Assembly: GCA_012719535.1 (NCBI GenBank)
Contig: JAAYAC010000107.1
Span: 1-57,358, forward strand
Source of the DNA: Syntrophomonadaceae bacterium
GTDB lineage: Bacteria; Bacillota; Syntrophomonadia; Syntrophomonadales; Syntrophothermaceae
Length of the DNA: 57,358 nucleotides
Reading direction: 5' to 3'
The notes beneath the pieces are model-generated. The model made no database searches. It saw only the letters and a list, made by a program, of their open reading frames with translations, and had not been told where the DNA came from. Positions within the stretch are counted from its first letter, which is position 1. Each line of letters begins with the position of its first letter. Made by a program: the position numbers and the translations under genes. Positions 1-57,358 of the stretch are shown here, in pieces.

Positions 1-284
1 ATGAAGGAGAAGTATATTTTCGCATGAGTGATGAGATTAGACAGCTGGTAAATTTCCAGAAGCGTGACCTGTTAAAAGACGTTTTTCCCACAGATATGGA
101 TCTCATTCTATGCAGGAATGTAGTCATCTACTTTACCGAGGAAACCAAGGAGCGGTTATACGCCAAATTTGTACAGGCCCTGCGGAGAAAAGGGGTGCTG
201 TTCATCGGCAGCACCGAACAGATCTTCAAGGCGCGGGAGCTGGGGTTGCGAGCGGCGGCTACCTTCTTTTATCAAAAAGAATAA
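1..284 (+). CDS. cheR: CheR-type chemotaxis methyltransferase, C-terminal fragment (runs off left edge)
   Basis: This is the C-terminal part of a protein glutamate methyltransferase that would use SAM to methylate chemoreceptors. The frame is open from base 3 of the window, so the true start lies upstream; the ATG at 24 is internal. What is visible is the typical end of the CheR catalytic domain: a V-x-F-x-x-x-D-L-L segment, then DLILCRNVVIYF, the conserved D-x-I-x-C-R-N-V-x-I-Y-F block, and a final G-S-T-E segment near the stop. About 93 residues are present, against roughly 260-280 for the family. A chemotaxis enzyme fits the flagellar operon at the other end of the window. The family call is firm; whether it carries extra N-terminal domains cannot be seen. 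Confidence 0.85.
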   Translation, partial: EGEVYFRMSDEIRQLVNFQKRDLLKDVFPTDMDLILCRNVVIYFTEETKERLYAKFVQALRRKGVLFIGSTEQIFKARELGLRAAATFFYQKE

Positions 285-554
285 GAATGGGAAATGGAAG
301 TTAACACATGACCCGGTAATAGAAAATTTTTTCACTTTTATTAAGAATACAAAGAGGAAATAACAAAGCTTTATAGAAGATAAGATGTTGGATGACTTTT
401 TTGCTCGAAGCCTAAGCACAACCATAGGCTTGTGATAGTCTGCTGAGGCAAGAGAATATACAGATGTCTATGGGGGTGATGCCTTACACCATAAGATGTG
501 GTTTTAGGGGTATAAAGGGGAACGCAAAGCACTAAGACAAGAGGAGGAATGACT

Positions 555-1310
555 TTGAAGGTTCTGGTACTTGTAAAGCAAACGTTTGATACTGAAGCCA
601 AAATCGAACTCAAAGACGGCAAGATTAGCGATGCCGGGATTAACATGATTATCAACCCTTATGACGAAGTAGCGGTTGAAGAAGGTATCAGGCTGAAGGA
701 AAAGGGTATAGCTACCGAAGTGGTAGTAGTATCAGCTGGCGCGGACAAGGCCATTGAAGCGATCCGTACCGCCCTGGCCATGGGTGCGGACAGAGGTGTT
801 CTGGTTCAACAGGATGTCGCGGCTGATGAATTTGCAAGAGCCAAAGCCCTGGCGAAGGTTATCTCCGAACAAGCCCCCAGCCTGGTATTGGCTGGACACG
901 TAGCTGCAGACGACGGTTCCTCCCAGGTTCCTACACGTATCGCTGAAATCCTGGGCTGGCCCCATATCAACGTGGCAACGACACTCGAAATTGCAGATGG
1001 GAAAGCTACCTGTAACTGCGAAGCTGACGGCGGAAGCCAGGTTATTGAAGTCGCATTGCCGGCCGTTATCAGTACTCAGGTCAGCTTGAATGAGCCTCGT
1101 TATCCTTCTATGAAGGGCATCATGCAAGCCAAGAAGAAACCGGTTGACACCGTGGCTGCTGAGGCTGTCGAATCCAAGACCAAGATAGTTGAGTTCTCGT
1201 TACCTGCTGCTAAAGCGGCTGGGAAGAAGGTCACCGGTGAACCGGCTGACTTGGCCAAGGAGATCGCCAACTTCATCAAGAACGAAGCCAAGATCGAAAT
1301 CAAGAAGTAG
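555..1310 (+). CDS. etfB: Electron transfer flavoprotein beta subunit
   Basis: This is the beta subunit of a heterodimeric ETF, which accepts electrons from acyl-CoA dehydrogenases through FAD, with AMP or a second FAD bound in the beta subunit. The N-terminus KVLVLVKQTFDTEAKI is typical of the branch linked to beta-oxidation, and GADRGVLV and AGHVAADDGSSQVP match the nucleotide-binding part. The length (251 residues) is normal. I place the start at TTG 555, because GAGGAGG at 541-547 lies 7 bases upstream of it; the in-frame ATG at 549 would be only 1 base from the same site. etfA follows after 34 bases with its own strong ribosome-binding site, so the two are surely co-transcribed. Which acyl-CoA dehydrogenase feeds it cannot be told, as none is encoded here. 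Confidence 0.95.
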   Translation: MKVLVLVKQTFDTEAKIELKDGKISDAGINMIINPYDEVAVEEGIRLKEKGIATEVVVVSAGADKAIEAIRTALAMGADRGVLVQQDVAADEFARAKALAKVISEQAPSLVLAGHVAADDGSSQVPTRIAEILGWPHINVATTLEIADGKATCNCEADGGSQVIEVALPAVISTQVSLNEPRYPSMKGIMQAKKKPVDTVAAEAVESKTKIVEFSLPAAKAAGKKVTGEPADLAKEIANFIKNEAKIEIKK

Positions 1311-1344
1311 TTTACTAGCTTCAAACTTAAAGGAGGGTAACTGA

Positions 1345-2298
1345 ATGGCTGGAACATGGATTTTTGTCGAGCAAAGAAACGGAAACATCCGTAAGGTAAC
1401 ATTCGAAATGCTCTCGGAAGCCCAAAAATGGGGTGACGAAGTGAGCGCGGTCGTATTTGGCAAAGGTGTAGCAGGGCTGGCCCCCGAGCTGGCAAAATAT
1501 GGCGCAGCCAAGGTGTATGTGGCTGACGCGGATGTATTCGCTCAGTATAATACCGGGGCCTTTGTGGCCCAACTGGCTGCCATGATTGCTGAATACAAGC
1601 CGAATGCGGTGCTGTTTGCGCACACCTTCAACGGCAGAGATCTCGCTGCCCGAATTTCCCAAAAACTGGAACTGGGACTGGCAACCGACTGCATTGCCGC
1701 GGAGATCAGTGCTGGTAAGGGCGTATTCACCAGGTCCATCTACGCTGGAAAAGCCCTGGCCAAGGTAGAAGTGGCTGGCGACCCGGTTATGGCAACCATC
1801 CGCGCCGGGGTGTTTGAAGTGGTCGAAAAGGCCGGTGCCGGTGAGGTGGTTAACGTGGCCGTAGCGGCTACCGCCGCCGATGTTTATCAAAACGTCAAGG
1901 AATTCATCCCGACCGTGTCCGCACGGCCAGAGCTTACCGAAGCCGATGTCGTATGTTCCGGTGGCCGGGGCTGCAAGGGTCCGGAAGGTATTGCTCTGGT
2001 TGAGCAACTGGCTGACCTTATGGGAGGCGCGGTTGGTGGTTCCCGGGCAGCCATCGACTCCGGTTGGCTGGGCCACGAATACCAGGTAGGACAAACCGGT
2101 AAGGTGGTTAACCCGACTCTGTATGTAGCAGCCGGTATTTCAGGCGCCATCCAACACTTGGCCGGAATGTCTTCTTCCAAATACATCGTAGCCATCAATA
2201 CCGACGAAGAAGCCCCCATCTTCGGAGTATCGGACGTTGGGGCCGTTGGCGACCTGTTCAAAGTTATTCCCGCCCTGATCGATGAGCTGAAGAAGTAG
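1345..2298 (+). CDS. etfA: Electron transfer flavoprotein alpha subunit
   Basis: This is the alpha subunit of ETF, which carries the electron-transferring FAD. The C-terminal FAD domain is clear: GGRGCKGPEG, then the SGAIQH region near residue 270, NTDEEAPIFGVSDVGAVGD and a final LIDELKK. The 317 residues are a usual length. The start at ATG 1345 follows AAGGAGGG at good spacing. It lies between etfB and a membrane FeS oxidoreductase; this trio is known from fatty-acid and aromatic-acid degrading anaerobes, where the ETF passes low-potential electrons to a membrane protein that reduces menaquinone. A bifurcating role is possible in principle but is not suggested by the membrane partner next door. 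Confidence 0.95.
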   Translation: MAGTWIFVEQRNGNIRKVTFEMLSEAQKWGDEVSAVVFGKGVAGLAPELAKYGAAKVYVADADVFAQYNTGAFVAQLAAMIAEYKPNAVLFAHTFNGRDLAARISQKLELGLATDCIAAEISAGKGVFTRSIYAGKALAKVEVAGDPVMATIRAGVFEVVEKAGAGEVVNVAVAATAADVYQNVKEFIPTVSARPELTEADVVCSGGRGCKGPEGIALVEQLADLMGGAVGGSRAAIDSGWLGHEYQVGQTGKVVNPTLYVAAGISGAIQHLAGMSSSKYIVAINTDEEAPIFGVSDVGAVGDLFKVIPALIDELKK

Positions 2299-2335
2299 CC
2301 TATTCGCAGTAGGTTCGGCCTCACGTTAATGAACG

Positions 2336-2368
2336 CTGGATATGTGTGGCTTCGGCCCGCATATCCAG
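2336..2368 (+). promoter_or_regulatory. Long hairpin with UUCG loop between etfA and the FeS oxidoreductase gene
   Basis: CTGGATATG (2336-2344) pairs perfectly with CATATCCAG (2360-2368). Inside, GGC-TTCG-GCC forms a short stem with a stable UUCG tetraloop, separated by a small internal loop. No run of T follows, so this is not a normal intrinsic terminator. It may stabilise the 3' end of the etfBA message or set relative expression of the next gene; that role is inference. Confidence 0.5.
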
Positions 2369-2404
2369 TATTCATATTGAAAATAATGAGGAGGGAATGT
2401 TTTC

Positions 2405-4531
2405 ATGATTTTCGGTTTTGAACCATTAGAGGTATACGACATTCCCATGCGGGTTGTCGGGGCCAACGTTCCCTACGAATGGCTTATTTACATCCTGATG
2501 TTCATACCCTTAGGTATTTTTGCGTTCGGTTTGTATAAGAGGATCCGGGTATGGTTGCTGGCCAACGGCCGGATTAACCGGATTGACAAGTTGGGTAGCA
2601 GGATCGTCTCGTTGTTGGTATATAGCCTGGGCCAGGCCAAGGTTATCAAGAAGCCCCTGGCCGGTTGGATGCACTTCTTCCTTTTCTGGGGTTTCTTTGT
2701 ATTATTCATCGCGGCTCAGATTGACGCCATGCACTTCTGGTTGCACTGGCCCAAGCTGGAGGGCGGCCTCTATATCGGATTTTCCTGGGTAGTCGACGTC
2801 CTCGGTTTTCTCGCCATGATTGGCATTCTGGTTCTAGCTTTTATCCGCTATGTCCAGAAGCCCGACCGCCTGAGTGATACCAAGTCCTCGGACGGGTGGA
2901 TTATTGCCCTCATCTTCGTCATCCTCTTCAGTGGATTCCTGATTGAAGGATTACGAATCGCGGCCCAGATCAAGCTGGCCACCAGGTTGGATGAGATAGT
3001 ATATGAAGCGAAGGCTTCACCATTTGGCTGGCTGTTTGCCTACCTGTTTGCGGGCATGTCACTCGATGGTGCGCTGATGTGGCATCGCATCCTGTGGTGG
3101 TTCCACATGGCACTGGCTTTCGGATTTATAGCCCTGGTACCGTTTACCAAGCTGTGGCACATCATAACCAGTATGTTCAATTATTTTGTCCGCGACCTGG
3201 AAGCGAGTGCTTGCCGGATGGTTTATAACATTGAAGAGGCGGAATCCTTCGGGGTTGAACGCATCGAGGACTTCACCTGGAAGGATATTATCGACCTGGA
3301 TGCCTGCATCCGTTGCGGACGTTGCCAGGAAAACTGCCCTGCATACTTGACCGGTAAACACCTGAATCCTAAACTTACCTTGATCCAAGCCATGAAGGCT
3401 CACTGGGACGCCAAAGCGCCTTACCTGCTGGCGGCCAAAGATGCCGGACACGCGGAAGGTCATGCGGAAATGGCCATGACCGCTGAGGCGGAAGAAGCTA
3501 AGCCGGTTATGGAACAACACCTCATCTATGATGTTGTTACCAGTGACGTGGTTTGGGATTGCACTAACTGTCGTGCTTGCATGGAACACTGCCCGATGTT
3601 CATCGAGCATATACCGAAGATAATTGAGATGCGCCGTAACCTGGTGATGTGGCAGGGCGACATGCCTGGCGAAGCCCAGATGGCATTTACTAACATGGAA
3701 AGAAACTACAACCCGTGGGGTGTCGGTTTCTCCAACCGTGCCGGATGGCTTCAAGAAAGAGGCGTTCGCGACATGGTAAACCTGCTGCCGGAAGATGGCG
3801 GTGACTTTGAATACCTGCTTTATGCCGGGTGTGCGGTAGCGTTTGATGACCGGTACAAGAGGGTTGGCGAGGCTCTGATCAAGGTAGCCAACAAAGCCGG
3901 CATCAAGTTCGGATACTTGGGAACCGAAGAGTACTGCTGTGGTGACTCGGCAAGGAGACTGGGCAACGAATACCTGTTCCAAACCCTGGCTAATTCCAAC
4001 ATTGAATCTTTCAATAATTATGGAGTCAAGAAGATCGTTGCCGTATGCCCGCACTGTTACAACTGTGTGAAGAACGAATACCCGCAACTGGGTGGACAGT
4101 ATGAAGTGTACCACTACACTGAATTTCTGGCCAAGCTGCTGGCGGAAGGCAAGATCAAGATGTCCAGGTCTCTGGGGGCGAAATTGACTTACCACGATTC
4201 CTGCTTCCTGGGACGGCATAACAATGTCTATGACGAGCCCAGGACGGTAATCAAGGCCACCGGTTGCAACCTGATTGAGGTTGAGCGCGGTCGCGAATTT
4301 GGATTCTGCTGCGGAGCCGGTGGAGGACGGATGTGGCTGGAAGAGCACGCGGTGGAGGGTTACAAGCGTATCAATGATACCAGAACCGATCAATTGCTTG
4401 AGCCTAATCCCGAAATGGTCATTACCAACTGCCCGTTCTGCCTCACCATGATTAACGATGGGGTCAAGGGTGTAGAGTCTGAAGCCCAGGTGTTGGATGT
4501 TGCTGAACTGGTTTGGCGGGCCATGCAGTAA
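2405..4531 (+). CDS. Membrane FeS/CCG-domain oxidoreductase, probable ETF:menaquinone oxidoreductase
   Basis: A 708-residue membrane protein likely to take electrons from the ETF encoded just upstream and pass them to menaquinone. The N-terminal 280 residues hold about five membrane helices with histidines (NarI-like, suited to b haems). Two ferredoxin-type 4Fe-4S motifs follow: CIRCGRCQENCP near residue 300 and CTNCRACMEHCP near residue 386. The C-terminal half has two heterodisulfide-reductase-type cysteine domains ending in CCG motifs (EEYCCGDSARR near 510, FGFCCGAGGGR near 635). This layout matches the family known as EMO or FeS oxidoreductase (DUF224) in Syntrophomonas, Geobacter and sulfate reducers. 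The start at ATG 2405 follows GAGGAGGG. The electron acceptor is inferred from family and context, not visible directly. Confidence 0.85.
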   Translation: MIFGFEPLEVYDIPMRVVGANVPYEWLIYILMFIPLGIFAFGLYKRIRVWLLANGRINRIDKLGSRIVSLLVYSLGQAKVIKKPLAGWMHFFLFWGFFVLFIAAQIDAMHFWLHWPKLEGGLYIGFSWVVDVLGFLAMIGILVLAFIRYVQKPDRLSDTKSSDGWIIALIFVILFSGFLIEGLRIAAQIKLATRLDEIVYEAKASPFGWLFAYLFAGMSLDGALMWHRILWWFHMALAFGFIALVPFTKLWHIITSMFNYFVRDLEASACRMVYNIEEAESFGVERIEDFTWKDIIDLDACIRCGRCQENCPAYLTGKHLNPKLTLIQAMKAHWDAKAPYLLAAKDAGHAEGHAEMAMTAEAEEAKPVMEQHLIYDVVTSDVVWDCTNCRACMEHCPMFIEHIPKIIEMRRNLVMWQGDMPGEAQMAFTNMERNYNPWGVGFSNRAGWLQERGVRDMVNLLPEDGGDFEYLLYAGCAVAFDDRYKRVGEALIKVANKAGIKFGYLGTEEYCCGDSARRLGNEYLFQTLANSNIESFNNYGVKKIVAVCPHCYNCVKNEYPQLGGQYEVYHYTEFLAKLLAEGKIKMSRSLGAKLTYHDSCFLGRHNNVYDEPRTVIKATGCNLIEVERGREFGFCCGAGGGRMWLEEHAVEGYKRINDTRTDQLLEPNPEMVITNCPFCLTMINDGVKGVESEAQVLDVAELVWRAMQ

Positions 4532-4559
4532 ATGGAGTGTCAGGATAGAAGAGTTGGGC

Positions 4560-4589
4560 GAGGGCCGCTGTAAGCGGCCCTCTTGTTTT
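4560..4589 (+). terminator. Intrinsic terminator of the etf operon
   Basis: GAGGGCCGCT (4560-4569) pairs with AGCGGCCCTC (4573-4582) over 10 bases around a 3-base loop, followed by TTGTTTT. It lies about 30 bases after the stop of the FeS oxidoreductase gene and closes the etfB-etfA-oxidoreductase unit. Confidence 0.85.
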
Positions 4590-4661
4590 GGGTACTGTGA
4601 ATAAACCATAAATTCATGGACAAAAAAGAAGGAATTCACAAATTTGCGTAGAAGAGTGTTA

Positions 4662-4691
4662 TTGACATAAGTAATAATTAATCCCTTTATT
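4662..4691 (+). promoter_or_regulatory. Predicted sigma-A promoter for the 3-hydroxyacyl-CoA dehydrogenase gene
   Basis: A perfect -35 box TTGACA (4662-4667) is followed after 18 bases by TTTATT (4686-4691), a moderate -10 box. It lies downstream of the etf terminator and upstream of the next gene, so it likely drives hbd as a separate unit. The transcript would carry a leader of about 250 bases. Confidence 0.5.
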
Positions 4692-4946
4692 TGGAGGGAG
4701 TACATATACCCCCAGGAGAAGAACTTATTGCTTAAGCGAGCTTTTGTTTGGAATCAGGATGTCAGGTAGTTGCCCGGGGTTTTACCGGGGTAGAGTAGAT
4801 AAGCGCTCTTCGATGATCTTAGACAGGGGGGTGAGTGGCGGAACACGGGTATCGGCTCTACAAATGCTCCCTGCCGGCAGCGGAGCGGGGAGGTAGCTGA
4901 TGGGTTACCAACAAGACAGAAAAAATGCTTAGGAGGTAATTTGGGA
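4692..4946 (+). other. Long untranslated leader ahead of hbd, no known RNA family recognised
   Basis: About 250 bases between the predicted promoter and the dehydrogenase start hold no reading frame I can support. Several G/C-rich inverted segments are visible, for example CCCGG and CCGGG around a 7-base loop near 4770-4790, and a region rich in GCTCC and GGAGC-like complements at 4860-4895. I could not match it to a T-box, cobalamin, c-di-GMP or other riboswitch class. Together with 4590-4661, this accounts for the whole gene-free stretch after the etf operon. Confidence 0.35.
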
Positions 4947-5786
4947 ATGAAGATTATGGTACTTGGCGCGGGCACCATGGGTGCAGGCATTGTTCAGGTA
5001 GCTGCTCAAGCTGGTTTTGAAGTGGTTGTACGCGATATCAAGCAGGAATTTGTGGACAAGGGTATTAAGGGTATTGAAAAGGGCCTTGCCAAGATGGTGG
5101 ACAAGGGCAAGATGTCCGATGACGACAAGAACGCTATTATGGGACGCATCAGCGGGACGGTCGACATGGCAGCAGCTAAAGACTGTGACGTAGTAATAGA
5201 AGCTGCAGTAGAAGTAATGGACATAAAGAAGGCCATTTTTAAGGAGCTGGATGAGCTGTGCAAGCCGGAATGCATACTGGCTTCCAATACATCTGCGCTC
5301 AGCATCACCGAGATCGGCGCTGCTACAGGCAGGGCGGATAAGGTTATCGGTATGCACTTCTTTAACCCAGTTCCGGCAATGAAGCTAGTCGAGATTATCA
5401 AAGGAGCTTCGACAAGCCAGGAGACCTTTGATGCTATTAAGGACCTGACCGTTAAGCTGGGTAAGACCCCGGTTGAGATCAATGAAGCCCCAGGCTTTGT
5501 TGTTAACCGCCTGTTGATCCCCATGTTGAACGAAGGAATGTACGCAGTCATGGAAGGGGTTGCCAACCCTGCTGACGTCGACACATCCATGAAACTCGGC
5601 GCAGGCCACCCGATGGGACCACTGGCCCTGGCGGACATGATCGGCCTGGACATTTGCCTGGCAATTATGCAGACTCTGCACAGGGAATTTGGCGACGACA
5701 AATACCGTCCCTGCCCGTTATTGGTCAAGATGGTTCGTGCCGGCAAACTTGGCCGCAAGACTGGCGAGGGATTCTTTAAATATTAA
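4947..5786 (+). CDS. hbd: 3-hydroxybutyryl-CoA (3-hydroxyacyl-CoA) dehydrogenase
   Basis: This enzyme interconverts 3-hydroxyacyl-CoA and 3-oxoacyl-CoA with NAD(P), a step of beta-oxidation or of butyrate metabolism. The N-terminal Rossmann motif [15 protein letters not shown] begins at about residue 7, the catalytic His lies in [14 protein letters not shown] near residue 137, and the C-terminal helical 3HCDH domain ends with [11 protein letters not shown]. The 279 residues match the short clostridial Hbd type. ATG 4947 gives the family start MKIMVLGAG with 10 bases to AGGAGG at 4931-4936; TTG 4941 is the alternative, with only 4 bases. Its position after the ETF cluster suggests one pathway, although a terminator and a separate promoter divide the two units. 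Confidence 0.93.
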
Positions 5787-5847
5787 ACTGGACGCGTAAA
5801 GACCGCTCAAGCAGGTCGTATCGCACTTTAACTTGAACCAGCACCGC

Positions 5848-5880
5848 AAGCATGCAGTTCTTGAACTGCATGCTTTTTTG
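5848..5880 (+). terminator. Intrinsic terminator after hbd
   Basis: AAGCATGCAGTT (5848-5859) and AACTGCATGCTT (5864-5875) form a perfect 12-base stem with a 4-base loop, running into a T tract (5874-5879). It ends the hbd transcript and isolates coaD. Confidence 0.9.
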
Positions 5881-5996
5881 CCTTTTAAATGTGATTTTGA
5901 GCAGGAATTCCCGGGTTGGGTCAAGAATGAAACAATTATTATTTGCATAAGCTAAGTCTGTAACAGTTAGCGTTCCATGATCGGGAGAGGATAAAC

Positions 5997-6503
5997 TTGA
6001 GACTTGCGGTATACCCGGGTAGCTTTGATCCAATAACCAAGGGGCATATTGATATCCTGGAACGAAGTAGCCGTCTATTTGACCGAATCGTGGTAGCGGT
6101 TATTCACAATGTCAATAAGAAGGAGCTTTTTACCCTGGAAGAAAGGAAAGAAATGATACGGGAGGCCACACAACACCTTCCCAACGTGGAGGTAGATTGC
6201 TTTAGCGGTCTTTTGGTTGACTACATTGTGCAGAAGGGTGCCTGCGCAATCGTCAGGGGACTGAGAACAGTATCGGATTTTGAATATGAACTGCATATGG
6301 CTATGATGAACCACCATATGCTACCTGAGGTGGATACAATCTTTATTATGTCAACTAGCAAGTATTTCTACATAAGTTCCTCCATGGTGAAGGAAGCCGC
6401 CCTGCTGGGCGGCCCGGTTGGAGACTTGGTTCCTCCAAATGTGGAGGCGAGGTTGCGTGAGAAGTGGAGACAAAGAAAGGAAGGAAAAGGGGTGTCTGAT
6501 TAG
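5997..6503 (+). CDS. coaD: Phosphopantetheine adenylyltransferase
   Basis: Cytosolic enzyme of coenzyme A synthesis that transfers AMP from ATP to 4'-phosphopantetheine. The nucleotidyltransferase signature is at the N-terminus (YPGSFDPITKGHIDIL, with the T/H-x-G-H motif), and the second ATP-binding motif ISSSMVKE lies near residue 128. The 168 residues fit the family (about 160). The start is TTG 5997 after GGGAGAGG; MRLAVYPGSFDP is the standard N-terminus, so no upstream start is needed. It stands alone between the hbd terminator and a convergent gene. Confidence 0.95.
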   Translation: MRLAVYPGSFDPITKGHIDILERSSRLFDRIVVAVIHNVNKKELFTLEERKEMIREATQHLPNVEVDCFSGLLVDYIVQKGACAIVRGLRTVSDFEYELHMAMMNHHMLPEVDTIFIMSTSKYFYISSSMVKEAALLGGPVGDLVPPNVEARLREKWRQRKEGKGVSD

Positions 6504-6519
6504 CCGGCAACCCTTTTCC

Positions 6520-7380
6520 TCAATCTGGGAGGATATACACTTTAACCGTTCTTATTCCCCAGTTCAGAGCTTCCTGGTGGGTACTGAAACAAACATCAAT
6601 ACGGTTGCCTTTGATGGCATTACCAGTATCAGCAGCTATAGCCTCACCATACCCTTCCACATAAATTCTGGTTCCCAGTTTAATAACATCCGGATCGACT
6701 GCAACAATTCCCTTCTGCAATGGCAGGCCAATCGCCGAGGGTTGTCCACTATACGGGTAATTGCACTTGTTACACGGGCAGTAGGCGGTGGCTTTCATAT
6801 CAAGTACCCTGACATACCTGGTGGGGAGATCCCCATTGCCCCGTGAGGGAACCGTGCTCTGGCTGTATCTTGCCAAAGCCTTTCGCATCTCCGGACCGAC
6901 GATACCGTCGGCCTGGCAGCCGTTTTTCCTTTGAAAGGCGAGAACCGCCTGGTAAGTCCGGGGGCCGAATTTCCCATCCACCGTTCCGCAGTCATAGCCT
7001 CGTTCGTTCAATGTTTGCTGCAGCCGAGCTACATCTGGCCCGGACAAGCCGGCAAATAACTTGCGAGGTTGGTAGGTTGCGAGGGCTTGTCTGGTTTGTG
7101 GGCCAACGATACCATCCACCGTACAATGGTTTTCCTTTTGCAGGGCTAGCACGGCCTGGCTGGTCCGCGGGCCAAATTTACCATCAGCAGGACCACAGTA
7201 GTATCCATTCAAGTTCAGGCTGTTCTGAAGCTGGGCGACGCTGGTGCCGCTGCACCCCGCAAACAGGGTTTCAGTTCCTTCTACAGCCAGAGCCTGTCCA
7301 ACGCCAATAAAGAGAACCCATAAGAATAAGCACGCAATAAAAATCGGGACTATGTTTCGATTAAGTTTATCCCCCAACAC
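6520..7380 (-). CDS. Exported cell-wall protein with two peptidoglycan-binding domains and a 3D domain
   Basis: Probable peptidoglycan-active enzyme of the outer envelope or spore cortex. After a signal peptide (hydrophobic stretch ending GVGQALA) come two PG_binding_1 repeats, each with a LQxxLxxxGYxCGxxDGKFGPRT core, and then a C-terminal 3D domain like that of YabE, YocH and MltA. Its three conserved aspartates appear in AVDPDVI, AADTGNA and GNRIDVCF. The start is GTG 7380: AAAGGAGG lies 7 bases upstream of it, inside what would be codons 2-4 of a longer frame starting at ATG 7398, so that longer start would swallow its own ribosome-binding site. It converges on coaD with 16 bases between the stops. 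Lytic activity is inferred from the 3D family. Confidence 0.85.
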   Translation of the reverse strand: MLGDKLNRNIVPIFIACLFLWVLFIGVGQALAVEGTETLFAGCSGTSVAQLQNSLNLNGYYCGPADGKFGPRTSQAVLALQKENHCTVDGIVGPQTRQALATYQPRKLFAGLSGPDVARLQQTLNERGYDCGTVDGKFGPRTYQAVLAFQRKNGCQADGIVGPEMRKALARYSQSTVPSRGNGDLPTRYVRVLDMKATAYCPCNKCNYPYSGQPSAIGLPLQKGIVAVDPDVIKLGTRIYVEGYGEAIAADTGNAIKGNRIDVCFSTHQEALNWGIRTVKVYILPD

Positions 7381-7689
7381 TCGTTTTCCTCCTTTCATGT
7401 ACGGAAATCTGCCTACATGCCCTCTAACCTACCCCTACGCTGATAATTCTAACCTAATTGCTTTTCACATCACAAATAATCAGGTGTTTGAAAAACCAGG
7501 GACTGCTCCGGTGTTGGTAGATTCCCGGACAGGTTTGGCGAACATTGGCTGGATCATCGGTTTTCGTAGCAAATGGAATTTTCCGGTTTCCAGAGCCGCC
7601 TGATAAGCTCCGACCTGCCGCAACCATGACCAGATGTGAGGTTGTGCCGTCTTTTTGGAGCTGACCCCGCCAGGCTGCCGCCTCGATAA
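7381..7689 (-). other. Gene-free stretch between the carbonic anhydrase-like gene and the 3D protein; open frame after a TAG stop
   Basis: No separate gene with a start and ribosome-binding site is visible here. On the minus strand the reading frame of the upstream gamma-carbonic anhydrase gene stays open for 69 codons past its TAG (7692-7690) up to a TGA at 7482-7480. Its translation has a protein-like look (for example GAYQAALETGKFHLLRKP) but matches no family I know. The remainder holds the leader of the 3D protein. No clear terminator follows the TAG. Confidence 0.4.
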
Positions 7690-8241
7690 CTATCGGGGTG
7701 AAATGGTTATCGCCTTCACCTCAATCTTTTTCAAGCCGACGCGGTACCTTCCGACCAGTTCCTGGTAGACATCTGTACCCCAGTTTAACTGCTCGTTCAT
7801 CGTGCTGTTCAGGGTCCTGACAACTTTGCCTGGGGAACCGAGTACCAGGGAGGCCGGGGGTATCCGGGTCCCAGGAGTCAGGACTGTGCCGGCTCCTACC
7901 AGGGACTCGTCCCCAATCTCGCATTCATCTAGAATAATAGCTCCAATTCCCACTGTCACATGCTTGCCCAGTACGGCCGAGTGCAGAATCGCGCCGTGTC
8001 CGATGTGGCTTCTTTCCCCCAGTATCGTCTTTTTACCGGGATAGGTGTGGAAAGTACAGTTATCCTGGATATTGGAGCCCCTGCCTATGATAATGCTTCC
8101 CAGGTCACCGCGCAGCACCGCACAAGGTGCTATATAACACTCGGGTCCGATGTCAACATCACCTATAATCACCGCTTCCGGGTGAATGTAGCAATTTACC
8201 CCTATACGGGGCCGTTGTCCCTCGAATTCGTACACTGGCAA
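7690..8241 (-). CDS. Gamma-carbonic anhydrase-like protein (left-handed beta-helix, YrdA/PaaY type)
   Basis: A trimeric hexapeptide-repeat protein of the gamma-carbonic anhydrase family, which may hydrate CO2 or bind a metal for another acyl-related role. Hexapeptide repeats run from about residue 12 to 145. The metal-ligand histidines are in CTFHTYPG and in HIGHGAILHSAVLG, and the end of the helix is LVLGSPGKVVR. The 183 residues are usual. The start is TTG 8241, giving MPVYEFEG, 8 bases from AAGGAGG; the GTG two codons on is a less well placed alternative. It is divergent from the phosphodiester glycosidase gene. Substrate and activity cannot be read from sequence in this family. Confidence 0.88.
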   Translation of the reverse strand: MPVYEFEGQRPRIGVNCYIHPEAVIIGDVDIGPECYIAPCAVLRGDLGSIIIGRGSNIQDNCTFHTYPGKKTILGERSHIGHGAILHSAVLGKHVTVGIGAIILDECEIGDESLVGAGTVLTPGTRIPPASLVLGSPGKVVRTLNSTMNEQLNWGTDVYQELVGRYRVGLKKIEVKAITISPR

Positions 8242-8536
8242 TTGGCTCTCCTCCTTCCCCAGGCCGCCGGCCGTCCTTCCTTGCTTTTCAACTTGACGTT
8301 GGTATTCTTACAGTTGGTATGTTTAGTAGGAATATTGAATATTTATATGATACCATAAATTCTTGTCTACAGGTGTGCGCGGGAAAGTGGGACGAACCCG
8401 ACCGAAGGGCGGGCCGGTACAGGAATAGTGTTTGCTTAAGCGCACTTTTCCCGCCGGGGGGTGGAAAGGAAGAAGGAATTTTCCAACCATTGCCGAATTT
8501 TGCAAGCGAAGATCTAACAAGGAGATGTGACTAGGA
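8242..8536. promoter_or_regulatory. Divergent intergenic region with overlapping inverted repeats
   Basis: This 295-base region must hold the promoters of two divergent genes. GCGGGAAAGTG (8379-8389) is complementary to CACTTTTCCCGC (8443-8454) with one bulged T. A competing pair, GTGCGC (8375-8380) with GCGCAC (8440-8445), shares bases with it, so the two stems exclude each other. The enclosed sequence is also G/C-rich and self-complementary. The AAGGAG at the right edge (8519-8524) serves the downstream gene. I recognise no known riboswitch class. Confidence 0.4.
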
Positions 8537-9634
8537 ATGAAAAGAATGGTAACACGCCTGGCATTACTGGTAGCATTACTGCTGTTGGTGCTACAGAGTG
8601 GCCCGGCCTCAGCAGTGCCGGGAGGCATAACCTCCAAGAGTCTCGCGGTAAAAACAAGCGCCGGGATCAAGCAGGTAAAGGCTGTATATGTGGACCTCAA
8701 TGACCCGCAGGTTCGCATTTTCCCGGTTCTGGCGCAGGGGAAGGTTGGGAAAACTGAAAGCCTCATGTCAATGGCCAAGCGTAGCCGTGCCGTGGCTGCA
8801 ATTAATGGTACTTTCTTCAATTCCTACTCGGATATGCAGCCGCAAGGCAACCTGCAGGTTGACGGAACTTTCCATTACCTCAACAATACCGGATCATCCC
8901 TGGGGATTGCCGCTGGTAATAAAATACGGTTCGAGACCATCAGATTTAGCATCACTGGTACCGTGGATGGGCCTTCTAAAGCCAACCTGGCTCCTTGGGA
9001 CCAGTATCTTAAGAACTGGTACGCCTGGTCAGTCAACCGGGTCAATACGAACCCGGATGCCATTACTATTTTTACCCCGGCTCGGGGGATGTGGACGGGA
9101 GTAAAGACGGGAACTAACGTGGTTGTATCGGGTGGCCGGGTGGTCCGGGTGTGTTGCGGAGACACGGTCATACCTCGGGACGGTTATGTGATAAACTTCG
9201 GCTCGGGTGCAAGTGCACAGAAGTATGTTGAGAGATTTGTGCCCGGTGATACTGTTACTTACCAGGTAAACATTACCGATACCTCTGGTAATGATGTAGG
9301 GTGGTCGGAAGTTAAACATACCCTGGGGGCCGGTCCCATACTTGTCCGTAACGGCCGGGTGGACGTGAATCTCTCCGCCGAGGGGATGACCGATCCAAAA
9401 ATAACCAGGAATGGCGGGGCGAGAAGTTTTATCGGGATCACTCCGGCCAACCAATTGGTCCTGGCCACCGTTACGGGAGCAACCGTAAGACAATTGGCCG
9501 AGATTGCTCAGAAAATGGGGCGCCAGCACGCCATGAACCTGGATGGGGGGGCGTCATCCGGGCTGTACTATCAGGGCAAGTACTTAACTACTCCCGGCCG
9601 CGATCTTAGTAACTGTCTGGTCGTAGTCCGATAG
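8537..9634 (+). CDS. Exported phosphodiester glycosidase (NAGPA) family protein
   Basis: Secreted protein with a C-terminal NAGPA domain, the fold of the uncovering enzyme that removes N-acetylglucosamine from phosphodiesters; bacterial members probably act on wall or exopolysaccharide material. A signal peptide is clear (KRMVTRLALLVALLLLVLQS, ending ASA). Diagnostic segments are AAINGTFFNSYSDMQPQGN near residue 95, GAGPILVRNGRV, RSFIGITPANQLVL and the conserved MNLDGGASSGLYYQGK close to the C-terminus. ATG 8537 follows AAGGAG. Neighbouring wall genes support an envelope role. The natural substrate is unknown. Confidence 0.85.
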   Translation: MKRMVTRLALLVALLLLVLQSGPASAVPGGITSKSLAVKTSAGIKQVKAVYVDLNDPQVRIFPVLAQGKVGKTESLMSMAKRSRAVAAINGTFFNSYSDMQPQGNLQVDGTFHYLNNTGSSLGIAAGNKIRFETIRFSITGTVDGPSKANLAPWDQYLKNWYAWSVNRVNTNPDAITIFTPARGMWTGVKTGTNVVVSGGRVVRVCCGDTVIPRDGYVINFGSGASAQKYVERFVPGDTVTYQVNITDTSGNDVGWSEVKHTLGAGPILVRNGRVDVNLSAEGMTDPKITRNGGARSFIGITPANQLVLATVTGATVRQLAEIAQKMGRQHAMNLDGGASSGLYYQGKYLTTPGRDLSNCLVVVR

Positions 9635-9657
9635 CAGCGGCTTTTGACTCATTAGAG

Positions 9658-10809
9658 TTACATATCTGAGGAGGTCTGACTGACCTCAAGGGCGGGAGGT
9701 CCTTTCTTGAGCGCAATACGCTTAAGCACCTTGGCAGTTTCCGTCTCGGAGAGGGCCCTACTTATATACACGGTAGAGAGATTCTGCAGGCGGATTTCGT
9801 GCCGTTTGGGCACCGGATTCATGTTTCGATCCGCAAGATGCCGGACGACAGGCCGGGTGGGGGCATTTCTGTCGACGTCTACCACCAAGCCAATGTCACC
9901 GGTACTGAGAACAACCAGGCTGCCCACCGGAAAGATAGCTACGTTAGCCAGCAGTGCTTCCACGTATTGCGGGTCGAAAGAGGTGCCGGACATGCTACGG
10001 ATAAGGTTCACCACCTCGTGCACAGGGCAGGCTCGACGATATGGCCGGTCGGCGGACAAGGCATCAAAAACATCCGCTACGGCGACTATACGGGCGTATT
10101 CATGAATCTTCCGACCCACCAGTCCACGCGGGTAACCTCTACCGTCCCACCTCTCATGGTGTTGAAAAGCGACATGGGCGGAAAGTAGGCCTACCTCGTC
10201 GTAAGTTCGCAATATCTCAAAGCCCTGCCTGGCATGTTCCTTGACCTGTTCGAACTCCTCCGGTGTCAGTGGCCCAGGTTTACAGATAATTTCCTGGTCA
10301 ATCCTTATCTTACCGACATCGTGGAGCAGGGCTCCGACCCCTAGCTCCTTGAGTCTCAGTTGGTGGTAGCCCAGTGTGATGCCGGTCATCAACGCGAGTA
10401 TGCAGACATTAACCGAATGGTGGAAAGTGTAGTCGTCGTAGCTCCTAATGTCGGAGCAGTTGATGAGTACTTCGCTGTTGGCGAGGAGCTCGTCAATTAG
10501 GTTATCCACTGTCTGGCGTATGGCTGCCATGTTAATGCGCCGCTTGTTCTCCAGGGAGTTGAAGCCTTCCCTTACCGCCTGAAGCGATTCCAGCCGCGTC
10601 TGTTCCGAGACTATGTCAGGCACCGGGTCTAATGGTCCCAGCTCATCATTTCTCACGTACACGGAACGTATTCCCAGTTCGTGCAAGCGCTTTATGTACC
10701 GCTTATTCAGTCTTGTCCCCGCGGCCAGCAATACCCTGCCGTCGCTTCTATATATTGATCGAGCCACCTGCATACCATCCTGCAGAAAATCCACCCCTAC
10801 CCTATACAT
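9658..10809 (-). CDS. HD-GYP domain protein, probable cyclic di-GMP phosphodiesterase
   Basis: Likely hydrolyses the second messenger c-di-GMP. Residues 1-115 form an N-terminal region with an SDGRVLLAAGTRL segment common in this group. The HD-GYP domain spans about 125-290, with the HD pair at 163-164 (ALLHDVGK), HHERWDGRGYP at about 217-227 and VADVFDALSADRPYR after it. A C-terminal tail of about 80 residues, starting FPVGSLVVLSTGDIG, is also typical. All metal ligands visible in active members are kept. ATG 10809 is preferred because GGTGA just upstream can pair with 16S rRNA; GTG 10818 overlaps that site. It converges on the glycosidase gene. No GGDEF partner is in the window. Confidence 0.9.
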   Translation of the reverse strand: MYRVGVDFLQDGMQVARSIYRSDGRVLLAAGTRLNKRYIKRLHELGIRSVYVRNDELGPLDPVPDIVSEQTRLESLQAVREGFNSLENKRRINMAAIRQTVDNLIDELLANSEVLINCSDIRSYDDYTFHHSVNVCILALMTGITLGYHQLRLKELGVGALLHDVGKIRIDQEIICKPGPLTPEEFEQVKEHARQGFEILRTYDEVGLLSAHVAFQHHERWDGRGYPRGLVGRKIHEYARIVAVADVFDALSADRPYRRACPVHEVVNLIRSMSGTSFDPQYVEALLANVAIFPVGSLVVLSTGDIGLVVDVDRNAPTRPVVRHLADRNMNPVPKRHEIRLQNLSTVYISRALSETETAKVLKRIALKKGPPALEVSQTSSDM

Positions 10810-10977
10810 TCTGCTCACCCTATTTATACTAAATGGTTACATAATTCTTTGTTTCCAGAGCAAATCCTGCTTAAATTGCCTCAATATTTGAGGCCAATAG
10901 CCTATAGTAACCCGGGTTATGCCGGGCTACAAAACGGTGAATACTAATAACCAAAAGGTCTTGAGGAGGTAAGAGTT

Positions 10978-11199
10978 TTGCCAACCATCAATCAGGTGGA
11001 GAAGAATGCTCAAGGGGACATAACGGGGGTTAGACTGGACGATGGCAGGATCCTTAGTATCACACAGGCCATTGAGGAGGCGGAGCGGGGTAATATCAAA
11101 GGGGTTTTTGTGGGAACCGCGGTGAACGGCCAAAAATATCTCCGGACGCGGCGCGGTGATGATGCTGATGACAACCTGGACAGCTTATCCCTGATGTAG
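10978..11199 (+). CDS. DUF3892 family small protein
   Basis: A 73-residue soluble protein. The segment GVRLDDGRILSITQAIEEAERGN followed by GVFVGT-x-NGQKYLR is the hallmark of DUF3892, a small family of unknown function common in Firmicutes. It ends in an acidic tail (DDADDNLDS). The start is TTG 10978, 8 bases after GAGGAGGT. It is divergent from the HD-GYP gene and followed by a decayed gene on the other strand. No function is proposed. Confidence 0.8.
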   Translation: MPTINQVEKNAQGDITGVRLDDGRILSITQAIEEAERGNIKGVFVGTAVNGQKYLRTRRGDDADDNLDSLSLM

Positions 11200-11224
11200 G
11201 AAGCGCAGGGGATATACAGGAATT

Positions 11225-11422
11225 CGTATGAGCGGGACCAGACCCTGCTTGGTTGGGATATCTCGGCCGGTTCTCGAGCCCCGCATTCACCTCTTTCCCC
11301 GGACAACCGTTGTGCACCGCATTCTCGGGGACACAGGATGCAGGGCTCCAGCAACTTCTCAGCTCAGCTACCCTGCGTCGAAGCTCACCGGTTTGATAGA
11401 GATGAAAGTAACCCATAACCAT
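11225..11422 (-). pseudogene. Remnant of a PflX-type radical SAM protein (COG1313), frameshifted and truncated
   Basis: Only the N-terminus of a radical SAM protein related to pyruvate formate-lyase activating enzyme survives. The frame from ATG 11422 reads GYFHLYQTGELRRRVAELR, the usual PflX-type beginning. At about 11360 one base is missing, and the next frame continues LLEPCILCPRECGAQR and LSGERGECGAR, the conserved CxLCPRxCGxxR block. Soon after, the similarity fades, and the CxxxCxxC cluster site and the remaining 200 or more residues are absent. The DUF3892 gene now occupies the space where the rest would have been. A weak AAAGGA precedes the old start. Clear decay; the former substrate is unknown. 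Confidence 0.75.
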
Positions 11423-11532
11423 ATTTTTCCTTTGCCAGGGTCAAGTAGCCGCCAGTCTCAAATTAATCTCAGTTACCGCGGTTGGACAGAATTTAAACCG
11501 GGAACAGTAACTATAAAAAGGAGATGGGTGTC

Positions 11533-11670
11533 TTGAACAGGCCCTTACCCAAGCAGCTGGGGAGAATTCCCTTAACCCTGTTTGAAATAATTCCTCCTGA
11601 CATACCCGAAGTCGAGCAGCCTTTAACACCTGATGAAATAACCACTGACAGCCGGGAACAACAAGAATAA
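11533..11670 (+). CDS. Small hypothetical protein (45 residues)
   Basis: A short frame from TTG 11533, 9 bases after AAAAAGGAG (11515-11523), to TAA at 11668-11670. The product begins MNRPLPKQLGRIPLT, followed by LFEIIPPDIPEVEQ and an acidic, Pro-rich tail, with no membrane segment or Cys. An in-frame ATG at 11524 abuts the ribosome-binding site and is unlikely as start. A G/C hairpin follows 1 base after the stop. I do not recognise a family; support comes from the good ribosome-binding site and the position between defined signals. Confidence 0.5.
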   Translation: MNRPLPKQLGRIPLTLFEIIPPDIPEVEQPLTPDEITTDSREQQE

Positions 11671-11671
11671 G

Positions 11672-11709
11672 GGCCGGCAAGAGCCCTGGCGGGTGCTTCC
11701 TGGCCGGCC
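11672..11709. terminator. Hairpin between convergent small genes, possible bidirectional terminator
   Basis: GGCCGGC (11672-11678) pairs with GCCGGCC (11703-11709); the 24-base loop can pair further (CCCTGG with GCGGG-like bases). On the minus strand it is followed by CTTATTCTTG, a weak T-rich tail; on the plus strand by an A-rich stretch. It lies between the stops of the 45-residue gene and of the minus-strand gene at 11740. Confidence 0.45.
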
Positions 11710-11739
11710 GAGGGAAAAATTGATGGGCTTCAGGCTTGG

Positions 11740-12039
11740 TCATACAACCCGGGTAATGAGGGTTATCTGGTTTATAGGAATATAGGACACCGGGGTCGTA
11801 CCACCAGCGATGGTGATGAAATCCGGGGTAACCCCGACCAGAAGGCCGACTACGGGAGCCACGTCACCTTCGGTCAATACTGAGACATTAAAGTTCAGCA
11901 GGCTGAACAACAGGGAAAAAAAGCTCTGATTGAATCCTGCGAAGCCGAAGGTACCCAGACCGGCAAATGGGCTAAACGCGCCCGCCCCGGTGAATCCATC
12001 AATCCCGGTGAAGCCATTGGAGAATCCAAACCTGCTCAT
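11740..12039 (-). CDS. Gly/Phe-rich small protein with DUF2642-like C-terminus, possible spore-coat protein
   Basis: A 99-residue protein in two parts. Residues 1-45 are a Gly/Phe/Ala-rich low-complexity segment (repeated GF, FTG, FAG). Residues 50-99 read like a small Sm-type beta-barrel: SVLTEGDVAPVVGLLVGV, then TPDFITIAGG and YIPINQITLI, reminiscent of DUF2642 proteins such as YuzF, some of which are spore-associated. ATG 12039 follows GGAAGG. It stands alone, with the hairpin at 11672-11709 downstream. The DUF2642 link is from motif memory only; the spore role is inference from composition and organism. Confidence 0.6.
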   Translation of the reverse strand: MSRFGFSNGFTGIDGFTGAGAFSPFAGLGTFGFAGFNQSFFSLLFSLLNFNVSVLTEGDVAPVVGLLVGVTPDFITIAGGTTPVSYIPINQITLITRVV

Positions 12040-12593
12040 CGTCCTTCCCCCTTTTTTCTTGAAGTCTACAACCGTCCTACTATAAAGTATGTAACGCCGT
12101 TGGCTTATGTTACCGCAAATGGAGGATTATTCCTAGGCTTGTTCTAAGAACGACTTGGTGTCTATAAGTTCCCACGCTGCCCCCGTATTGGCCCATTGGT
12201 TCCACAGTCCCGGTCGAAAGTTCACCTGTATAATAGAATCTCGGAAAGTGTGTTTTCTGGTTAGCCCCCCACGGCGCGTTTGAACAGTCGCACGGAACTG
12301 GACGACAACAATCCCAGGGCCGTTTTCAGGCCAGCATATTTGGGATAACGTTCGACTACGGCCGACTCTGCTGGCGAGGTGACTGCCTGGCTACCAGCAA
12401 GGGATTAGTGTCCTAAGTACAGAGAGAGGGGCATTGCGACAAACGCTGGAATAACGTAATAATAGCGAAAAAAGTATGCCCCTGGTTTGCCACCAGGGGT
12501 CTATTATTAATTATGTATAGGGGTCTTTTTCTACCGTCAGAAGCAAATATAGCTGGCCACGTACTGGGGCTATGCACCCTCTACAAAGGAATT
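12040..12593. other. Long stretch without protein genes; possible small RNA on the plus strand
   Basis: No frame with a credible start is visible on either strand. On the plus strand a good -10 box TATAAT lies at 12229-12234 but without a convincing -35 box 17 bases away. A strong hairpin at 12479-12499 follows about 250 bases later, with TCTATTATTAATTAT behind it. This could frame an RNA of about 250-265 nt, but I see no features of 6S RNA, tmRNA, SRP RNA or RNase P RNA. The alternative is degraded coding DNA, since decayed genes lie on both sides. Confidence 0.3.
12462..12499 (-). terminator. Intrinsic terminator downstream of the truncated ATPase gene
   Basis: CCCCTGGT (12479-12486) pairs with ACCAGGGG (12492-12499), 8 bases with a 5-base loop. 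Read on the minus strand it is followed by CATACTTTTTTCG, a good T tract. It lies 95 bases past the stop of the minus-strand ATPase fragment. On the plus strand the tail is T/A-rich too, so it may work both ways. Confidence 0.7.
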
Positions 12594-12594
12594 C

Positions 12595-12894
12595 TTACTG
12601 TACCAATGTTACTACCACATGAGGAGCGGTGCCGTCGAGAATGGCTACCTCTTTACCGGCCAGAACGATCGCGTCGAGCGATTGGTTATCAGACGAGCAC
12701 CAGTGGAATTCAATATCACACCCTGCTTCCATGAAGTCCTGGGCCAGGTTTTTCATGAAAGTCGACTTGCCCACCCCTGGACCGCCTTTAAGGACTATTT
12801 TGCGGCGAGCATCAGGGGGAACGATGTAGTGGTAAAAAGAATAAAAGCCGTGGCAGGTGTTTCCTCCGGGGAACATATGTCTCACCTTGGCCAT
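12595..12894 (-). pseudogene. Truncated P-loop ATPase (PRK06851-like), N-terminal part only
   Basis: The protein begins MAKVRHMFPGGNTCHGFYSF, continues to a Walker A motif KGGPGVGKSTFMKNLA near residue 37, and then EFHWCSSDNQSLDAIV and VAILDGTAPHVV. This is the N-terminal domain of a clostridial/bacillar ATPase family of about 350-370 residues. Here the frame stops after about 99 residues, just where the family continues with the rest of the NTPase core, so about 250 residues including Walker B are missing. Start ATG 12894 follows ACAGGAGG; the ATG at 12912 overlaps that site. The intact start signals and downstream terminator mean it may still be expressed. It is most likely a 3'-deleted gene. 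Confidence 0.65.
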
Positions 12895-12961
12895 AATTAG
12901 ACCTCCTGTCATCCCAATGTTTTATTCTAATGAAACATATGATGGAGTCGATAATTTGATA

Positions 12962-13513
12962 CTAGGAAGCAAGGGGACGTTGTTTTTGCTTCCGGGAGAG
13001 GGAGACCACGGTAAGCATAAAGATTACATAAGCGCCGGAAAGAAAAAACAATGCCCGGTAGGCCAGGGACAGCCCTCCGGCTACTGGGAAGGGAAACAGG
13101 GACAACAAGGGTAAAAAAGGGGTGTGCCATAGCTGCAAGACAAAAGGCCAGTAGGTAGGACCTGCCGCCAGCCCGAGATAACTGTCCCGGGAAGCGATGG
13201 TCAAGAGGAAGCCGGGTAGCTGAGCGATAAGGCCTGCCACAGCAGTCGCAGGCAGGGACAACCGGGAATCCTTCCCCAGGTTCCAGGTCAATGCGGCCAG
13301 CAGTATCAGGTACAGACAGGACAGGAGCAGATCCAGACCGGGAAAATATAGAGCCAGGCTCACCAGGGGGACCATCAGCAGGTGGAGAAGAAGCAGGTGC
13401 CCGCCCCACGCGACAGCTAACCACCAGCGTGAGCCGAAAGTTGCCCGACGCAGGGAGGTTAGTTTCCCGGGCTGTGCTTGCTGTGGCTGTACATGGTCAG
13501 TTCTGGCAGCCAT
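12962..13513 (-). CDS. Hypothetical multi-pass membrane protein
   Basis: About 183 residues with a basic N-terminal stretch and roughly five hydrophobic segments (for example LLLLHLLMVPLVSLALYF, LLLSCLYLILLAALTW, LPFPVAGGLSLAYRALFFL-like end region), ending in a short basic tail. I recognise no family; the pattern of short helices with small loops recalls membrane proteins encoded beside sporulation or germination genes, but nothing diagnostic is seen. I place the start at ATG 13513, though TTG 13522 is also possible. It overlaps the end of the upstream hydrolase gene by 17 bases, which suggests translational coupling and a joint role. Confidence 0.65.
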   Translation of the reverse strand: MAARTDHVQPQQAQPGKLTSLRRATFGSRWWLAVAWGGHLLLLHLLMVPLVSLALYFPGLDLLLSCLYLILLAALTWNLGKDSRLSLPATAVAGLIAQLPGFLLTIASRDSYLGLAAGPTYWPFVLQLWHTPFLPLLSLFPFPVAGGLSLAYRALFFLSGAYVIFMLTVVSLSRKQKQRPLAS

Positions 13514-14132
13514 CTTCGGCAATCACTTCCACGTGAGGACTTAAATAGAAGGCGTCAGGGGCTACCCAGAGGTCGTGAAAGGTATCGAGGTCAACTCCCT
13601 GGAGCAAATACGACTTCCAGACAACCTTCGTACAGTTCCAGATCCTTTCGCCCGGTTTAAAAGCGATGGGGTAAAAAATGCGGTGCTCGTGGGCAAGTGC
13701 ATAATCCACCGCCCGGCGGCGGGCCTCCGGCGGCAACTTCACCCGCAGGATACAGGCCCAATCGTAGCCGTGAAATGTCTCTACTGGGGTTCGGGCCAAT
13801 CCCTGGTCCAACCAACCATCCAGGACCATTCCGTCGCCCAGGTATATGCCCGCGTGGGTAAATACCCCGTACGAGGCGCGCGGGTTGCCTCCCAGGAGAA
13901 TGTCACCCGGAAGCAGTTGGGAAAAGTCCAGGTGATTGCCACGACCGGAACTCATACCCGTACCAAACTTGCCGTCCTGCAGGTTGGCAAGACATTGCAC
14001 CGCCAGAGTCCCGGATGGTTCGCGAACAAGTTGCAGATTCAAAACCAGGATCCCCAGGGTTAGCCCTCCAAGAATCACGCTCAGATAACGATACCAGTGG
14101 GTCGGGTACATTGTCATCCACTCTCTAGGCAT
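13497..14132 (-). CDS. YiiX/YebB-like permuted NlpC/P60 (papain-like) hydrolase with N-terminal anchor
   Basis: Probable membrane-anchored or exported cysteine hydrolase or amidase of the permuted papain-like fold. After one hydrophobic segment (YLSVILGGLTLGILVLNL) comes LPGDILLGGN, then the catalytic-type histidine in FTHAGIYLGDGMVLDG, and the catalytic-type cysteine in WNCTKVVWKSYL about 90 residues later; His before Cys is the mark of the permuted NlpC/P60 group. About 205-211 residues, a usual size. The start is uncertain: ATG 14132, 14117 and 14111 are in frame and none has a strong ribosome-binding site. It overlaps the membrane protein gene downstream. Confidence 0.75.
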   Translation of the reverse strand: MPREWMTMYPTHWYRYLSVILGGLTLGILVLNLQLVREPSGTLAVQCLANLQDGKFGTGMSSGRGNHLDFSQLLPGDILLGGNPRASYGVFTHAGIYLGDGMVLDGWLDQGLARTPVETFHGYDWACILRVKLPPEARRRAVDYALAHEHRIFYPIAFKPGERIWNCTKVVWKSYLLQGVDLDTFHDLWVAPDAFYLSPHVEVIAEDGCQN

Positions 14133-14217
14133 ATCAGGAAATGACCCCCGTTCAGAACGAGGGCCTGCCAGCTAGTACTTCTATTATTGTATCACAACAG
14201 GCGATTTTCACTCCCGC

Positions 14218-14246
14218 TTGACAGGGAACAGAACAAGGCTTACAAT
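14218..14246 (+). promoter_or_regulatory. Near-consensus sigma-A promoter of the ylxM-ffh operon
   Basis: TTGACA (14218-14223), a 17-base spacer and TACAAT (14241-14246) make an almost perfect housekeeping promoter. Transcription should begin near 14253, inside the palindrome at 14252-14273, and about 36 bases before the GTG of ylxM. Confidence 0.85.
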
Positions 14247-14251
14247 CCTAT

Positions 14252-14273
14252 TGTAAAGTACTTGTACTTTACA
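14252..14273. promoter_or_regulatory. Perfect 22-base palindrome at the start point of the ylxM promoter (candidate operator)
   Basis: TGTAAAGTAC (14252-14261) and its exact complement GTACTTTACA (14264-14273) flank TT. It covers the predicted transcription start, a classic position for a repressor site. As RNA it could also form a 5' hairpin with a CTTG loop. It does not match LexA, Fur, CodY, TnrA, BirA or CIRCE sites known to me. Confidence 0.6.
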
Positions 14274-14288
14274 CATGGAGGCAAGATT

Positions 14289-14642
14289 GTGCTGGAAAAA
14301 GTGGAACGGATGGTTTGGCTGCTGGATTTTTATGGACCGTTATTAACCGAACGGCAGCGGCGCATAATGCAGTTGCACTACGAAAACGACTGGTCCCTGG
14401 GGGAAATTGCCGGAGAAATGCAGGTTACCAGACAGGCAGTCCACGATATATTGCGCAGGGCCGAAAAGTCCCTGGAACAGTATGAGGACCGTCTGGGACT
14501 GGTGGAGAAGTTCAGGCTCGACCGCAGACGGATCGCGGAGGCTTACGGTTTGCTCAAGGAACTCAGAACCGGTTACCACGAAGGTAAGGCCAACCGGGTG
14601 TTGCAGCTTTTGGAAGAGGTACTGGCGACGCAAGGCGCGTAA
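14289..14642 (+). CDS. ylxM: YlxM family protein (SRP-associated, sigma-70 region 4-like helix-turn-helix)
   Basis: Small helical protein always found beside ffh in Firmicutes; it binds or modulates the signal recognition particle in streptococci and Bacillus. The sequence shows DFYGPLLTERQRRIMQLHYE, then DWSLGEIAGEM and VTRQAVHDILRRAEKSLEQY, a helix-turn-helix resembling sigma-70 region 4. The start is GTG 14289, 7 bases from GGAGG, giving MLEKVERMVWLLDFYG and 117 residues, matching the family length; longer in-frame starts would run through the promoter. The stop is 12 bases before ffh. Confidence 0.9.
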   Translation: MLEKVERMVWLLDFYGPLLTERQRRIMQLHYENDWSLGEIAGEMQVTRQAVHDILRRAEKSLEQYEDRLGLVEKFRLDRRRIAEAYGLLKELRTGYHEGKANRVLQLLEEVLATQGA

Positions 14643-14654
14643 AGGAGAGGGATT

Positions 14655-15995
14655 ATGGTTTTTGAAGGCCTGTCAGAACGATTGCAGGAAACCTTTCGCA
14701 AATTAAGGGGCAAAGGCAAACTTAGCGAAGAAGATGTAAACCAGGCCATGCGGGAGGTAAGGCTGGCCTTACTGGAAGCTGACGTCAACTATAAGATAGT
14801 CAAGGACTTCATAGCCCGGGTGAAGGAACGGGCAATAGGGCAGGAGGTGCTGCAAAGCCTGACTCCCGGCCAGCAGGTGGTCAAGATAGTATATGAAGAA
14901 TTGACCCAGTTGATGGGTGGGGACCAGACCAGATTGACCCTGGCCCCGAAGCCACCCACTATTGTCATGATGGTAGGCCTGCAGGGGGCGGGTAAAACCA
15001 CCACCTGTGCCAAGCTGGCGAGAGTGCTTCAATCCCAAGGAAGGAGACCCTTGCTGGTGGCGGCTGACATCTACCGACCGGCCGCAATCAAGCAGCTACA
15101 GGTTTTAGGCGAGAAGGTCAATTGCCCGGTTTTTTCCATGGGACAGGAGGATCCGGTCAACATTGCCCGTGCGTCCCTTGAATTTGCGCGATCGCATAAC
15201 CGCGACATGATTATTCTCGACACCGCCGGCCGGTTGCATATTAACGAAGAACTGATGAATGAATTGAAAAACATCAAGCAAACCCTTAGTCCTCATGAAA
15301 TATTGCTGGTGGTAGATGCTATGACCGGTCAGGATGCAGTTAATGTTGCCCAGTCGTTTAACGAGCAACTGGGGTTAACTGGGGTCATCATCACCAAGCT
15401 TGACGGGGACACCCGGGGCGGGGCTGCGCTTTCGGTGAAGGCGGTGGCCAACTGCCCCATCAAGTTTGCCGGGATGGGTGAGAAACTGGAGGACCTGGAA
15501 CCGTTTCATCCCGACCGGATGGCTTCCCGGATCCTGGGTATGGGCGATATTCTCAGCCTGGTGGAAAAGGCCCAGGCAAGCATTGATGAAAAAAAAGCCC
15601 GGGAAATGGAGAAGAAGATTCGCCAGCAGGAGTTTACTCTGGAGGATTTCCTGGAGCAGCTTCAGCGGGTACGCTCGATGGGGCCACTGGATGAAATACT
15701 TGCCATGATTCCCGGTTTTGGCAGTATAAAGCAGTTGAAGGGATTAAAGAGCGAACTCGACGATAAAGAGGTTGCCCACATCGAGGCAATCATCAGGTCT
15801 ATGACCCCGCAGGAGCGTATGGATCCGTCCGTGCTTAACGGAAGCCGAAAGAAGCGCATTGCACGGGGAAGCGGGACCCGGGTACAGGATGTGAATCGCT
15901 TGATCAAGCAATTTGACGAGTCACGCAAGCTGATGAAACAGTTCGCCGACCTGGGGGCCAAAAAAGGCAAAAAGGGCCTCAGGCTCCCCTTCTAA
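14655..15995 (+). CDS. ffh: Signal recognition particle protein Ffh (SRP54)
   Basis: GTPase that binds SRP RNA and signal sequences and delivers nascent membrane proteins to FtsY. N domain 1-90; GTPase G1 GLQGAGKTTTCAKLA starting near residue 107; DTAGRLHINEEL near 189; G4 TKLDGDTRGGAALS near 247; the methionine-rich M domain covers about 300-446, with the RNA-binding segment GSGTRVQDVNRLIKQF near the end. 446 residues is the normal length. ATG 14655 follows AAAGGAGAGG. Co-transcribed with ylxM and rpsP. Confidence 0.97.
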   Translation: MVFEGLSERLQETFRKLRGKGKLSEEDVNQAMREVRLALLEADVNYKIVKDFIARVKERAIGQEVLQSLTPGQQVVKIVYEELTQLMGGDQTRLTLAPKPPTIVMMVGLQGAGKTTTCAKLARVLQSQGRRPLLVAADIYRPAAIKQLQVLGEKVNCPVFSMGQEDPVNIARASLEFARSHNRDMIILDTAGRLHINEELMNELKNIKQTLSPHEILLVVDAMTGQDAVNVAQSFNEQLGLTGVIITKLDGDTRGGAALSVKAVANCPIKFAGMGEKLEDLEPFHPDRMASRILGMGDILSLVEKAQASIDEKKAREMEKKIRQQEFTLEDFLEQLQRVRSMGPLDEILAMIPGFGSIKQLKGLKSELDDKEVAHIEAIIRSMTPQERMDPSVLNGSRKKRIARGSGTRVQDVNRLIKQFDESRKLMKQFADLGAKKGKKGLRLPF

Positions 15996-16027
15996 TACAA
16001 GTTTTGGCTCAGAGGAGGTGAAAGTTG

Positions 16028-16300
16028 GTGGCAACCAAGATCAGGCTCAAGAGAATAGGGGCGAAGAAAAATCCATTTTACCGTGTGGTGGTGGCAGACG
16101 CAAGGTCTCCCCGGGATGGGCGCTTTATTGAAGAGATAGGTTACTATGATCCGAGCACCAGCCCGGCCACGGTTAAGCTCGACGAGGACAAGGCTCTGCA
16201 GTGGTTAGCCAATGGAGCCAGGCCTACCGAGACGGCGAGGTCGCTGTTGAAGCAAGCAGGTGTGATGGCCAAATACCACGAAGCCCGGAAAACAAGGTAA
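16028..16300 (+). CDS. rpsP: 30S ribosomal protein S16
   Basis: Small-subunit protein needed for 30S assembly. The sequence [19 protein letters not shown], followed by [22 protein letters not shown], is unmistakable S16; 90 residues is usual. GTG 16028 matches the family N-terminus and lies 9 bases after AGGAGG (16013-16018). A TTG one codon earlier (16025) is also acceptable. It follows ffh by about 30 bases within the same operon. Confidence 0.96.
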
Positions 16301-16317
16301 TACAGGGGGTGGGTTCA

Positions 16318-16548
16318 ATGAAAGATCTGGTGGAACTTATTGCCAAGTCTCTGGTGGATAACCCGGACGCGGTAGAGGTTACTCAGATTGAAGGTGAGAA
16401 ATCAGTGATTGTGGAATTGAAGGTAGCCCCCGAAGATATGGGCAAGGTCATCGGCAAGCAGGGAAAGATTGCCAAGTCGATTCGGGCTTTGGCCAAAGCG
16501 GCCGCTGCTAAGGAAGGCAAGAGGGTGGTTGTGGAAATTATTAGGTAA
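16318..16548 (+). CDS. khpA: KH-domain RNA-binding protein KhpA (YlqC)
   Basis: A 76-residue single KH domain protein that binds RNA; with its partner KhpB it affects cell elongation and RNA handling in Gram-positive bacteria. The GxxG loop is in MGKVIGKQGKIAKSIRALAK near residue 43. ATG 16318 gives MKDLVELIAKSLVDNP, the family start, with a GGGGGTGGG ribosome-binding site; frames reaching further upstream overlap rpsP. It lies 17 bases after rpsP and before rimM, the standard order. Confidence 0.93.
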   Translation: MKDLVELIAKSLVDNPDAVEVTQIEGEKSVIVELKVAPEDMGKVIGKQGKIAKSIRALAKAAAAKEGKRVVVEIIR

Positions 16549-16633
16549 CCAACCTCGCCTGGCTTGTATATGGCTCGCAGGGTGGCTCTACCCACTGTTT
16601 AACACAGGTAAGGGACAGGTGTTACAGGCAAGT

Positions 16634-17176
16634 ATGGTTAACAACGATGAGTTAGTCAGTATAGGAGAAATCTGTGGGACATACGGCACAGGAGGGACCG
16701 TAAAGGTCCGTCCGCTGACGGACTACGTGGAAAGATTCGACGGCATGACCGAAGTCCTGGTAAGCCAAGGCGCCAGGCTGGATCTCTACGCCATCGAATC
16801 CATTGTGGCGCATGGCCAGTGGTTGCTCTTCAAGTTTGCCGGCATCGACACTCGTGAACAGGCTCAGTCCCTCAGATCGGGCATACTGAAAGTGGCGGAG
16901 TCCGATTTGTTTCCCTTACCGGAGGACTGTTACTATATCTTCCAGCTACAGGGCCTCCCGGTATACGATGAGGAACGGGGACTTCTGGGAACAATAGTTG
17001 ACGTCCTGCAAACGGGGGCCAATGATGTGTACGTGGTAAACGGGGGACGGTATGGTGAAATCCTCATACCGGTTATCAAGCAAGTAGTTACCGATATTGA
17101 CCTTCAGGAAGGCCTGGTGAGGGTCAAACTGTTACCGGGACTGATTGACGAGGAGGAACGCCCCCGTGCGGATTGA
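16634..17176 (+). CDS. rimM: 16S rRNA processing protein RimM
   Basis: Assembly factor that binds S19 and helps maturation of the 30S head. The N-terminal RimM barrel shows VSIGEICGTYGTGGTVKVRP and PLTDYVERFDG; the C-terminal PRC-barrel shows YYIFQLQGLPVYDEERGLLG, then VYVVNG and ILIPVIKQVVTDID. 180 residues is usual. ATG 16634 is chosen from homology, as the ribosome-binding site is weak. The 3' end overlaps the trmD start by 11 bases, so translation of trmD is coupled. Confidence 0.94.
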   Translation: MVNNDELVSIGEICGTYGTGGTVKVRPLTDYVERFDGMTEVLVSQGARLDLYAIESIVAHGQWLLFKFAGIDTREQAQSLRSGILKVAESDLFPLPEDCYYIFQLQGLPVYDEERGLLGTIVDVLQTGANDVYVVNGGRYGEILIPVIKQVVTDIDLQEGLVRVKLLPGLIDEEERPRAD

Positions 17177-17903
17177 TATCCTTACTCTTTTTCCCGAAAT
17201 GTTTGTATCGCCTTTTAATAGCAGCATCATCAAACGTGCCCGAGAAAAAGGCCTGGCCGACATAAATCCGGTCAACCTGAGGGATTTTGCCGAGGACCGT
17301 CACCGCCAGGTAGACGATTACCCGTATGGTGGGGGGCCGGGAATGGTGATGAAGGCCGATATTATTATACGGGCGGTGGAAGCGCTCCGGACCGATTTCA
17401 CCCGGGTTGTCTATCTGTCCCCCCAGGGACGGGTTCTAACCCAGGAAAAAGTAAGAGAATTGGCCGCTTGGGAGCACTTGCTCCTTATTTGCGGGCATTA
17501 CGAGGGCATTGACGAAAGAAGCCACACGGTTATTGATGAAGAAATCTCCATTGGCGACTTTGTCCTGAGCGGCGGGGAGATACCGGCGATGGTGCTGACC
17601 GATGCCCTGGTCCGCCTCATTCCCGGGGCCTTGGGTGCGGAGGAGGCACACGTTGAGGAATCGTTTTCCGCCGGATTGCTTGAGTACCCCCACTATACCC
17701 GGCCACGCGAAGTCAGTGGTCTGGAAGTCCCTGCTGTGCTTTTGTCCGGGGATCACCAGGCCATTCGCCGCTGGCGCAAGAAACTCAGCCTGCAAAGGAC
17801 ATTGCTGAAACGACCAGATTTGTTGCTGAATCGGGATTTTGATACTGAAGAACGCCAACTGCTGGAGGAAATACTTTTCGGCCGGAAGGAGTATGCTAAG
17901 TAG
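17166..17903 (+). CDS. trmD: tRNA (guanine-N1)-methyltransferase TrmD
   Basis: SPOUT-fold dimeric enzyme that makes m1G37 in tRNA and prevents frameshifting. Motifs include RIDILTLFPEMF at the start, YGGGPGMVMKAD, LICGHYEGIDER and the SAM-binding trefoil knot SIGDFVLSGGE followed by IPAMVLTDALVRLIPG. 245 residues is normal. GTG 17166 lies after GAGGAGG, and MRIDILTLFPE is the universal N-terminus. It overlaps rimM upstream and shares its TAG with the start of the next gene. Confidence 0.97.
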   Translation: MRIDILTLFPEMFVSPFNSSIIKRAREKGLADINPVNLRDFAEDRHRQVDDYPYGGGPGMVMKADIIIRAVEALRTDFTRVVYLSPQGRVLTQEKVRELAAWEHLLLICGHYEGIDERSHTVIDEEISIGDFVLSGGEIPAMVLTDALVRLIPGALGAEEAHVEESFSAGLLEYPHYTRPREVSGLEVPAVLLSGDHQAIRRWRKKLSLQRTLLKRPDLLLNRDFDTEERQLLEEILFGRKEYAK

Positions 17904-18469
17904 TGGAAAGAGCCAGGGTATACATAGCCCTCTTACATTATCCGGTTTATAACAAAAGGATGGAGGTGATCACCACCTCGGTCACCAACCTGGACCTGCA
18001 TGACATTTCCCGAGTGGCCTGCACTTACCAGGTGAACGGGTTTTTTATCGTTCACCCACTGAAGAGCCAGCAGGAACTGGTAAACCAGATTTTGGATTAC
18101 TGGCGGAATGGCTATGGTGGTGAATATAATCCTGACCGGAAAGAGGCCTTCCAGGTAGTGAGGCTGGCTGATTCGCTCCCGGAGGTTATAGCAAATATCG
18201 CCGGGGAAACCGGTGTTAAGCCGAAGATTGTGACCACCGACGCGCGGGTATATCCCAATACCGTGGGGTACAGTCTTCTGAGGGAGCGGTTAACCCGGGA
18301 AGAAGAGTGTTTTCTGCTCCTGTTCGGAACAGGTTGGGGCCTGAGCCGGGAACTAATGCTCAGCGCGGATTACATTCTGGAACCCATTGCTGCCCAAAGA
18401 CCATACAACCACCTTTCCGTTCGCAGTGCGGTGGCCATCATCCTTGATCGGCTGCTGGGCGGGGATTAG
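17903..18469 (+). CDS. SPOUT-type RNA methyltransferase (Methyltrn_RNA_4 family)
   Basis: Predicted SAM-dependent RNA methyltransferase that follows trmD in many Clostridia. The sequence YIALLHYPVYNKRMEVITTS, then VTNLDLHDISRVACTYQVNG and PKIVTTDARVYPNTVGY, and a knot-like end LLLFGTGWGLSRELM, fit the PF09936 family. GTG 17903 shares its first base with the trmD TAG, so the genes overlap by one base and are coupled. 188 residues. The RNA target is unknown. Confidence 0.85.
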   Translation: MERARVYIALLHYPVYNKRMEVITTSVTNLDLHDISRVACTYQVNGFFIVHPLKSQQELVNQILDYWRNGYGGEYNPDRKEAFQVVRLADSLPEVIANIAGETGVKPKIVTTDARVYPNTVGYSLLRERLTREEECFLLLFGTGWGLSRELMLSADYILEPIAAQRPYNHLSVRSAVAIILDRLLGGD

Positions 18470-18479
18470 GTGGACAATA

Positions 18480-18508
18480 TTGTTATTGACCCCAGACTGT
18501 GCTATAAT
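18480..18508 (+). promoter_or_regulatory. Extended -10 promoter of rplS
   Basis: TTGTTA (18480-18485), a 17-base spacer and TATAAT (18503-18508), with TG one base upstream of the -10 (18500-18501), make a strong extended -10 promoter. It gives rplS its own transcript besides read-through from trmD, with a leader of about 65-70 bases. Confidence 0.8.
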
Positions 18509-18509
18509 A

Positions 18510-18576
18510 CCACCTGTGACAAAGGGCGGTCCGCTGCACGGCTAAGGTGTACGAGCGCCTGGTGGGAAGGAGGTAG
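18510..18576 (+). promoter_or_regulatory. Probable L19 leader (autoregulatory mRNA structure)
   Basis: The short leader between the rplS promoter and its ribosome-binding site folds back on itself: CCACC (18510-18514) can pair with GGTGG (18560-18564), enclosing GGGCGGTCCGC and TGCACGGC helices. A leader element of this size and position is known in Firmicutes as the L19 leader, which L19 is thought to bind to control its own synthesis. The assignment rests on position and foldability, not on an alignment. Confidence 0.5.
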
Positions 18577-18581
18577 GAACT

Positions 18582-18941
18582 GTGCAAGACATGATCAGGG
18601 CAATTGAAGAAGAGCAAATGAAAAAGGATATTCCGGATTTCAAACCCGGGGACACAGTGAAGGTCCATGTCAAGGTTGTGGAGGGTGGCCGGGAAAGAAT
18701 CCAGGTTTTCGAAGGAACTGTTATCCGTAAAAGAGGCGGGGGATTAAGCCAAACCTTCACCGTTAGGAGAATCTCCTACGGGGTGGCCGTGGAGAGAACC
18801 TTCCCTCTCCATTCGCCCAGGGTAAGCAAGATAGAAGTAACCAGAAAAGGTAAGGTCCGCAGAGCCAGGTTGTATTACTTACGTGAAAGGGTCGGTAAAA
18901 AGGCCAAGGTTAAAGAGAGAAGAGACTATATCAAGCGTTAA
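18582..18941 (+). CDS. rplS: 50S ribosomal protein L19
   Basis: Large-subunit protein at the 30S-50S interface. Typical segments are [40 protein letters not shown] and [19 protein letters not shown], ending with [10 protein letters not shown]. 119 residues is normal. GTG 18582 lies 8 bases after AAGGAGG (18567-18573). It is the last gene of the ffh-trmD group and is closed by a strong terminator. Confidence 0.97.
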
Positions 18942-18967
18942 AGACTGGTTTAAACCAGTCTTTTTTT
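18940..18967 (+). terminator. Intrinsic terminator after rplS
   Basis: A perfect inverted repeat, AAAGACTGGTTT followed directly by AAACCAGTCTTT, and then a run of seven T. It overlaps the last base or two of the rplS stop region and ends the translation operon. Confidence 0.93.
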
Positions 18968-18985
18968 CACGAGGTGTTGCTTGGG

Positions 18986-19615
18986 ATGGGGAAGGATATA
19001 AGAGCTCTGGCCCTGTGGGGTACGGCGGCGATACTTGCCTTCTGCATCTGGTCCCGGCTGGTTATGAGCGGGTACCTGGAGGCAATAGACATTCTTCTCA
19101 CTCGTCTTTCCGCCGTTCCTGCCACCGGGTGGCTGGAGCTGTTCAGGTTCATAACCCAGCTTGGTTCCATCTGGACGGTAATGCCGGCAGTAGCACTGAT
19201 AACCGTTTACTTCTTCTTTTGCAGGTGCTCCCGGGCGCCTGGTCGGGCCTTGATGTTTTGGCTAGTTTCAGGGGGAGGCTACTTCCTGGCCATATTGCTT
19301 AAGGATTTTTTTCAGAGGGTGCGGCCGGCCGGGGAACACCTGGTTAGCGCTTACGGTTTTGCCTATCCCAGCGGGCATGCCCTGCTGGCCGTGGCTTTCT
19401 ACGGGTACCTGGCCGTTGTCGCAGGCAGGCGAATGAGAAACCCGGGGAGGGTGTTGGTGGGCGCTCTAGCAGCCCTGCTGGTTTTCCTCATCGGTTGGAG
19501 CAGGGTTTACCTCGGGGTTCATTACCCCACCGATGTGCTGGGGGGCTACCTGGCCGGGGGAGCCTGGGTGGCCCTGGTGCTACTGGTGGACAGGGCGACA
19601 GTCCGTTCATGGTAG
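18986..19615 (+). CDS. PAP2 superfamily membrane phosphatase
   Basis: Membrane phosphatase of lipid phosphates, possibly an undecaprenyl-diphosphate or phosphatidylglycerophosphate phosphatase. The three catalytic motifs are present in order: KDFFQRVRP (K-x6-RP), YPSGH (PSGH) and SRVYLGVHYPTDVLGG (SR-x5-H-x3-D). About six membrane helices surround them. ATG 18986 lies 9 bases after GAGGTG; GTG 18974 overlaps that site. It sits between rplS and rbgA, where most Firmicutes have no gene. The substrate cannot be told from sequence. Confidence 0.88.
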   Translation: MGKDIRALALWGTAAILAFCIWSRLVMSGYLEAIDILLTRLSAVPATGWLELFRFITQLGSIWTVMPAVALITVYFFFCRCSRAPGRALMFWLVSGGGYFLAILLKDFFQRVRPAGEHLVSAYGFAYPSGHALLAVAFYGYLAVVAGRRMRNPGRVLVGALAALLVFLIGWSRVYLGVHYPTDVLGGYLAGGAWVALVLLVDRATVRSW

Positions 19616-19683
19616 CCCGGTCTGATTCAGGCTGCCTTCCGCAGTTCCGGTATGGCAGTAGCGCAAGAAGAAGGTGATAAGCT

Positions 19684-20529
19684 ATGGCAGTCAACTGGTT
19701 TCCAGGGCACATGGTCAAGGCGCGCCGTGAGATCAGGGAAAATGCCACGCTGGTTGATATTGTTATAGAAATACTGGATGCCCGGGCACCGCGGTCCACA
19801 TCGAACCCGGATCTGCCTGAACTGGTAAAAAAGAAGCCTATCATCCGGGTACTGAATAAATCCGACCTGGCCGATCCTGAGGCGACCCGCCGGTTCGTTG
19901 AACATTTTAGCGCAGAGGGCCTGACCGCTATAAGTATGGACTCGCTGACCGGCAAGGGAAGCCGGGAGGTGCTGCAGGCGATTATGGATACTTACCAGCC
20001 ATTAGCTGAGGCCCTGCTCAAGCGGCGGGCCAGAGTACGTCCTCCCCGGGTAATGGTGGTAGGAGTTCCCAATGTGGGCAAGTCGTCGTTCCTGAACGCC
20101 CTGGTAGGGAAGAAGGCGGCCAAAACAGGGGCCAAGCCCGGTATTACAAGGGGCAGGCAGTGGATCAGGGTCAGGGGTGATGTAGAGTTGCTGGACACCC
20201 CGGGTATCATGTGGCCGAAGGTGGACAGCGAAGAACAGGGGTTAAAACTGGCCCTGCTGGCGGTAGTTGGAGAAAAAGCGTACCACGACGAGGAGATCGC
20301 CTTATATCTTCTCAAGGTTTTACAAGCACGCAACCCGCAGATCCTCTGGAAACGTTACCAAATTGAGGTTCCCGGGCTGAAAGCGGCCGAGATATTGCAA
20401 CTGGTGGGGACCCGCCGCGGCTACCTGGTGAAAGGCGGCACCGTGGATACCGCTAAGACGGCCCGGGTTCTAATAGAGGAATTTCGCCGGGGAAACCTGG
20501 GTGCAATTACCCTGGATGAAATTGGCTGA
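19684..20529 (+). CDS. rbgA: Ribosome biogenesis GTPase RbgA (YlqF)
   Basis: Circularly permuted GTPase needed for late assembly of the 50S subunit. The motif order is the permuted one: G4 VLNKSDLAD near residue 55, then G1 GVPNVGKSSFLNALVG near 126, G2 region KPGITRGRQW and G3 LDTPGIMWP near 170. The N-terminus NWFPGHMVKARREI carries the family PGHM motif. 281 residues is normal. ATG 19684 lies after AGAAGAAGGTGATA. The neighbours rplS and rnhB are the usual ones. Confidence 0.95.
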   Translation: MAVNWFPGHMVKARREIRENATLVDIVIEILDARAPRSTSNPDLPELVKKKPIIRVLNKSDLADPEATRRFVEHFSAEGLTAISMDSLTGKGSREVLQAIMDTYQPLAEALLKRRARVRPPRVMVVGVPNVGKSSFLNALVGKKAAKTGAKPGITRGRQWIRVRGDVELLDTPGIMWPKVDSEEQGLKLALLAVVGEKAYHDEEIALYLLKVLQARNPQILWKRYQIEVPGLKAAEILQLVGTRRGYLVKGGTVDTAKTARVLIEEFRRGNLGAITLDEIG

Positions 20530-20591
20530 TATACTTAGCTGGGATAACCGGACCCTTAACCTGTTCTTACCATGTTAATACGGATTACCGT

Positions 20592-20618
20592 GCGGGACAC
20601 AACCCGCCCTTTGTTTTT
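20592..20618 (+). terminator. Weak intrinsic terminator after rbgA
   Basis: GCGGG (20592-20596) pairs with CCCGC (20603-20607) around a 6-base loop, followed by CCTTTGTTTTTTG. The stem is short but the T tract is good. Confidence 0.45.
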
Positions 20619-20670
20619 TGCCCTTTTAAGTATAACCAAAATTTATAACAAAACAAAAGGAATTGCATCA

Positions 20671-20698
20671 TTGCCTGGCGAATATGTATCCATATTAA
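20671..20698 (+). promoter_or_regulatory. Possible promoter for the yedE-tusA pair
   Basis: TTGCCT (20671-20676) and TATTAA (20693-20698) with a 16-base spacer lie in an A/T-rich patch between the rbgA terminator and the transporter start at 20791. Both boxes deviate from consensus, so this is tentative. Confidence 0.3.
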
Positions 20699-20790
20699 TA
20701 CAATGTTGTACAAGGGGAGGGATAAGAAAACTTGAAGTTATAGCAGCAAACTATAACCACTGTAAGCAAAAATGGGAGGGCGTTGGCATT

Positions 20791-21858
20791 ATGAATCATC
20801 GCACGCTTATAGTTATTGCGGGAATTGTTATAGGAGCCTTCGGTGCTTTGCTGGTCAAGTATGGAAATCCCGGGAACATGGGTTTCTGCATTGCCTGCTT
20901 TGAAAGGGATATTGCCGGGGCCATAGGTTTGCACCGGGCGGCGCCGGTCCAGTACATACGGCCGGAGATCATCGGGCTTATGGTGGGGGCATTGCTGTCA
21001 GCCCTGGCCGGTCGTGAATTCAAGGCCCGGGGTGGGTCTTCACCCTTAATCCGGTTTGTTATGGGAGTTTTTATGATGCTTGGGGCTCTGGTTTTCCTGG
21101 GATGTCCGTTGCGTGACGTGCTGCGCATGGCGGGAGGGGATTTCAACGCCGTCGTGGGCCTGGCTGGGTTTATCTGCGGGGTGCTTTTTGGTGTCTATCT
21201 GCTGAAGAGGGGGTTTGACTTGGGACGGGCGCAAACTGCGCCCAGCTCTACCGGGGGCCTCTTGTTGCCGTTGGCTTTTGTCGCACTTTTCGCATTGCTT
21301 CTAGTCAAGCCGGTGTTCAATCCGGAGGCTGGGGGACCATTGTTTTTGAGCTCGCAGGGTCCCGGTTCCATGCATGCTCCCATACTTCTGTCCCTGGGGG
21401 CAGGACTGCTGGCCGGGTGGCTGGCACAAAAAACCCGGTTGTGCCTGAGTGGCGGGTTCCGGGATCTCTTCCTGGTTCGGGATACCCATCTTATAACTGG
21501 TTTTATCGCCATATTCGTAACCTGTCTGGTACTTAACCTTGGCTTCGGCTTTTTCAAACCGGGCTTTGACCAACAGCCCATCGCTCATACCATGCATCTC
21601 TGGAACTTCCTGGGCCTTTTTCTGGTTGGCCAGTGTGCTACCTTGCTGGGTGGTTGTCCTCTACGGCAGTTGATACTAGCCGGTGAAGGAGACATGGACG
21701 GGGCGTTAGTGGTACTTGGTATGATCGTGGGAGCGGCTCTTGCCCATAACTTCATGCTGGCAGCCAGCCCCGCCGGGGTAACCACCTACGGGCAGATTGC
21801 CTGCATCGTGGGCATAGTTGTGATTAGCTGGATTGGTTGGAGTTACCGGGAAGCATAG
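20791..21858 (+). CDS. yedE: YedE family putative selenium/sulfur transporter
   Basis: Multi-pass membrane protein of the YeeE/YedE family, which moves small sulfur or selenium species; the branch linked to selenium metabolism carries a TusA-like gene next to it, as here. The two internal halves each show the family CxxC or GCPLR motif: FLGCPLRDVLRMAGGD near residue 105 and LLGGCPLRQLILAGEGD near residue 290. KTRLCLSGGFRDLFL gives a further conserved Cys. ATG 20791 lies 11 bases after GGGAGGG and gives 355 residues; in-frame codons upstream to 20572 lack any such site. The pair interrupts the usual rbgA-rnhB order. Selenium rather than thiosulfate as substrate is inference. Confidence 0.82.
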   Translation: MNHRTLIVIAGIVIGAFGALLVKYGNPGNMGFCIACFERDIAGAIGLHRAAPVQYIRPEIIGLMVGALLSALAGREFKARGGSSPLIRFVMGVFMMLGALVFLGCPLRDVLRMAGGDFNAVVGLAGFICGVLFGVYLLKRGFDLGRAQTAPSSTGGLLLPLAFVALFALLLVKPVFNPEAGGPLFLSSQGPGSMHAPILLSLGAGLLAGWLAQKTRLCLSGGFRDLFLVRDTHLITGFIAIFVTCLVLNLGFGFFKPGFDQQPIAHTMHLWNFLGLFLVGQCATLLGGCPLRQLILAGEGDMDGALVVLGMIVGAALAHNFMLAASPAGVTTYGQIACIVGIVVISWIGWSYREA

Positions 21859-21873
21859 AAAGGAGTCAGAATC

Positions 21874-22083
21874 ATGGGGAACCTGGATGTGAGAGGCCTT
21901 TCATGTCCCCTGCCAGTTTTGCGCGTCAAACAGGCCTTGGACGCTGGAGAGACCGAGCTTGATATCGTAGGAGACAGCGCGGTATCCAGGGAGAACATAA
22001 CAAGATTTGTTCAGAACCTGGGGGGGGCGGTTGAAGTTGTACAAGCAGACGGCAATGAATGGAGACTGCTGGTGAGAAAATAA
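21874..22083 (+). CDS. TusA/SirA family sulfur- or selenium-carrier protein
   Basis: A 69-residue TusA-like protein that would carry sulfur or selenium as a persulfide or perselenide on one Cys. LDVRGLSCPLPVLRVKQAL contains the active CPxP motif (Cys near residue 11), and the C-terminal half keeps the family fold. ATG 21874 follows AAAGGAG. It lies 15 bases after yedE and forms a transporter-carrier pair with it. YedF proteins of selenium users have an additional C-terminal domain that this one lacks. Confidence 0.87.
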   Translation: MGNLDVRGLSCPLPVLRVKQALDAGETELDIVGDSAVSRENITRFVQNLGGAVEVVQADGNEWRLLVRK

Positions 22084-22411
22084 GGCTGGCGATTGACACG
22101 GTCAGCCTGTGCGGCATGGTTGCGGCAGCCAGGTCGAATTGGGCAAGCTTAAGGTAAAGAGGATATTGAGCAAGAGTCATCCTGGCGGAGTGGTATCTTA
22201 AGCAGCGGCTGAGTGCCGGACAACAGCAGGTGGATGAAAACAGAGCATACTCGTCGGAGTGTGTTAGCCGGCTCGCTCCGACAAGGTTCTTGTGGGGGAT
22301 ACGCCGCAGTACGTCGAACCGGAAGTGTCCCCTTTTTGTATGTTTTCAGGCAGGTTATTCGTGAGGGAGGGGCGAATATCTTTACAAATTGCTGGTTGTA
22401 CAGGAGTATTC
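22084..22411 (+). other. Leader region of rnhB with hairpins, no gene seen
   Basis: After the TusA-like gene, 328 bases carry no supported gene. AGGCTG and CAGCCT near 22083-22108 could form a weak stem, and GTCGGAG with CTCCGAC (about 22255-22280) forms a second hairpin without a T tract. The rnhB frame is open upstream to 22292, but no ribosome-binding site supports a start there. Confidence 0.35.
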
Positions 22412-23077
22412 ATGGACGAGGAACTTAGGCGTTTGGAAAATATGAAACAATATGAAAACGCCCTTTACGAGCGCGGCATCCGCCTGGTGGCCGGGACCGA
22501 CGAGGTCGGGCGGGGACCCCTGGCAGGGCCGGTAGTGGCGGCGGCGGTTATCCTTCCTCCCGACTTTTTGTTGCCCGGGGTGGACGATTCCAAGAAGGTG
22601 CCCCCGAAGAAAAGAAGGGAATTGTCAGATAGAATAAAGGAAAGGGCTGTAACCTGGGCCGTAGGGATGGTGTTTCCCCCTTACCTGGACGATATAAACA
22701 TCCTTAACGCCAGCCGGGAGGCCATGAGAATTGCCGTAACTGAATTGGCCATCTCTCCGGAGCACGTTATAGTGGATGCCGTCCGTATTCCGGGCTTACA
22801 TACCGAGCAGACCCCCTTGATAAAGGGAGACTCCTTGAGTATTTCGGTGGCCTGCGCTTCTATCATTGCCAAAGTAGAGCGCGATCTGGTCATGGACGCC
22901 CTGGACGACATTTACCCGGGTTACGGGTTTGCCCGGCATAAAGGTTATGCTACCCGGGAACACCTGCAGGCCCTGTTGCACAAAGGTCCGTGCCCGGTGC
23001 ACCGCGTTAGCTTTGAGCCGGTAAAGTCAATGATGGGGGGAGGACCCCATGCAAATCAGGGGCTACTTTTCGAATAG
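22412..23077 (+). CDS. rnhB: Ribonuclease HII
   Basis: Removes RNA from RNA-DNA hybrids and single ribonucleotides in DNA. The active-site segment GTDEVGRGPLAGPVVAAAVI (conserved D-E-x-G-R-G) begins near residue 28, VIVDAVRIPG supplies another carboxylate and SISVACASIIAKVERD follows. The end region has YPGYGFARHKGYATREH. ATG 22412 lies 5 bases after CAGGAG and gives 221 residues. The end overlaps the start of the next gene by 29 bases. Confidence 0.95.
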   Translation: MDEELRRLENMKQYENALYERGIRLVAGTDEVGRGPLAGPVVAAAVILPPDFLLPGVDDSKKVPPKKRRELSDRIKERAVTWAVGMVFPPYLDDINILNASREAMRIAVTELAISPEHVIVDAVRIPGLHTEQTPLIKGDSLSISVACASIIAKVERDLVMDALDDIYPGYGFARHKGYATREHLQALLHKGPCPVHRVSFEPVKSMMGGGPHANQGLLFE

Positions 23078-24566
23078 GGTATGGCTGGATAGTACGCTGC
23101 CCGGCAGCGACGGCCCGCAATTCGCCAGGGGCGAAATAGTCCGGGGACTGGTGGAGTCCGTCAAAGGTAATGGTCTCGTTCAGCTCAAGCTTAACGGGAT
23201 GAGTATCGAAGCCCGAAGCGAGGTTCATGTTCAGCCCGGGCAACAGTTGTACCTCTACGTGGATGACTTTCGCGAGGGACGGACTTATTTACGCATTGTA
23301 TCTGCGGAACTGTTGGCGAGTATCGAAAACGATAACCTGGCGACCGGCCTGGCCCGTATCGGGGTCAAGGCGGGAAACGATACGCTGGAAGCTGCACGCA
23401 AACTCGTGCAGTATAACCTGCCGGTGACCAGGGAGAATATTAACCACTTGTTACGGAACGCGGCCCTGCTTGGCGGACCGATCCCTGCCAACCTGGAAGT
23501 GGCGGTTTTTGCATTGGCCCGGGGGGTAACAGCAACGGGCCGTCTCCTGGAAGCCATCAAGAGTTTTCTCGGTCCGCCCCGGAATGTCGCTGCTCTTATG
23601 GAGGAAGGGCTACAGCTGCTGAAAGATAATGGGCCGGTTGGGGAGGTGCGGGGGCCGTCCATTACCGCAAGCGGTGACCTGGAGGGAAAGAGGGTTTTTT
23701 CTGCTGGGGCAAAGCTGCCGGGGGCGGATGCCCAAGGCTCCGGTTTATTCCTAGCTGCAGCCGGCCTGGAAGCATTGCTTAGCAGTGGCACCGAACCCGG
23801 TGCCGGTGAACGCGGCCCGTCTCAGGAACTGGTTTCTTCCCTTCCCGGCCCGGAGGAGGTAGTGTTATTTCAGGCACGCCGCCCGTTACCGCTGTTGGAG
23901 TCCTTACTGAAGACACTGGCGGAGTTCCAGTCCGTACAACCGGAGGAACAGCCTCACCTTATTGCTGCCCGGCTACGGGAAATCATCGGGGGCGATAGGG
24001 AGGTTATCCGTGCCCTGGTGTTGGCCCGGGAGCTGCTCGAAAACAGCCCGGAACTGGCTCGGCACCCGGTGATAAAGGAAGTCTTGGCCAGAATAGAGGT
24101 TGCCGAACGAGAAGTAGGGGGCCAGCGGGTCTTCAACGCAGTGGACGGCAGGCATGATAACTCTGTTCCTTGCTATTATTTCGCTATTCCCCTCAAGGTG
24201 GACGGCGAGAACCGACTGTGCCAGCTCAAGGTATTCAAGGATACCGGTGACCGGGAAGGCCCGTATACGGAAGGCGAATTCCGCCTGGCTATTGCTCTGG
24301 AAACCGCCCGGTTGGGCTCGGTGCTTTTCCATGTTACCTGTCGGCCGGGGCGAGTTCTTCACCTACAAGGGGTGGCAGAGCACGTAAGGGCCCGTGCCTT
24401 TCTGGAGAAAAACCTGCTGGGACTGATTGAAGCCTTGGAGAGACTGGGTTACGAAGTTACCAACGGAGGTATCCGTCTGGCCGGCGAAAAAGAAGCGGTC
24501 TTGAAACCGGGTCTGGCTGAAGATCGGGGAAGATACCGGCTACTGGGTATAGACATACGTGTGTAG
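23049..24566 (+). CDS. FliK-like (flagellar hook-length control family) protein, YlqG type
   Basis: A 505-residue protein whose C-terminal 130 residues (about 370-500) read like the FliK C-terminal domain: PCYYFAIPLKVDGENRLCQL, then LETARLGSVLFHVTCRPGRV and FLEKNLLGLIEALERLGYEV. The middle is Pro/Gly/Ala-rich and the N-terminus has a small beta-barrel-like segment (LVESVKGNGLVQLKLNG). It sits between rnhB and an FlhB-tail homologue, the place of ylqG in Bacillus. The true flagellar FliK is encoded separately at 54741, so this is a paralogue with an unknown partner. ATG 23049 follows GGGGGGAGG and overlaps rnhB. Confidence 0.75.
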   Translation: MQIRGYFSNRVWLDSTLPGSDGPQFARGEIVRGLVESVKGNGLVQLKLNGMSIEARSEVHVQPGQQLYLYVDDFREGRTYLRIVSAELLASIENDNLATGLARIGVKAGNDTLEAARKLVQYNLPVTRENINHLLRNAALLGGPIPANLEVAVFALARGVTATGRLLEAIKSFLGPPRNVAALMEEGLQLLKDNGPVGEVRGPSITASGDLEGKRVFSAGAKLPGADAQGSGLFLAAAGLEALLSSGTEPGAGERGPSQELVSSLPGPEEVVLFQARRPLPLLESLLKTLAEFQSVQPEEQPHLIAARLREIIGGDREVIRALVLARELLENSPELARHPVIKEVLARIEVAEREVGGQRVFNAVDGRHDNSVPCYYFAIPLKVDGENRLCQLKVFKDTGDREGPYTEGEFRLAIALETARLGSVLFHVTCRPGRVLHLQGVAEHVRARAFLEKNLLGLIEALERLGYEVTNGGIRLAGEKEAVLKPGLAEDRGRYRLLGIDIRV

Positions 24567-24578
24567 AGGGGATGTTAA

Positions 24579-24863
24579 ATGAAGAAGAAGGAGGAACCCT
24601 GTACGGCGGTTGCTTTAAAATACGATGTGAGCGAAGATACAGCCCCGGTAGTGGTGGCCAAGGGGCGTGGATGGCTGGCGGACCGGATCGTGGCTCTGGC
24701 GCGCGAAGCCGGAGTTCCTGTGCGCGAGGATCCGGAACTGGTGGAGTACCTGTCAGTTCTGGACCTTTACCAGGAGATTCCGCCGCAACTCTATGAGGTA
24801 GTAGCAGAAATCCTGGCCTTTGTTTATCGCCTGGACAAGAAATATCAAGAGGGTCAGGCTTGA
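24579..24863 (+). CDS. FlhB C-terminal domain homologue (YlqH type)
   Basis: A 94-residue stand-alone version of the cytoplasmic tail of FlhB, the export switch of flagellar secretion. AVALKYDVSEDTAPVVVAKG, followed by VALAREAGVPVREDPEL and IPPQLYEVVAEILAFVYRL, aligns by eye with the FlhB tail. The autocleavage motif NPTH is absent; the matching place reads EPCT, so it cannot self-cleave as FlhB does. ATG 24579 follows AGAGGGG. It is paired with the FliK-like gene 12 bases upstream, mirroring the FlhB-FliK interaction. Role unknown. Confidence 0.85.
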   Translation: MKKKEEPCTAVALKYDVSEDTAPVVVAKGRGWLADRIVALAREAGVPVREDPELVEYLSVLDLYQEIPPQLYEVVAEILAFVYRLDKKYQEGQA

Positions 24864-24926
24864 AATTGTGAAATTTGTGCAGGGATTTTGGATAATATCT
24901 GGCGGTGTTACACCGGAAGGACATCT

Positions 24927-25319
24927 ATGCCGGGCGAATTGAGAAAACCGGGGGGAGCGAACACGGGGTTGCGTAAAGAGATGGGCAGGCAGGGTGAGGA
25001 AGTAGCCACGCGGTACTTGTGCGACAAGGGCTACCGTATCCTGGCCCGCAACTACTACACTAGGTTTGGGGAGCTTGATATCGTATGCGAAAAGGACGGC
25101 ACCATTGTGTTTGTGGAAGTCAGAAGCAGGCGGGGAGTCGCTTTTGGTACTCCTGAGGAGTCGATCACCCCTGCCAAGGTGGCCAAAATACGCAAGACCG
25201 CTATGTCTTATCTAGCTGAATGTGCTGGGCGACGGTATAAAGGTATAAGATTTGACGTCATAACCATCCGGCAACAGTCTGGCAAAACTGAAATCAATCA
25301 CCTTCCAGGAGCCTTTTAA
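24927..25319 (+). CDS. yraN: YraN family protein (UPF0102, endonuclease-like fold)
   Basis: Small protein with the restriction-endonuclease-like core: KEMGRQGEEVATRYLCDKGY, then YRILARNYYTRFGELDIVCE and VFVEVRSRRGVAFGTPEES. The GELD and VEVR acidic residues are those of PD-(D/E)XK nucleases. 130 residues is usual. ATG 24927 follows GGAAGGA. In many Firmicutes yraN stands next to comM and dprA, which here lie 10-14 kb further on. Its cellular role is not established. Confidence 0.88.
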   Translation: MPGELRKPGGANTGLRKEMGRQGEEVATRYLCDKGYRILARNYYTRFGELDIVCEKDGTIVFVEVRSRRGVAFGTPEESITPAKVAKIRKTAMSYLAECAGRRYKGIRFDVITIRQQSGKTEINHLPGAF

Positions 25320-25407
25320 CCGGGCAGTATACCACCCACTGTCAATAGCCCACATTGCGGATTTGCGTAAATTAATAGTTGAGAGTGTGAAGAAGGAGAC
25401 ACCATCT

Positions 25408-26271
25408 ATGAACTCAGCACGCCAACCCAGGATAGGGGCACACCTGCCTGTTGGAAAAGGATTGAAGTACACAGCCGATGAGGCTCGTCGGTTGGGCCTC
25501 GAGTCGTTGCAGGTTTTCCTGCGTAATCCCCGCGGAGCGAAGGCGCGGGAACTGGACGAGGAGGAGGTGGCTTATTTCCGCGAGACCGTGCGGGACCTTG
25601 GCCTTTTCCCGGTGGTGGTACATATACCTTATATCAGTAATCCGGCCGCCAGCAAAGAAAACCTATACCAGCTGGCTTATCAGGTTATTGCCGAGGACCT
25701 GGCCCGCTGTGATGTTATCGGTGCGGATTACCTGGTACTGCACCCCGGTGCGTATACAACCTCGTCGCGCGAGGCAGGTATGGCCAGGCTAGTAGACCTG
25801 TTGAACCGGATATTGGATGGATATGTGGGCTCGACGAAGGTTCTAGTTGAGACCATGTCCGGGCAGGGCAGTGAGCTCGGCGGCAGCCTGGAGGAAATGA
25901 GCTTCATCCTGGGGGGCGTTACCCAAGCGTCAAGAATAGGTGTCTGCCTGGACACCTGTCACCTGTACGCAGCCGGATACGACCTGGCAACCCCGGAGGG
26001 TATTGAGGTGACCAGGGAAAAGCTGGAAAAGACTGTCGGTCTTGAACGGGTCCGGTTGGTACATGCTAACGACAGCACCCGGGAATTGGGCTCCCGGCGC
26101 GACCGTCACGCCCATGTGGGCGAAGGGTTTATCGGCGAAGAAGGTTTTCGTTTGCTCTGCCATCATCCATTTTTCTCCAAATTGCCCTTCATCCTGGAGA
26201 CTCCCTACGCTGGGGTGGCCAGGGATGTGGAGACCCTGAAGAGACTTAGGGATAGCAAGACAGTTGTTTGA
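25408..26271 (+). CDS. nfo: Deoxyribonuclease IV (AP endonuclease, Nfo family)
   Basis: Zinc-dependent endonuclease that cuts DNA at abasic sites during base-excision repair. The TIM-barrel motifs are present: RIGAHLPVGKGL, YLVLHPGAYTT, LVETMSGQGSELGG, IGVCLDTCHLYAAGYD, LVHANDSTRELGSRRDRHAH and VGEGFIG, containing the expected His, Glu and Asp zinc ligands. 287 residues is normal. ATG 25408 lies 9 bases from AAGGAG (25393-25398). It is a single gene at the left end of the insertion-like block. Confidence 0.93.
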   Translation: MNSARQPRIGAHLPVGKGLKYTADEARRLGLESLQVFLRNPRGAKARELDEEEVAYFRETVRDLGLFPVVVHIPYISNPAASKENLYQLAYQVIAEDLARCDVIGADYLVLHPGAYTTSSREAGMARLVDLLNRILDGYVGSTKVLVETMSGQGSELGGSLEEMSFILGGVTQASRIGVCLDTCHLYAAGYDLATPEGIEVTREKLEKTVGLERVRLVHANDSTRELGSRRDRHAHVGEGFIGEEGFRLLCHHPFFSKLPFILETPYAGVARDVETLKRLRDSKTVV

Positions 26272-26372
26272 GGTAAAGTTTGACAATAATGGTAATAGAT
26301 TATGGCAATGGCTGTGACCAATTCTCCTTGGAAAGCATATTTTATACCAAACAGGGGTAAGGGGGGAAAAAG

Positions 26373-26459
26373 ATGCGCGAACACATGATGGATAACGATT
26401 TCCTGATGGTGTTACTCTTGCTGCTAGTTATCATTGTTTTGTTCGGTGGTATCAGGTAA
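26373..26459 (+). CDS. 28-residue hydrophobic peptide, small membrane protein
   Basis: A tiny frame with a strong ribosome-binding site (GGGGGGAAAAAG) encodes MREHMMDNDF followed by a single membrane segment LMVLLLLLVIIVLFGGIR. Size and pattern (short polar head, one Leu/Ile/Val helix, Gly-Gly near the end) recall the YjcZ-like small sporulation proteins, but the glycine-rich head of that family is missing. A terminator follows. Likely real; the family is uncertain. Confidence 0.6.
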   Translation: MREHMMDNDFLMVLLLLLVIIVLFGGIR

Positions 26460-26478
26460 CGATAGTAACCAACCCGGA

Positions 26479-26504
26479 GGAGGCGTAAAGCCTCTTTCGC
26501 ATTT
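26479..26504 (+). terminator. Intrinsic terminator after the 28-residue peptide
   Basis: GAGGC (26480-26484) pairs with GCCTC (26490-26494) around GTAAA, extended by one G-T pair, followed by TTTCGCATTTT. It is about 20 bases after the stop. Group II introns of class C often sit beside terminators, and intron-like sequence begins shortly downstream. Confidence 0.6.
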
Positions 26505-26669
26505 TACTTTGTAGAAAAGGCAGCATTCCCCGGAGCCAGTGTGGCTCTACGGTTGCATAGCGAGTTTACCGAAGCCCCCACGGCGCCTCTAGCGCCATCA
26601 GGATGGACCGCTACATATTTTTCGCCCAGATTCGTTGAAGTATCGAAGTGCTTTGAGACGGTTATTGTC

Positions 26670-27000
26670 TTGGAAGCCTTCGGCGCAAACCTGGAGGAAG
26701 AGATAAACCAGCTTCATCATGAACTCAAAACCGGCATGTACGAACCGAAACCCGTCTTGAGAGTAGAAATACCCAAACCGGACGGGAGCAAACGACCGCT
26801 GGGGATACCCACCGTAAGAGACCGGGTAGTCCAACAAGCACTCCTAAACATCCTGCAACCCATCTTCGACCCGGGCTTCCACCCGTCAAGCTACGGGTAC
26901 AGGCCCGGCCGCTCCAGTCACAAAGCGGTAGCCAAAGCAGAGAGGTTCATAAACAGGTATGGATTAGAATATGTGGTAGACATGGACCTATCCAATTTCC
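26670..27000 (+). pseudogene. Group II intron reverse transcriptase/maturase fragment
   Basis: The N-terminal part of an intron-encoded reverse transcriptase: EAFGANLEEEINQLHHELKT, GMYEPKPVLRVEIPKPDG, KRPLGIPTVRDRVVQQALL and SSYGYRPGRSSHKAV, then YVVDMDLSNF, where motif RT3 would continue. It stops there; the catalytic YADD, the maturase (X) domain and any endonuclease are absent. The frame stays open to 27050 but the sequence no longer fits. The 5' side is also unlike the family before residue E-A-F-G. A domain V/VI relic lies 1.3 kb downstream in the same orientation. Confidence 0.85.
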
Positions 27001-27109
27001 GGACAATTAATCTGCAAACGAACTCCGGGATTTTTGGCCATGGAGTGTGAAAAGTAACATAAGAGTTTGTGTCATGACTCAAAGACCATACTGAAGGACG
27101 GTAGGTGGT

Positions 27110-27139
27110 GATAAGAAAAATAGCCCCACCCTTGGGGCC
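27110..27139 (-). terminator. Intrinsic terminator of the toxin-antitoxin operon
   Basis: On the minus strand GGCCCC (27139-27134) pairs with GGGGCT (27127-27122), followed by ATTTTTCTTAT. It ends 6 bases after the toxin stop. Confidence 0.75.
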
Positions 27140-27144
27140 ACCGA

Positions 27145-27441
27145 TCAAAGCTTCTTCATGTATCGTTTCAATTCCTCATAGAAATTTTGAAGAGTACCGG
27201 CCAGGATAACAACGACCGTCTTGTCATTTTCTTCAATGATGGTATAGGCCAGCTCATAGTTTATTTTGTTGTAATAAATATCGTAACAATAGACACCGGA
27301 TAGATCGCCCGTTTTAGCATCGCCGATATAGGGGTTCTGGAGTATTTCATCAACTGCTTTTTGGAAAGCTGTCTTAAGCGGTTTTTCTTTTACCTTTTTT
27401 AAAAAACGAGCGGCGGGAGGCAGAATAATTAGCTCATACAT
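27145..27441 (-). CDS. RelE/ParE-type toxin
   Basis: A 98-residue toxin-like protein of the RelE/ParE fold, probably an mRNA-cleaving toxin. YELIILPPAARFLKKVKEKP at the N-terminus, DLSGVYCYDIYYNKINYELAY in the core and VVVILAGTLQNFYEELKRYM at the end are characteristic of a Firmicutes branch whose C-terminus ends in a conserved FYEELKRY. Its start ATG shares a base with the antitoxin TAA. The DNA here is richer in A/T than the neighbouring housekeeping genes, a sign of transfer. Toxicity is inferred from family. Confidence 0.85.
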   Translation of the reverse strand: MYELIILPPAARFLKKVKEKPLKTAFQKAVDEILQNPYIGDAKTGDLSGVYCYDIYYNKINYELAYTIIEENDKTVVVILAGTLQNFYEELKRYMKKL

Positions 27442-27782
27442 TATTCGTTCTCCGCACCGAAAACATCTTCGAATGTGGAAAATTGAGCTTTGCCGGCAGC
27501 AGCAAGACGAGCTTCATCAAGTAAGCGTTCAACAGCAGGACGAATTTGACGCCGCATTTCCTTGAACTTTTCAAGAAGCTCATTCCCGGAAAGTCCCTGC
27601 GAGATCAAGTCTTCTAGGATTTGTTCGTCAAACTCGCCACTGCTCTCGCGCACAGGGCGGATAACAATGGCATTGTTTTGAAGAAAACACTCGACCTCCT
27701 TTTCAATACCGAGGCTGTTATAAAACTCAATAGGAATCGTTATTTGACGTTTCCGCGACACAGAGATACGTTTTCTTAACAT
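27441..27782 (-). CDS. AbrB/SpoVT-fold antitoxin
   Basis: A 113-residue DNA-binding protein: the swapped-hairpin AbrB domain is at the N-terminus (KRISVSRKRQITIPIEFY, then NSLGIEKEVECFLQNNAIVI), followed by an acidic helical tail of about 65 residues that would wrap the toxin. ATG 27782 lies after GGGAGGT; the earlier ATG at 27815 has no such site. Gene order (antitoxin first, one-base overlap with the toxin) is standard for type II modules. It probably represses its own operon; no clear operator was seen. Confidence 0.83.
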   Translation of the reverse strand: MLRKRISVSRKRQITIPIEFYNSLGIEKEVECFLQNNAIVIRPVRESSGEFDEQILEDLISQGLSGNELLEKFKEMRRQIRPAVERLLDEARLAAAGKAQFSTFEDVFGAENE

Positions 27783-28034
27783 AGGATTACCTCCCTGTTG
27801 GGCTGTTGGTAACATAATTGTTCAACCTTTGTTAGTATATGTTGGATGTGGTGGGTAATGATATATTACTCAAATTTTCTTTGATTTAATTATGGCAAAG
27901 AAACAAAGAAAAATCAAGCGAGCAGAATGGGCGCTGGGGAAAATGGGAGGCCGGCATTGGAAGCGGTGCTTATGTGGCAACGCCATGTGACTGCTCTTTG
28001 CCGCTGATCTTTCTTTTTTCTTCAGGAAAGAACC
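27783..28034. other. A/T-rich gene-free stretch upstream of the toxin-antitoxin operon
   Basis: This must hold the promoter of the minus-strand toxin-antitoxin operon. A TATACT box can be read on the minus strand around 27834, but no convincing -35 is present. The rest shows no gene; it runs into the P-type ATPase fragment. Confidence 0.35.
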
Positions 28035-28257
28035 AGCGCTGCCATTATCGTGGTGATTGTTTTCGCAGCAGCCTTTTGAGTTTTTACCAGCAGTACAGCG
28101 CCAACAGCGCCTTAGTCAAGCTCCTCGACCTATTGAAAACGCGGGCTGTGGTCTTGCGGGACGGGGAGGCGCGGGAGGTGCCAGTGTGTGCCCGGGGATG
28201 TGGTGCTCCCCAAGGCGGGTGATCTGGTGCCGGGTGATGCCTAACAGCAGGCTTGAT
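28035..28257 (+). pseudogene. P-type cation ATPase fragment with two frameshifts
   Basis: Three reading-frame pieces line up with the membrane helix M2 to actuator region of P-type ATPases. Frame one gives SAAIIVVIVFAAAF up to about 28076. One extra T in a TTTT run shifts to the next frame, FYQQYSANSALVKLLDLLKT followed by RAVVLRDGEAREVP. A second shift near 28190 leads to VPGDVVLPKAGDLVPGDA and a TAA at about 28252. The family consensus VLRDG...VPGDVV.L..GD.VP.D is plain. Everything else of the roughly 800-residue enzyme is gone. The transported ion cannot be told. Confidence 0.75.
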
Positions 28258-28328
28258 GAAATTGGACTGGTAAACTTGAGTTCTTACACTGTCGGGATTT
28301 TGTCTCTACTATTATGAAGGAGACTGAG

Positions 28329-28420
28329 GTTTACCAGGAGCCGTATAGGAGGCACGTACGTACGGTTCTGTGAGAGGGATGGCGCCACAGCAAGCTACTG
28401 TGGCGTTACCCTACTCGATT
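28329..28420 (+). mobile_element. Group II intron 3' end (domains V and VI), plus-strand copy
   Basis: GAGCCGTAT (28338-28346) and GTACGGTTC (28360-28368) form the domain V helix, with the catalytic AGC triad in place; GTGAGAGGG follows as the usual linker. Domain VI is CGCCACAG (28383-28390) paired with CTGTGGCG (28398-28405) around a 7-base loop, followed by TTACCCTACTCGAT. The internal domains and most of the reverse transcriptase are missing, so this is an inactive relic. A second copy lies at 36985-37075 on the other strand. Confidence 0.85.
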
Positions 28421-28451
28421 TGTTTGCCAACAGGCATAGATGTTACTGGTC

Positions 28452-28691
28452 CTACTCCTCATCTACGTCCTCTTCTACGTCTTCCTTTTTGTCGAACTTG
28501 CACTTGATAGACAACTGGGTTTTTTCTTCGTTGTCATCAAATTTAATGCTAAACTCCAATTCCTCACCTTGCGGAAAGACAACCGGTTCGCCCTCGATTA
28601 GCAGGCTATGGCTCCTGAGTTTTTGGGCTACAGTAGCCAGGAACCCGTCAAAGTCCTTGAGACTTCCTGTAAACTTTTCCGTCTTTTTCAA
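28452..28691 (-). CDS. Amphi-Trp domain protein
   Basis: A 79-residue acidic protein of the amphi-Trp family, short proteins of unknown function found in archaea and some bacteria. TEKFTGSLKDFDGFLATVAQ, then LRSHSLLIEGEPVVFPQGEE and LEFSIKFDDNEEKTQLSIKC show the family pattern, with an acidic tail (DVEEDVDEE). The start is TTG 28691, 9 bases after AAAGGAGG; no in-frame ATG or GTG has a comparable site, and longer frames run into the divergent spacer. It is divergent from the first cotS gene. Confidence 0.7.
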   Translation of the reverse strand: MKKTEKFTGSLKDFDGFLATVAQKLRSHSLLIEGEPVVFPQGEELEFSIKFDDNEEKTQLSIKCKFDKKEDVEEDVDEE

Positions 28692-28880
28692 GTCATTTAC
28701 CCTCCTTTCAACCTTTTTCTCATAACGACTGCTACATAATATGTAACCGGTGTGGGGTTTGACACCAGCACTATACCCCTCTAGCCAAGAACCCATGGTA
28801 CCCGATTCCCATATAATGAAAAGACGCAGTATAAGCATTCAGAGCTGTTGACAAAAGCATAGCGACAAGGGGGATACGAG

Positions 28881-29882
28881 ATGACCAAAAGTCTGAAGGA
28901 TTTGGCAAGGGAGGTTATGGCCCAGTATGATTTCGTACCCCGGGAGATTGAAGTTGTACAGGGGAGTGCGCCCAAGGCGGTCTGGAAAATATGTAACGGG
29001 CAGGACAGCCGTTGCCTCAAACGTCTCAGACCAAAAAAGAAATTGGAGTTTACGACCGGGGCTCAGTATTACCTGAGTACAAAGGGGGCAAAAGTACCTG
29101 CGCTCTACAAGACCCTTGATGACAGCTTGGTTGCCATACATGATGGAGAAGTTTTTGCCTTGTACGCCTGGATTGAGGGTAGGACCTACGGAATGAATAA
29201 TGAAAATGGGTTGCGATTTGGTATGCAGGGTTTGGCGGAATTTCACCGTGATTCAACCGGTTATGAGCCGGTTGCGGGGGTGGTGGTGTCCAGTAAACTG
29301 GGGCGATGGCCCGAGCAATACCAGACCATATATGAGCGGTTACTCGCCTGGGAAAACCAGGCCCGAAGCAACTCTTCCTATGCAAGTCTAAGCCGTTTCT
29401 CCCGCGAGGTGGGCGGGTTTATAACTTTGGTGGAGGAATCCCTAATTCAACTGGAAAAGTCCGGGTACCATGACTGGGTTAAGGAGTCACAAAGTTCACG
29501 CTCCCTTTGTCATCAGGACTATGGCGAAGGTAATTTTGTGGTTACGGACGGCGGGGTGTATGTTCTTGACCTGGATGATGTTACCTTTGATCTACCTGCG
29601 CGAGATCTACGGAAAATAGTTAACAAGGTTATGTCCGCCCGCGGAGCCTGGAACCGGGAAATTCTAGACTGGATACTGGACTACTACCAGCAATTCAATC
29701 CTCTGACTCCGGAGCAGCGCCGGGTACTTTTCATTGACCTGCTTTTCCCCCATGTATTCCATGATACGTTCAAGAACGCCTTCCGTAAGGGGCAGCCCGC
29801 CAAGTTATCCAAGTTATCCGCTGTAGTCAAGCTCGAGCAAAGCAAACTGAAGATAATCAGGCAACTCCTGCAAATAGAATAA
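28881..29882 (+). CDS. CotS family spore-coat protein (kinase-like fold), first copy
   Basis: Spore-coat protein of the CotS/YtaA/YutH group, which has an aminoglycoside-phosphotransferase-like fold. The kinase-like core is visible in RSLCHQDYGEGNFVV, then VYVLDLDDVTFDLPARDLRK, where HQD-x4-N and the D of LDLDD correspond to the catalytic and Mg-binding sites. 333 residues is usual. ATG 28881 follows ACAAGGGGG. It heads a block of five same-strand genes for coat and polysaccharide functions. A CATATAAT box at 28810-28817 resembles a sigma-E -10. In Bacillus cotS lies beside the glycosyltransferase gene cotSA, as here. Confidence 0.88.
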   Translation: MTKSLKDLAREVMAQYDFVPREIEVVQGSAPKAVWKICNGQDSRCLKRLRPKKKLEFTTGAQYYLSTKGAKVPALYKTLDDSLVAIHDGEVFALYAWIEGRTYGMNNENGLRFGMQGLAEFHRDSTGYEPVAGVVVSSKLGRWPEQYQTIYERLLAWENQARSNSSYASLSRFSREVGGFITLVEESLIQLEKSGYHDWVKESQSSRSLCHQDYGEGNFVVTDGGVYVLDLDDVTFDLPARDLRKIVNKVMSARGAWNREILDWILDYYQQFNPLTPEQRRVLFIDLLFPHVFHDTFKNAFRKGQPAKLSKLSAVVKLEQSKLKIIRQLLQIE

Positions 29883-30002
29883 TGAAACCCGGCGTATGTT
29901 TAACACTTTGTCGGTCGTTATTTAATATCTTAACATTAAGAACTGCCTCGTTATCCTTTAAACCAATAGTCTTTAAACCGGCTTATGGAGGAGGTGGGGA
30001 TA

Positions 30003-31028
30003 ATGAAAGTCGGGGACGAATTTGTGGCCAGCATAATGCAGAACTATGGGCTGGAGGTCTACGGCTCTATTCTGCTCTCGGACAAAAACAAGAAGGCTAC
30101 CTGGCAGTTGCATACCTCGCAGGGTAACAAGATCCTGAAAAAGGTGCCCGGCACTGAAGACCGGGTCCGGTTTATCGCGGAGGCCACGTTTTACCTGCAG
30201 GAAGCCGGGGTAAACGTACCACGGCTGGAAAAAACCAAAACCGGCGAACTGGTGGCTGCCCATAACGGCTCATACTACGTGGTGATGGATTGGATTGGAG
30301 GCAGCAAGCCCGATCTGGGAAATGTCGCGGAAACCTGTTCCGTGCTTCAGGCCCTGGGGCAGTTTCACCGGGATTCCCGGGGATTCAAAACCGCTATCGA
30401 TAATGGCACAAGGAGTCACCTGGGTGATTGGCCACGATCGATGCAACGATACAATGAACGGCTGCGGGATTTCCTGGCCAAAGCCCGTCAACGCAGTGAC
30501 CGTTTCTCCGAGTTGTTTAGTGAACAGGCTGGTCACTTTATTGCCCGGGGGGAAGAAACGTTACAGAGACTTGCAGACTCGGCCTACCATGACTGGGTAA
30601 AAAGGGTTGAACGGGACGGCAACTTGTGTCATCAGGACTTCGCCCCTCGCAACCTGAGGATACAGGCCGATGGTACCGTAGCGGTGTTTGACATGGATTC
30701 CGTGACTTTTGACCTCCCGGCTCGAGACCTGCGTAAGGTGTTTAACAAGCTGGGAAAGAAAACAAAATCATGGGATGTCAAAATAATACAGAAGCTTTTG
30801 TCCTGCTATCAACGAACTAATCCCTTGAGCCGTGCGGAATGGGAGGTCGTTTTTCTTGATCTTTGGTATCCCCACCTGTTTTACGGTGTAATAAGCAAGT
30901 TTTATGAAGGCCGGGCTCCGGATTGGTCTGAGGAAAAATTTATAAAAAAGTTGCAGGAAATCGTGCGGGTGGAGAGGGATAAGGAACCGGTACTTCGTGA
31001 TCTGTTCGCCAGAGGAGCTGAGGGCTAA
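30003..31028 (+). CDS. CotS family spore-coat protein (kinase-like fold), second copy
   Basis: A paralogue of the preceding gene: both share FHRDS-x-GF/Y, the YHDWVK segment, CHQDF/Y and VTFDLPARDLRKV/I-x-NK. Here the kinase-like site reads NLCHQDFAPRNLRI, then AVFDMDSVTFDLPARD, so the catalytic-like Asp and Asn are kept. ATG 30003 is chosen because GGAGGAGGTGGGG lies just before it; the ATG at 29985 overlaps that site. 341 residues. It ends one base before the glycosyltransferase gene, so the two are tightly coupled. The two copies probably arose by tandem duplication and then diverged. Confidence 0.88.
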   Translation: MKVGDEFVASIMQNYGLEVYGSILLSDKNKKATWQLHTSQGNKILKKVPGTEDRVRFIAEATFYLQEAGVNVPRLEKTKTGELVAAHNGSYYVVMDWIGGSKPDLGNVAETCSVLQALGQFHRDSRGFKTAIDNGTRSHLGDWPRSMQRYNERLRDFLAKARQRSDRFSELFSEQAGHFIARGEETLQRLADSAYHDWVKRVERDGNLCHQDFAPRNLRIQADGTVAVFDMDSVTFDLPARDLRKVFNKLGKKTKSWDVKIIQKLLSCYQRTNPLSRAEWEVVFLDLWYPHLFYGVISKFYEGRAPDWSEEKFIKKLQEIVRVERDKEPVLRDLFARGAEG

Positions 31029-31029
31029 T

Positions 31030-32193
31030 ATGAAAATCGCCATCGTATGTACGGAAAAACTTCCCGTACCTCCGGTAAGAGGTGGCGCCATCCAGTTATA
31101 TATCGACGGTATCCTACCTTATCTAAGTACCCGTCATTATATCACCGTGTTCTGTATAGCAGATGCCTCCCTGCCCGACCGCGAATTGACTTCTAATCCC
31201 AGGTTCATCAGGGTGGATTCCCGAGATTACCTGGAAAATGTTAAAAAGGAGCTCTCCGGCCGGTATTTCGACCTGATACATGTTTTTAATCGTCCCAAGT
31301 GGATTATGGAATTGTCAAGTACCGCCCCGGACAGCAAGTTTATGTTGAACCTTCATAACGAAATGTTTAAACCCAAGAAGATTCCTGTCCTTGAGGCCCG
31401 TAAGTGCATCCAGCGGGTTGAAAAAATTGTCACCATCAGTGATTTCATCGGCCGGGGTGTTACCGCCCTTTACCCCGAAGCTGCCCCCAAAATCACTACC
31501 GTTTATTCCGCTGCCGATATTGACCGAATTCGCCCGGTCTGGTCAAATTCTGCCCTCACTAGCCTGCGCTCTGCAATGAAGGAAAAACTAGGTATCCAGG
31601 ATAAACGAGTTGTCCTTTACGTAGGACGGCTTTCGGAAAAGAAAGGTACTCACATCCTGTTACAGGCTATGCAAGAAATCGTATCTCGCTATCCTGATGT
31701 AATTCTCCTGGTGGTAGGCAGCAAATGGTACGGGAAAAACGAAGTGGATGATTACGTTTCACTTCTCCACCGGCAAGCGGCTACCTTGGGATCTAAGGTG
31801 GTTTTTACCGGGTTTATTTCTCCCCAAGATATCGATAAGTACTACGCCTGCGGAGACCTGGCCGTTATAACTTCCCAATGGGAAGAACCTCTTTCTCGGG
31901 TCCACTACGAAGTGATGGCAGCCGGCTTGCCAATAATTACTACCAACCGGGGAGGAAATGCGGAGGTAGTCGCAGGGCAGGGTACCGGTATAGTTATTGA
32001 CGATTTTAATAATCCTGCTGCTTTTTCCCGGGCAATTTCCTACCTTCTGTCCCACCCGGATGAAGCCCGATTGATGGGAGCCAAGGCCCGGGCCTTGGCT
32101 GAACGCAAATTTCACTGGGAGCGGGTCGGTAAAGACATTTTAAGGTTATATGCGGAAATAGAGAATGGTTCATTTCCCCGATGGGAGGTTTAA
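31030..32193 (+). CDS. Glycosyltransferase family 4 protein (CotSA-like)
   Basis: Retaining GT-B glycosyltransferase that likely adds sugars to a spore-coat or surface glycan. The N-terminus MKIAIVCTEKLPVPPVRGGA has the glycine-rich loop; the C-terminal half shows YVGRLSEKKGTHILLQAM, VFTGFISPQDIDKYYACGDL and the EEPLSRVHYEVMAAGLPII segment with the E-x7-E-type nucleotide-sugar site. 387 residues. ATG 31030 has GAGGAGCTGAGG upstream within the cotS end. Together with the cotS genes this mirrors cotS-cotSA in Bacillus. The donor sugar is unknown; UDP-glucuronate or a relative is plausible from the next genes. Confidence 0.9.
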   Translation: MKIAIVCTEKLPVPPVRGGAIQLYIDGILPYLSTRHYITVFCIADASLPDRELTSNPRFIRVDSRDYLENVKKELSGRYFDLIHVFNRPKWIMELSSTAPDSKFMLNLHNEMFKPKKIPVLEARKCIQRVEKIVTISDFIGRGVTALYPEAAPKITTVYSAADIDRIRPVWSNSALTSLRSAMKEKLGIQDKRVVLYVGRLSEKKGTHILLQAMQEIVSRYPDVILLVVGSKWYGKNEVDDYVSLLHRQAATLGSKVVFTGFISPQDIDKYYACGDLAVITSQWEEPLSRVHYEVMAAGLPIITTNRGGNAEVVAGQGTGIVIDDFNNPAAFSRAISYLLSHPDEARLMGAKARALAERKFHWERVGKDILRLYAEIENGSFPRWEV

Positions 32194-32195
32194 TT

Positions 32196-33521
32196 ATGAA
32201 AGTCGCCATCGTTGGTACCGGGTATGTCGGCCTTACCACCGCCTGTACCCTAGCCGAATTGGGGCATGCCGTAACATGCCTTGATATAGATGAACAAAAG
32301 ATAAACATGCTAAAACAGTCCCAGGTTCCATTTCATGAGCCCGGCCTGGATGAACTTCTGAAATCCAATCTTGAGGCACAACGCTTGAGGTTTCTCACCT
32401 CGGCCCGGGAATTAACGGGAGATGCCGAAATAGTAATCGTTTGCGTGGGCACTCCAGCATCTGGTACCGGACCGGCGGATATTTCACAACTCAAGCACTC
32501 AGTTGAGCTTTTGGCCCCTTACCTCCAGCCCCAGCAGACCATCATAAACAAGTGTACCGCCCCCATTGGTACCACTGACCTTATGGGCGAGTGGCTAAAA
32601 AGCCTTCAGCCCGGTACAGAATGGCACCCGGTGTCCAACCCTGAGTTTCTGCGTGAGGGTTCCGCGGTACATGACAGTTTCCACCCGGAGCGAATCGTCC
32701 TGGGGGTTCGGCGTAAGGTTGATTTGGAACGCGCCCTTGATTTGTACCGGGACATCGACGCCCCTGTTCTGGTGACGGATCCGCCCACCGCGGAAATGAT
32801 CAAATATGCTTCTAATGCTTTTCTGGCCACTAAAATCTCCTTCATTAATGAAATTGCAAATATCTGCGAACATTTCGGCGTAGACGTTACTACCGTAGCC
32901 GAGGGGATGGGCATGGATACACGCATTGGCAATCAGTTTCTACAGGCAGGGGTTGGCTACGGAGGTTCCTGTTTTCCCAAGGATTTGGCCACTCTTATCA
33001 GCGTGGCCCAAGAAAAGGGTTATACGCCCCGCCTGTTGCAGTCAGTAGTGGAGGTCAACACCGACCAGGGTGTAACAGTTCTGCGCAAGCTGGAAAAAGA
33101 GTTAGGAGATTTATCCGGCAAAACGATTGCGCTACTAGGACTGAGTTTCAAGCCGCATACGGACGACCTGCGAAATGCACCTTCCGTGATTGTTTCACAG
33201 TTGCTGGTGGAGCGGAAAGCTTACCTGAGGGCCTATGATCCAGTTGTGTCCACGGCCTTTACTCACCTATGTCCCCAGGTTTATCTCGCTACGGACGCCT
33301 ACGATGCGACCCAGGGGGCTGATGGGCTAATCATCTTGACGGACTGGCCCCAATTCAAACTTCTCAATTGGGCCCGGATCAGGTCGTTAATGAAGAACCC
33401 TGTTCTTATTGATGGTCGCAACATGCTTAACAAGCGTGTTATGGAGCAACTGGGATTCACCTACCGGGGAGTAGGGCGCATCGCCCCCGAACCTCGCCGG
33501 TACAAGTTGAGAATCTTGTAG
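32196..33521 (+). CDS. UDP-glucose 6-dehydrogenase
   Basis: Oxidises UDP-glucose to UDP-glucuronate with NAD. The Rossmann start MKVAIVGTGYVGLTTAC, the substrate segment NPEFLREGSAVHDSFHPERI, the dimer region SNAFLATKISFINEIANICE and the catalytic Cys259 in GGSCFPKDLATLI are all present, as is KTIALLGLSFKPHTDDLRNA in the C-terminal domain. 441 residues is normal. ATG 32196 follows GGGAGG; it starts 2 bases after the glycosyltransferase stop. It supplies the activated acid sugar for the epimerase and transferases of the block. Confidence 0.95.
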   Translation: MKVAIVGTGYVGLTTACTLAELGHAVTCLDIDEQKINMLKQSQVPFHEPGLDELLKSNLEAQRLRFLTSARELTGDAEIVIVCVGTPASGTGPADISQLKHSVELLAPYLQPQQTIINKCTAPIGTTDLMGEWLKSLQPGTEWHPVSNPEFLREGSAVHDSFHPERIVLGVRRKVDLERALDLYRDIDAPVLVTDPPTAEMIKYASNAFLATKISFINEIANICEHFGVDVTTVAEGMGMDTRIGNQFLQAGVGYGGSCFPKDLATLISVAQEKGYTPRLLQSVVEVNTDQGVTVLRKLEKELGDLSGKTIALLGLSFKPHTDDLRNAPSVIVSQLLVERKAYLRAYDPVVSTAFTHLCPQVYLATDAYDATQGADGLIILTDWPQFKLLNWARIRSLMKNPVLIDGRNMLNKRVMEQLGFTYRGVGRIAPEPRRYKLRIL

Positions 33522-33574
33522 GGTTTTATTTGCAGGGTGAAGGCTCGTGATTTGAAGTAATGGGGTGAAAACAA

Positions 33575-34513
33575 GTGAAGGCTTACCTGGTAACCGGAGT
33601 AGCCGGCTTTATAGGCTCCACCCTGGCCGAACGCCTGGTAAGGTCCGGCTACCCCGTAATTGGCGTTGATTGCCTGACAGACTACTATTCGCCTGAGCGG
33701 AAGGTCAAGAACCTTCGCTGGCTGCTGCACCAGAGACACTTCAGGTTTCATCGGGAAGATCTGCTGAAGCTGGACCCGGACCCCCTGCTGAAAGAAGTGG
33801 AAGGGGTATTCCACCTGGCCGGACAGCCGGGAGTCCGCTCCAGTTGGGGCCAGGACTTCACCGGATACCTGCACAATAATATACTAGCCACTCAAACATT
33901 ACTGGAAAGCGCCAGAAAACATGAGCTGAGGAAATTTGTCTATGCTTCGTCCTCCTCGGTATATGGGAACTGTAATAGCTCGGTTCTGGAAGAACAGCTT
34001 TGTCAGCCGGTATCACCTTATGGGGTGACCAAGCTGGCGGCGGAGCAATTGTGTTACCTGTACTGGTATAATTACGGGGTTCCCACCGTAAGCTTGAGGT
34101 ATTTCACGGTATATGGCCCCCGCCAGCGACCGGACATGGCTTTCTACCGGTTCATCGATGCTCTGCTGCGGGATGATCCCATTACTATTTACGGAGATGG
34201 AAACCAAACCCGGGACTTTACGTATGTAGATGACGTGGTAGAGGCTACCATAAGGGCCATGGAAAGCGATGTAGTGGGGGAAACGTTCAATATCGGCGGG
34301 GGCCGTAGCCTGGACCTTAATACTGTACAGGATATACTGCACCAAATCTCGGGACTGGAGCCCCATTTAGTATACGAAGCTCCCTTCCAGGGCGATGTTC
34401 AATCAACCCTGGCCAATACGGAAAAAGCCCGCCGTCTTTTGGGATTCTACCCCCGTACTTGTATCGAGGAAGGCCTGTTGGAGCAATACCTCTGGCAAAA
34501 GAATGACAGTTAG
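33575..34513 (+). CDS. NAD-dependent nucleotide-sugar epimerase, probably UDP-glucuronate 4-epimerase
   Basis: Extended short-chain dehydrogenase. The N-terminal VTGVAGFIGSTLAERLV carries the GxxGxxG NAD site; the catalytic triad is SSSSVYG (Ser), Tyr149 and Lys153 in SPYGVTKLAAEQL. RYFTVYGPRQRPDMAFYRFI and NIGGGRSLDLNTVQDIL complete the family pattern. 312 residues. GTG 33575 is the start. The adjacent UDP-glucose dehydrogenase makes UDP-glucuronate the likeliest substrate, giving UDP-galacturonate; a UDP-glucose 4-epimerase remains possible. It is the last gene of the coat-glycan block. Confidence 0.87.
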   Translation: MKAYLVTGVAGFIGSTLAERLVRSGYPVIGVDCLTDYYSPERKVKNLRWLLHQRHFRFHREDLLKLDPDPLLKEVEGVFHLAGQPGVRSSWGQDFTGYLHNNILATQTLLESARKHELRKFVYASSSSVYGNCNSSVLEEQLCQPVSPYGVTKLAAEQLCYLYWYNYGVPTVSLRYFTVYGPRQRPDMAFYRFIDALLRDDPITIYGDGNQTRDFTYVDDVVEATIRAMESDVVGETFNIGGGRSLDLNTVQDILHQISGLEPHLVYEAPFQGDVQSTLANTEKARRLLGFYPRTCIEEGLLEQYLWQKNDS

Positions 34514-34780
34514 TAATCGCCTGAAAAAGCACGTGAATACAAAAAAGCGGGCTTAAGGGATGAAACAACGTCTAGTAAGACTTGTCTGTCAACCTTTCTC
34601 GCCTAGTTACTCGATGAACCAGGCAGTCGGGAAAAGGGCCTATTGAGTTCAGGTTAGAGCTCATTTTAGCTTTGCTTGTCACGGCACACAGCTGCAACCC
34701 GTCAAGACACACCTGAGTACCTTGTTCTCCAGCGCATGGAAAACAGCCCACACGGTAAAGGCCGATCATTTTACCGCTGG

Positions 34781-36322
34781 TTACAGACCACTCCAGTATT
34801 TTCTGTCCAGGCTGCGGTACTGTAGAGCCTCAGCGATGTGGCGGGTCTGGATGGAGGGTTCGTTGTCCAGGTCGGCGATGGTACGGGCTACTTTCAGGAT
34901 ACGGTCGTGAGCTCTGGCGCTCAGGCCCAAAGCCTGAAAAGCAGTCTTCAACAGGGACTCCCCTTCCTCGTTTAAACGGCAAAAACGTCGGATATCACGG
35001 GGCCGCATATGGGAATTAAAGTTATAAGGTAGTTCCGCAAAGCGTTTCATCTGTATCTCCCGGGCCCGGGCTACTCGCTCCTTGATGGCCCAGGAATTCT
35101 CGGCAGCACTTTCCGGTTCCAGCTGTTCATACTGGATTCTCGGTACCTCAACGTGCAGGTCGGTACGGTCCAACAACGGTCCGGAGATTCTGGACAAGTA
35201 TTTGCTGATCTGGTGTGGGGTACAACGGCAGTCGCGCACCTTATCCCCGAAGTACCCGCACGGGCAGGGGTTCATTGACCCTACCAGCAGAAAGTTGGCC
35301 GGATAGGTGATGGTGGCCTGGGCCCTCGCCACGGTGACTATCCTGTCTTCCAGCGGTTGCCGTAGGGCCTCCAGTACATCCCGGTTGAATTCGGGGAGCT
35401 CGTCCATAAACAAGACCCCGTTCTGGGCCAGGCTTATCTCACCCGGGCGCGGTACCCTTCCGCCGCCTATAATACTGGCCGCGGATGCGTTTTTGTGTGG
35501 AGCCCGAAATGGCCGGCTGGTGATGAGCGGATCCTCGGGGTTCAAAAGCCCGGCCGCCGAATAGATGCGGGTCGTTTCCAGTATTTCTGCCCGGTCCATG
35601 TCGGGGAGAATGCTGGGCAAGCGGCGGGCTAGCATGGTCTTACCGCTGCCAGGGGGGCCGATAAGCAAGACGTTATGGTAACCAGCGGCACAGATTTCCA
35701 GAGCCCGCTTGGCAGTTTCCTGACCTTTTACGTCGGAGAAATCGAGCGTTTCACCGGAAACTCCTTCCTTCGGGAGATCAGCAAGAGGACCAACCGGCGT
35801 CAATCCGCCTTCACCATTGGTGAACGATAAGAATTCCTGCAGGGAGGTCAGTCTGAAAGACCTAATTTCTTCGACCAGGGCGGCCTCCTTCGCGTTTTCC
35901 GGGGGGACGACCAGGTGGGCTTCGGGTTGCTTGTCAAGGAGCTCCAGGGCCATGGGTAAGACCCCCGGAACCTCTCTCAAGGTTCCTTCTAACGACAGTT
36001 CTCCCACCAGGTAAAAATTACCCGGAACCGTGCTGCCCAGTTGGCCGCTGGCTGCCAGAATCCCGACAGCGATGGGCAGGTCAAAGTGGCTTCCTTCTTT
36101 TTTGATATCCGCCGGCGCCAGGTTAACTGTAATACGTTGCAGGGGAAATTCCAGTCCCGTATTCTTGATGGCTGCTCGAACCCGCTCCTTGGCCTCTTTA
36201 ACGGACTGGCTGGCTAAGCCCACTATGTCAAACGATGGTAACCCGTTATGTATATCAACTTCTACCTTTACTGTATGGGCTTCGATTCCCTGGAGTACCA
36301 GGGAGTTGACAATGGCCAACAC
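34781..36322 (-). CDS. comM: YifB/ComM family AAA+ ATPase (Mg-chelatase-like)
   Basis: ComM is a hexameric helicase that helps branch migration during natural transformation. The N-terminal Lon-like domain (NGLPSFDIVGLASQSVKEAK, then INLAPADIKKEG-like VNLAPADIKKEGSHFDLPIA) is followed by Walker A LLIGPPGSGKTMLARRLP near residue 213, LAQNGVLFMDELPEF (Walker B) and NFLLVGSMNPCPCGYFGD with the four-Cys insert. 513 residues is normal. GTG 36322 lies 5 bases after GAGGTG. It is inverted relative to the surrounding operons, and separated from its usual partners yraN and dprA. Confidence 0.94.
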   Translation of the reverse strand: MLAIVNSLVLQGIEAHTVKVEVDIHNGLPSFDIVGLASQSVKEAKERVRAAIKNTGLEFPLQRITVNLAPADIKKEGSHFDLPIAVGILAASGQLGSTVPGNFYLVGELSLEGTLREVPGVLPMALELLDKQPEAHLVVPPENAKEAALVEEIRSFRLTSLQEFLSFTNGEGGLTPVGPLADLPKEGVSGETLDFSDVKGQETAKRALEICAAGYHNVLLIGPPGSGKTMLARRLPSILPDMDRAEILETTRIYSAAGLLNPEDPLITSRPFRAPHKNASAASIIGGGRVPRPGEISLAQNGVLFMDELPEFNRDVLEALRQPLEDRIVTVARAQATITYPANFLLVGSMNPCPCGYFGDKVRDCRCTPHQISKYLSRISGPLLDRTDLHVEVPRIQYEQLEPESAAENSWAIKERVARAREIQMKRFAELPYNFNSHMRPRDIRRFCRLNEEGESLLKTAFQALGLSARAHDRILKVARTIADLDNEPSIQTRHIAEALQYRSLDRKYWSGL

Positions 36323-36411
36323 TTTATCACCTCATTAAGTAATTACTTCGCCTTTACCCCAGAATATCCTGCTGCGGGTTGGCATGAGGGTTAAATTGAC
36401 GGGCCTGAATC

Positions 36412-36440
36412 TGGAACCCGGGGTAGCTTCTGGGTATAAT
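36412..36440 (+). promoter_or_regulatory. Possible promoter of hsp20
   Basis: A perfect -10 TATAAT (36435-36440) is preceded at 17 bases by TGGAAC (36412-36417), a weak -35. No CIRCE element is visible. The start codon follows 45 bases later. Confidence 0.45.
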
Positions 36441-36484
36441 ATTATTAGAGGCAATTTAATAACATCAAGAAAGGGGTGGGAGTT

Positions 36485-36952
36485 ATGCGAAGGTTTTTGA
36501 AGCCGGTCAACGATTACCCGCTTAAGCTCTGGAAGGCAGGCATCGAAAGGTTTCAGGACGAAATGGACCGCTGGTTCGAGGAAGCCAGCAAGTTTGGTTT
36601 GTCGATGTTTCCCTCCGACTGGGGCTTTAAGACTCCAAAAGTAGAAGTGTATGACGCCGATACCAAGCTGGTGGTCTCAGTGGAACTACCGGGGGTCGAA
36701 AAAGCCGACCTTGACGTGAGGGTCTACCCCAACTATGTTGCTGTTAAAGCCGAGAAGAAGCAGCAGACAGAGGTTAAGGAAGAAAACTACTATCACAGCG
36801 AACGTTACTACGGATCGATTGCCCGGAACATACCTTTGCCAGTCGAGGTCAACCCGGACGGTGCGGAAGCACAGTTCAAAAACGGGGTTCTCAAGCTGGA
36901 CCTTCCCAAGAAGGAGATGACCCCACCCGGGAAGAGAATAGAACTGAAATAG
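36485..36952 (+). CDS. Small heat-shock protein Hsp20 (alpha-crystallin family)
   Basis: ATP-independent holdase chaperone. The alpha-crystallin domain covers about residues 45-140: TPKVEVYDADTKLVVSVELP, GVEKADLDVRVYPNYVAVKA, RYYGSIARNIPLPVEVNPDG and the AQFKNGVLKLDLPKK strand. A basic/aromatic N-terminal arm precedes it. 155 residues. ATG 36485 is taken as start (AAAGGGGTGGGAG upstream); GTG 36476 lies inside that stretch. A single-gene unit between comM and the minus-strand intron relic. Confidence 0.92.
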   Translation: MRRFLKPVNDYPLKLWKAGIERFQDEMDRWFEEASKFGLSMFPSDWGFKTPKVEVYDADTKLVVSVELPGVEKADLDVRVYPNYVAVKAEKKQQTEVKEENYYHSERYYGSIARNIPLPVEVNPDGAEAQFKNGVLKLDLPKKEMTPPGKRIELK

Positions 36953-36984
36953 ACAACCGGGACCCTGGAATTGAGTAATCATCG

Positions 36985-37075
36985 CATAGGGTAACGCCAC
37001 AGTAGCTTGCTGTGGCGTTATCCCTTTCCCGGAACCGTGCGTACGGGCCTCGTATGCGGCTCCTGTTAAACCTCC
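36985..37075 (-). mobile_element. Group II intron 3' end (domains V and VI), minus-strand copy
   Basis: On the minus strand GGAGCCGCAT ... GCACGGTTCC (37063 to 37031) makes domain V with the AGC triad, followed by GGGAAAGGG and domain VI, CGCCACAG (37017-37010) paired with CTGTGGCG (37002-36995). The domain VI hairpin and following TTACCCTA are identical to the plus-strand copy at 28383-28410, and the flanking AGGTTTA-CAGGAGCCG is nearly so. No reverse transcriptase is left. Transcription through it would run into the 3' end of hsp20 in antisense. Confidence 0.82.
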
Positions 37076-37532
37076 CACAAAGATTGCTTCGTTGTTCAAA
37101 GGGACGCACCACACATCACCGGGCATCCACTGCCCATTATAAGTTCAGCGTCACCGTAAGCCGTACAGGTGGTGGTGAAAAAGGATTTGCTCCCCATTAT
37201 GGATCGAGCCAAGGACTTCAGGACTCCGCCCCTCGCAAATTTAGCTTTCCCCCTTATTTGGGGTGTCATGGCGATCACCGCCTCCGGCTCAGCGATTACC
37301 TTCTTATTCGGCCTCAATTTGATTCTGGCCACAGCGTATTCTGGAGAATACAGCGCTTCCTACTCCATGTTTCAACCCCCTGTCAGTTGCTTGACATTGT
37401 CTAGCGGTGTCCCCCTAGGAGCCATGAGAGTCTTTGTTCAGTCGGGTGACTGCAAGCCCATTGGGGCTCCGTTTCGCATAAACAGGTTTCTTTTCTCATA
37501 CGATGCAATAGACGGGGGAAAGGAGGGTTCCC
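37076..37532. other. Gene-free stretch beside the minus-strand intron relic
   Basis: About 450 bases with open frames on both strands but none with a ribosome-binding site or recognisable product. Part of it may be the worn interior of the group II intron whose 3' end is at 36985-37075. AAAGGAGG at 37519-37526 belongs to the next gene. A TTGACA at 37391-37396 has no matching -10. Confidence 0.35.
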
Positions 37533-38363
37533 GTGAGGGGTTGGACGAGCAAAGCCGTGTACATGGTACTGATGGCGCTTGTAGCTTCGAGTGTTCTGTG
37601 GGTGCAACAGACGTTTTACGATAGCGACATTGCTTCTTACGAAGAAGTAGCTCTAGGCAAGTATGGCTACCGCGAACGTCAACCCCTTACCCCTTGGGAA
37701 AAGCGCAAACTCACCCGTGCCCTGGAATGGGCTCGGAGAATACCCGTTAATACCCGGCGACTGTCCTGTGAATATGTCATTTACTACAAGAACCGGCAGG
37801 GGAAAAGCCGGGTTATTTTTGTATCCAGGATGAGATGCACGGGATGGAATGGACCAGGCCGGGCTTTCGCCCTTAACCCTGCACTTTGCCGCTTGCTGGA
37901 CAATCCCATCATCAACCTGGAAAACCGTATTGCTTGGCGGTACGGCGAACTTATACCTTGGAGCCAGGCCCGAAGTATTCTGGGCATGTTCGACATTGCT
38001 CTGGTGACTGACGTGAACACCGGCAAATCCTTTTGGGTACAGAGGCGAGGGGGTACCAACCATGCTGATGTTCAGCCGCTCACTGCCCGGGACTCGCGTA
38101 TTATGAAATCCATTTACCAGGGAAAATGGAGTTGGGAAAGAAGGGCAATAATAGTCGCATGTAGAAATAGAAGAGTGGCCGCTTCCATGAATGGAATGCC
38201 TCATGGTGCCGGGGCGATCGGGGACAACGACTTTGACGGCCACTTTTGTATTCACTTTTATGGGAGTAAAACCCACCGTGGCAACCGGGTGGATGAGAGG
38301 CACCAGAACATGGTTTTAGAGGCGGCGGGAAGAGAACGGCAAAGGGGGAAGGCAGATGATTAG
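37533..38363 (+). CDS. Conserved exported protein of unknown function with a GHFCIHF motif
   Basis: A 276-residue protein with an N-terminal membrane segment or uncleaved signal (SKAVYMVLMALVASSVLWVQ). The C-terminal third holds a highly patterned segment: RRGGTNHADVQPLTARDSRI, then RRVAASMNGMPHGAGAI, GHFCIHFYGSKTHRGNR and DERHQNMVLEA. The string of His, Cys, Asp and Asn residues looks like an enzyme or metal site, and I recall similar segments in secreted Firmicutes proteins, sometimes next to wall-binding domains, without a settled function. GTG 37533 follows AAAGGAGG. It overlaps the MBL-fold gene by 8 bases. Confidence 0.7.
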   Translation: MRGWTSKAVYMVLMALVASSVLWVQQTFYDSDIASYEEVALGKYGYRERQPLTPWEKRKLTRALEWARRIPVNTRRLSCEYVIYYKNRQGKSRVIFVSRMRCTGWNGPGRAFALNPALCRLLDNPIINLENRIAWRYGELIPWSQARSILGMFDIALVTDVNTGKSFWVQRRGGTNHADVQPLTARDSRIMKSIYQGKWSWERRAIIVACRNRRVAASMNGMPHGAGAIGDNDFDGHFCIHFYGSKTHRGNRVDERHQNMVLEAAGRERQRGKADD

Positions 38364-39162
38364 GGTTTGCTGGCATGGTGCGGCGTCCTTGACCCTGGTT
38401 GTTAAGGAGGTCGAGATACTGGTTGACCCGTATTTTTCTTCCAAAGAAGATTACGGGGCCTGGTACACAGAAAATGTTAACAAGCCGGAGTGGGAATTTT
38501 ACCTGGCCAATTTCGCGCCGGACCTGGTTCATATTACCCACGGCCATTTCGACCACTTTGACCTGGAGGCCGTGAAGAGGCTGGAAAGGGAAAAGCACCC
38601 TCTGTTTATGGGGAGTGCCGAAGTGGGAGCCACCCTGACCGAGGTGTGCGGGGTACCGGCCGACCGTATCCACGTCCTGGCCCCCGGGCAGCAGATTTCC
38701 CTGCTAGGACTGAACTTCAGGGCCATAGAGGGAGTACACTGGAATACCGGGGAAGAAGGTACCAGAATAGCCGCGTTTTTTAAAACCAACCCGGCCAAAT
38801 ACTACGGCGCCATGCCTTGCGGCGGTCCCATGTTAGGTTTGATAATTGACTCCGGGGAGGAAAAAGTATACATTAGTGGAGACACTGAACTGGAGGGCAT
38901 ACCGGACGAAAAGGTGGATATCGCTTGCCTGAACATCGGGGCGCCGGTCTACGATCCAAAAACCAAAGGGGAAGGCTCATCGGTGGTAAACGGGCAGGAG
39001 GCGACGCTGGCCTTGAACGAGCGTCTCCAACCACGGGTGGCCATTCCCCTTCACCATGATTTTGCCCTGTTCCTCAGGGAGCCGGATATCCAGTATGTGC
39101 GCGACCATGTTAGAGCCCGGTTTCTGGAACTGGTTCCAAACCAGTGGTATGAGGTGGGTTAG
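38356..39162 (+). CDS. MBL-fold metallo-hydrolase
   Basis: Metallo-beta-lactamase-fold hydrolase of the UlaG/YtkL-like group. ILVDPYF, the metal motif THGHFDHFD (HxHxDH), ISGDTELEG and a late PLHHDF supply the usual ligands. 268 residues. ATG 38356 overlaps the end of the preceding unknown gene, and dprA starts 8 bases after its stop, so these genes may share a transcript. The substrate is unknown: the group includes lactonases, nucleases and proteins with no known activity. Confidence 0.85.
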   Translation: MIRVCWHGAASLTLVVKEVEILVDPYFSSKEDYGAWYTENVNKPEWEFYLANFAPDLVHITHGHFDHFDLEAVKRLEREKHPLFMGSAEVGATLTEVCGVPADRIHVLAPGQQISLLGLNFRAIEGVHWNTGEEGTRIAAFFKTNPAKYYGAMPCGGPMLGLIIDSGEEKVYISGDTELEGIPDEKVDIACLNIGAPVYDPKTKGEGSSVVNGQEATLALNERLQPRVAIPLHHDFALFLREPDIQYVRDHVRARFLELVPNQWYEVG

Positions 39163-39170
39163 TACCGGCT

Positions 39171-40262
39171 ATGAAGCACGGTGATTTGGCGTACTTTCTC
39201 GCAATTCACGCGGCCACCTTCATGGGCGCCAGAAAGATGCTCGGCCTCATAGATTACTTCGGCAGTGCCAAAGAAGCGTGGGAGGCAGACCTTGACGAGC
39301 TGCAGTCCTTTCCGCATTTATCCGGAAAGGTATCGGATTTGCTGGAAGCCCGGCGTCGGCTCGACCCGGTGCGTGAATACGAAACCCTGCTCCGGAAGGG
39401 GTTTCGGGCTACCACTATACTTGATTCCGCGTACCCGGCGGTATTAAGGAATATTTATGACCCCCCGGCTGTGTTATACAGCCTGGGAAACCTGGAGGCC
39501 CTGAACGAGCGGGCACTGGCAGTGGTGGGGGCCCGAAATGCTACTCCGTACGGAAAGCAAATGGCCCGGGAGTTAGCCCGGGGCATAGCCCTGGCGGGCT
39601 ACTGGGTGGTTAGCGGAATGGCCCGGGGAATCGATACTGAAGCGCATCAGGGAGCTCTGGATGTTGGGGGTCTGACGGTAGCGGTTCTGGGCAGCGGCCT
39701 GGAAGTCATATACCCGAGGGAAAACAGCCGCCTGTTTGATCGCATTGCTGCAACCGGCGTTGTAATGAGCGAGTTCCCTCCATCGACGCCCCCCGAACCG
39801 AAGAATTTTCCGATTCGCAACCGGATTATTTCAGGTCTTTCCCGGGGGGTGGTGGTTGTGGAGGCCCGGGCCCGAAGCGGGGCTCTGATAACGGCTGACT
39901 TAGCTCTGGAGCAGGGCCGTGACGTTTTTGCCGTTCCCGGGCCGGTAACCAGCAAAACCAGCCAGGGGACCAACAATTTGATCAAGCAGGGAGCCAAGCT
40001 GGTAAGTTCGGTAGAGGATGTGCTGGAGGAATACCAGCTGGTACTGCGCTCCCAAGAGGTCGAGGCCACTAATCCTCCTCTGGGTGAGAAAGCAGTCAAA
40101 GTCCTGGAACTCCTGGGTCCGGAGCCGGTTCATCTTGACCGGTTGGTAGCAGCAACGGCCTGGCAACCCGGAGAGCTGGCCACGCTGCTTCTGCAGCTTG
40201 AAATTCAAGGAATAATTGAAGTTTTACCGGGTAATTATTTTATCAAGTTAAGGGATGCTTAA
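39171..40262 (+). CDS. dprA: DNA-processing protein DprA (Smf)
   Basis: Binds incoming single-stranded DNA in natural transformation and loads RecA. The Rossmann-like core reads ALAVVGARNATPYGKQMARE, VVSGMARGIDTEAHQGALD, TVAVLGSGLEVIYPRENSRL, PIRNRIISGLSRGVVVVEAR and GALITADLALEQGRDVFAVP, all family signatures. A C-terminal winged helix follows (LLGPEPVHLDRLVAATAW). 363 residues is normal. ATG 39171 has only a weak ribosome-binding site. With comM it forms a competence pair, although the two are no longer adjacent. topA follows, as in Bacillus. Confidence 0.95.
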   Translation: MKHGDLAYFLAIHAATFMGARKMLGLIDYFGSAKEAWEADLDELQSFPHLSGKVSDLLEARRRLDPVREYETLLRKGFRATTILDSAYPAVLRNIYDPPAVLYSLGNLEALNERALAVVGARNATPYGKQMARELARGIALAGYWVVSGMARGIDTEAHQGALDVGGLTVAVLGSGLEVIYPRENSRLFDRIAATGVVMSEFPPSTPPEPKNFPIRNRIISGLSRGVVVVEARARSGALITADLALEQGRDVFAVPGPVTSKTSQGTNNLIKQGAKLVSSVEDVLEEYQLVLRSQEVEATNPPLGEKAVKVLELLGPEPVHLDRLVAATAWQPGELATLLLQLEIQGIIEVLPGNYFIKLRDA

Positions 40263-40294
40263 GCTTTCCGCTAAGTCTCGGGGTGATCTCATAG

Positions 40295-42370
40295 ATGAGT
40301 AGGGTTTTGGTTATTGTGGAGTCGGCTGCTAAGGCCAAGACCATCAGCAAGTTTCTCGGCAGGAACTACAAGGTGATGGCTTCAGTGGGCCATATCAAGG
40401 ACCTGCCCAAAAGTAAACTGGGAGTGGACGTTGATAATGGATTTACTCCCCAGTATATAACTATCCGGGGCAAGGGGGAATTGCTCAAAGACATCCGGGA
40501 AGAGTCCGATAAAGCGTCGCAGGTTCTTCTAGCCACCGACCCCGACCGGGAGGGTGAGGCAATTGCCTGGCACCTGAGCAATACCATAAACCTGCCCGAG
40601 CAGGCCCCCTGCCGGATAGAATTTAACGAAATAACCAGGGACGCCGTCAGGCAGGCGTTAAAAAGCCCGCGCCCGGTTGATATGGACCGGGTAAACGCCC
40701 AGCAGGCCCGGCGGGTTCTGGACAGGTTGGTGGGCTACACCCTGAGCCCCTTGCTGTGGGCCAAAGTCAAGAAAGGGCTTAGTGCAGGTCGAGTGCAGTC
40801 GGTTGCGGTTCGCCTGATCTGCGAAAGAGAGCGCGAGATTCAAGAGTTTCAGCCCGCCGAGTACTGGACGATTGACGGCCAGTTTCGGTTTGCGCCTAAG
40901 GTTTTTACCGCCCGGCTGGTGGCTCGCAACAAGGACAAGGTAGAAATAAACAACCAGGAAACCGCCCGACGTATTGTCGCCGAACTGGAGAAACAGGAGT
41001 TCCTGGTTTCACGGGTGGAGAAAAAGCAGAAGAAGAGAAATCCCGTGCCGCCCTTCATTACCAGCACCCTGCAGCAAGAGGCTTACAAAAAGCTCGGATT
41101 TACTTCCAAGAGGACTATGCGGGTGGCACAGGAATTGTATGAAGGGCTTAACGTAGGCCCGGAGGGTACGGTTGGTTTGGTTACCTACATACGGACCGAC
41201 TCCACCCGGGTATCCAGCGAGGCCCAGGCGGAGGCCCTGGCGTTTATTGCTGATAAGTTTGGCCAACCCTATGTCCCGGGGAAACCGAATGTGTATAAGT
41301 CCAGGAAATCTGCCCAGGATGCCCATGAGGCGATTCGCCCGACTTCGGTAGCCCGCACCCCTGATAGCATCAAGACTTTCCTGGGTAGGGACCAGTATCG
41401 CCTGTACAAGCTCATTTGGGAAAGGTTCGTTGCCAGCCAAATGTCTGCGGCCGTTTACGATACGGTTACCCTGGAGATAACTGGCGGGGAATATACTTTC
41501 AGGACCACTTCGTCAAGCCTAGAATTCCCCGGTTACTTGTCCGTATACCAGGATAACACGGACGAGGAGGAACGGAAGGATGAACTGCCGAACCTCAGGC
41601 AAGGGCAGAAGCTGGACGTGGTAGGGTTTAGCAGCGAGCAACACTTTACCCAGCCTCCCCCTCGCTACACCGAGGCCAGCCTGGTGAAGATGCTGGAGGA
41701 GAGAAATATAGGTCGCCCCAGCACCTATGCCCCCATTATAGACACCATTCTGCGCCGGGGATACGTGGAAAGAAAGAACAAACAATTCGTTCCCACCGAA
41801 CTTGGCTTCATTGTGGTGGATTTATTAAAAGAACACTTCCCGGAGATCATGGACGTCGAGTTCACTGCCAACATGGAGGAAAACCTTGACCGCATCGAAG
41901 AGGGGGAGCTCAACTGGCAGGATACCGTCAGGGAGTTTTACACCCCTTTTTCCGCAAACCTGGAAAAGGCCAAGCAGCAAATTGAAAAGGTCGAGATAAA
42001 ACCCGAGGAAGCCGGTAAGGACTGCCCGCAGAGCGGCCGGCCCATGGTAATAAGGACGGGCCGTTTCGGCAAGTTCCTGGCCTGTTCTGGTTTTCCCGAC
42101 TGTCGCTACACCGAGTCCCTCAATGAGGAGGTCGGGGTGAAATGCCCGCAGTGCGGGGAGCAGATTATTGCCTTGAGAACCAAGAAGGGGCGCAGATTCT
42201 ACGGTTGTAAGGGGTACCCGGTGTGTGATTTCCGGTCGTGGAATTTGCCGAGTGAGAAGAAGTGTCCCAGGTGTGAAACTGTTATGGTCAGGAAAAGCGG
42301 TAAAGGCAAGGAGTACCTGGTGTGTACCAACAGCCAGTGCCGGTATAGGGAAGAGGAAGCGAGGCTGTAG
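40295..42370 (+). CDS. topA: DNA topoisomerase I
   Basis: Type IA topoisomerase that relaxes negative supercoils. The Toprim domain (RVLVIVESAAKAKTISKFLG, then LLATDPDREGEAIAWHL), the active-site Tyr298 in GLVTYIRTDSTRVS, and the HEAIRPTS segment are clear. The C-terminus carries three zinc-ribbon repeats, of which the second (CPQCGEQ ... CKGYPVC) and third (CPRCETV ... CTNSQC) have all four Cys, while the first starts CPQSG and lacks one. 691 residues is normal for Firmicutes. ATG 40295 is the start. trmFO begins 3 bases after its stop. Confidence 0.96.
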   Translation: MSRVLVIVESAAKAKTISKFLGRNYKVMASVGHIKDLPKSKLGVDVDNGFTPQYITIRGKGELLKDIREESDKASQVLLATDPDREGEAIAWHLSNTINLPEQAPCRIEFNEITRDAVRQALKSPRPVDMDRVNAQQARRVLDRLVGYTLSPLLWAKVKKGLSAGRVQSVAVRLICEREREIQEFQPAEYWTIDGQFRFAPKVFTARLVARNKDKVEINNQETARRIVAELEKQEFLVSRVEKKQKKRNPVPPFITSTLQQEAYKKLGFTSKRTMRVAQELYEGLNVGPEGTVGLVTYIRTDSTRVSSEAQAEALAFIADKFGQPYVPGKPNVYKSRKSAQDAHEAIRPTSVARTPDSIKTFLGRDQYRLYKLIWERFVASQMSAAVYDTVTLEITGGEYTFRTTSSSLEFPGYLSVYQDNTDEEERKDELPNLRQGQKLDVVGFSSEQHFTQPPPRYTEASLVKMLEERNIGRPSTYAPIIDTILRRGYVERKNKQFVPTELGFIVVDLLKEHFPEIMDVEFTANMEENLDRIEEGELNWQDTVREFYTPFSANLEKAKQQIEKVEIKPEEAGKDCPQSGRPMVIRTGRFGKFLACSGFPDCRYTESLNEEVGVKCPQCGEQIIALRTKKGRRFYGCKGYPVCDFRSWNLPSEKKCPRCETVMVRKSGKGKEYLVCTNSQCRYREEEARL

Positions 42371-42373
42371 GAT

Positions 42374-43693
42374 TTGGCAGAAGCAAGCGCAATAACGGTT
42401 ATTGGAGGCGGTCTGGCCGGGTGTGAGGCCGCCTATCATATTGCGAGCCGGGGAATAAGGGTGCGGCTGTTCGAGATGAGGCCGGCGAAAATGACACCGG
42501 TTCACCGGACCGGTTACCTGGCCGAACTGGTGTGCAGCAACTCGCTCAAGTCCGAGGATGTCGGCACTGCGCAGGGGTTGTTGAAGGCGGAAATGAAGAA
42601 ATTGGGTTCGCTTCTCCTGGAGTGTGCCGAGCCAAGCCGGGTACCCGCCGGATCGGCGCTGGCAGTGGACCGGGAAGTATTTGCGGCACGTGTGACGGAA
42701 ACCGTGCTTTCCCACCCCCTGATTGAAGTAGTGAACCGAGAAGTAGTTGAATTGCCAGCAGGCGGCATAGTCGTGGCGGCCACCGGCCCGCTAACCTCCA
42801 ACCGCCTTGCCGCAGCCATCCGGGAACTCACCGGTGAAGAACACCTTTTCTTTTATGACGCCGTAGCGCCGATAGTTACCGCGGAAAGCTTGAATATGGA
42901 GGTTATTTTCCGTGCTTCCCGTTACGGTAAGGGAGGAGAAGACTACCTGAACTGCCCGCTGAGCGAGGAAGAATACCAGCGGTTCCATGAGGCTTTGGTG
43001 CAAGCCGATATTCATGAGGGGCATGCCGTGGATGAAGACCGGGTCTTTGAAGGGTGCATGCCGGTAGAGGTCATGGCCCGCCGGGGCAAGGACGCCTTGC
43101 GTTTCGGTCCCATGCGGCCGGTGGGGCTGCACAACCCCCGCCAGGGGGGGATCCCACATGCGGTAGTTCAGCTCAGGCAGGAGAATCGGGAGGGTACTTT
43201 GTTTAGCCTGGTAGGTTTTCAAACCCGGCTCAAGTGGAAAGAACAGGAAAGGGTTTTTCGGATGCTTCCCGGTCTGGAAAACGCGCAGTTTGTTCGCTAC
43301 GGGGTGATGCACCGGAACACCTTTATTAACAGTCCCCGCCTGTTACGCCCGACCCTCCAGTTCAGGTCCAGGCCGGAGCTGTTTTTTGCCGGACAGATTA
43401 CCGGATGCGAGGGCTATATGGAATCGGCCGCCACGGGTATTCTGGCCGGGCTCAATGCGGCTCGCCTGTACAGGGGTGAACCGCCGGTGGTTCTTCCCCG
43501 GGTCACGTTGCTGGGGGCGCTTTGCGACTACATAACTTCGAGGTCGGGAGAAGACTTCCAACCTATGAACGCCAACTTTGGCCTGTTACCTTTGCTTGAT
43601 GCCCGTATCCGGGACAGAAGAAAGCGTTACCTGGCCTACGCCCAGCGGTCCCTGGCGGAACTCGAACATTTTTTGGCAAACTTGCAGGATTGA
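42374..43693 (+). CDS. trmFO: Methylenetetrahydrofolate-tRNA-(uracil-5-)-methyltransferase TrmFO
   Basis: Folate- and FAD-dependent enzyme that makes m5U54 in tRNA. The N-terminal FAD motif ITVIGGGLAGCEAAYHIA, then VRLFEMRPAKMTPVHRTGYL and AELVCSNSLKSEDVGTAQGLL are diagnostic; FVRYGVMHRNTFINSPRLL and AGQITGCEGYMESAATGILA with the catalytic-type Cys complete the pattern. 439 residues. TTG 42374 is the start, 3 bases after topA. In Bacillus the same gene (gid) lies between topA and xerC (codV). Confidence 0.95.
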   Translation: MAEASAITVIGGGLAGCEAAYHIASRGIRVRLFEMRPAKMTPVHRTGYLAELVCSNSLKSEDVGTAQGLLKAEMKKLGSLLLECAEPSRVPAGSALAVDREVFAARVTETVLSHPLIEVVNREVVELPAGGIVVAATGPLTSNRLAAAIRELTGEEHLFFYDAVAPIVTAESLNMEVIFRASRYGKGGEDYLNCPLSEEEYQRFHEALVQADIHEGHAVDEDRVFEGCMPVEVMARRGKDALRFGPMRPVGLHNPRQGGIPHAVVQLRQENREGTLFSLVGFQTRLKWKEQERVFRMLPGLENAQFVRYGVMHRNTFINSPRLLRPTLQFRSRPELFFAGQITGCEGYMESAATGILAGLNAARLYRGEPPVVLPRVTLLGALCDYITSRSGEDFQPMNANFGLLPLLDARIRDRRKRYLAYAQRSLAELEHFLANLQD

Positions 43694-43781
43694 TGCCATA
43701 CCGGAGGGTGAATTTTGCTGGGCGAAGGTCCTGTGGTGTGATAATATCAATACAATAAAGGGAGTAACTGGAGGTATTACT

Positions 43782-44693
43782 GTGCTTCTGCCGTACATAG
43801 ACATGTTCATCAGTCACCTCAGAGCCGAGAAGGGGTCTGCAGCGATGACGCAGATAAGCTACCGGACAGACCTGTATCAATTCCTTGCTCACCTGGCTGC
43901 TTTGCACGAGCTGCCGGTACAGGAGTTGGGCAAAGAGGTAATCACTCACCGTGCCGTGCGTGAATATCTGGCTGACATGCAGGAACGGGGTTTGAGCCGG
44001 GCTACCATGGCCAGGAAGCTGGCTGCCATCAGGTCTTTCGTAAAGTATCTATGCCGGGAGCTGGTTTTCGATAGCAACCCTATCGCCACGGTAGCGACTC
44101 CCAAACAGGAAAAGAAGCTCCCCCGGTTTCTATATCCCCGTGAGGTCGAAATGCTGTTGGAGGCTCCGGACAATACCGACGTCCTGGGAATTCGTGATCG
44201 GGCCATGCTGGAGTTGTTATACGCTACCGGCATCAGGGTCAGTGAACTGGTGTCATTGGACCTGGCGCATATGGATAACAGCCAAAGCCTGTTAAGGGTA
44301 TTGGGTAAAGGTAACAAGGAAAGAGTGGTTCCGGTAGGTGAACAAGCTGTGAATGCCCTGAATCGTTACCTGCTGGCCAGCCGGCCGGTATTGATTGCCA
44401 GAAACCGGCGCGAGGAAAAAGCTCTTTTCTTGAACAAGTTCGGGTCACGGTTATCGGGCAGGAGCATACGGAATATAATTAATAAGTACGTTGACGAAAT
44501 AGCGTTAAACCAAAAAGTTAGTCCCCACACCCTCAGGCATACTTTCGCCACCCACCTGTTAAACGGCGGGGCGGACTTGCGTTCCGTGCAGGAGATGCTG
44601 GGGCATGTCAAACTATCCACCACTCAGGTGTACACCCATGTTACCAACGACCGGTTAAAGACCGTCCATAATGAGTCCTTTCCCCGGAGGTGA
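43782..44693 (+). CDS. xerC: Tyrosine recombinase XerC (CodV)
   Basis: Site-specific recombinase that resolves chromosome dimers. The N-terminal SAM-like domain ([20 protein letters not shown]) is followed by the catalytic domain with Arg in [17 protein letters not shown], Lys region [31 protein letters not shown] with His and Arg, and the nucleophile Tyr284 in STTQVYTHV. 303 residues is normal. GTG 43782 lies 7 bases from GGAGG. The hslV start is 5 bases past the stop, with its ribosome-binding site inside the end of xerC. Confidence 0.95.
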
Positions 44694-44697
44694 TGAG

Positions 44698-45231
44698 GTG
44701 TTTCACGGAACCACTATCATCGCAGTGAAGAAGAATGGTAAGGTGGCAGTTGCCGGTGACGGGCAGGTGACCTTTGGGCAAAACATCGTAATGAAAGCGC
44801 AGGCCCGTAAGGTGCGCCGGCTATACAACGGCCAGGTGCTGGCTGGTTTTGCCGGTTCGGTAGCCGATGCCATAACCCTGTTCGATAAATTCGAGGATAA
44901 GCTCAAGGAGAGTGGTGGGAACCTGACCCGGGCAGTAGTTGACGTGGTCAAGGAATGGCGGACGGACCGAATCTTGAGGCGCCTGGAGGCGCTGCTGGTT
45001 GTAGCCGACCGGGAGCGGCTGTTCCTGGTTTCGGGAAACGGGGAAGTAATAGAGCCGGATGATGATGTCATAGCCGTAGGTTCGGGTGGCCCGTATGCCC
45101 TGGCGGCGGCTCGTGCCCTGCTGAAGCATTCCCACCTTTCCTGCCGGGAAGTGGCCGAAGAGGCCCTGCGCATTGCTGCCGACATCTGTGTTTATACCAA
45201 TAGCAACCTTACTGTCGAGGAATTGAAATAA
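44698..45231 (+). CDS. hslV: ATP-dependent protease subunit HslV (ClpQ)
   Basis: Proteasome-like N-terminal nucleophile peptidase that works with the HslU ATPase. The N-terminus is [20 protein letters not shown], with the TT pair of the active site preceded by a short pro-segment, as in many Firmicutes; [14 protein letters not shown] and [16 protein letters not shown] are family marks. 177 residues. GTG 44698 lies 7 bases after GGAGG (44686-44690); upstream in-frame codons overlap that site and xerC. hslU follows at once. Confidence 0.95.
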
Positions 45232-45244
45232 AGAGGTGCTTTCT

Positions 45245-46648
45245 GTGGAAAATCTTACCCCGCGCGAAATAGTACAGGAACTGAACAGGTATGTAGTGGG
45301 GCAGGAGGCTGCCAAGAAAGCCGTGGCCATTGCCCTGAGAAACCGGTACCGGAGAAAGAGACTGCCGGCTGAGATTAGCGAGGAGATCTATCCCAAGAAC
45401 ATCATCATGATTGGCCCCACCGGGGTGGGCAAAACCGAGATCGCCCGGAGGTTGGCTAAACTTGTTAACGCCCCGTTTATCAAGGTGGAAGCCACCAAGT
45501 TTACCGAGGTGGGGTATGTGGGGCGTGATGTTGATGCTATGATCCGTGACCTGGTGGAAACCTCTATCCGCATGGTCAAGAACGAAAAAATGAGCCAGGT
45601 TGAAGATAAGGCCCGCAAGCTGGCTGAGGAAAGAATCGTGGATTACATGCTGCCCTGGCCGGTCAAGCAACGGACTACACCGACCAATCCTTTCGAGCTG
45701 CTGTTGGGAAGAGTTACCGCCGGTCCGGAAGCCCGGGATGAAGAAGATGATGCCGCGCGGCAGGATATCAAGCAGCAGCGTGAAATACTGGCTCGCAAGA
45801 TATCCCGCCTGGAACTGGAGGATGATATAATCGAGATCGAAGTGGAGGAAAAACCGGTTTCTTTCCTGGAGATAATCTCCGGAGCCGGGGTGGAGGAGAT
45901 GGGTATCAATCTCCAGGATATGCTGGGTGGTATGGTGCCGCGGGCCAAGAAGAAAAGAAAGGTTACCGTGCGGGAGGCCCGCAACATATTGGCCAATGAG
46001 GAAGCCCAGAAACTTATAGACATGGACGAGGTGAACCGGGAAGCCCTCGAACGGGCGGAAAGCTCAGGTATTATTTTCCTGGACGAGATAGACAAAATTG
46101 CCGGGCGGGAAAACAGCTACGGTCCGGATGTATCCCGGGGGGGCGTCCAGCGGGACATCCTGCCGATAGTGGAGGGCTCCACAGTAGTCACCAAGTACGG
46201 GGCAGTTAAGACCGACCACATTCTTTTTATCGCCGCGGGTGCTTTCCATGTAGCCAAACCGTCGGATCTTATCCCTGAATTGCAGGGTCGTTTCCCCATT
46301 CGGGTAGAGCTGACCAGCTTGACCAAGGAAGACTTCAAGCGTATCCTTACCGAACCCGATAACTCTCTTATAAAGCAGTACGTGGCCCTCCTGTCTACCG
46401 AAGGAGTCAAGGTTATCTTCGACCTGAGTGCGATAGACTATATTGCCCAGGTTTCCTACGAGGTAAATGCCCGAACGGAAAACATCGGAGCCCGGAGGTT
46501 GCATACCATTTTGGAAAAGGTGCTTGAGGATCTACTGTTTGACGCACCGTATATGTCCGGCCAGGAGGTAATTATTGACCGGGAATACGTAGAGGCGCGG
46601 CTCGAGCAGATTGTCAGGGATGAGGACCTGAGCAGGTACATCTTGTAA
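45245..46648 (+). CDS. hslU: ATP-dependent protease ATPase subunit HslU (ClpY)
   Basis: AAA+ unfoldase that feeds substrates to Hsl[21 protein letters not shown] is the standard beginning; Walker [19 protein letters not shown] lies near residue 57, the pore motif [10 protein letters not shown]-like segment reads [19 protein letters not shown], Walker B is [12 protein letters not shown], and the sensor and C-terminal segments ([20 protein letters not shown]) are present. 467 residues. GTG 45245 lies 7 bases after GAGGTG; GTG 45236 overlaps that site. Confidence 0.96.
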
Positions 46649-46681
46649 CACCTGAGTTAGGCGTAGAGGGGGATTGGGGCA

Positions 46682-47461
46682 GTGGGCAGTTCTTTATTGG
46701 CGAGGTCCAGGGAAATAGCCGGGCTTCTCCATATAACCGCTGGAAGTCCGGTCGATTTTCAAGAAATGGCTCGGGTTATAGCCAATACCCTGGAGTGCGG
46801 CGTATACATAGTGGGACGGCGCGGGCACATCATCGGTTACAGTTTCCTGGAAGACCCCGGGCCTCAGCCAGGCATCGAATCGATCCTGGGGTACGCCGAG
46901 AGATTCCCGGAGAGTTTCAACCAGGAGTTTCTTGGTCTCCAGGTAACCCGGGCGAACTTACACATGGAACGGCGCTGTATCTTTAATGTGGAGGGGATAT
47001 CCTGCAGCTGCCAGGGTAAGATATTCTCCATTGTTCCAATTTTCGGCGGGGCAAGAAGGATAGGGACTCTAGTTCTTTATCGCGAGCGTGAGTTTACTGA
47101 GGAGGAACTGGTACTGGCCGAGTACGGGGCACTGGTTATTGCCAGCGAAGTAATGCGGATGCGTGGAGAGCGGATTGGGGATGAGGCACGCCAGAGGGCC
47201 TCGGTCAACGTTGCTCTCGGTACGCTTTCATTTTCGGAAAGGGAGGCTATCGAGCACATCCTGGCTGAACTCAACGCCCGGGAAGGTCTGCTGGTGGCCA
47301 GCCGGGTAGCCGACAGAGCAGGTATTACCCGTTCGGTTATTGCGAGTGCCCTGCGCAAACTGGAAAGTGCCGGGTTGATCCAGGCACGTTCACTGGGGAT
47401 GAAAGGAACGTACATCAGGATTCTCAATGACAACCTGCTAGATGCCATAGGTAAGAATTAG
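46682..47461 (+). CDS. codY: GTP- and branched-chain amino acid-sensing transcriptional regulator CodY
   Basis: Global repressor in Firmicutes that senses GTP and isoleucine/valine. The GAF-like ligand domain covers about residues 1-155 (RSREIAGLLHITAGSPVDFQ, then ANTLECGVYIVGRRGHIIGY), the winged helix-turn-helix is at 200-240 (SRVADRAGITRSVIASALRK, LESAGLIQARSLGMKGTYI). 259 residues is normal. GTG 46682 is the start. It is the last gene of the xerC-hslVU-codY unit and is followed by a terminator and the flagellar operon, which CodY represses in Bacillus. Confidence 0.95.
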   Translation: MGSSLLARSREIAGLLHITAGSPVDFQEMARVIANTLECGVYIVGRRGHIIGYSFLEDPGPQPGIESILGYAERFPESFNQEFLGLQVTRANLHMERRCIFNVEGISCSCQGKIFSIVPIFGGARRIGTLVLYREREFTEEELVLAEYGALVIASEVMRMRGERIGDEARQRASVNVALGTLSFSEREAIEHILAELNAREGLLVASRVADRAGITRSVIASALRKLESAGLIQARSLGMKGTYIRILNDNLLDAIGKN

Positions 47462-47498
47462 AGAACAGGAAGTTAAAGAAACTGAAGATAAGTCTTTA

Positions 47499-47530
47499 AA
47501 AAACTAACCCAAAAGGGTTAGTTTTTTCTT
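47499..47530 (+). terminator. Intrinsic terminator after codY
   Basis: AAAAACTAACCC (47499-47510) pairs with GGGTTAGTTTTT (47515-47526) around AAAA, continuing into TTCTTCTTTTT. A strong stop between codY and flgB, so the flagellar operon needs its own promoter in 47531-47611; a TATAGA box near 47568 is the best -10 candidate but has no good -35. Confidence 0.9.
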
Positions 47531-47611
47531 CTTTTTCCAGAATTTCTAGCAGGAATCGTCCGAACAATATAGAATTTTGTAGAAAGGTCCGACAAGGTTG
47601 GGAGTGATTTC

Positions 47612-48031
47612 ATGCTGGATGGTATTATCGGAAACAGAACCTTAAGTATCCTGGAAAAAGCTTTAGATGGTGCCTCACTGCGCCAGAAGGTGATAGCCAA
47701 TAACCTGGCCAATGTGGATACGCCCGGATACAAGGCCATGGAAGTGACCTTCGAAGAACAGCTCGCGAGGGCCTGCCGCACCAACCGGGTAGGAGAGCAA
47801 CTGCACACAAGTCATCCCCGCCATCTGCAGATAAATTCCGAGGAAAACGGAGGTGAACCCCGGATCACTGTCCTGGAAGGTAGCGTTATCAGGAATGACC
47901 GAAATAATGTGGACATAGACCGGGAGATGGCGCGTCTGGCCAAGAACACTATTTATTACGACACTGTCGCGCAGATCATGAATAACGAGTTCAGGCTGTT
48001 GCGAATGGCCATAAGCGAAGGGAGACGGTAA
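47612..48031 (+). CDS. flgB: Flagellar basal-body rod protein FlgB
   Basis: Proximal rod subunit of the flagellum, exported by the flagellar type III system. The conserved rod N-terminus is present: KVIANNLANVDTPGYKAMEV starting near residue 28, and the C-terminus has VDIDREMARLAKNTIYYDTV with the heptad pattern of axial proteins. 139 residues. ATG 47612 follows GGGAGTGA. First gene of the fla operon seen here. Confidence 0.95.
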   Translation: MLDGIIGNRTLSILEKALDGASLRQKVIANNLANVDTPGYKAMEVTFEEQLARACRTNRVGEQLHTSHPRHLQINSEENGGEPRITVLEGSVIRNDRNNVDIDREMARLAKNTIYYDTVAQIMNNEFRLLRMAISEGRR

Positions 48032-48033
48032 TA

Positions 48034-48471
48034 ATGCGATTTCTTAGCGCTATCGACACCAGTGCTAGCGGTATGACTGCGCAGAGGCTTAGAATGGATG
48101 TTATTGCCAACAACCTGGCCAATGTCAGTACGACCCGTACCTCGCAAGGGGGACCCTACCGGCGTCAGATGGTCATTTTCGAAGCACGGGTGCCGCAGGG
48201 ACGCAGCTTCCAGGAGGTGCTGGCCGGGGAGCTTGATAGTGGTGCCGGGGTCAGGGTTAAAGAAATCCGCGAAGACAATTCTCCCTTTAAGAGGGTATAT
48301 GACCCTTCTCACCCTGATGCGGGCGAGGACGGGTATGTCAGCATGCCTAACGTGAACGTGGTATCGGAAATGATTGATATGATCTCGGCCACCCGTGCCT
48401 ACGAGGCCAACGTGACCTGCCTGAACGCTACCAAGAGCATGGCCACGAAGGCCTTGGAAATTGGCCGTTAG
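48034..48471 (+). CDS. flgC: Flagellar basal-body rod protein FlgC
   Basis: Rod subunit next to FlgB. DVIANNLANVSTTRTSQGGP, then YRRQMVIFEARVP and the C-terminal PNVNVVSEMIDMISATRAYE are standard FlgC. 145 residues. ATG 48034 is 2 bases after the flgB stop, with GGGAGACGG as ribosome-binding site. Confidence 0.96.
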   Translation: MRFLSAIDTSASGMTAQRLRMDVIANNLANVSTTRTSQGGPYRRQMVIFEARVPQGRSFQEVLAGELDSGAGVRVKEIREDNSPFKRVYDPSHPDAGEDGYVSMPNVNVVSEMIDMISATRAYEANVTCLNATKSMATKALEIGR

Positions 48472-48487
48472 GAGTGAGTGAGCGCCC

Positions 48488-48802
48488 ATGAAAGTTGACA
48501 GTGTGTCCCTAAACGGCCTCAGACCTTTACAACCGCCGTCCTGGGCGGTAAGCTCCGGAGAGGGGGCCCGGCCTGCGGGAGAAAAAGACTTTAGTGATTA
48601 CCTGCAGGATGCCTTGCGCCAGGTGGACGGGCTGCAGAAGGAGGCCCAACGGTCGGCGCTGGACGTAGCTACCGGGCAGGAAAGCGACGTCCACAAGACA
48701 ATGGTTGCTTATGAAAAGGCCATGCTAGCCCTACAGCTTACCATAGAAATCAGAAATAAAATCGTGGAAGCTTATCAAGAGATCATGAGGATACAGATGT
48801 AA
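48488..48802 (+). CDS. fliE: Flagellar hook-basal body complex protein FliE
   Basis: Small adaptor between the MS ring and the rod. DFSDYLQDALRQVDGLQKEA, GQESDVHKTMVAYEKAMLAL and LTIEIRNKIVEAYQEIMRIQM are the family pattern. 104 residues is normal. ATG 48488 follows GGAGTGAG. Confidence 0.95.
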   Translation: MKVDSVSLNGLRPLQPPSWAVSSGEGARPAGEKDFSDYLQDALRQVDGLQKEAQRSALDVATGQESDVHKTMVAYEKAMLALQLTIEIRNKIVEAYQEIMRIQM

Positions 48803-48832
48803 CTCAGTAACTAGAAAAATGGAGAATACAGT

Positions 48833-50380
48833 ATGAATGATTTCCTGGCTGGGCTGCGGCAATGGTGGGAGAACGCGAGAACCAGATGGAATAAACTGAC
48901 CCTGAATCAAAAGGTTATTTTAAGTGCTGCTGTACTGTTACTGGTGGTTACGGCTGGCATGCTCGTCTCCAATCAGGTCAGGGTGAACTACGAACCATTG
49001 TATACCCAGCTGGCGGTCGAAGATGCCGCAGCTATCACCGACAAGCTGGACGCCGCCAAGATTCCATACCGGCTGGCCGATGAAGGCAGCACTATACTGG
49101 TACCTGCCGGGCAAAAATACCGGACCCGGTTGATGCTGGCTGGGGAAGGGTTGCCACGCGGGGTGGCTGGCCTGGAAATGTTCCAAAATATTCAATTCGG
49201 GGAAACCGAGACCGACAAGCGCGTCAAGTACCTGGCCGCACTGCAAGGAGAACTGGTGAGGACCATCCAGAGCCTGGACAAGATTGAGGCGGCCCGGGTG
49301 CACCTGGTTATCCCCGAGCCAAGTCTGTACTCCGAGGAGGAAAACCCCCCCACCGCATCGGTGATGGTCAAGGTGAAGCCGGGGCGGCAATTGGACAGGA
49401 AAGAGATACTGGGGATGGTCAATCTGGTGGCCAACAGCGTGGAAGGACTTAAACCGGAAAACGTGGCCATCGTTGACCAGTACAGTAACCTGCTTTCTTT
49501 CGATTTACCCAGTGCCGGTTCTCTGGACGGAGCCGAGATGTCTTCGCAGCAAATGGCCATCAAACGGCAGTTCGAGAGGGAGAAGCAACAGGCGATCCAG
49601 AGCATGCTTGACGCTACCCTGGGGCCGGGCAAATCGGTAGTGAGGGTGAGTGCGGAACTTAATTTTGACGAGGTGGAGCGGTTCCAACAGGACTTTGATC
49701 CTGAGCAGCGGGTGGTCATAAGTAAACATAGCCTGGAGGAGACCAGTACCAGTACCACGCCAACAGCATCCGCTTCCCCCGGGGTGGATACCAATGTCCC
49801 TACTTATGCGGGAGCCGAGGGGCAGGGACAGGGCTCCTCAACGTTCGAGAAAACGGAAAGCACTGTCAATTATGAGGGGGACAAGGTAGAAACCAAGACC
49901 AGAGTGGCCCCGGGGGCGGTAAAAAGACTAACCGTGGCCGTGCTGGTGGACCAGAGTTTTGCCGGGAAAAGGGATGACATCAGAGAAGCGGTGATAAACG
50001 CCAGCGGGGCGGACGAAAACCGGAACGACAGTGTTTCGGTCAATTTCATGCAGTTTAGACAAAAAATGGAGGAACCCCTTGCTCCCACTCCTGGCTGGAC
50101 CGACAAGTATAAAGTTCTCCTGGGTGCGGGGGTGCTGGTACTTGCCTTGGTCGTGACCTGGTTACTGGCCAGGCGTAAAGCGCGTGGCAAGGAAGAAGAG
50201 GAAGGGTTTGACATGCTGGTGGACGAGGCAATACCGGTAGAACTCCTGGTAGAAAGGGAGCTAACCCCCGAAGAGAAGGAAAAGCAAAGGATGCGGGAGG
50301 AAATAAACAAGCTGGTCGACACCAACCCGGAGGATGTAGCCCAGCTAATTAGAACCTGGATGTTGGACGAGAAGAGGTGA
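48833..50380 (+). CDS. fliF: Flagellar MS-ring protein FliF
   Basis: Forms the MS ring in the membrane, the base of the flagellum. Two membrane segments bracket a large periplasmic-side part: LNQKVILSAAVLLLVVTAGM near residues 22-45 and VLLGAGVLVLALVVTWLLAR near 428-447. Ring-building motifs include LAVEDAAAITDKLDAAKIPY, RLMLAGEGLPRGVAGLEMFQ, ARVHLVIPEPSLYSEEE and NKLVDTNPEDVAQLIRTWM, the FliG-binding C-terminus. 515 residues. ATG 48833. Confidence 0.96.
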   Translation: MNDFLAGLRQWWENARTRWNKLTLNQKVILSAAVLLLVVTAGMLVSNQVRVNYEPLYTQLAVEDAAAITDKLDAAKIPYRLADEGSTILVPAGQKYRTRLMLAGEGLPRGVAGLEMFQNIQFGETETDKRVKYLAALQGELVRTIQSLDKIEAARVHLVIPEPSLYSEEENPPTASVMVKVKPGRQLDRKEILGMVNLVANSVEGLKPENVAIVDQYSNLLSFDLPSAGSLDGAEMSSQQMAIKRQFEREKQQAIQSMLDATLGPGKSVVRVSAELNFDEVERFQQDFDPEQRVVISKHSLEETSTSTTPTASASPGVDTNVPTYAGAEGQGQGSSTFEKTESTVNYEGDKVETKTRVAPGAVKRLTVAVLVDQSFAGKRDDIREAVINASGADENRNDSVSVNFMQFRQKMEEPLAPTPGWTDKYKVLLGAGVLVLALVVTWLLARRKARGKEEEEGFDMLVDEAIPVELLVERELTPEEKEKQRMREEINKLVDTNPEDVAQLIRTWMLDEKR

Positions 50381-50384
50381 AGCT

Positions 50385-51392
50385 GTGGCGCGAAAAGTTT
50401 TGAACGGAAGACAAAAAGCCGCCAACTTTCTGATATTCTTGGGACCGGAAAGGTCATCAAGGATATTTAAGCACCTCAATGAAAGCGAGATCGAGCAACT
50501 CACGCTGGAAATCGCCAACGTCAGAAAGGTATCCGGGGACCAGGCGGACGAGATCTTCAAGGAATTTTACCAGATGGCCCTGGCCAGCCAGTATATCGCC
50601 CAGGGGGGCATTGATTACGCCCGCGAGGTACTGGAAAAGGCTCTGGGAGGGGAAAAGGCCATGGAGATAATATCCCGGATATCAGCTTCTTTGCAGGTGC
50701 GACCGTTTGACTTTGCCAGAAAGACTGAACCTTCCCAGTTGCTCAACTTCATTCAGTCAGAACACCCGCAGACGATAGCCCTAGTACTGGCCTACCTGGA
50801 ACCGGAGAAATCGTCTATAATCCTGTCCGCCTTGCCGCCGGAAAGACAGTCCGAGGTAGCCCGGAGGATCGCGCGTATGGATAACACCTCCCCGGAGGCA
50901 GTTAAAGAAGTGGAAAGGGTACTGGAAAAGAAATTGTCCTCAGTAATACCCCAGGAGGTAAGCGAGGCCGGTGGCGTAAAGTCGCTGGTGGAAATACTGA
51001 ACCGGGTCGACCGGGCCACCGAGAAGACTATTATGGAAGCCCTTGAGGTACAGGAGCCCGAACTGGCTGAGGAAGTCAAGCGCTTGATGTTTGTGTTCGA
51101 AGATATTGTCACCATCGACGACCGGTCCATCCAAAGGATACTGCGGGAAGTCGAATCGCATGACCTGGGCCTGGCTCTCAAAGGTGCCAGTGAAGAGGTT
51201 TCTGCCAAGATTTTCGGGAACATGTCGAAGCGGGCTGCAGAAATGCTGCGCGAGGACATAGAGTTTATGGGACCTGTACGCCTGCGGGATGTAGAGGAAG
51301 CCCAGCAGCGGATTGTCAATATTATCCGCAAACTGGAGGAAGCCGGGGAGATAGTAGTGGCCCGTGGCGGAGGGGATGAGATAATTGTCTAG
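50385..51392 (+). CDS. fliG: Flagellar motor switch protein FliG
   Basis: Rotor protein that interacts with the stator and with FliM. The armadillo-like parts are visible: SEIEQLTLEIANVRKVSGDQ, FIQSEHPQTIALVLAYLEPE (with the EHPQ motif), and the C-terminal MFVFEDIVTIDDRSIQRILR and KIFGNMSKRAAEMLREDIEF helix with the charged residues needed for torque. 335 residues. GTG 50385 is 4 bases after fliF. Its end overlaps fliH by 8 bases. Confidence 0.96.
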   Translation: MARKVLNGRQKAANFLIFLGPERSSRIFKHLNESEIEQLTLEIANVRKVSGDQADEIFKEFYQMALASQYIAQGGIDYAREVLEKALGGEKAMEIISRISASLQVRPFDFARKTEPSQLLNFIQSEHPQTIALVLAYLEPEKSSIILSALPPERQSEVARRIARMDNTSPEAVKEVERVLEKKLSSVIPQEVSEAGGVKSLVEILNRVDRATEKTIMEALEVQEPELAEEVKRLMFVFEDIVTIDDRSIQRILREVESHDLGLALKGASEEVSAKIFGNMSKRAAEMLREDIEFMGPVRLRDVEEAQQRIVNIIRKLEEAGEIVVARGGGDEIIV

Positions 51393-52170
51393 GATTATCA
51401 AGGCTGATAACCTGATTGTCAGCCAACCCAAGCTGTTGGCCACACTGCTGGTCGGCAAGGGGGGCAAGGAAGAATTCCTGCTCTCTCCGGTTTCCCGGGA
51501 TGATATCCGGGATGTAGAAAAAGTCAGGGCCGAGGTTGACAGCATCATCAAGGAAACCGAGCAGATGGTGCTGGACATCCTGGAGCAGGCCAGGGCTGAA
51601 GCCTCGCATATCATCGAGGACGCCAGGGACGAGGCCCAGGAGATCAGAACTCAGGTCAGGGTAGAGGCAGAACAGATCAGGAACAAGGCCAGGGAGTCCG
51701 GGTACAAGGAAGGTTTGCAGAAAGCTTATCAGGAGACAGAGGACCGTCGCAAGCGGGCGCTTGCAGAATGTGACAAGATGCTGGAGGAAGCTAAAAAGGA
51801 AAAGGAAGCCATTATTCGTTCAGCGGAAGGGGATATTGTACGCCTGGCCCTGGCGGTTGCCGAAAAGATTGTAGAGAAGGAAATTCAGCAAGATACCGAT
51901 ATAACTATTAACCTGGTCCGCAATGTTCTATCCATGGTGGGAGATGCGCAAGCCGTCAAGCTCCGGGTAAGTCCGGAGGAATTTGAACGGTTGGCGGCGG
52001 AACGTGACAAGCTCACCGGTGCGGACCAGAACATAGGCGAACTCCACCTGCAACCGCACAGCGGTATCAAACCGGGGGGCCTCATACTTGACAGTGAAGT
52101 TGGGACCATCGATGCCCGGGTGGAAACCCGGTTGCAGAATATAGCAGACGCTCTGCTGGGGGAAGGATAG
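51385..52170 (+). CDS. fliH: Flagellar assembly protein FliH
   Basis: Stator-like regulator of the FliI ATPase. The N-terminus has SRIIKADNLIVSQP; a long charged coiled coil covers about residues 45-150 (Ala/Glu/Lys/Arg-rich), and the C-terminal V-ATPase E-like domain shows LALAVAEKIVEKEIQQDTDI and GGLILDSEVGTIDARVETRL. 261 residues. TTG 51385 lies inside the end of fliG, giving tight coupling. Confidence 0.92.
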   Translation: MSRIIKADNLIVSQPKLLATLLVGKGGKEEFLLSPVSRDDIRDVEKVRAEVDSIIKETEQMVLDILEQARAEASHIIEDARDEAQEIRTQVRVEAEQIRNKARESGYKEGLQKAYQETEDRRKRALAECDKMLEEAKKEKEAIIRSAEGDIVRLALAVAEKIVEKEIQQDTDITINLVRNVLSMVGDAQAVKLRVSPEEFERLAAERDKLTGADQNIGELHLQPHSGIKPGGLILDSEVGTIDARVETRLQNIADALLGEG

Positions 52171-52173
52171 GTT

Positions 52174-53508
52174 ATGACCGGCCGGGCGGGTTGCAGATTC
52201 CATGTTGATGATTATCTCAGGCGCTTACACAACGTCACTTCCTATACCTTCAAAGGGAAGATATCCCAGGTGGTGGGACTGACCATAGAGTCTGACGGTC
52301 CCCGGGCGAGCTTGGGGGAGTTGTGCGTGGTCAGGAACTCGCATAGTAACAGTTGTCTCCCGTGCGAGGTTGTAGGGTTCCGGGGTAACACCACCCTGTT
52401 GATGCCCCTGGGTGAACTGGAGGGAGTAGGTCCCGGTAGTGAAATTGTGGCCACCGGGCGTTCCCTGAGTGTAAAAGTGGGACTTAAGCTGGTCGGCCGC
52501 GTTCTGAACGGGTTGGGGGAACCTATGGACAATAAGGGGCCTCTGCAGGCGGAAAAAGTTTACCCGGTCATGAATCTGCCGCCGGCCCCGCTCGAACGCC
52601 GGCGGATCAGTGAAGTATTGTCGGTGGGGGTAAGGGCCATCGATGGTCTAAACACCATCGGTAAGGGGCAGAGAGTAGGCATTCTGGCCGGCAGCGGTGT
52701 GGGGAAGAGTACTCTTCTGGGCATGATAGCCCGCAACACCAGTGCTGATATAAATGTAATTGCTCTGATAGGGGAAAGAGGCCGGGAGGTCAGAGAGTTT
52801 TTGGAAAGAGACCTGGGGGAAGAGGGGCTTAAACGTTCCGTGGTAGTGGTAGCAACTTCTGACCAACCAGCGCTGGTTCGTTTGAAAGGAGCGTTTGTAG
52901 CCACTTCCATTGCTGAATTCTTCAGAGATCTTGGCTATGATGTCCTGCTCCTGATGGATTCTCTTACCCGTTTTGCGCTGGCCCAAAGGGAAGTAGGCCT
53001 AGCCATAGGTGAGCCGCCGACTACTCGCGGTTTTACGCCTTCAGTCTTTGCCCTGTTGCCCAAACTCCTGGAAAGGGCTGGGACTTCGGCAGAGGGTAGC
53101 ATTACCGGTCTTTACGCCGTACTGGTGGAAGGAGACGACATGAATGAGCCAATCACCGATGCGGTCCGGGGTATCGTTGATGGGCATATCGTCCTTAGCC
53201 GCGAGCTGGCCTCGCTAAACCATTACCCGGCCATTGATGTTCTGCAGAGCGTCAGCCGGGTGATGCCGGACATCGTAACCAGGCAACACCTGGATGATGC
53301 CAACCGGTTTCGCAGCATACTGGCTACCTATACGGATGCCAGGGATCTAATAGACATCGGGGCCTACCGCCAGGGCTCCAACCCCAGGATAGATGAAGCT
53401 ATTTCCTTATTCGGCCAGTGTGAGGGTTTTCTCCGCCAGGGAGTTTACGAGAAGGTGGGCTATGAGACTATTGTCGAACACCTGTCGCGGGCTATTCGGG
53501 CAGGTTAA
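52174..53508 (+). CDS. fliI: Flagellum-specific ATPase FliI
   Basis: ATPase that energises flagellar export, related to F1 beta. Walker A VGILAGSGVGKSTLLGMIAR lies near residue 168-187; LIGERGREVREFLERDLG, VVVATSDQPALVRLKGAFVA, LMDSLTRFALAQREVGLAIG and VLVEGDDMNEPITDAVRGI are family marks. 444 residues is normal. ATG 52174 lies 3 bases after fliH. Confidence 0.96.
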   Translation: MTGRAGCRFHVDDYLRRLHNVTSYTFKGKISQVVGLTIESDGPRASLGELCVVRNSHSNSCLPCEVVGFRGNTTLLMPLGELEGVGPGSEIVATGRSLSVKVGLKLVGRVLNGLGEPMDNKGPLQAEKVYPVMNLPPAPLERRRISEVLSVGVRAIDGLNTIGKGQRVGILAGSGVGKSTLLGMIARNTSADINVIALIGERGREVREFLERDLGEEGLKRSVVVVATSDQPALVRLKGAFVATSIAEFFRDLGYDVLLLMDSLTRFALAQREVGLAIGEPPTTRGFTPSVFALLPKLLERAGTSAEGSITGLYAVLVEGDDMNEPITDAVRGIVDGHIVLSRELASLNHYPAIDVLQSVSRVMPDIVTRQHLDDANRFRSILATYTDARDLIDIGAYRQGSNPRIDEAISLFGQCEGFLRQGVYEKVGYETIVEHLSRAIRAG

Positions 53509-53519
53509 GAGGTGAAGAT

Positions 53520-53969
53520 ATGAAAAGGTTCACCTTTAGGTTACAGACCAAGCTGGATATCACCGTGAAACAGGAGAAACTGGCCAGGCAGGAACTGGCT
53601 GACCGGCAACGGGAATATCAACGCCAGGTTGCCCGTCTGCAGGAGCTTCAGCAGAAGCTGGAAGCACTGTTTGCCAAGGTGCGGGGAAAGAACCTGCAGG
53701 TTATCACAATCGATGAGGTGCTTTTGGTAAACCAGTATGTGCCGGTCATGAAGGATAGAATCAGCTGCCAGACGGAGAGGGTAGCCCGTGCCGAGACAGA
53801 GATGGGGCAGGCCCGGGAGCACCTGCATCAGCTCATGAAGGAAAGAAAGGCCCTGGAGAAGCTGAGGGTGAAGGCCTGGGAGAAATACCGGTTGGAGTTC
53901 CTGCAGCAGGAGCAGGCAGGGCTCGATGAAGTAGCCATGACCCGATACTGGAAGCGCAGTCACCAATAG
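53520..53969 (+). CDS. fliJ: Flagellar export protein FliJ
   Basis: Coiled-coil chaperone or stalk of the export ATPase. The whole 149 residues are charged and helical (FTFRLQTKLDITVKQEKLAR, LADRQREYQRQVARLQELQQ, LMKERKALEKLRVKAWEKYR), with the usual FliJ start KRFTFRLQTKLD. ATG 53520 follows AGAGGTGA. The sequence is variable in this family, so the call also rests on position after fliI. Confidence 0.9.
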   Translation: MKRFTFRLQTKLDITVKQEKLARQELADRQREYQRQVARLQELQQKLEALFAKVRGKNLQVITIDEVLLVNQYVPVMKDRISCQTERVARAETEMGQAREHLHQLMKERKALEKLRVKAWEKYRLEFLQQEQAGLDEVAMTRYWKRSHQ

Positions 53970-54091
53970 CGGGTCATACTTACCCGGAAAACATCCAGAA
54001 AACGCAGACCCTCATGCCTCGGGACTCATTTGGAGGTTTCAGGGTGGCACCAGCTAAGGCATCGGATTAGTTTGTTATTAGAAATGGTCAG

Positions 54092-54655
54092 GTGAGGTGG
54101 GTGGGGTTGGGAAAAGGCTTGAAAACCCTGATATTCGTACTTCTCGGGTTGGGTTTAGTAGCGGGAATAGCGTTCGGCCTGTTGTATTTCGGAATCATGC
54201 CGGTTCCGGGATCGTGGCGGAATATCCCGGTGTTGGGCAGCCTGGGGCAAGATAAGGGTATGTCCCCGCTGGAAGTTAAGAACAATACCCTGCAACGTGT
54301 TGTCCAAAGTAAGAACAGCGAGATCAAGCGGTTGCGGGAGGATTTGAAGAAAGCGGAAGCGGCGCGCCAGGAGGCGCAAAACCGGCAGGCCCAACTGGAG
54401 AAGGAATTGCAGGAGTTACGACAAACCGGGGATACCGCGGCGGTGGAGCAGAAAATCTTCAAGCAACTAGCGGGGTATTATTCAGCCATAAAACCCAAGA
54501 ACGCAGCGGCGGTGTTTGAAAAACTCGATGATGAGACGGTTATCGGCATCTTGCAGAACATGGATGCCGAGAGTGCGGCCCGAGTAATAGCAGCTATGCA
54601 ACCCGAGCGGGCTGCAACCATAACCCGGAAAATGCTCCGGGTAGCGGAGCCGTAA
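54092..54655 (+). CDS. MotE/YlxF-like flagellar-operon protein with MgtE N-terminal-type domain
   Basis: A membrane-anchored helical protein between fliJ and fliK, the place of ylxF in Bacillus. An N-terminal membrane segment (LIFVLLGLGLVAGIAFGLLY) is followed by a coiled coil (about residues 60-115) and a C-terminal MgtE_N-like domain, KPKNAAAVFEKLDDETVIGI then LQNMDAESAARVIAAMQPE. Similar proteins (MotE) act as a chaperone for the stator protein MotC in other bacteria. 187 residues from GTG 54092; GTG 54101 and TTG 54107 are possible later starts. Confidence 0.85.
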   Translation: MRWVGLGKGLKTLIFVLLGLGLVAGIAFGLLYFGIMPVPGSWRNIPVLGSLGQDKGMSPLEVKNNTLQRVVQSKNSEIKRLREDLKKAEAARQEAQNRQAQLEKELQELRQTGDTAAVEQKIFKQLAGYYSAIKPKNAAAVFEKLDDETVIGILQNMDAESAARVIAAMQPERAATITRKMLRVAEP

Positions 54656-54740
54656 GGTCCACAAACTTAGCCTGCATGACTATAAGCTTCACAATTTCAA
54701 GACTGACCCTACAGTTTACCAATGAAGGGAGGTGATGTAT

Positions 54741-56198
54741 TTGAGCTGTAGTGGAACCATGGTTCTGGCCCTTGCTGGTCCCGATAAGGTTAACCCGCAC
54801 CGGGGCACTGTCCGGCGGGTCCAGTCCGGGGAGGGGAGGTCACCCGGGAAGGATACTTTTGCCACTGTCTTGAAGCGAGTCAATTGTAGCCGGGCACATC
54901 CCCAATACCCGGGCCGGGGCGTCGCAGACGGGGGAGAGGAAGCAGCAATCATCGGCAAAGCTGGTGGGACCGGTCCGGCTACCCCGGAGTATGAGCCTGG
55001 TGAAGCCGTACCGGTGGAACTTGCGGCCTCCGTTGTTCCGGGAGCCGAATCTCTGGCAGGCCGGGGGGCAGAGGAGGGTACGGGTTGCCCACAGGCGCCT
55101 TCCCTTGTGGCCGGGGTGATTCAGATGGTGGTGGTTGCGCAAGCCCCGGTTAGTTCGGAGGTCCGGGCAACTGGGGAGACTGCCCAACCTGCCGTAACCG
55201 GTGCTGCGGTTTCCGGCCTGGTATTATCCAGTGGTGGTCAGCCAGCTGCTGAAGGAGTCCCGGCCGAGGGTGCTGCTGCACCACCAAAATCAACCCCGGA
55301 AGTAACCGGGGTTCAGGTAACGGCCCTGAAAAGAGGTGAAAAGTCACCTGAGGCGGGCAGTTCCCGGGAAGGCCAGGGGATACCAACCGGGGTTGAAGCT
55401 CCTACGGTGAAAGGTGGCGAGGACCAGAGAAAGCTTACTGGTCTACTGAAGGCTAACCCTGAGCCTGAAAGTAGGGGGGGCGAAGCACATGCCGCTCAGG
55501 AAACACCCAACCGGCCTGGTAGCATGGTAGTGGCTCAGGAGAACGGTGGGCAGGACAGAATCACAGATGTAAAGAAGCTGATCGACTTTGAGAACCATCG
55601 CAGCAGGGGATCCAAGCTAACTGGCGCCGGCGAGACACAGAAACCCGGGGATGATACGGTTCAGGTGGCGATGGTGGAGAGAAATGCAGAGGCCAACCAG
55701 GTTGCGGGGCTAAAGGAATCCAAACCTTTCGTGTCCTCCCGCCTCCAGGTCGATACCGGTTGGCTGCTGGATCAGGTGGTCAAGAAGTGTGACCTGCTGG
55801 TAAGGGATAATCTTTCCGAGATGAAGATGGTGCTCAAACCGGAGTTCCTGGGCAGGTTGACCATCAAGATTGCGGTAGAAGACAACCTGGTAACCGCGAG
55901 GTTCGTGGCGGAGAGCGCCTACACCCGACAACTTCTGGAGGCCAGTCTGCCCGAACTCAAGACTTCCCTGGAAGCAAACGGTATCAAGCTTGACCGGGCC
56001 GAAGTCGCTGTTGCACACCATTCCGGCCAGGGCTTGCAGGGACAACCTGATTTCCGGGGATACTCCACCCCTTCCCAGCACGGTAAACCCTCCTCCTGCC
56101 AGGTGGGATACGGAGGGGGGGAGCCGGTAGCGGAACCAAGGACGGATGCGCCCGGTTCCCGGTCCGGGTGGGCAGGTGCAGTGGACTACTTGGTATAA
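54741..56198 (+). CDS. fliK: Flagellar hook-length control protein FliK
   Basis: Secreted ruler that sets hook length and switches export specificity. The first 330 residues are low-complexity, rich in Gly/Pro/Ala/Glu, as usual. The conserved C-terminal domain is at about 350-430: DNLSEMKMVLKPEFLGRLTI, KIAVEDNLVTARFVAESAYT and LLEASLPELKTSLEANGIKL (the MxLxPExLGxVxI pattern). TTG 54741 lies 8 bases after AAGGGAGG and gives 485 residues; GTG 54732 and ATG 54735 touch that site. Confidence 0.9.
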   Translation: MSCSGTMVLALAGPDKVNPHRGTVRRVQSGEGRSPGKDTFATVLKRVNCSRAHPQYPGRGVADGGEEAAIIGKAGGTGPATPEYEPGEAVPVELAASVVPGAESLAGRGAEEGTGCPQAPSLVAGVIQMVVVAQAPVSSEVRATGETAQPAVTGAAVSGLVLSSGGQPAAEGVPAEGAAAPPKSTPEVTGVQVTALKRGEKSPEAGSSREGQGIPTGVEAPTVKGGEDQRKLTGLLKANPEPESRGGEAHAAQETPNRPGSMVVAQENGGQDRITDVKKLIDFENHRSRGSKLTGAGETQKPGDDTVQVAMVERNAEANQVAGLKESKPFVSSRLQVDTGWLLDQVVKKCDLLVRDNLSEMKMVLKPEFLGRLTIKIAVEDNLVTARFVAESAYTRQLLEASLPELKTSLEANGIKLDRAEVAVAHHSGQGLQGQPDFRGYSTPSQHGKPSSCQVGYGGGEPVAEPRTDAPGSRSGWAGAVDYLV

Positions 56199-56207
56199 GG
56201 AGGTGAC

Positions 56208-56693
56208 ATGATGCAGACCGGTGCGGTAACCGGCAATGAAAGCGGAACTTCGTTGGGTCAAGCCGTTAACCAAAAGATTTTGGGCAAAGACGATTTCTTT
56301 AAACTGCTTATTACCGAGCTCAAGTATCAGGACCCGCTGGAACCCATGAAGGACAGGGAATTCATAGCGCAGATGGCCAGTTTTAGTTCGCTGGAGCAAA
56401 TGCAAAACATGAATAAGAACTTCGAGAGTTTTACCAATTCCCTTACTGCGCTTACTGATAAGCTAATGAGTGGCAGTTACATGCAGCAAGCCATATCGCT
56501 TATCGGTAAAGAGGTTGAGTTTGCCGGTGACGATGGAACGCTCAGCGGCAGGGTGGAATCGGTGGTTATGGAAAACGGTATTCCCAAGCTGGTGATAGGA
56601 GAGCAGCGCGTGGACCTGTCAGGAGTGTTGTCTATCCGTATTCCACCGACGAAGGTGGAAGACACCACGGCCACGGATAACGGGACCACGTAA
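56208..56693 (+). CDS. flgD: Flagellar hook-assembly scaffold protein FlgD
   Basis: Cap needed to build the hook. The N-terminal motif LGKDDFFKLLITELKYQDPL, then EPMKDREFIAQMASFSSLEQ and MQNMN are diagnostic; the C-terminal half has EVEFAGDDGTLSGRVESVVM. 161 residues is short but normal for Gram-positives (YlxG). ATG 56208 follows AAGGAGGTGAC. Confidence 0.94.
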   Translation: MMQTGAVTGNESGTSLGQAVNQKILGKDDFFKLLITELKYQDPLEPMKDREFIAQMASFSSLEQMQNMNKNFESFTNSLTALTDKLMSGSYMQQAISLIGKEVEFAGDDGTLSGRVESVVMENGIPKLVIGEQRVDLSGVLSIRIPPTKVEDTTATDNGTT

Positions 56694-56721
56694 GGTGCCA
56701 CGCAGGAGGAGGACAATTCCC

Positions 56722-57099
56722 ATGACTTCTAAAGTGCTGTTCCCGGAACCGATCCGGCCGGTGGCCCCTGATAACAAAGGCTTGCGGTCGCCGGACAAGA
56801 ACTCAGCGGTTTTCGGGGATATATTGGCCCAAAAACTTAAATCCAGCCAGGTAAAGTTTTCCCAGCATGCCCAGCAGCGGCTCAGAACTCGCAACATAGA
56901 ACTGTCGGAGGCCGATATCGAAAAGCTCAACCTGGCTGCGGCCAAGGCCCGGGAAAAAGGGGCCCGGGAATCACTGGTTCTCCTGGACCGGTTGGCCCTG
57001 GTGGTCAGTATAAAGAATAATACGGTTATTACCGCGGTTGATGAAGAGAATCTGAAGGAGAACGTGTTTACCAATATCGACAGCGCGGTCATCATGTAG
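56722..57099 (+). CDS. Flagellar operon protein (TIGR02530 family)
   Basis: A 125-residue protein found between flgD and flgE in many Firmicutes, of unclear function. KFSQHAQQRLRTRNIELSEA, DIEKLNLAAAKAREKGARES and LVLLDRLALVVSIKNNTVIT match the family; the last residues have FTNIDSAVIM, typical for its end. ATG 56722 lies after AGGAGGAGG; an upstream start at 56695 overlaps that site. Confidence 0.88.
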   Translation: MTSKVLFPEPIRPVAPDNKGLRSPDKNSAVFGDILAQKLKSSQVKFSQHAQQRLRTRNIELSEADIEKLNLAAAKAREKGARESLVLLDRLALVVSIKNNTVITAVDEENLKENVFTNIDSAVIM

Positions 57100-57180
57100 G
57101 GCTGGGCCTCTGCGAGGGAGCCCTCGAGCGCGGAACGATTGAAGCGCTTACGAACGATGGCGAAAGGAGGTCACATCAGT

Positions 57181-57358
57181 ATGATGCGTTCTATGTACGC
57201 AGGGGTTTCCGGTTTACGAACCCACCAGCTGCGTATGGATGTTATAGGCAACAACATTGCGAATGTTAATACCGTAGGCTTTAAAAAGAGCCGGGCGGTT
57301 TTTAAGGATGCCTTATACCAGGCTATTCGGGGGGGCTCTGCTCCCACCGGTGCCAGGG
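57181..57358 (+). CDS. flgE: Flagellar hook protein FlgE, N-terminal part (runs off right edge)
   Basis: Start of the hook subunit. [20 protein letters not shown], then [18 protein letters not shown], is the signature N-terminal axial-protein segment. ATG 57181 lies after AAAGGAGGTCAC. Only 59 codons are in the window, so the full length and central domain cannot be judged. FlgG has a similar N-terminus, but the place after flgD favours FlgE. Confidence 0.92.

Follow-up and report, generated by a model that had tools for sequence, protein, structure and literature searches.

A face-to-face pair of −35-like words at the ylxM-ffh promoter of Bacillota and its probable use by YlxM as an autogenous operator

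The ylxM-ffh promoter and its inverted repeat

The window analyzed here is a stretch of 57,358 nucleotides of Syntrophomonadaceae bacterium DNA (contig JAAYAC010000107.1 of assembly GCA_012719535.1), and the genes of interest all lie on its plus strand. The gene ylxM (14,289 to 14,642, with a GTG start at 14,289 and a Shine-Dalgarno sequence, GGAGG, at 14,277 to 14,281) encodes a 117-amino-acid UPF0122 protein with a helix-turn-helix (HTH) resembling sigma region 4, and it is this protein that we propose as the binder of the operator described below. It is followed by an open reading frame for 446 amino acids (14,655 to 15,995) whose identity as ffh, the SRP GTPase, is given by sequence and gene order and which would be the second gene under the operator, and then, after a gap of 29 bp, by rpsP (16,025 to 16,300). 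The SRP operon is usually taken to be constitutive, and a near-consensus promoter can be read upstream of ylxM, with a −35 box TTGACA at 14,218 to 14,223 that is kept in 53 loci of the order and a −10 box TACAAT 17 bp further downstream at 14,241 to 14,246, both on the plus strand.

Just 5 bp past this −10 box, over the predicted transcription start, lies the plus-strand inverted repeat TGTAAAGTACTTGTACTTTACA (14,252 to 14,273), which can be written as TGTAAAG-TACTTGTA-CTTTACA. Its left half-site (14,252 to 14,258) reads CTTTACA on the minus strand, a −35-like word, and its right half-site (14,267 to 14,273) reads CTTTACA on the plus strand. The promoter and the 5-bp gap had been noted in the original prediction and are confirmed on the sequence. 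The same prediction spoke of a perfect 22-base palindrome, which is slightly too strong a wording for an inverted repeat that is real and has two perfect 10-bp arms, TGTAAAGTAC and GTACTTTACA, with TT between them, leaving 20 of the 22 positions symmetric.

As a mere palindrome, this element is unexceptional for the window, which contains longer perfect arms elsewhere. One inverted repeat that exceeds it in length, AAGCATGCAGTTC at 5,848 to 5,875, has perfect 13-bp arms around a 2-base center, and a perfect 24-bp palindrome, AAAGACTGGTTTAAACCAGTCTTT, is found at the end of rplS (18,940 to 18,963), where it is probably the operon terminator. What raises the ylxM palindrome above chance is therefore its conservation across the phylum rather than its symmetry in the window. 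A search of the genome for repeat copies, as had been suggested, found the 20-mer core of the palindrome only once with up to three mismatches allowed. We also considered the half-sites as a second or divergent promoter and ruled this out, since, by eye, neither half-site in the window has a −10-like hexamer at 17 bp, whether the left one is read on the minus strand or the right one on the plus strand.

Conservation of the site and its association with ylxM

Of the 63 class genomes, 54 have YlxM by protein similarity; one of the 54 (G050) was left out, its YlxM match starting at a contig edge with no upstream sequence. GTAAAG-N8-CTTTAC or a close form of it stands directly after the −10 box in 53 of 53 upstream regions of the order and class, with CTTGAC or CTTGTC as the right half in a few class loci. 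The exact pattern occurs in 51 of the 63 class genomes, mostly as a single copy and at ylxM. In the phylum at large, YlxM was found in 365 of 398 sampled genomes. Upstream regions were added from 60 loci fetched by place, 24 loci from the phylum search (4 of them repeats of order loci), and 80 named loci. Of 260 loci with at least 100 nt of upstream sequence, removal of repeats, judged by the last 60 nt, and of locus L001 left 209 regions, and removal of a further 11 that had been fetched by the motif itself left 198, all obtained by protein similarity. The class supplied 51 of these, the rest of the phylum 80 (spread over 56 other families), and the named loci 67.

Conservation upstream of ylxM in relatives was the point on which the original prediction had been made to depend, and it is found throughout: TGTNAAG-N8-CTTNACA, a pattern with 12 fixed letters, can be located in all 198 distinct regions with 0 mismatches in 122, 1 in 54, 2 in 20, and 3 in 2, in a sample that leans toward the YlxM proteins nearest to that of the window and has some 200 YlxM-positive phylum genomes with weaker matches outside it. 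Among 1,980 dinucleotide shuffles of the same regions, the best matches peak at 4 to 5 mismatches and 2 or fewer are reached in only 27. The geometry is similarly constrained. When at most one mismatch is allowed, a spacing of 8 bp is seen in 187 of 209 regions (a count that includes the 11 loci fetched by the motif) and 7 bp in 21, any other spacing from 2 to 14 bp occurs in 0 to 3, and everted or direct arrangements of the half-sites appear in 0 to 5 of the 209.

Over 196 sites, the consensus has TGT(a)AAG on the left and CTTNACA on the right of an A/T-rich center; the base next to TGT(a)AAG is hardly ever A, the one before CTTNACA hardly ever T, and the inner AAG and CTT letters reach 99–100%. 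CTTNACA amounts to CTTGACA, the extended −35 word, with the third hexamer base left free, and the two free bases of a site are Watson-Crick complementary in 98 of 176 sites, compared with 70 expected by independence. The centers of the half-sites are 15 bp apart. Simple HTH dimers usually read half-sites centered 10 to 11 bp apart; the distance here is unusual for such a dimer and counts against YlxM as the binder.

The perfect consensus is found genome-wide in 263 of the 398 phylum genomes, and a reversed control pattern in 43. In the genome of the window, the ylxM site alone is perfect, and there are four one-mismatch matches compared with one for the reversed control; we accordingly dropped the idea of a wider regulon in this genome. 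A single perfect site at ylxM fits autoregulation. Two other genomes, G323 and G387 (loci L192 and L193), have five perfect sites each, far above all others, which may point to a broader regulon or to a further regulator that uses a palindrome of this kind.

For 33 phylum genomes there was no YlxM protein match; in 3 of them the family profile detected a member, 2 of these above the cut-off. An ffh gene was found in all 32 genomes searched for it (23 of these 33 and 9 class genomes). At the full-length ffh loci of 22 phylum genomes without a YlxM match, one of which (G107) has a weak PF04297 profile match on another contig, the operator is found at 2 or fewer mismatches in 0 of 22 within 229 nt, the best matches having 3 to 6; extending the search to 700 nt gives best matches of 2 to 5 mismatches, and the single match with 2 lies 698 nt away. 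The YlxM-less ffh regions have a higher median GC content than the ylxM regions (0.54 vs. 0.39), but all 19 YlxM-positive regions with a GC content of at least 0.5 carry the site with 2 or fewer mismatches. In G201, ffh stands behind an unrelated metabolic gene with neither ylxM nor the site, whereas relatives within its family have both. SRP RNA genes were considered as further targets and dropped, since the operator was found at 0 of 30 in 30 genomes, with 2 to 5 mismatches in the best match within 290 nt.

Placement on the promoter and a second site at rpsP

An automatic, consensus-based classification of promoter placement was applied to 196 loci. In about 154 of them, a TTGACA/TATAAT-like promoter is closely followed by the site, which covers the start site, and in about 27 the right half-site doubles as the −35 box, 16 to 18 bp upstream of a −10 box; of the remainder, 6 fit both placements and 9 are ambiguous. 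The start-site copies keep a nearly constant distance from the −10 box, with gaps of 5, 7, and 6 bp in 71, 31, and 24 of 160 (126 of 160 at 5 to 7 bp). Two N8 sites are present in 26 of 198 loci, 45 to 63 bp apart (mostly 50 to 53), one at the −35 box and the other at the start. Among 157 start-site loci, an inverted partner of the −35 box is found at a spacing of 7 in 21 and of 8 in 8, and only rarely elsewhere. The spacing-7 matches counted in 21 of the 209 regions mostly represent such an additional site on the −35 box, chiefly in Bacillales. Eleven of the 157 loci also have a left half-site that precedes the −35 box by 16 to 17 bp, and an extra half-site of the GTAAAG type is seen upstream of the −35 box in L016, L032, L047, and L050 to L053.

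Named loci with rpsP within reach numbered 77, and 34 of these have a site with 2 or fewer mismatches ahead of rpsP; record titles place 33 of the 34 in Bacillales genera. The 34th, L212, with 2 mismatches and a different position, may be a chance match, and the other 43 loci have 4 to 6 mismatches before rpsP. The Bacillales sites are mostly 54 to 66 nt upstream of the gene (one at 121), with TTTACA as the −35 box. In L171, L175, L222, L230, and other Bacillales, the second operator mostly reads TGTTAAGAAAAAACACTTTACA and sits in the ffh-rpsP gap on the −35 box of the rpsP promoter; unlike in Bacillales, the 29-bp ffh-rpsP gap of the window contains no operator copy. End-mapping in Bacillus subtilis has placed a start site, P2, just upstream of rpsP (PMC10100781), in the region where we predict the rpsP promoter. 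Growth-rate control of the rpsP-rimM-trmD-rplS operon is described in the same source, the available text of which names no DNA-binding regulator (PMC10100781).

YlxM as a candidate repressor of its own operon

The protein encoded at 14,289 is a member of the UPF0122 family by its score against PF04297 (91.4 bits against a curated cut-off of 22.7, E = 4.9e-26) and by its place directly before ffh. It independently matches Sigma70_r4 (E = 2e-10), a match that falls to E = 0.026 in the distant member at L187. The predicted model (pLDDT 96.3) finds the solved UPF0122 proteins 1xsv and 1s7o first and sigma region 4 structures after them, and it superimposes on region 4 of Taq sigmaA bound to −35 DNA (1ku7_A) with Z = 9.3 and an rmsd of 2.0 Å over 66 residues. 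The recognition helix could be parsed in 110 of the 198 proteins, the others being too short in the fetched stretch or outside the search pattern, and in nearly all 110 it reads (S/T)(R/K)Q(A/G/S)(V/I)(Y/H/F)D, mostly (S/T)RQAV(Y/H)D. As for covariation between this helix and base 4 of the site, the helix is near-invariant among the 110 proteins, and the half-site is likewise nearly fixed. The arginine of the helix and the residue after it may correspond to the sigma residues that read C and G of TTGAC, and a Q in place of E at the second of these residues would then fit the free third base of the hexamer.

Several relationships help to place such a protein. YlxM is known from earlier work as an accessory protein of SRP whose purpose is unclear, and the likeness of the window protein to this family lies in its membership, its position before ffh, and its match to 1xsv and 1s7o. 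With sigma region 4 on the −35 element (1ku7), it shares the HTH fold, and CTTNACA resembles CTTGACA, but YlxM stands alone without the other sigma regions and is proposed to read two inverted copies, 8 bp apart, with the third hexamer base free. The archaeal protein Tfx (1nr3), a DNA-binding protein that is small and free-standing, has an HTH stretch similar to that of YlxM, but the match is weak (E = 0.035), and we know of no link between Tfx and SRP. In Streptococcus mutans, YlxM is reported to bind Ffh and SRP RNA and has been described as an SRP component or accessory protein (PMC8546722). This documented role counts against an operator function of YlxM; our reading of the window adds a predicted operator role to it. 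In the literature searched, with most subscription papers outside its reach, we found no description of a YlxM operator or of a role for YlxM in transcription.

What is observed here comprises the site with its conservation and geometry, its association with ylxM-bearing genomes, the homology of YlxM to sigma region 4, and the target as given by gene order, and the features by which an autogenous pair may be recognized, a conserved operator at the regulator's own promoter, a fitting DNA-binding domain, and co-occurrence of the two, are each found. We think it probable that YlxM represses its own SRP operon from this inverted pair of −35-like elements, placed at the start site or on the −35 box. 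In this mechanism, the operator would consist of two CTTNACA words face to face across 8 mostly A/T base pairs, bound symmetrically by a YlxM dimer or pair, and YlxM in that place, whether at the start site or, in other lineages, on the −35 box, would block RNA polymerase and exert autogenous negative control. Of the ideas in the original prediction, a repressor operator, perhaps for YlxM autoregulation, draws support from the phylum-wide conservation of the site, its absence at ffh where there is no YlxM match, and a half-site that suits a sigma-region-4-like HTH, with binding and repression by YlxM themselves remaining predicted.

The half-site is equal to the −35 word read by sigma, and G323 and G387, with their five perfect sites each, hint at other users of the palindrome. 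Another DNA-binding protein might then act at the site, either an unlinked repressor or a sigma region 4 holding RNA polymerase on the inverted −35 copy, with YlxM a mere neighbor. We regard this as unlikely, given that the site follows ylxM through no fewer than 56 other families, is absent from ffh loci in genomes where YlxM was not found, and is at ylxM the sole perfect site in the genome of the window; sigma binding, moreover, does not require a second, inverted copy exactly 8 bp away. That YlxM binds the site but activates, or merely fine-tunes start-site use, seems quite improbable, since sites over +1 or the −35 box are expected to block polymerase and the gap of 5 to 7 bp after the −10 box in most start-site loci fits a start-site block. 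The ylxM promoter of B. subtilis, which would favor activation or fine-tuning, was chosen as a strong promoter, with no regulator annotated for it in the available text (PMC7042180), and given this strength any repression by YlxM in growing cells cannot be strong.

A 5' hairpin that protects the message or controls translation was the other suggestion of the original prediction, and it was considered because such a stem would open the transcript: the site begins near +1 in the window and in most loci, and it would fold in RNA (−19.8 kcal/mol for an 84-nt stretch). This fold is unremarkable, however, with a z-score of only −1.72 and 15 of 200 shuffles equally good. The roughly 27 copies over the −35 box lie upstream of the predicted start, which means that the site is not within the transcript in all members, and the fourth position of the stem is unpairable in 67 of 176 sites even when G-U pairs are counted, with mostly T opposite T at this position in the rpsP copies of Bacillales. 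The other letters are fixed rather than compensated, and the stem is not kept up by compensatory changes, with Watson-Crick pairs at the fourth position in 98 of 176 sites compared with 70 expected by independence. The −35-box copies and the unpairable fourth position argue for a DNA operator and led us to reject the hairpin, which we consider highly improbable.

Repression by YlxM might be relieved by titration, a speculative scheme suggested by the finding, reported in the available text of PMC8546722, that YlxM binds Ffh and SRP RNA. In this scheme, sufficient Ffh and SRP RNA would draw YlxM off the operator, and free YlxM would report a surplus over SRP. Such a scheme would resemble the autogenous control of ribosomal protein operons, in that an operon would be controlled by one of its own products, itself part of a ribonucleoprotein linked to translation. 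Some ribosomal proteins report their own surplus and control their operons in this way, but they mostly act on their own mRNA, whereas the control site at ylxM is DNA at the promoter. More broadly, YlxM might be an autorepressor derived from sigma region 4, ancestral to much of Bacillota and reading face-to-face −35 elements, that serves as a sensor of SRP stoichiometry: YlxM not engaged by Ffh and SRP RNA would shut off ylxM-ffh and, in Bacillales, rpsP-rimM-trmD-rplS by way of the second operator, so that protein targeting would be tied to the supply of ribosomes. We offer this larger picture tentatively and regard it as possible but doubtful.

An operator kept across much of the phylum gives YlxM a candidate DNA-related function and a defined candidate binding site, and it shows how the DNA-reading domain of sigma could turn into a repressor once two −35 words are paired. 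For Bacillales, the same operator is a candidate for control of the rpsP-rimM-trmD-rplS operon. If autorepression by YlxM is true, the cell could restrain its own protein-targeting machinery.
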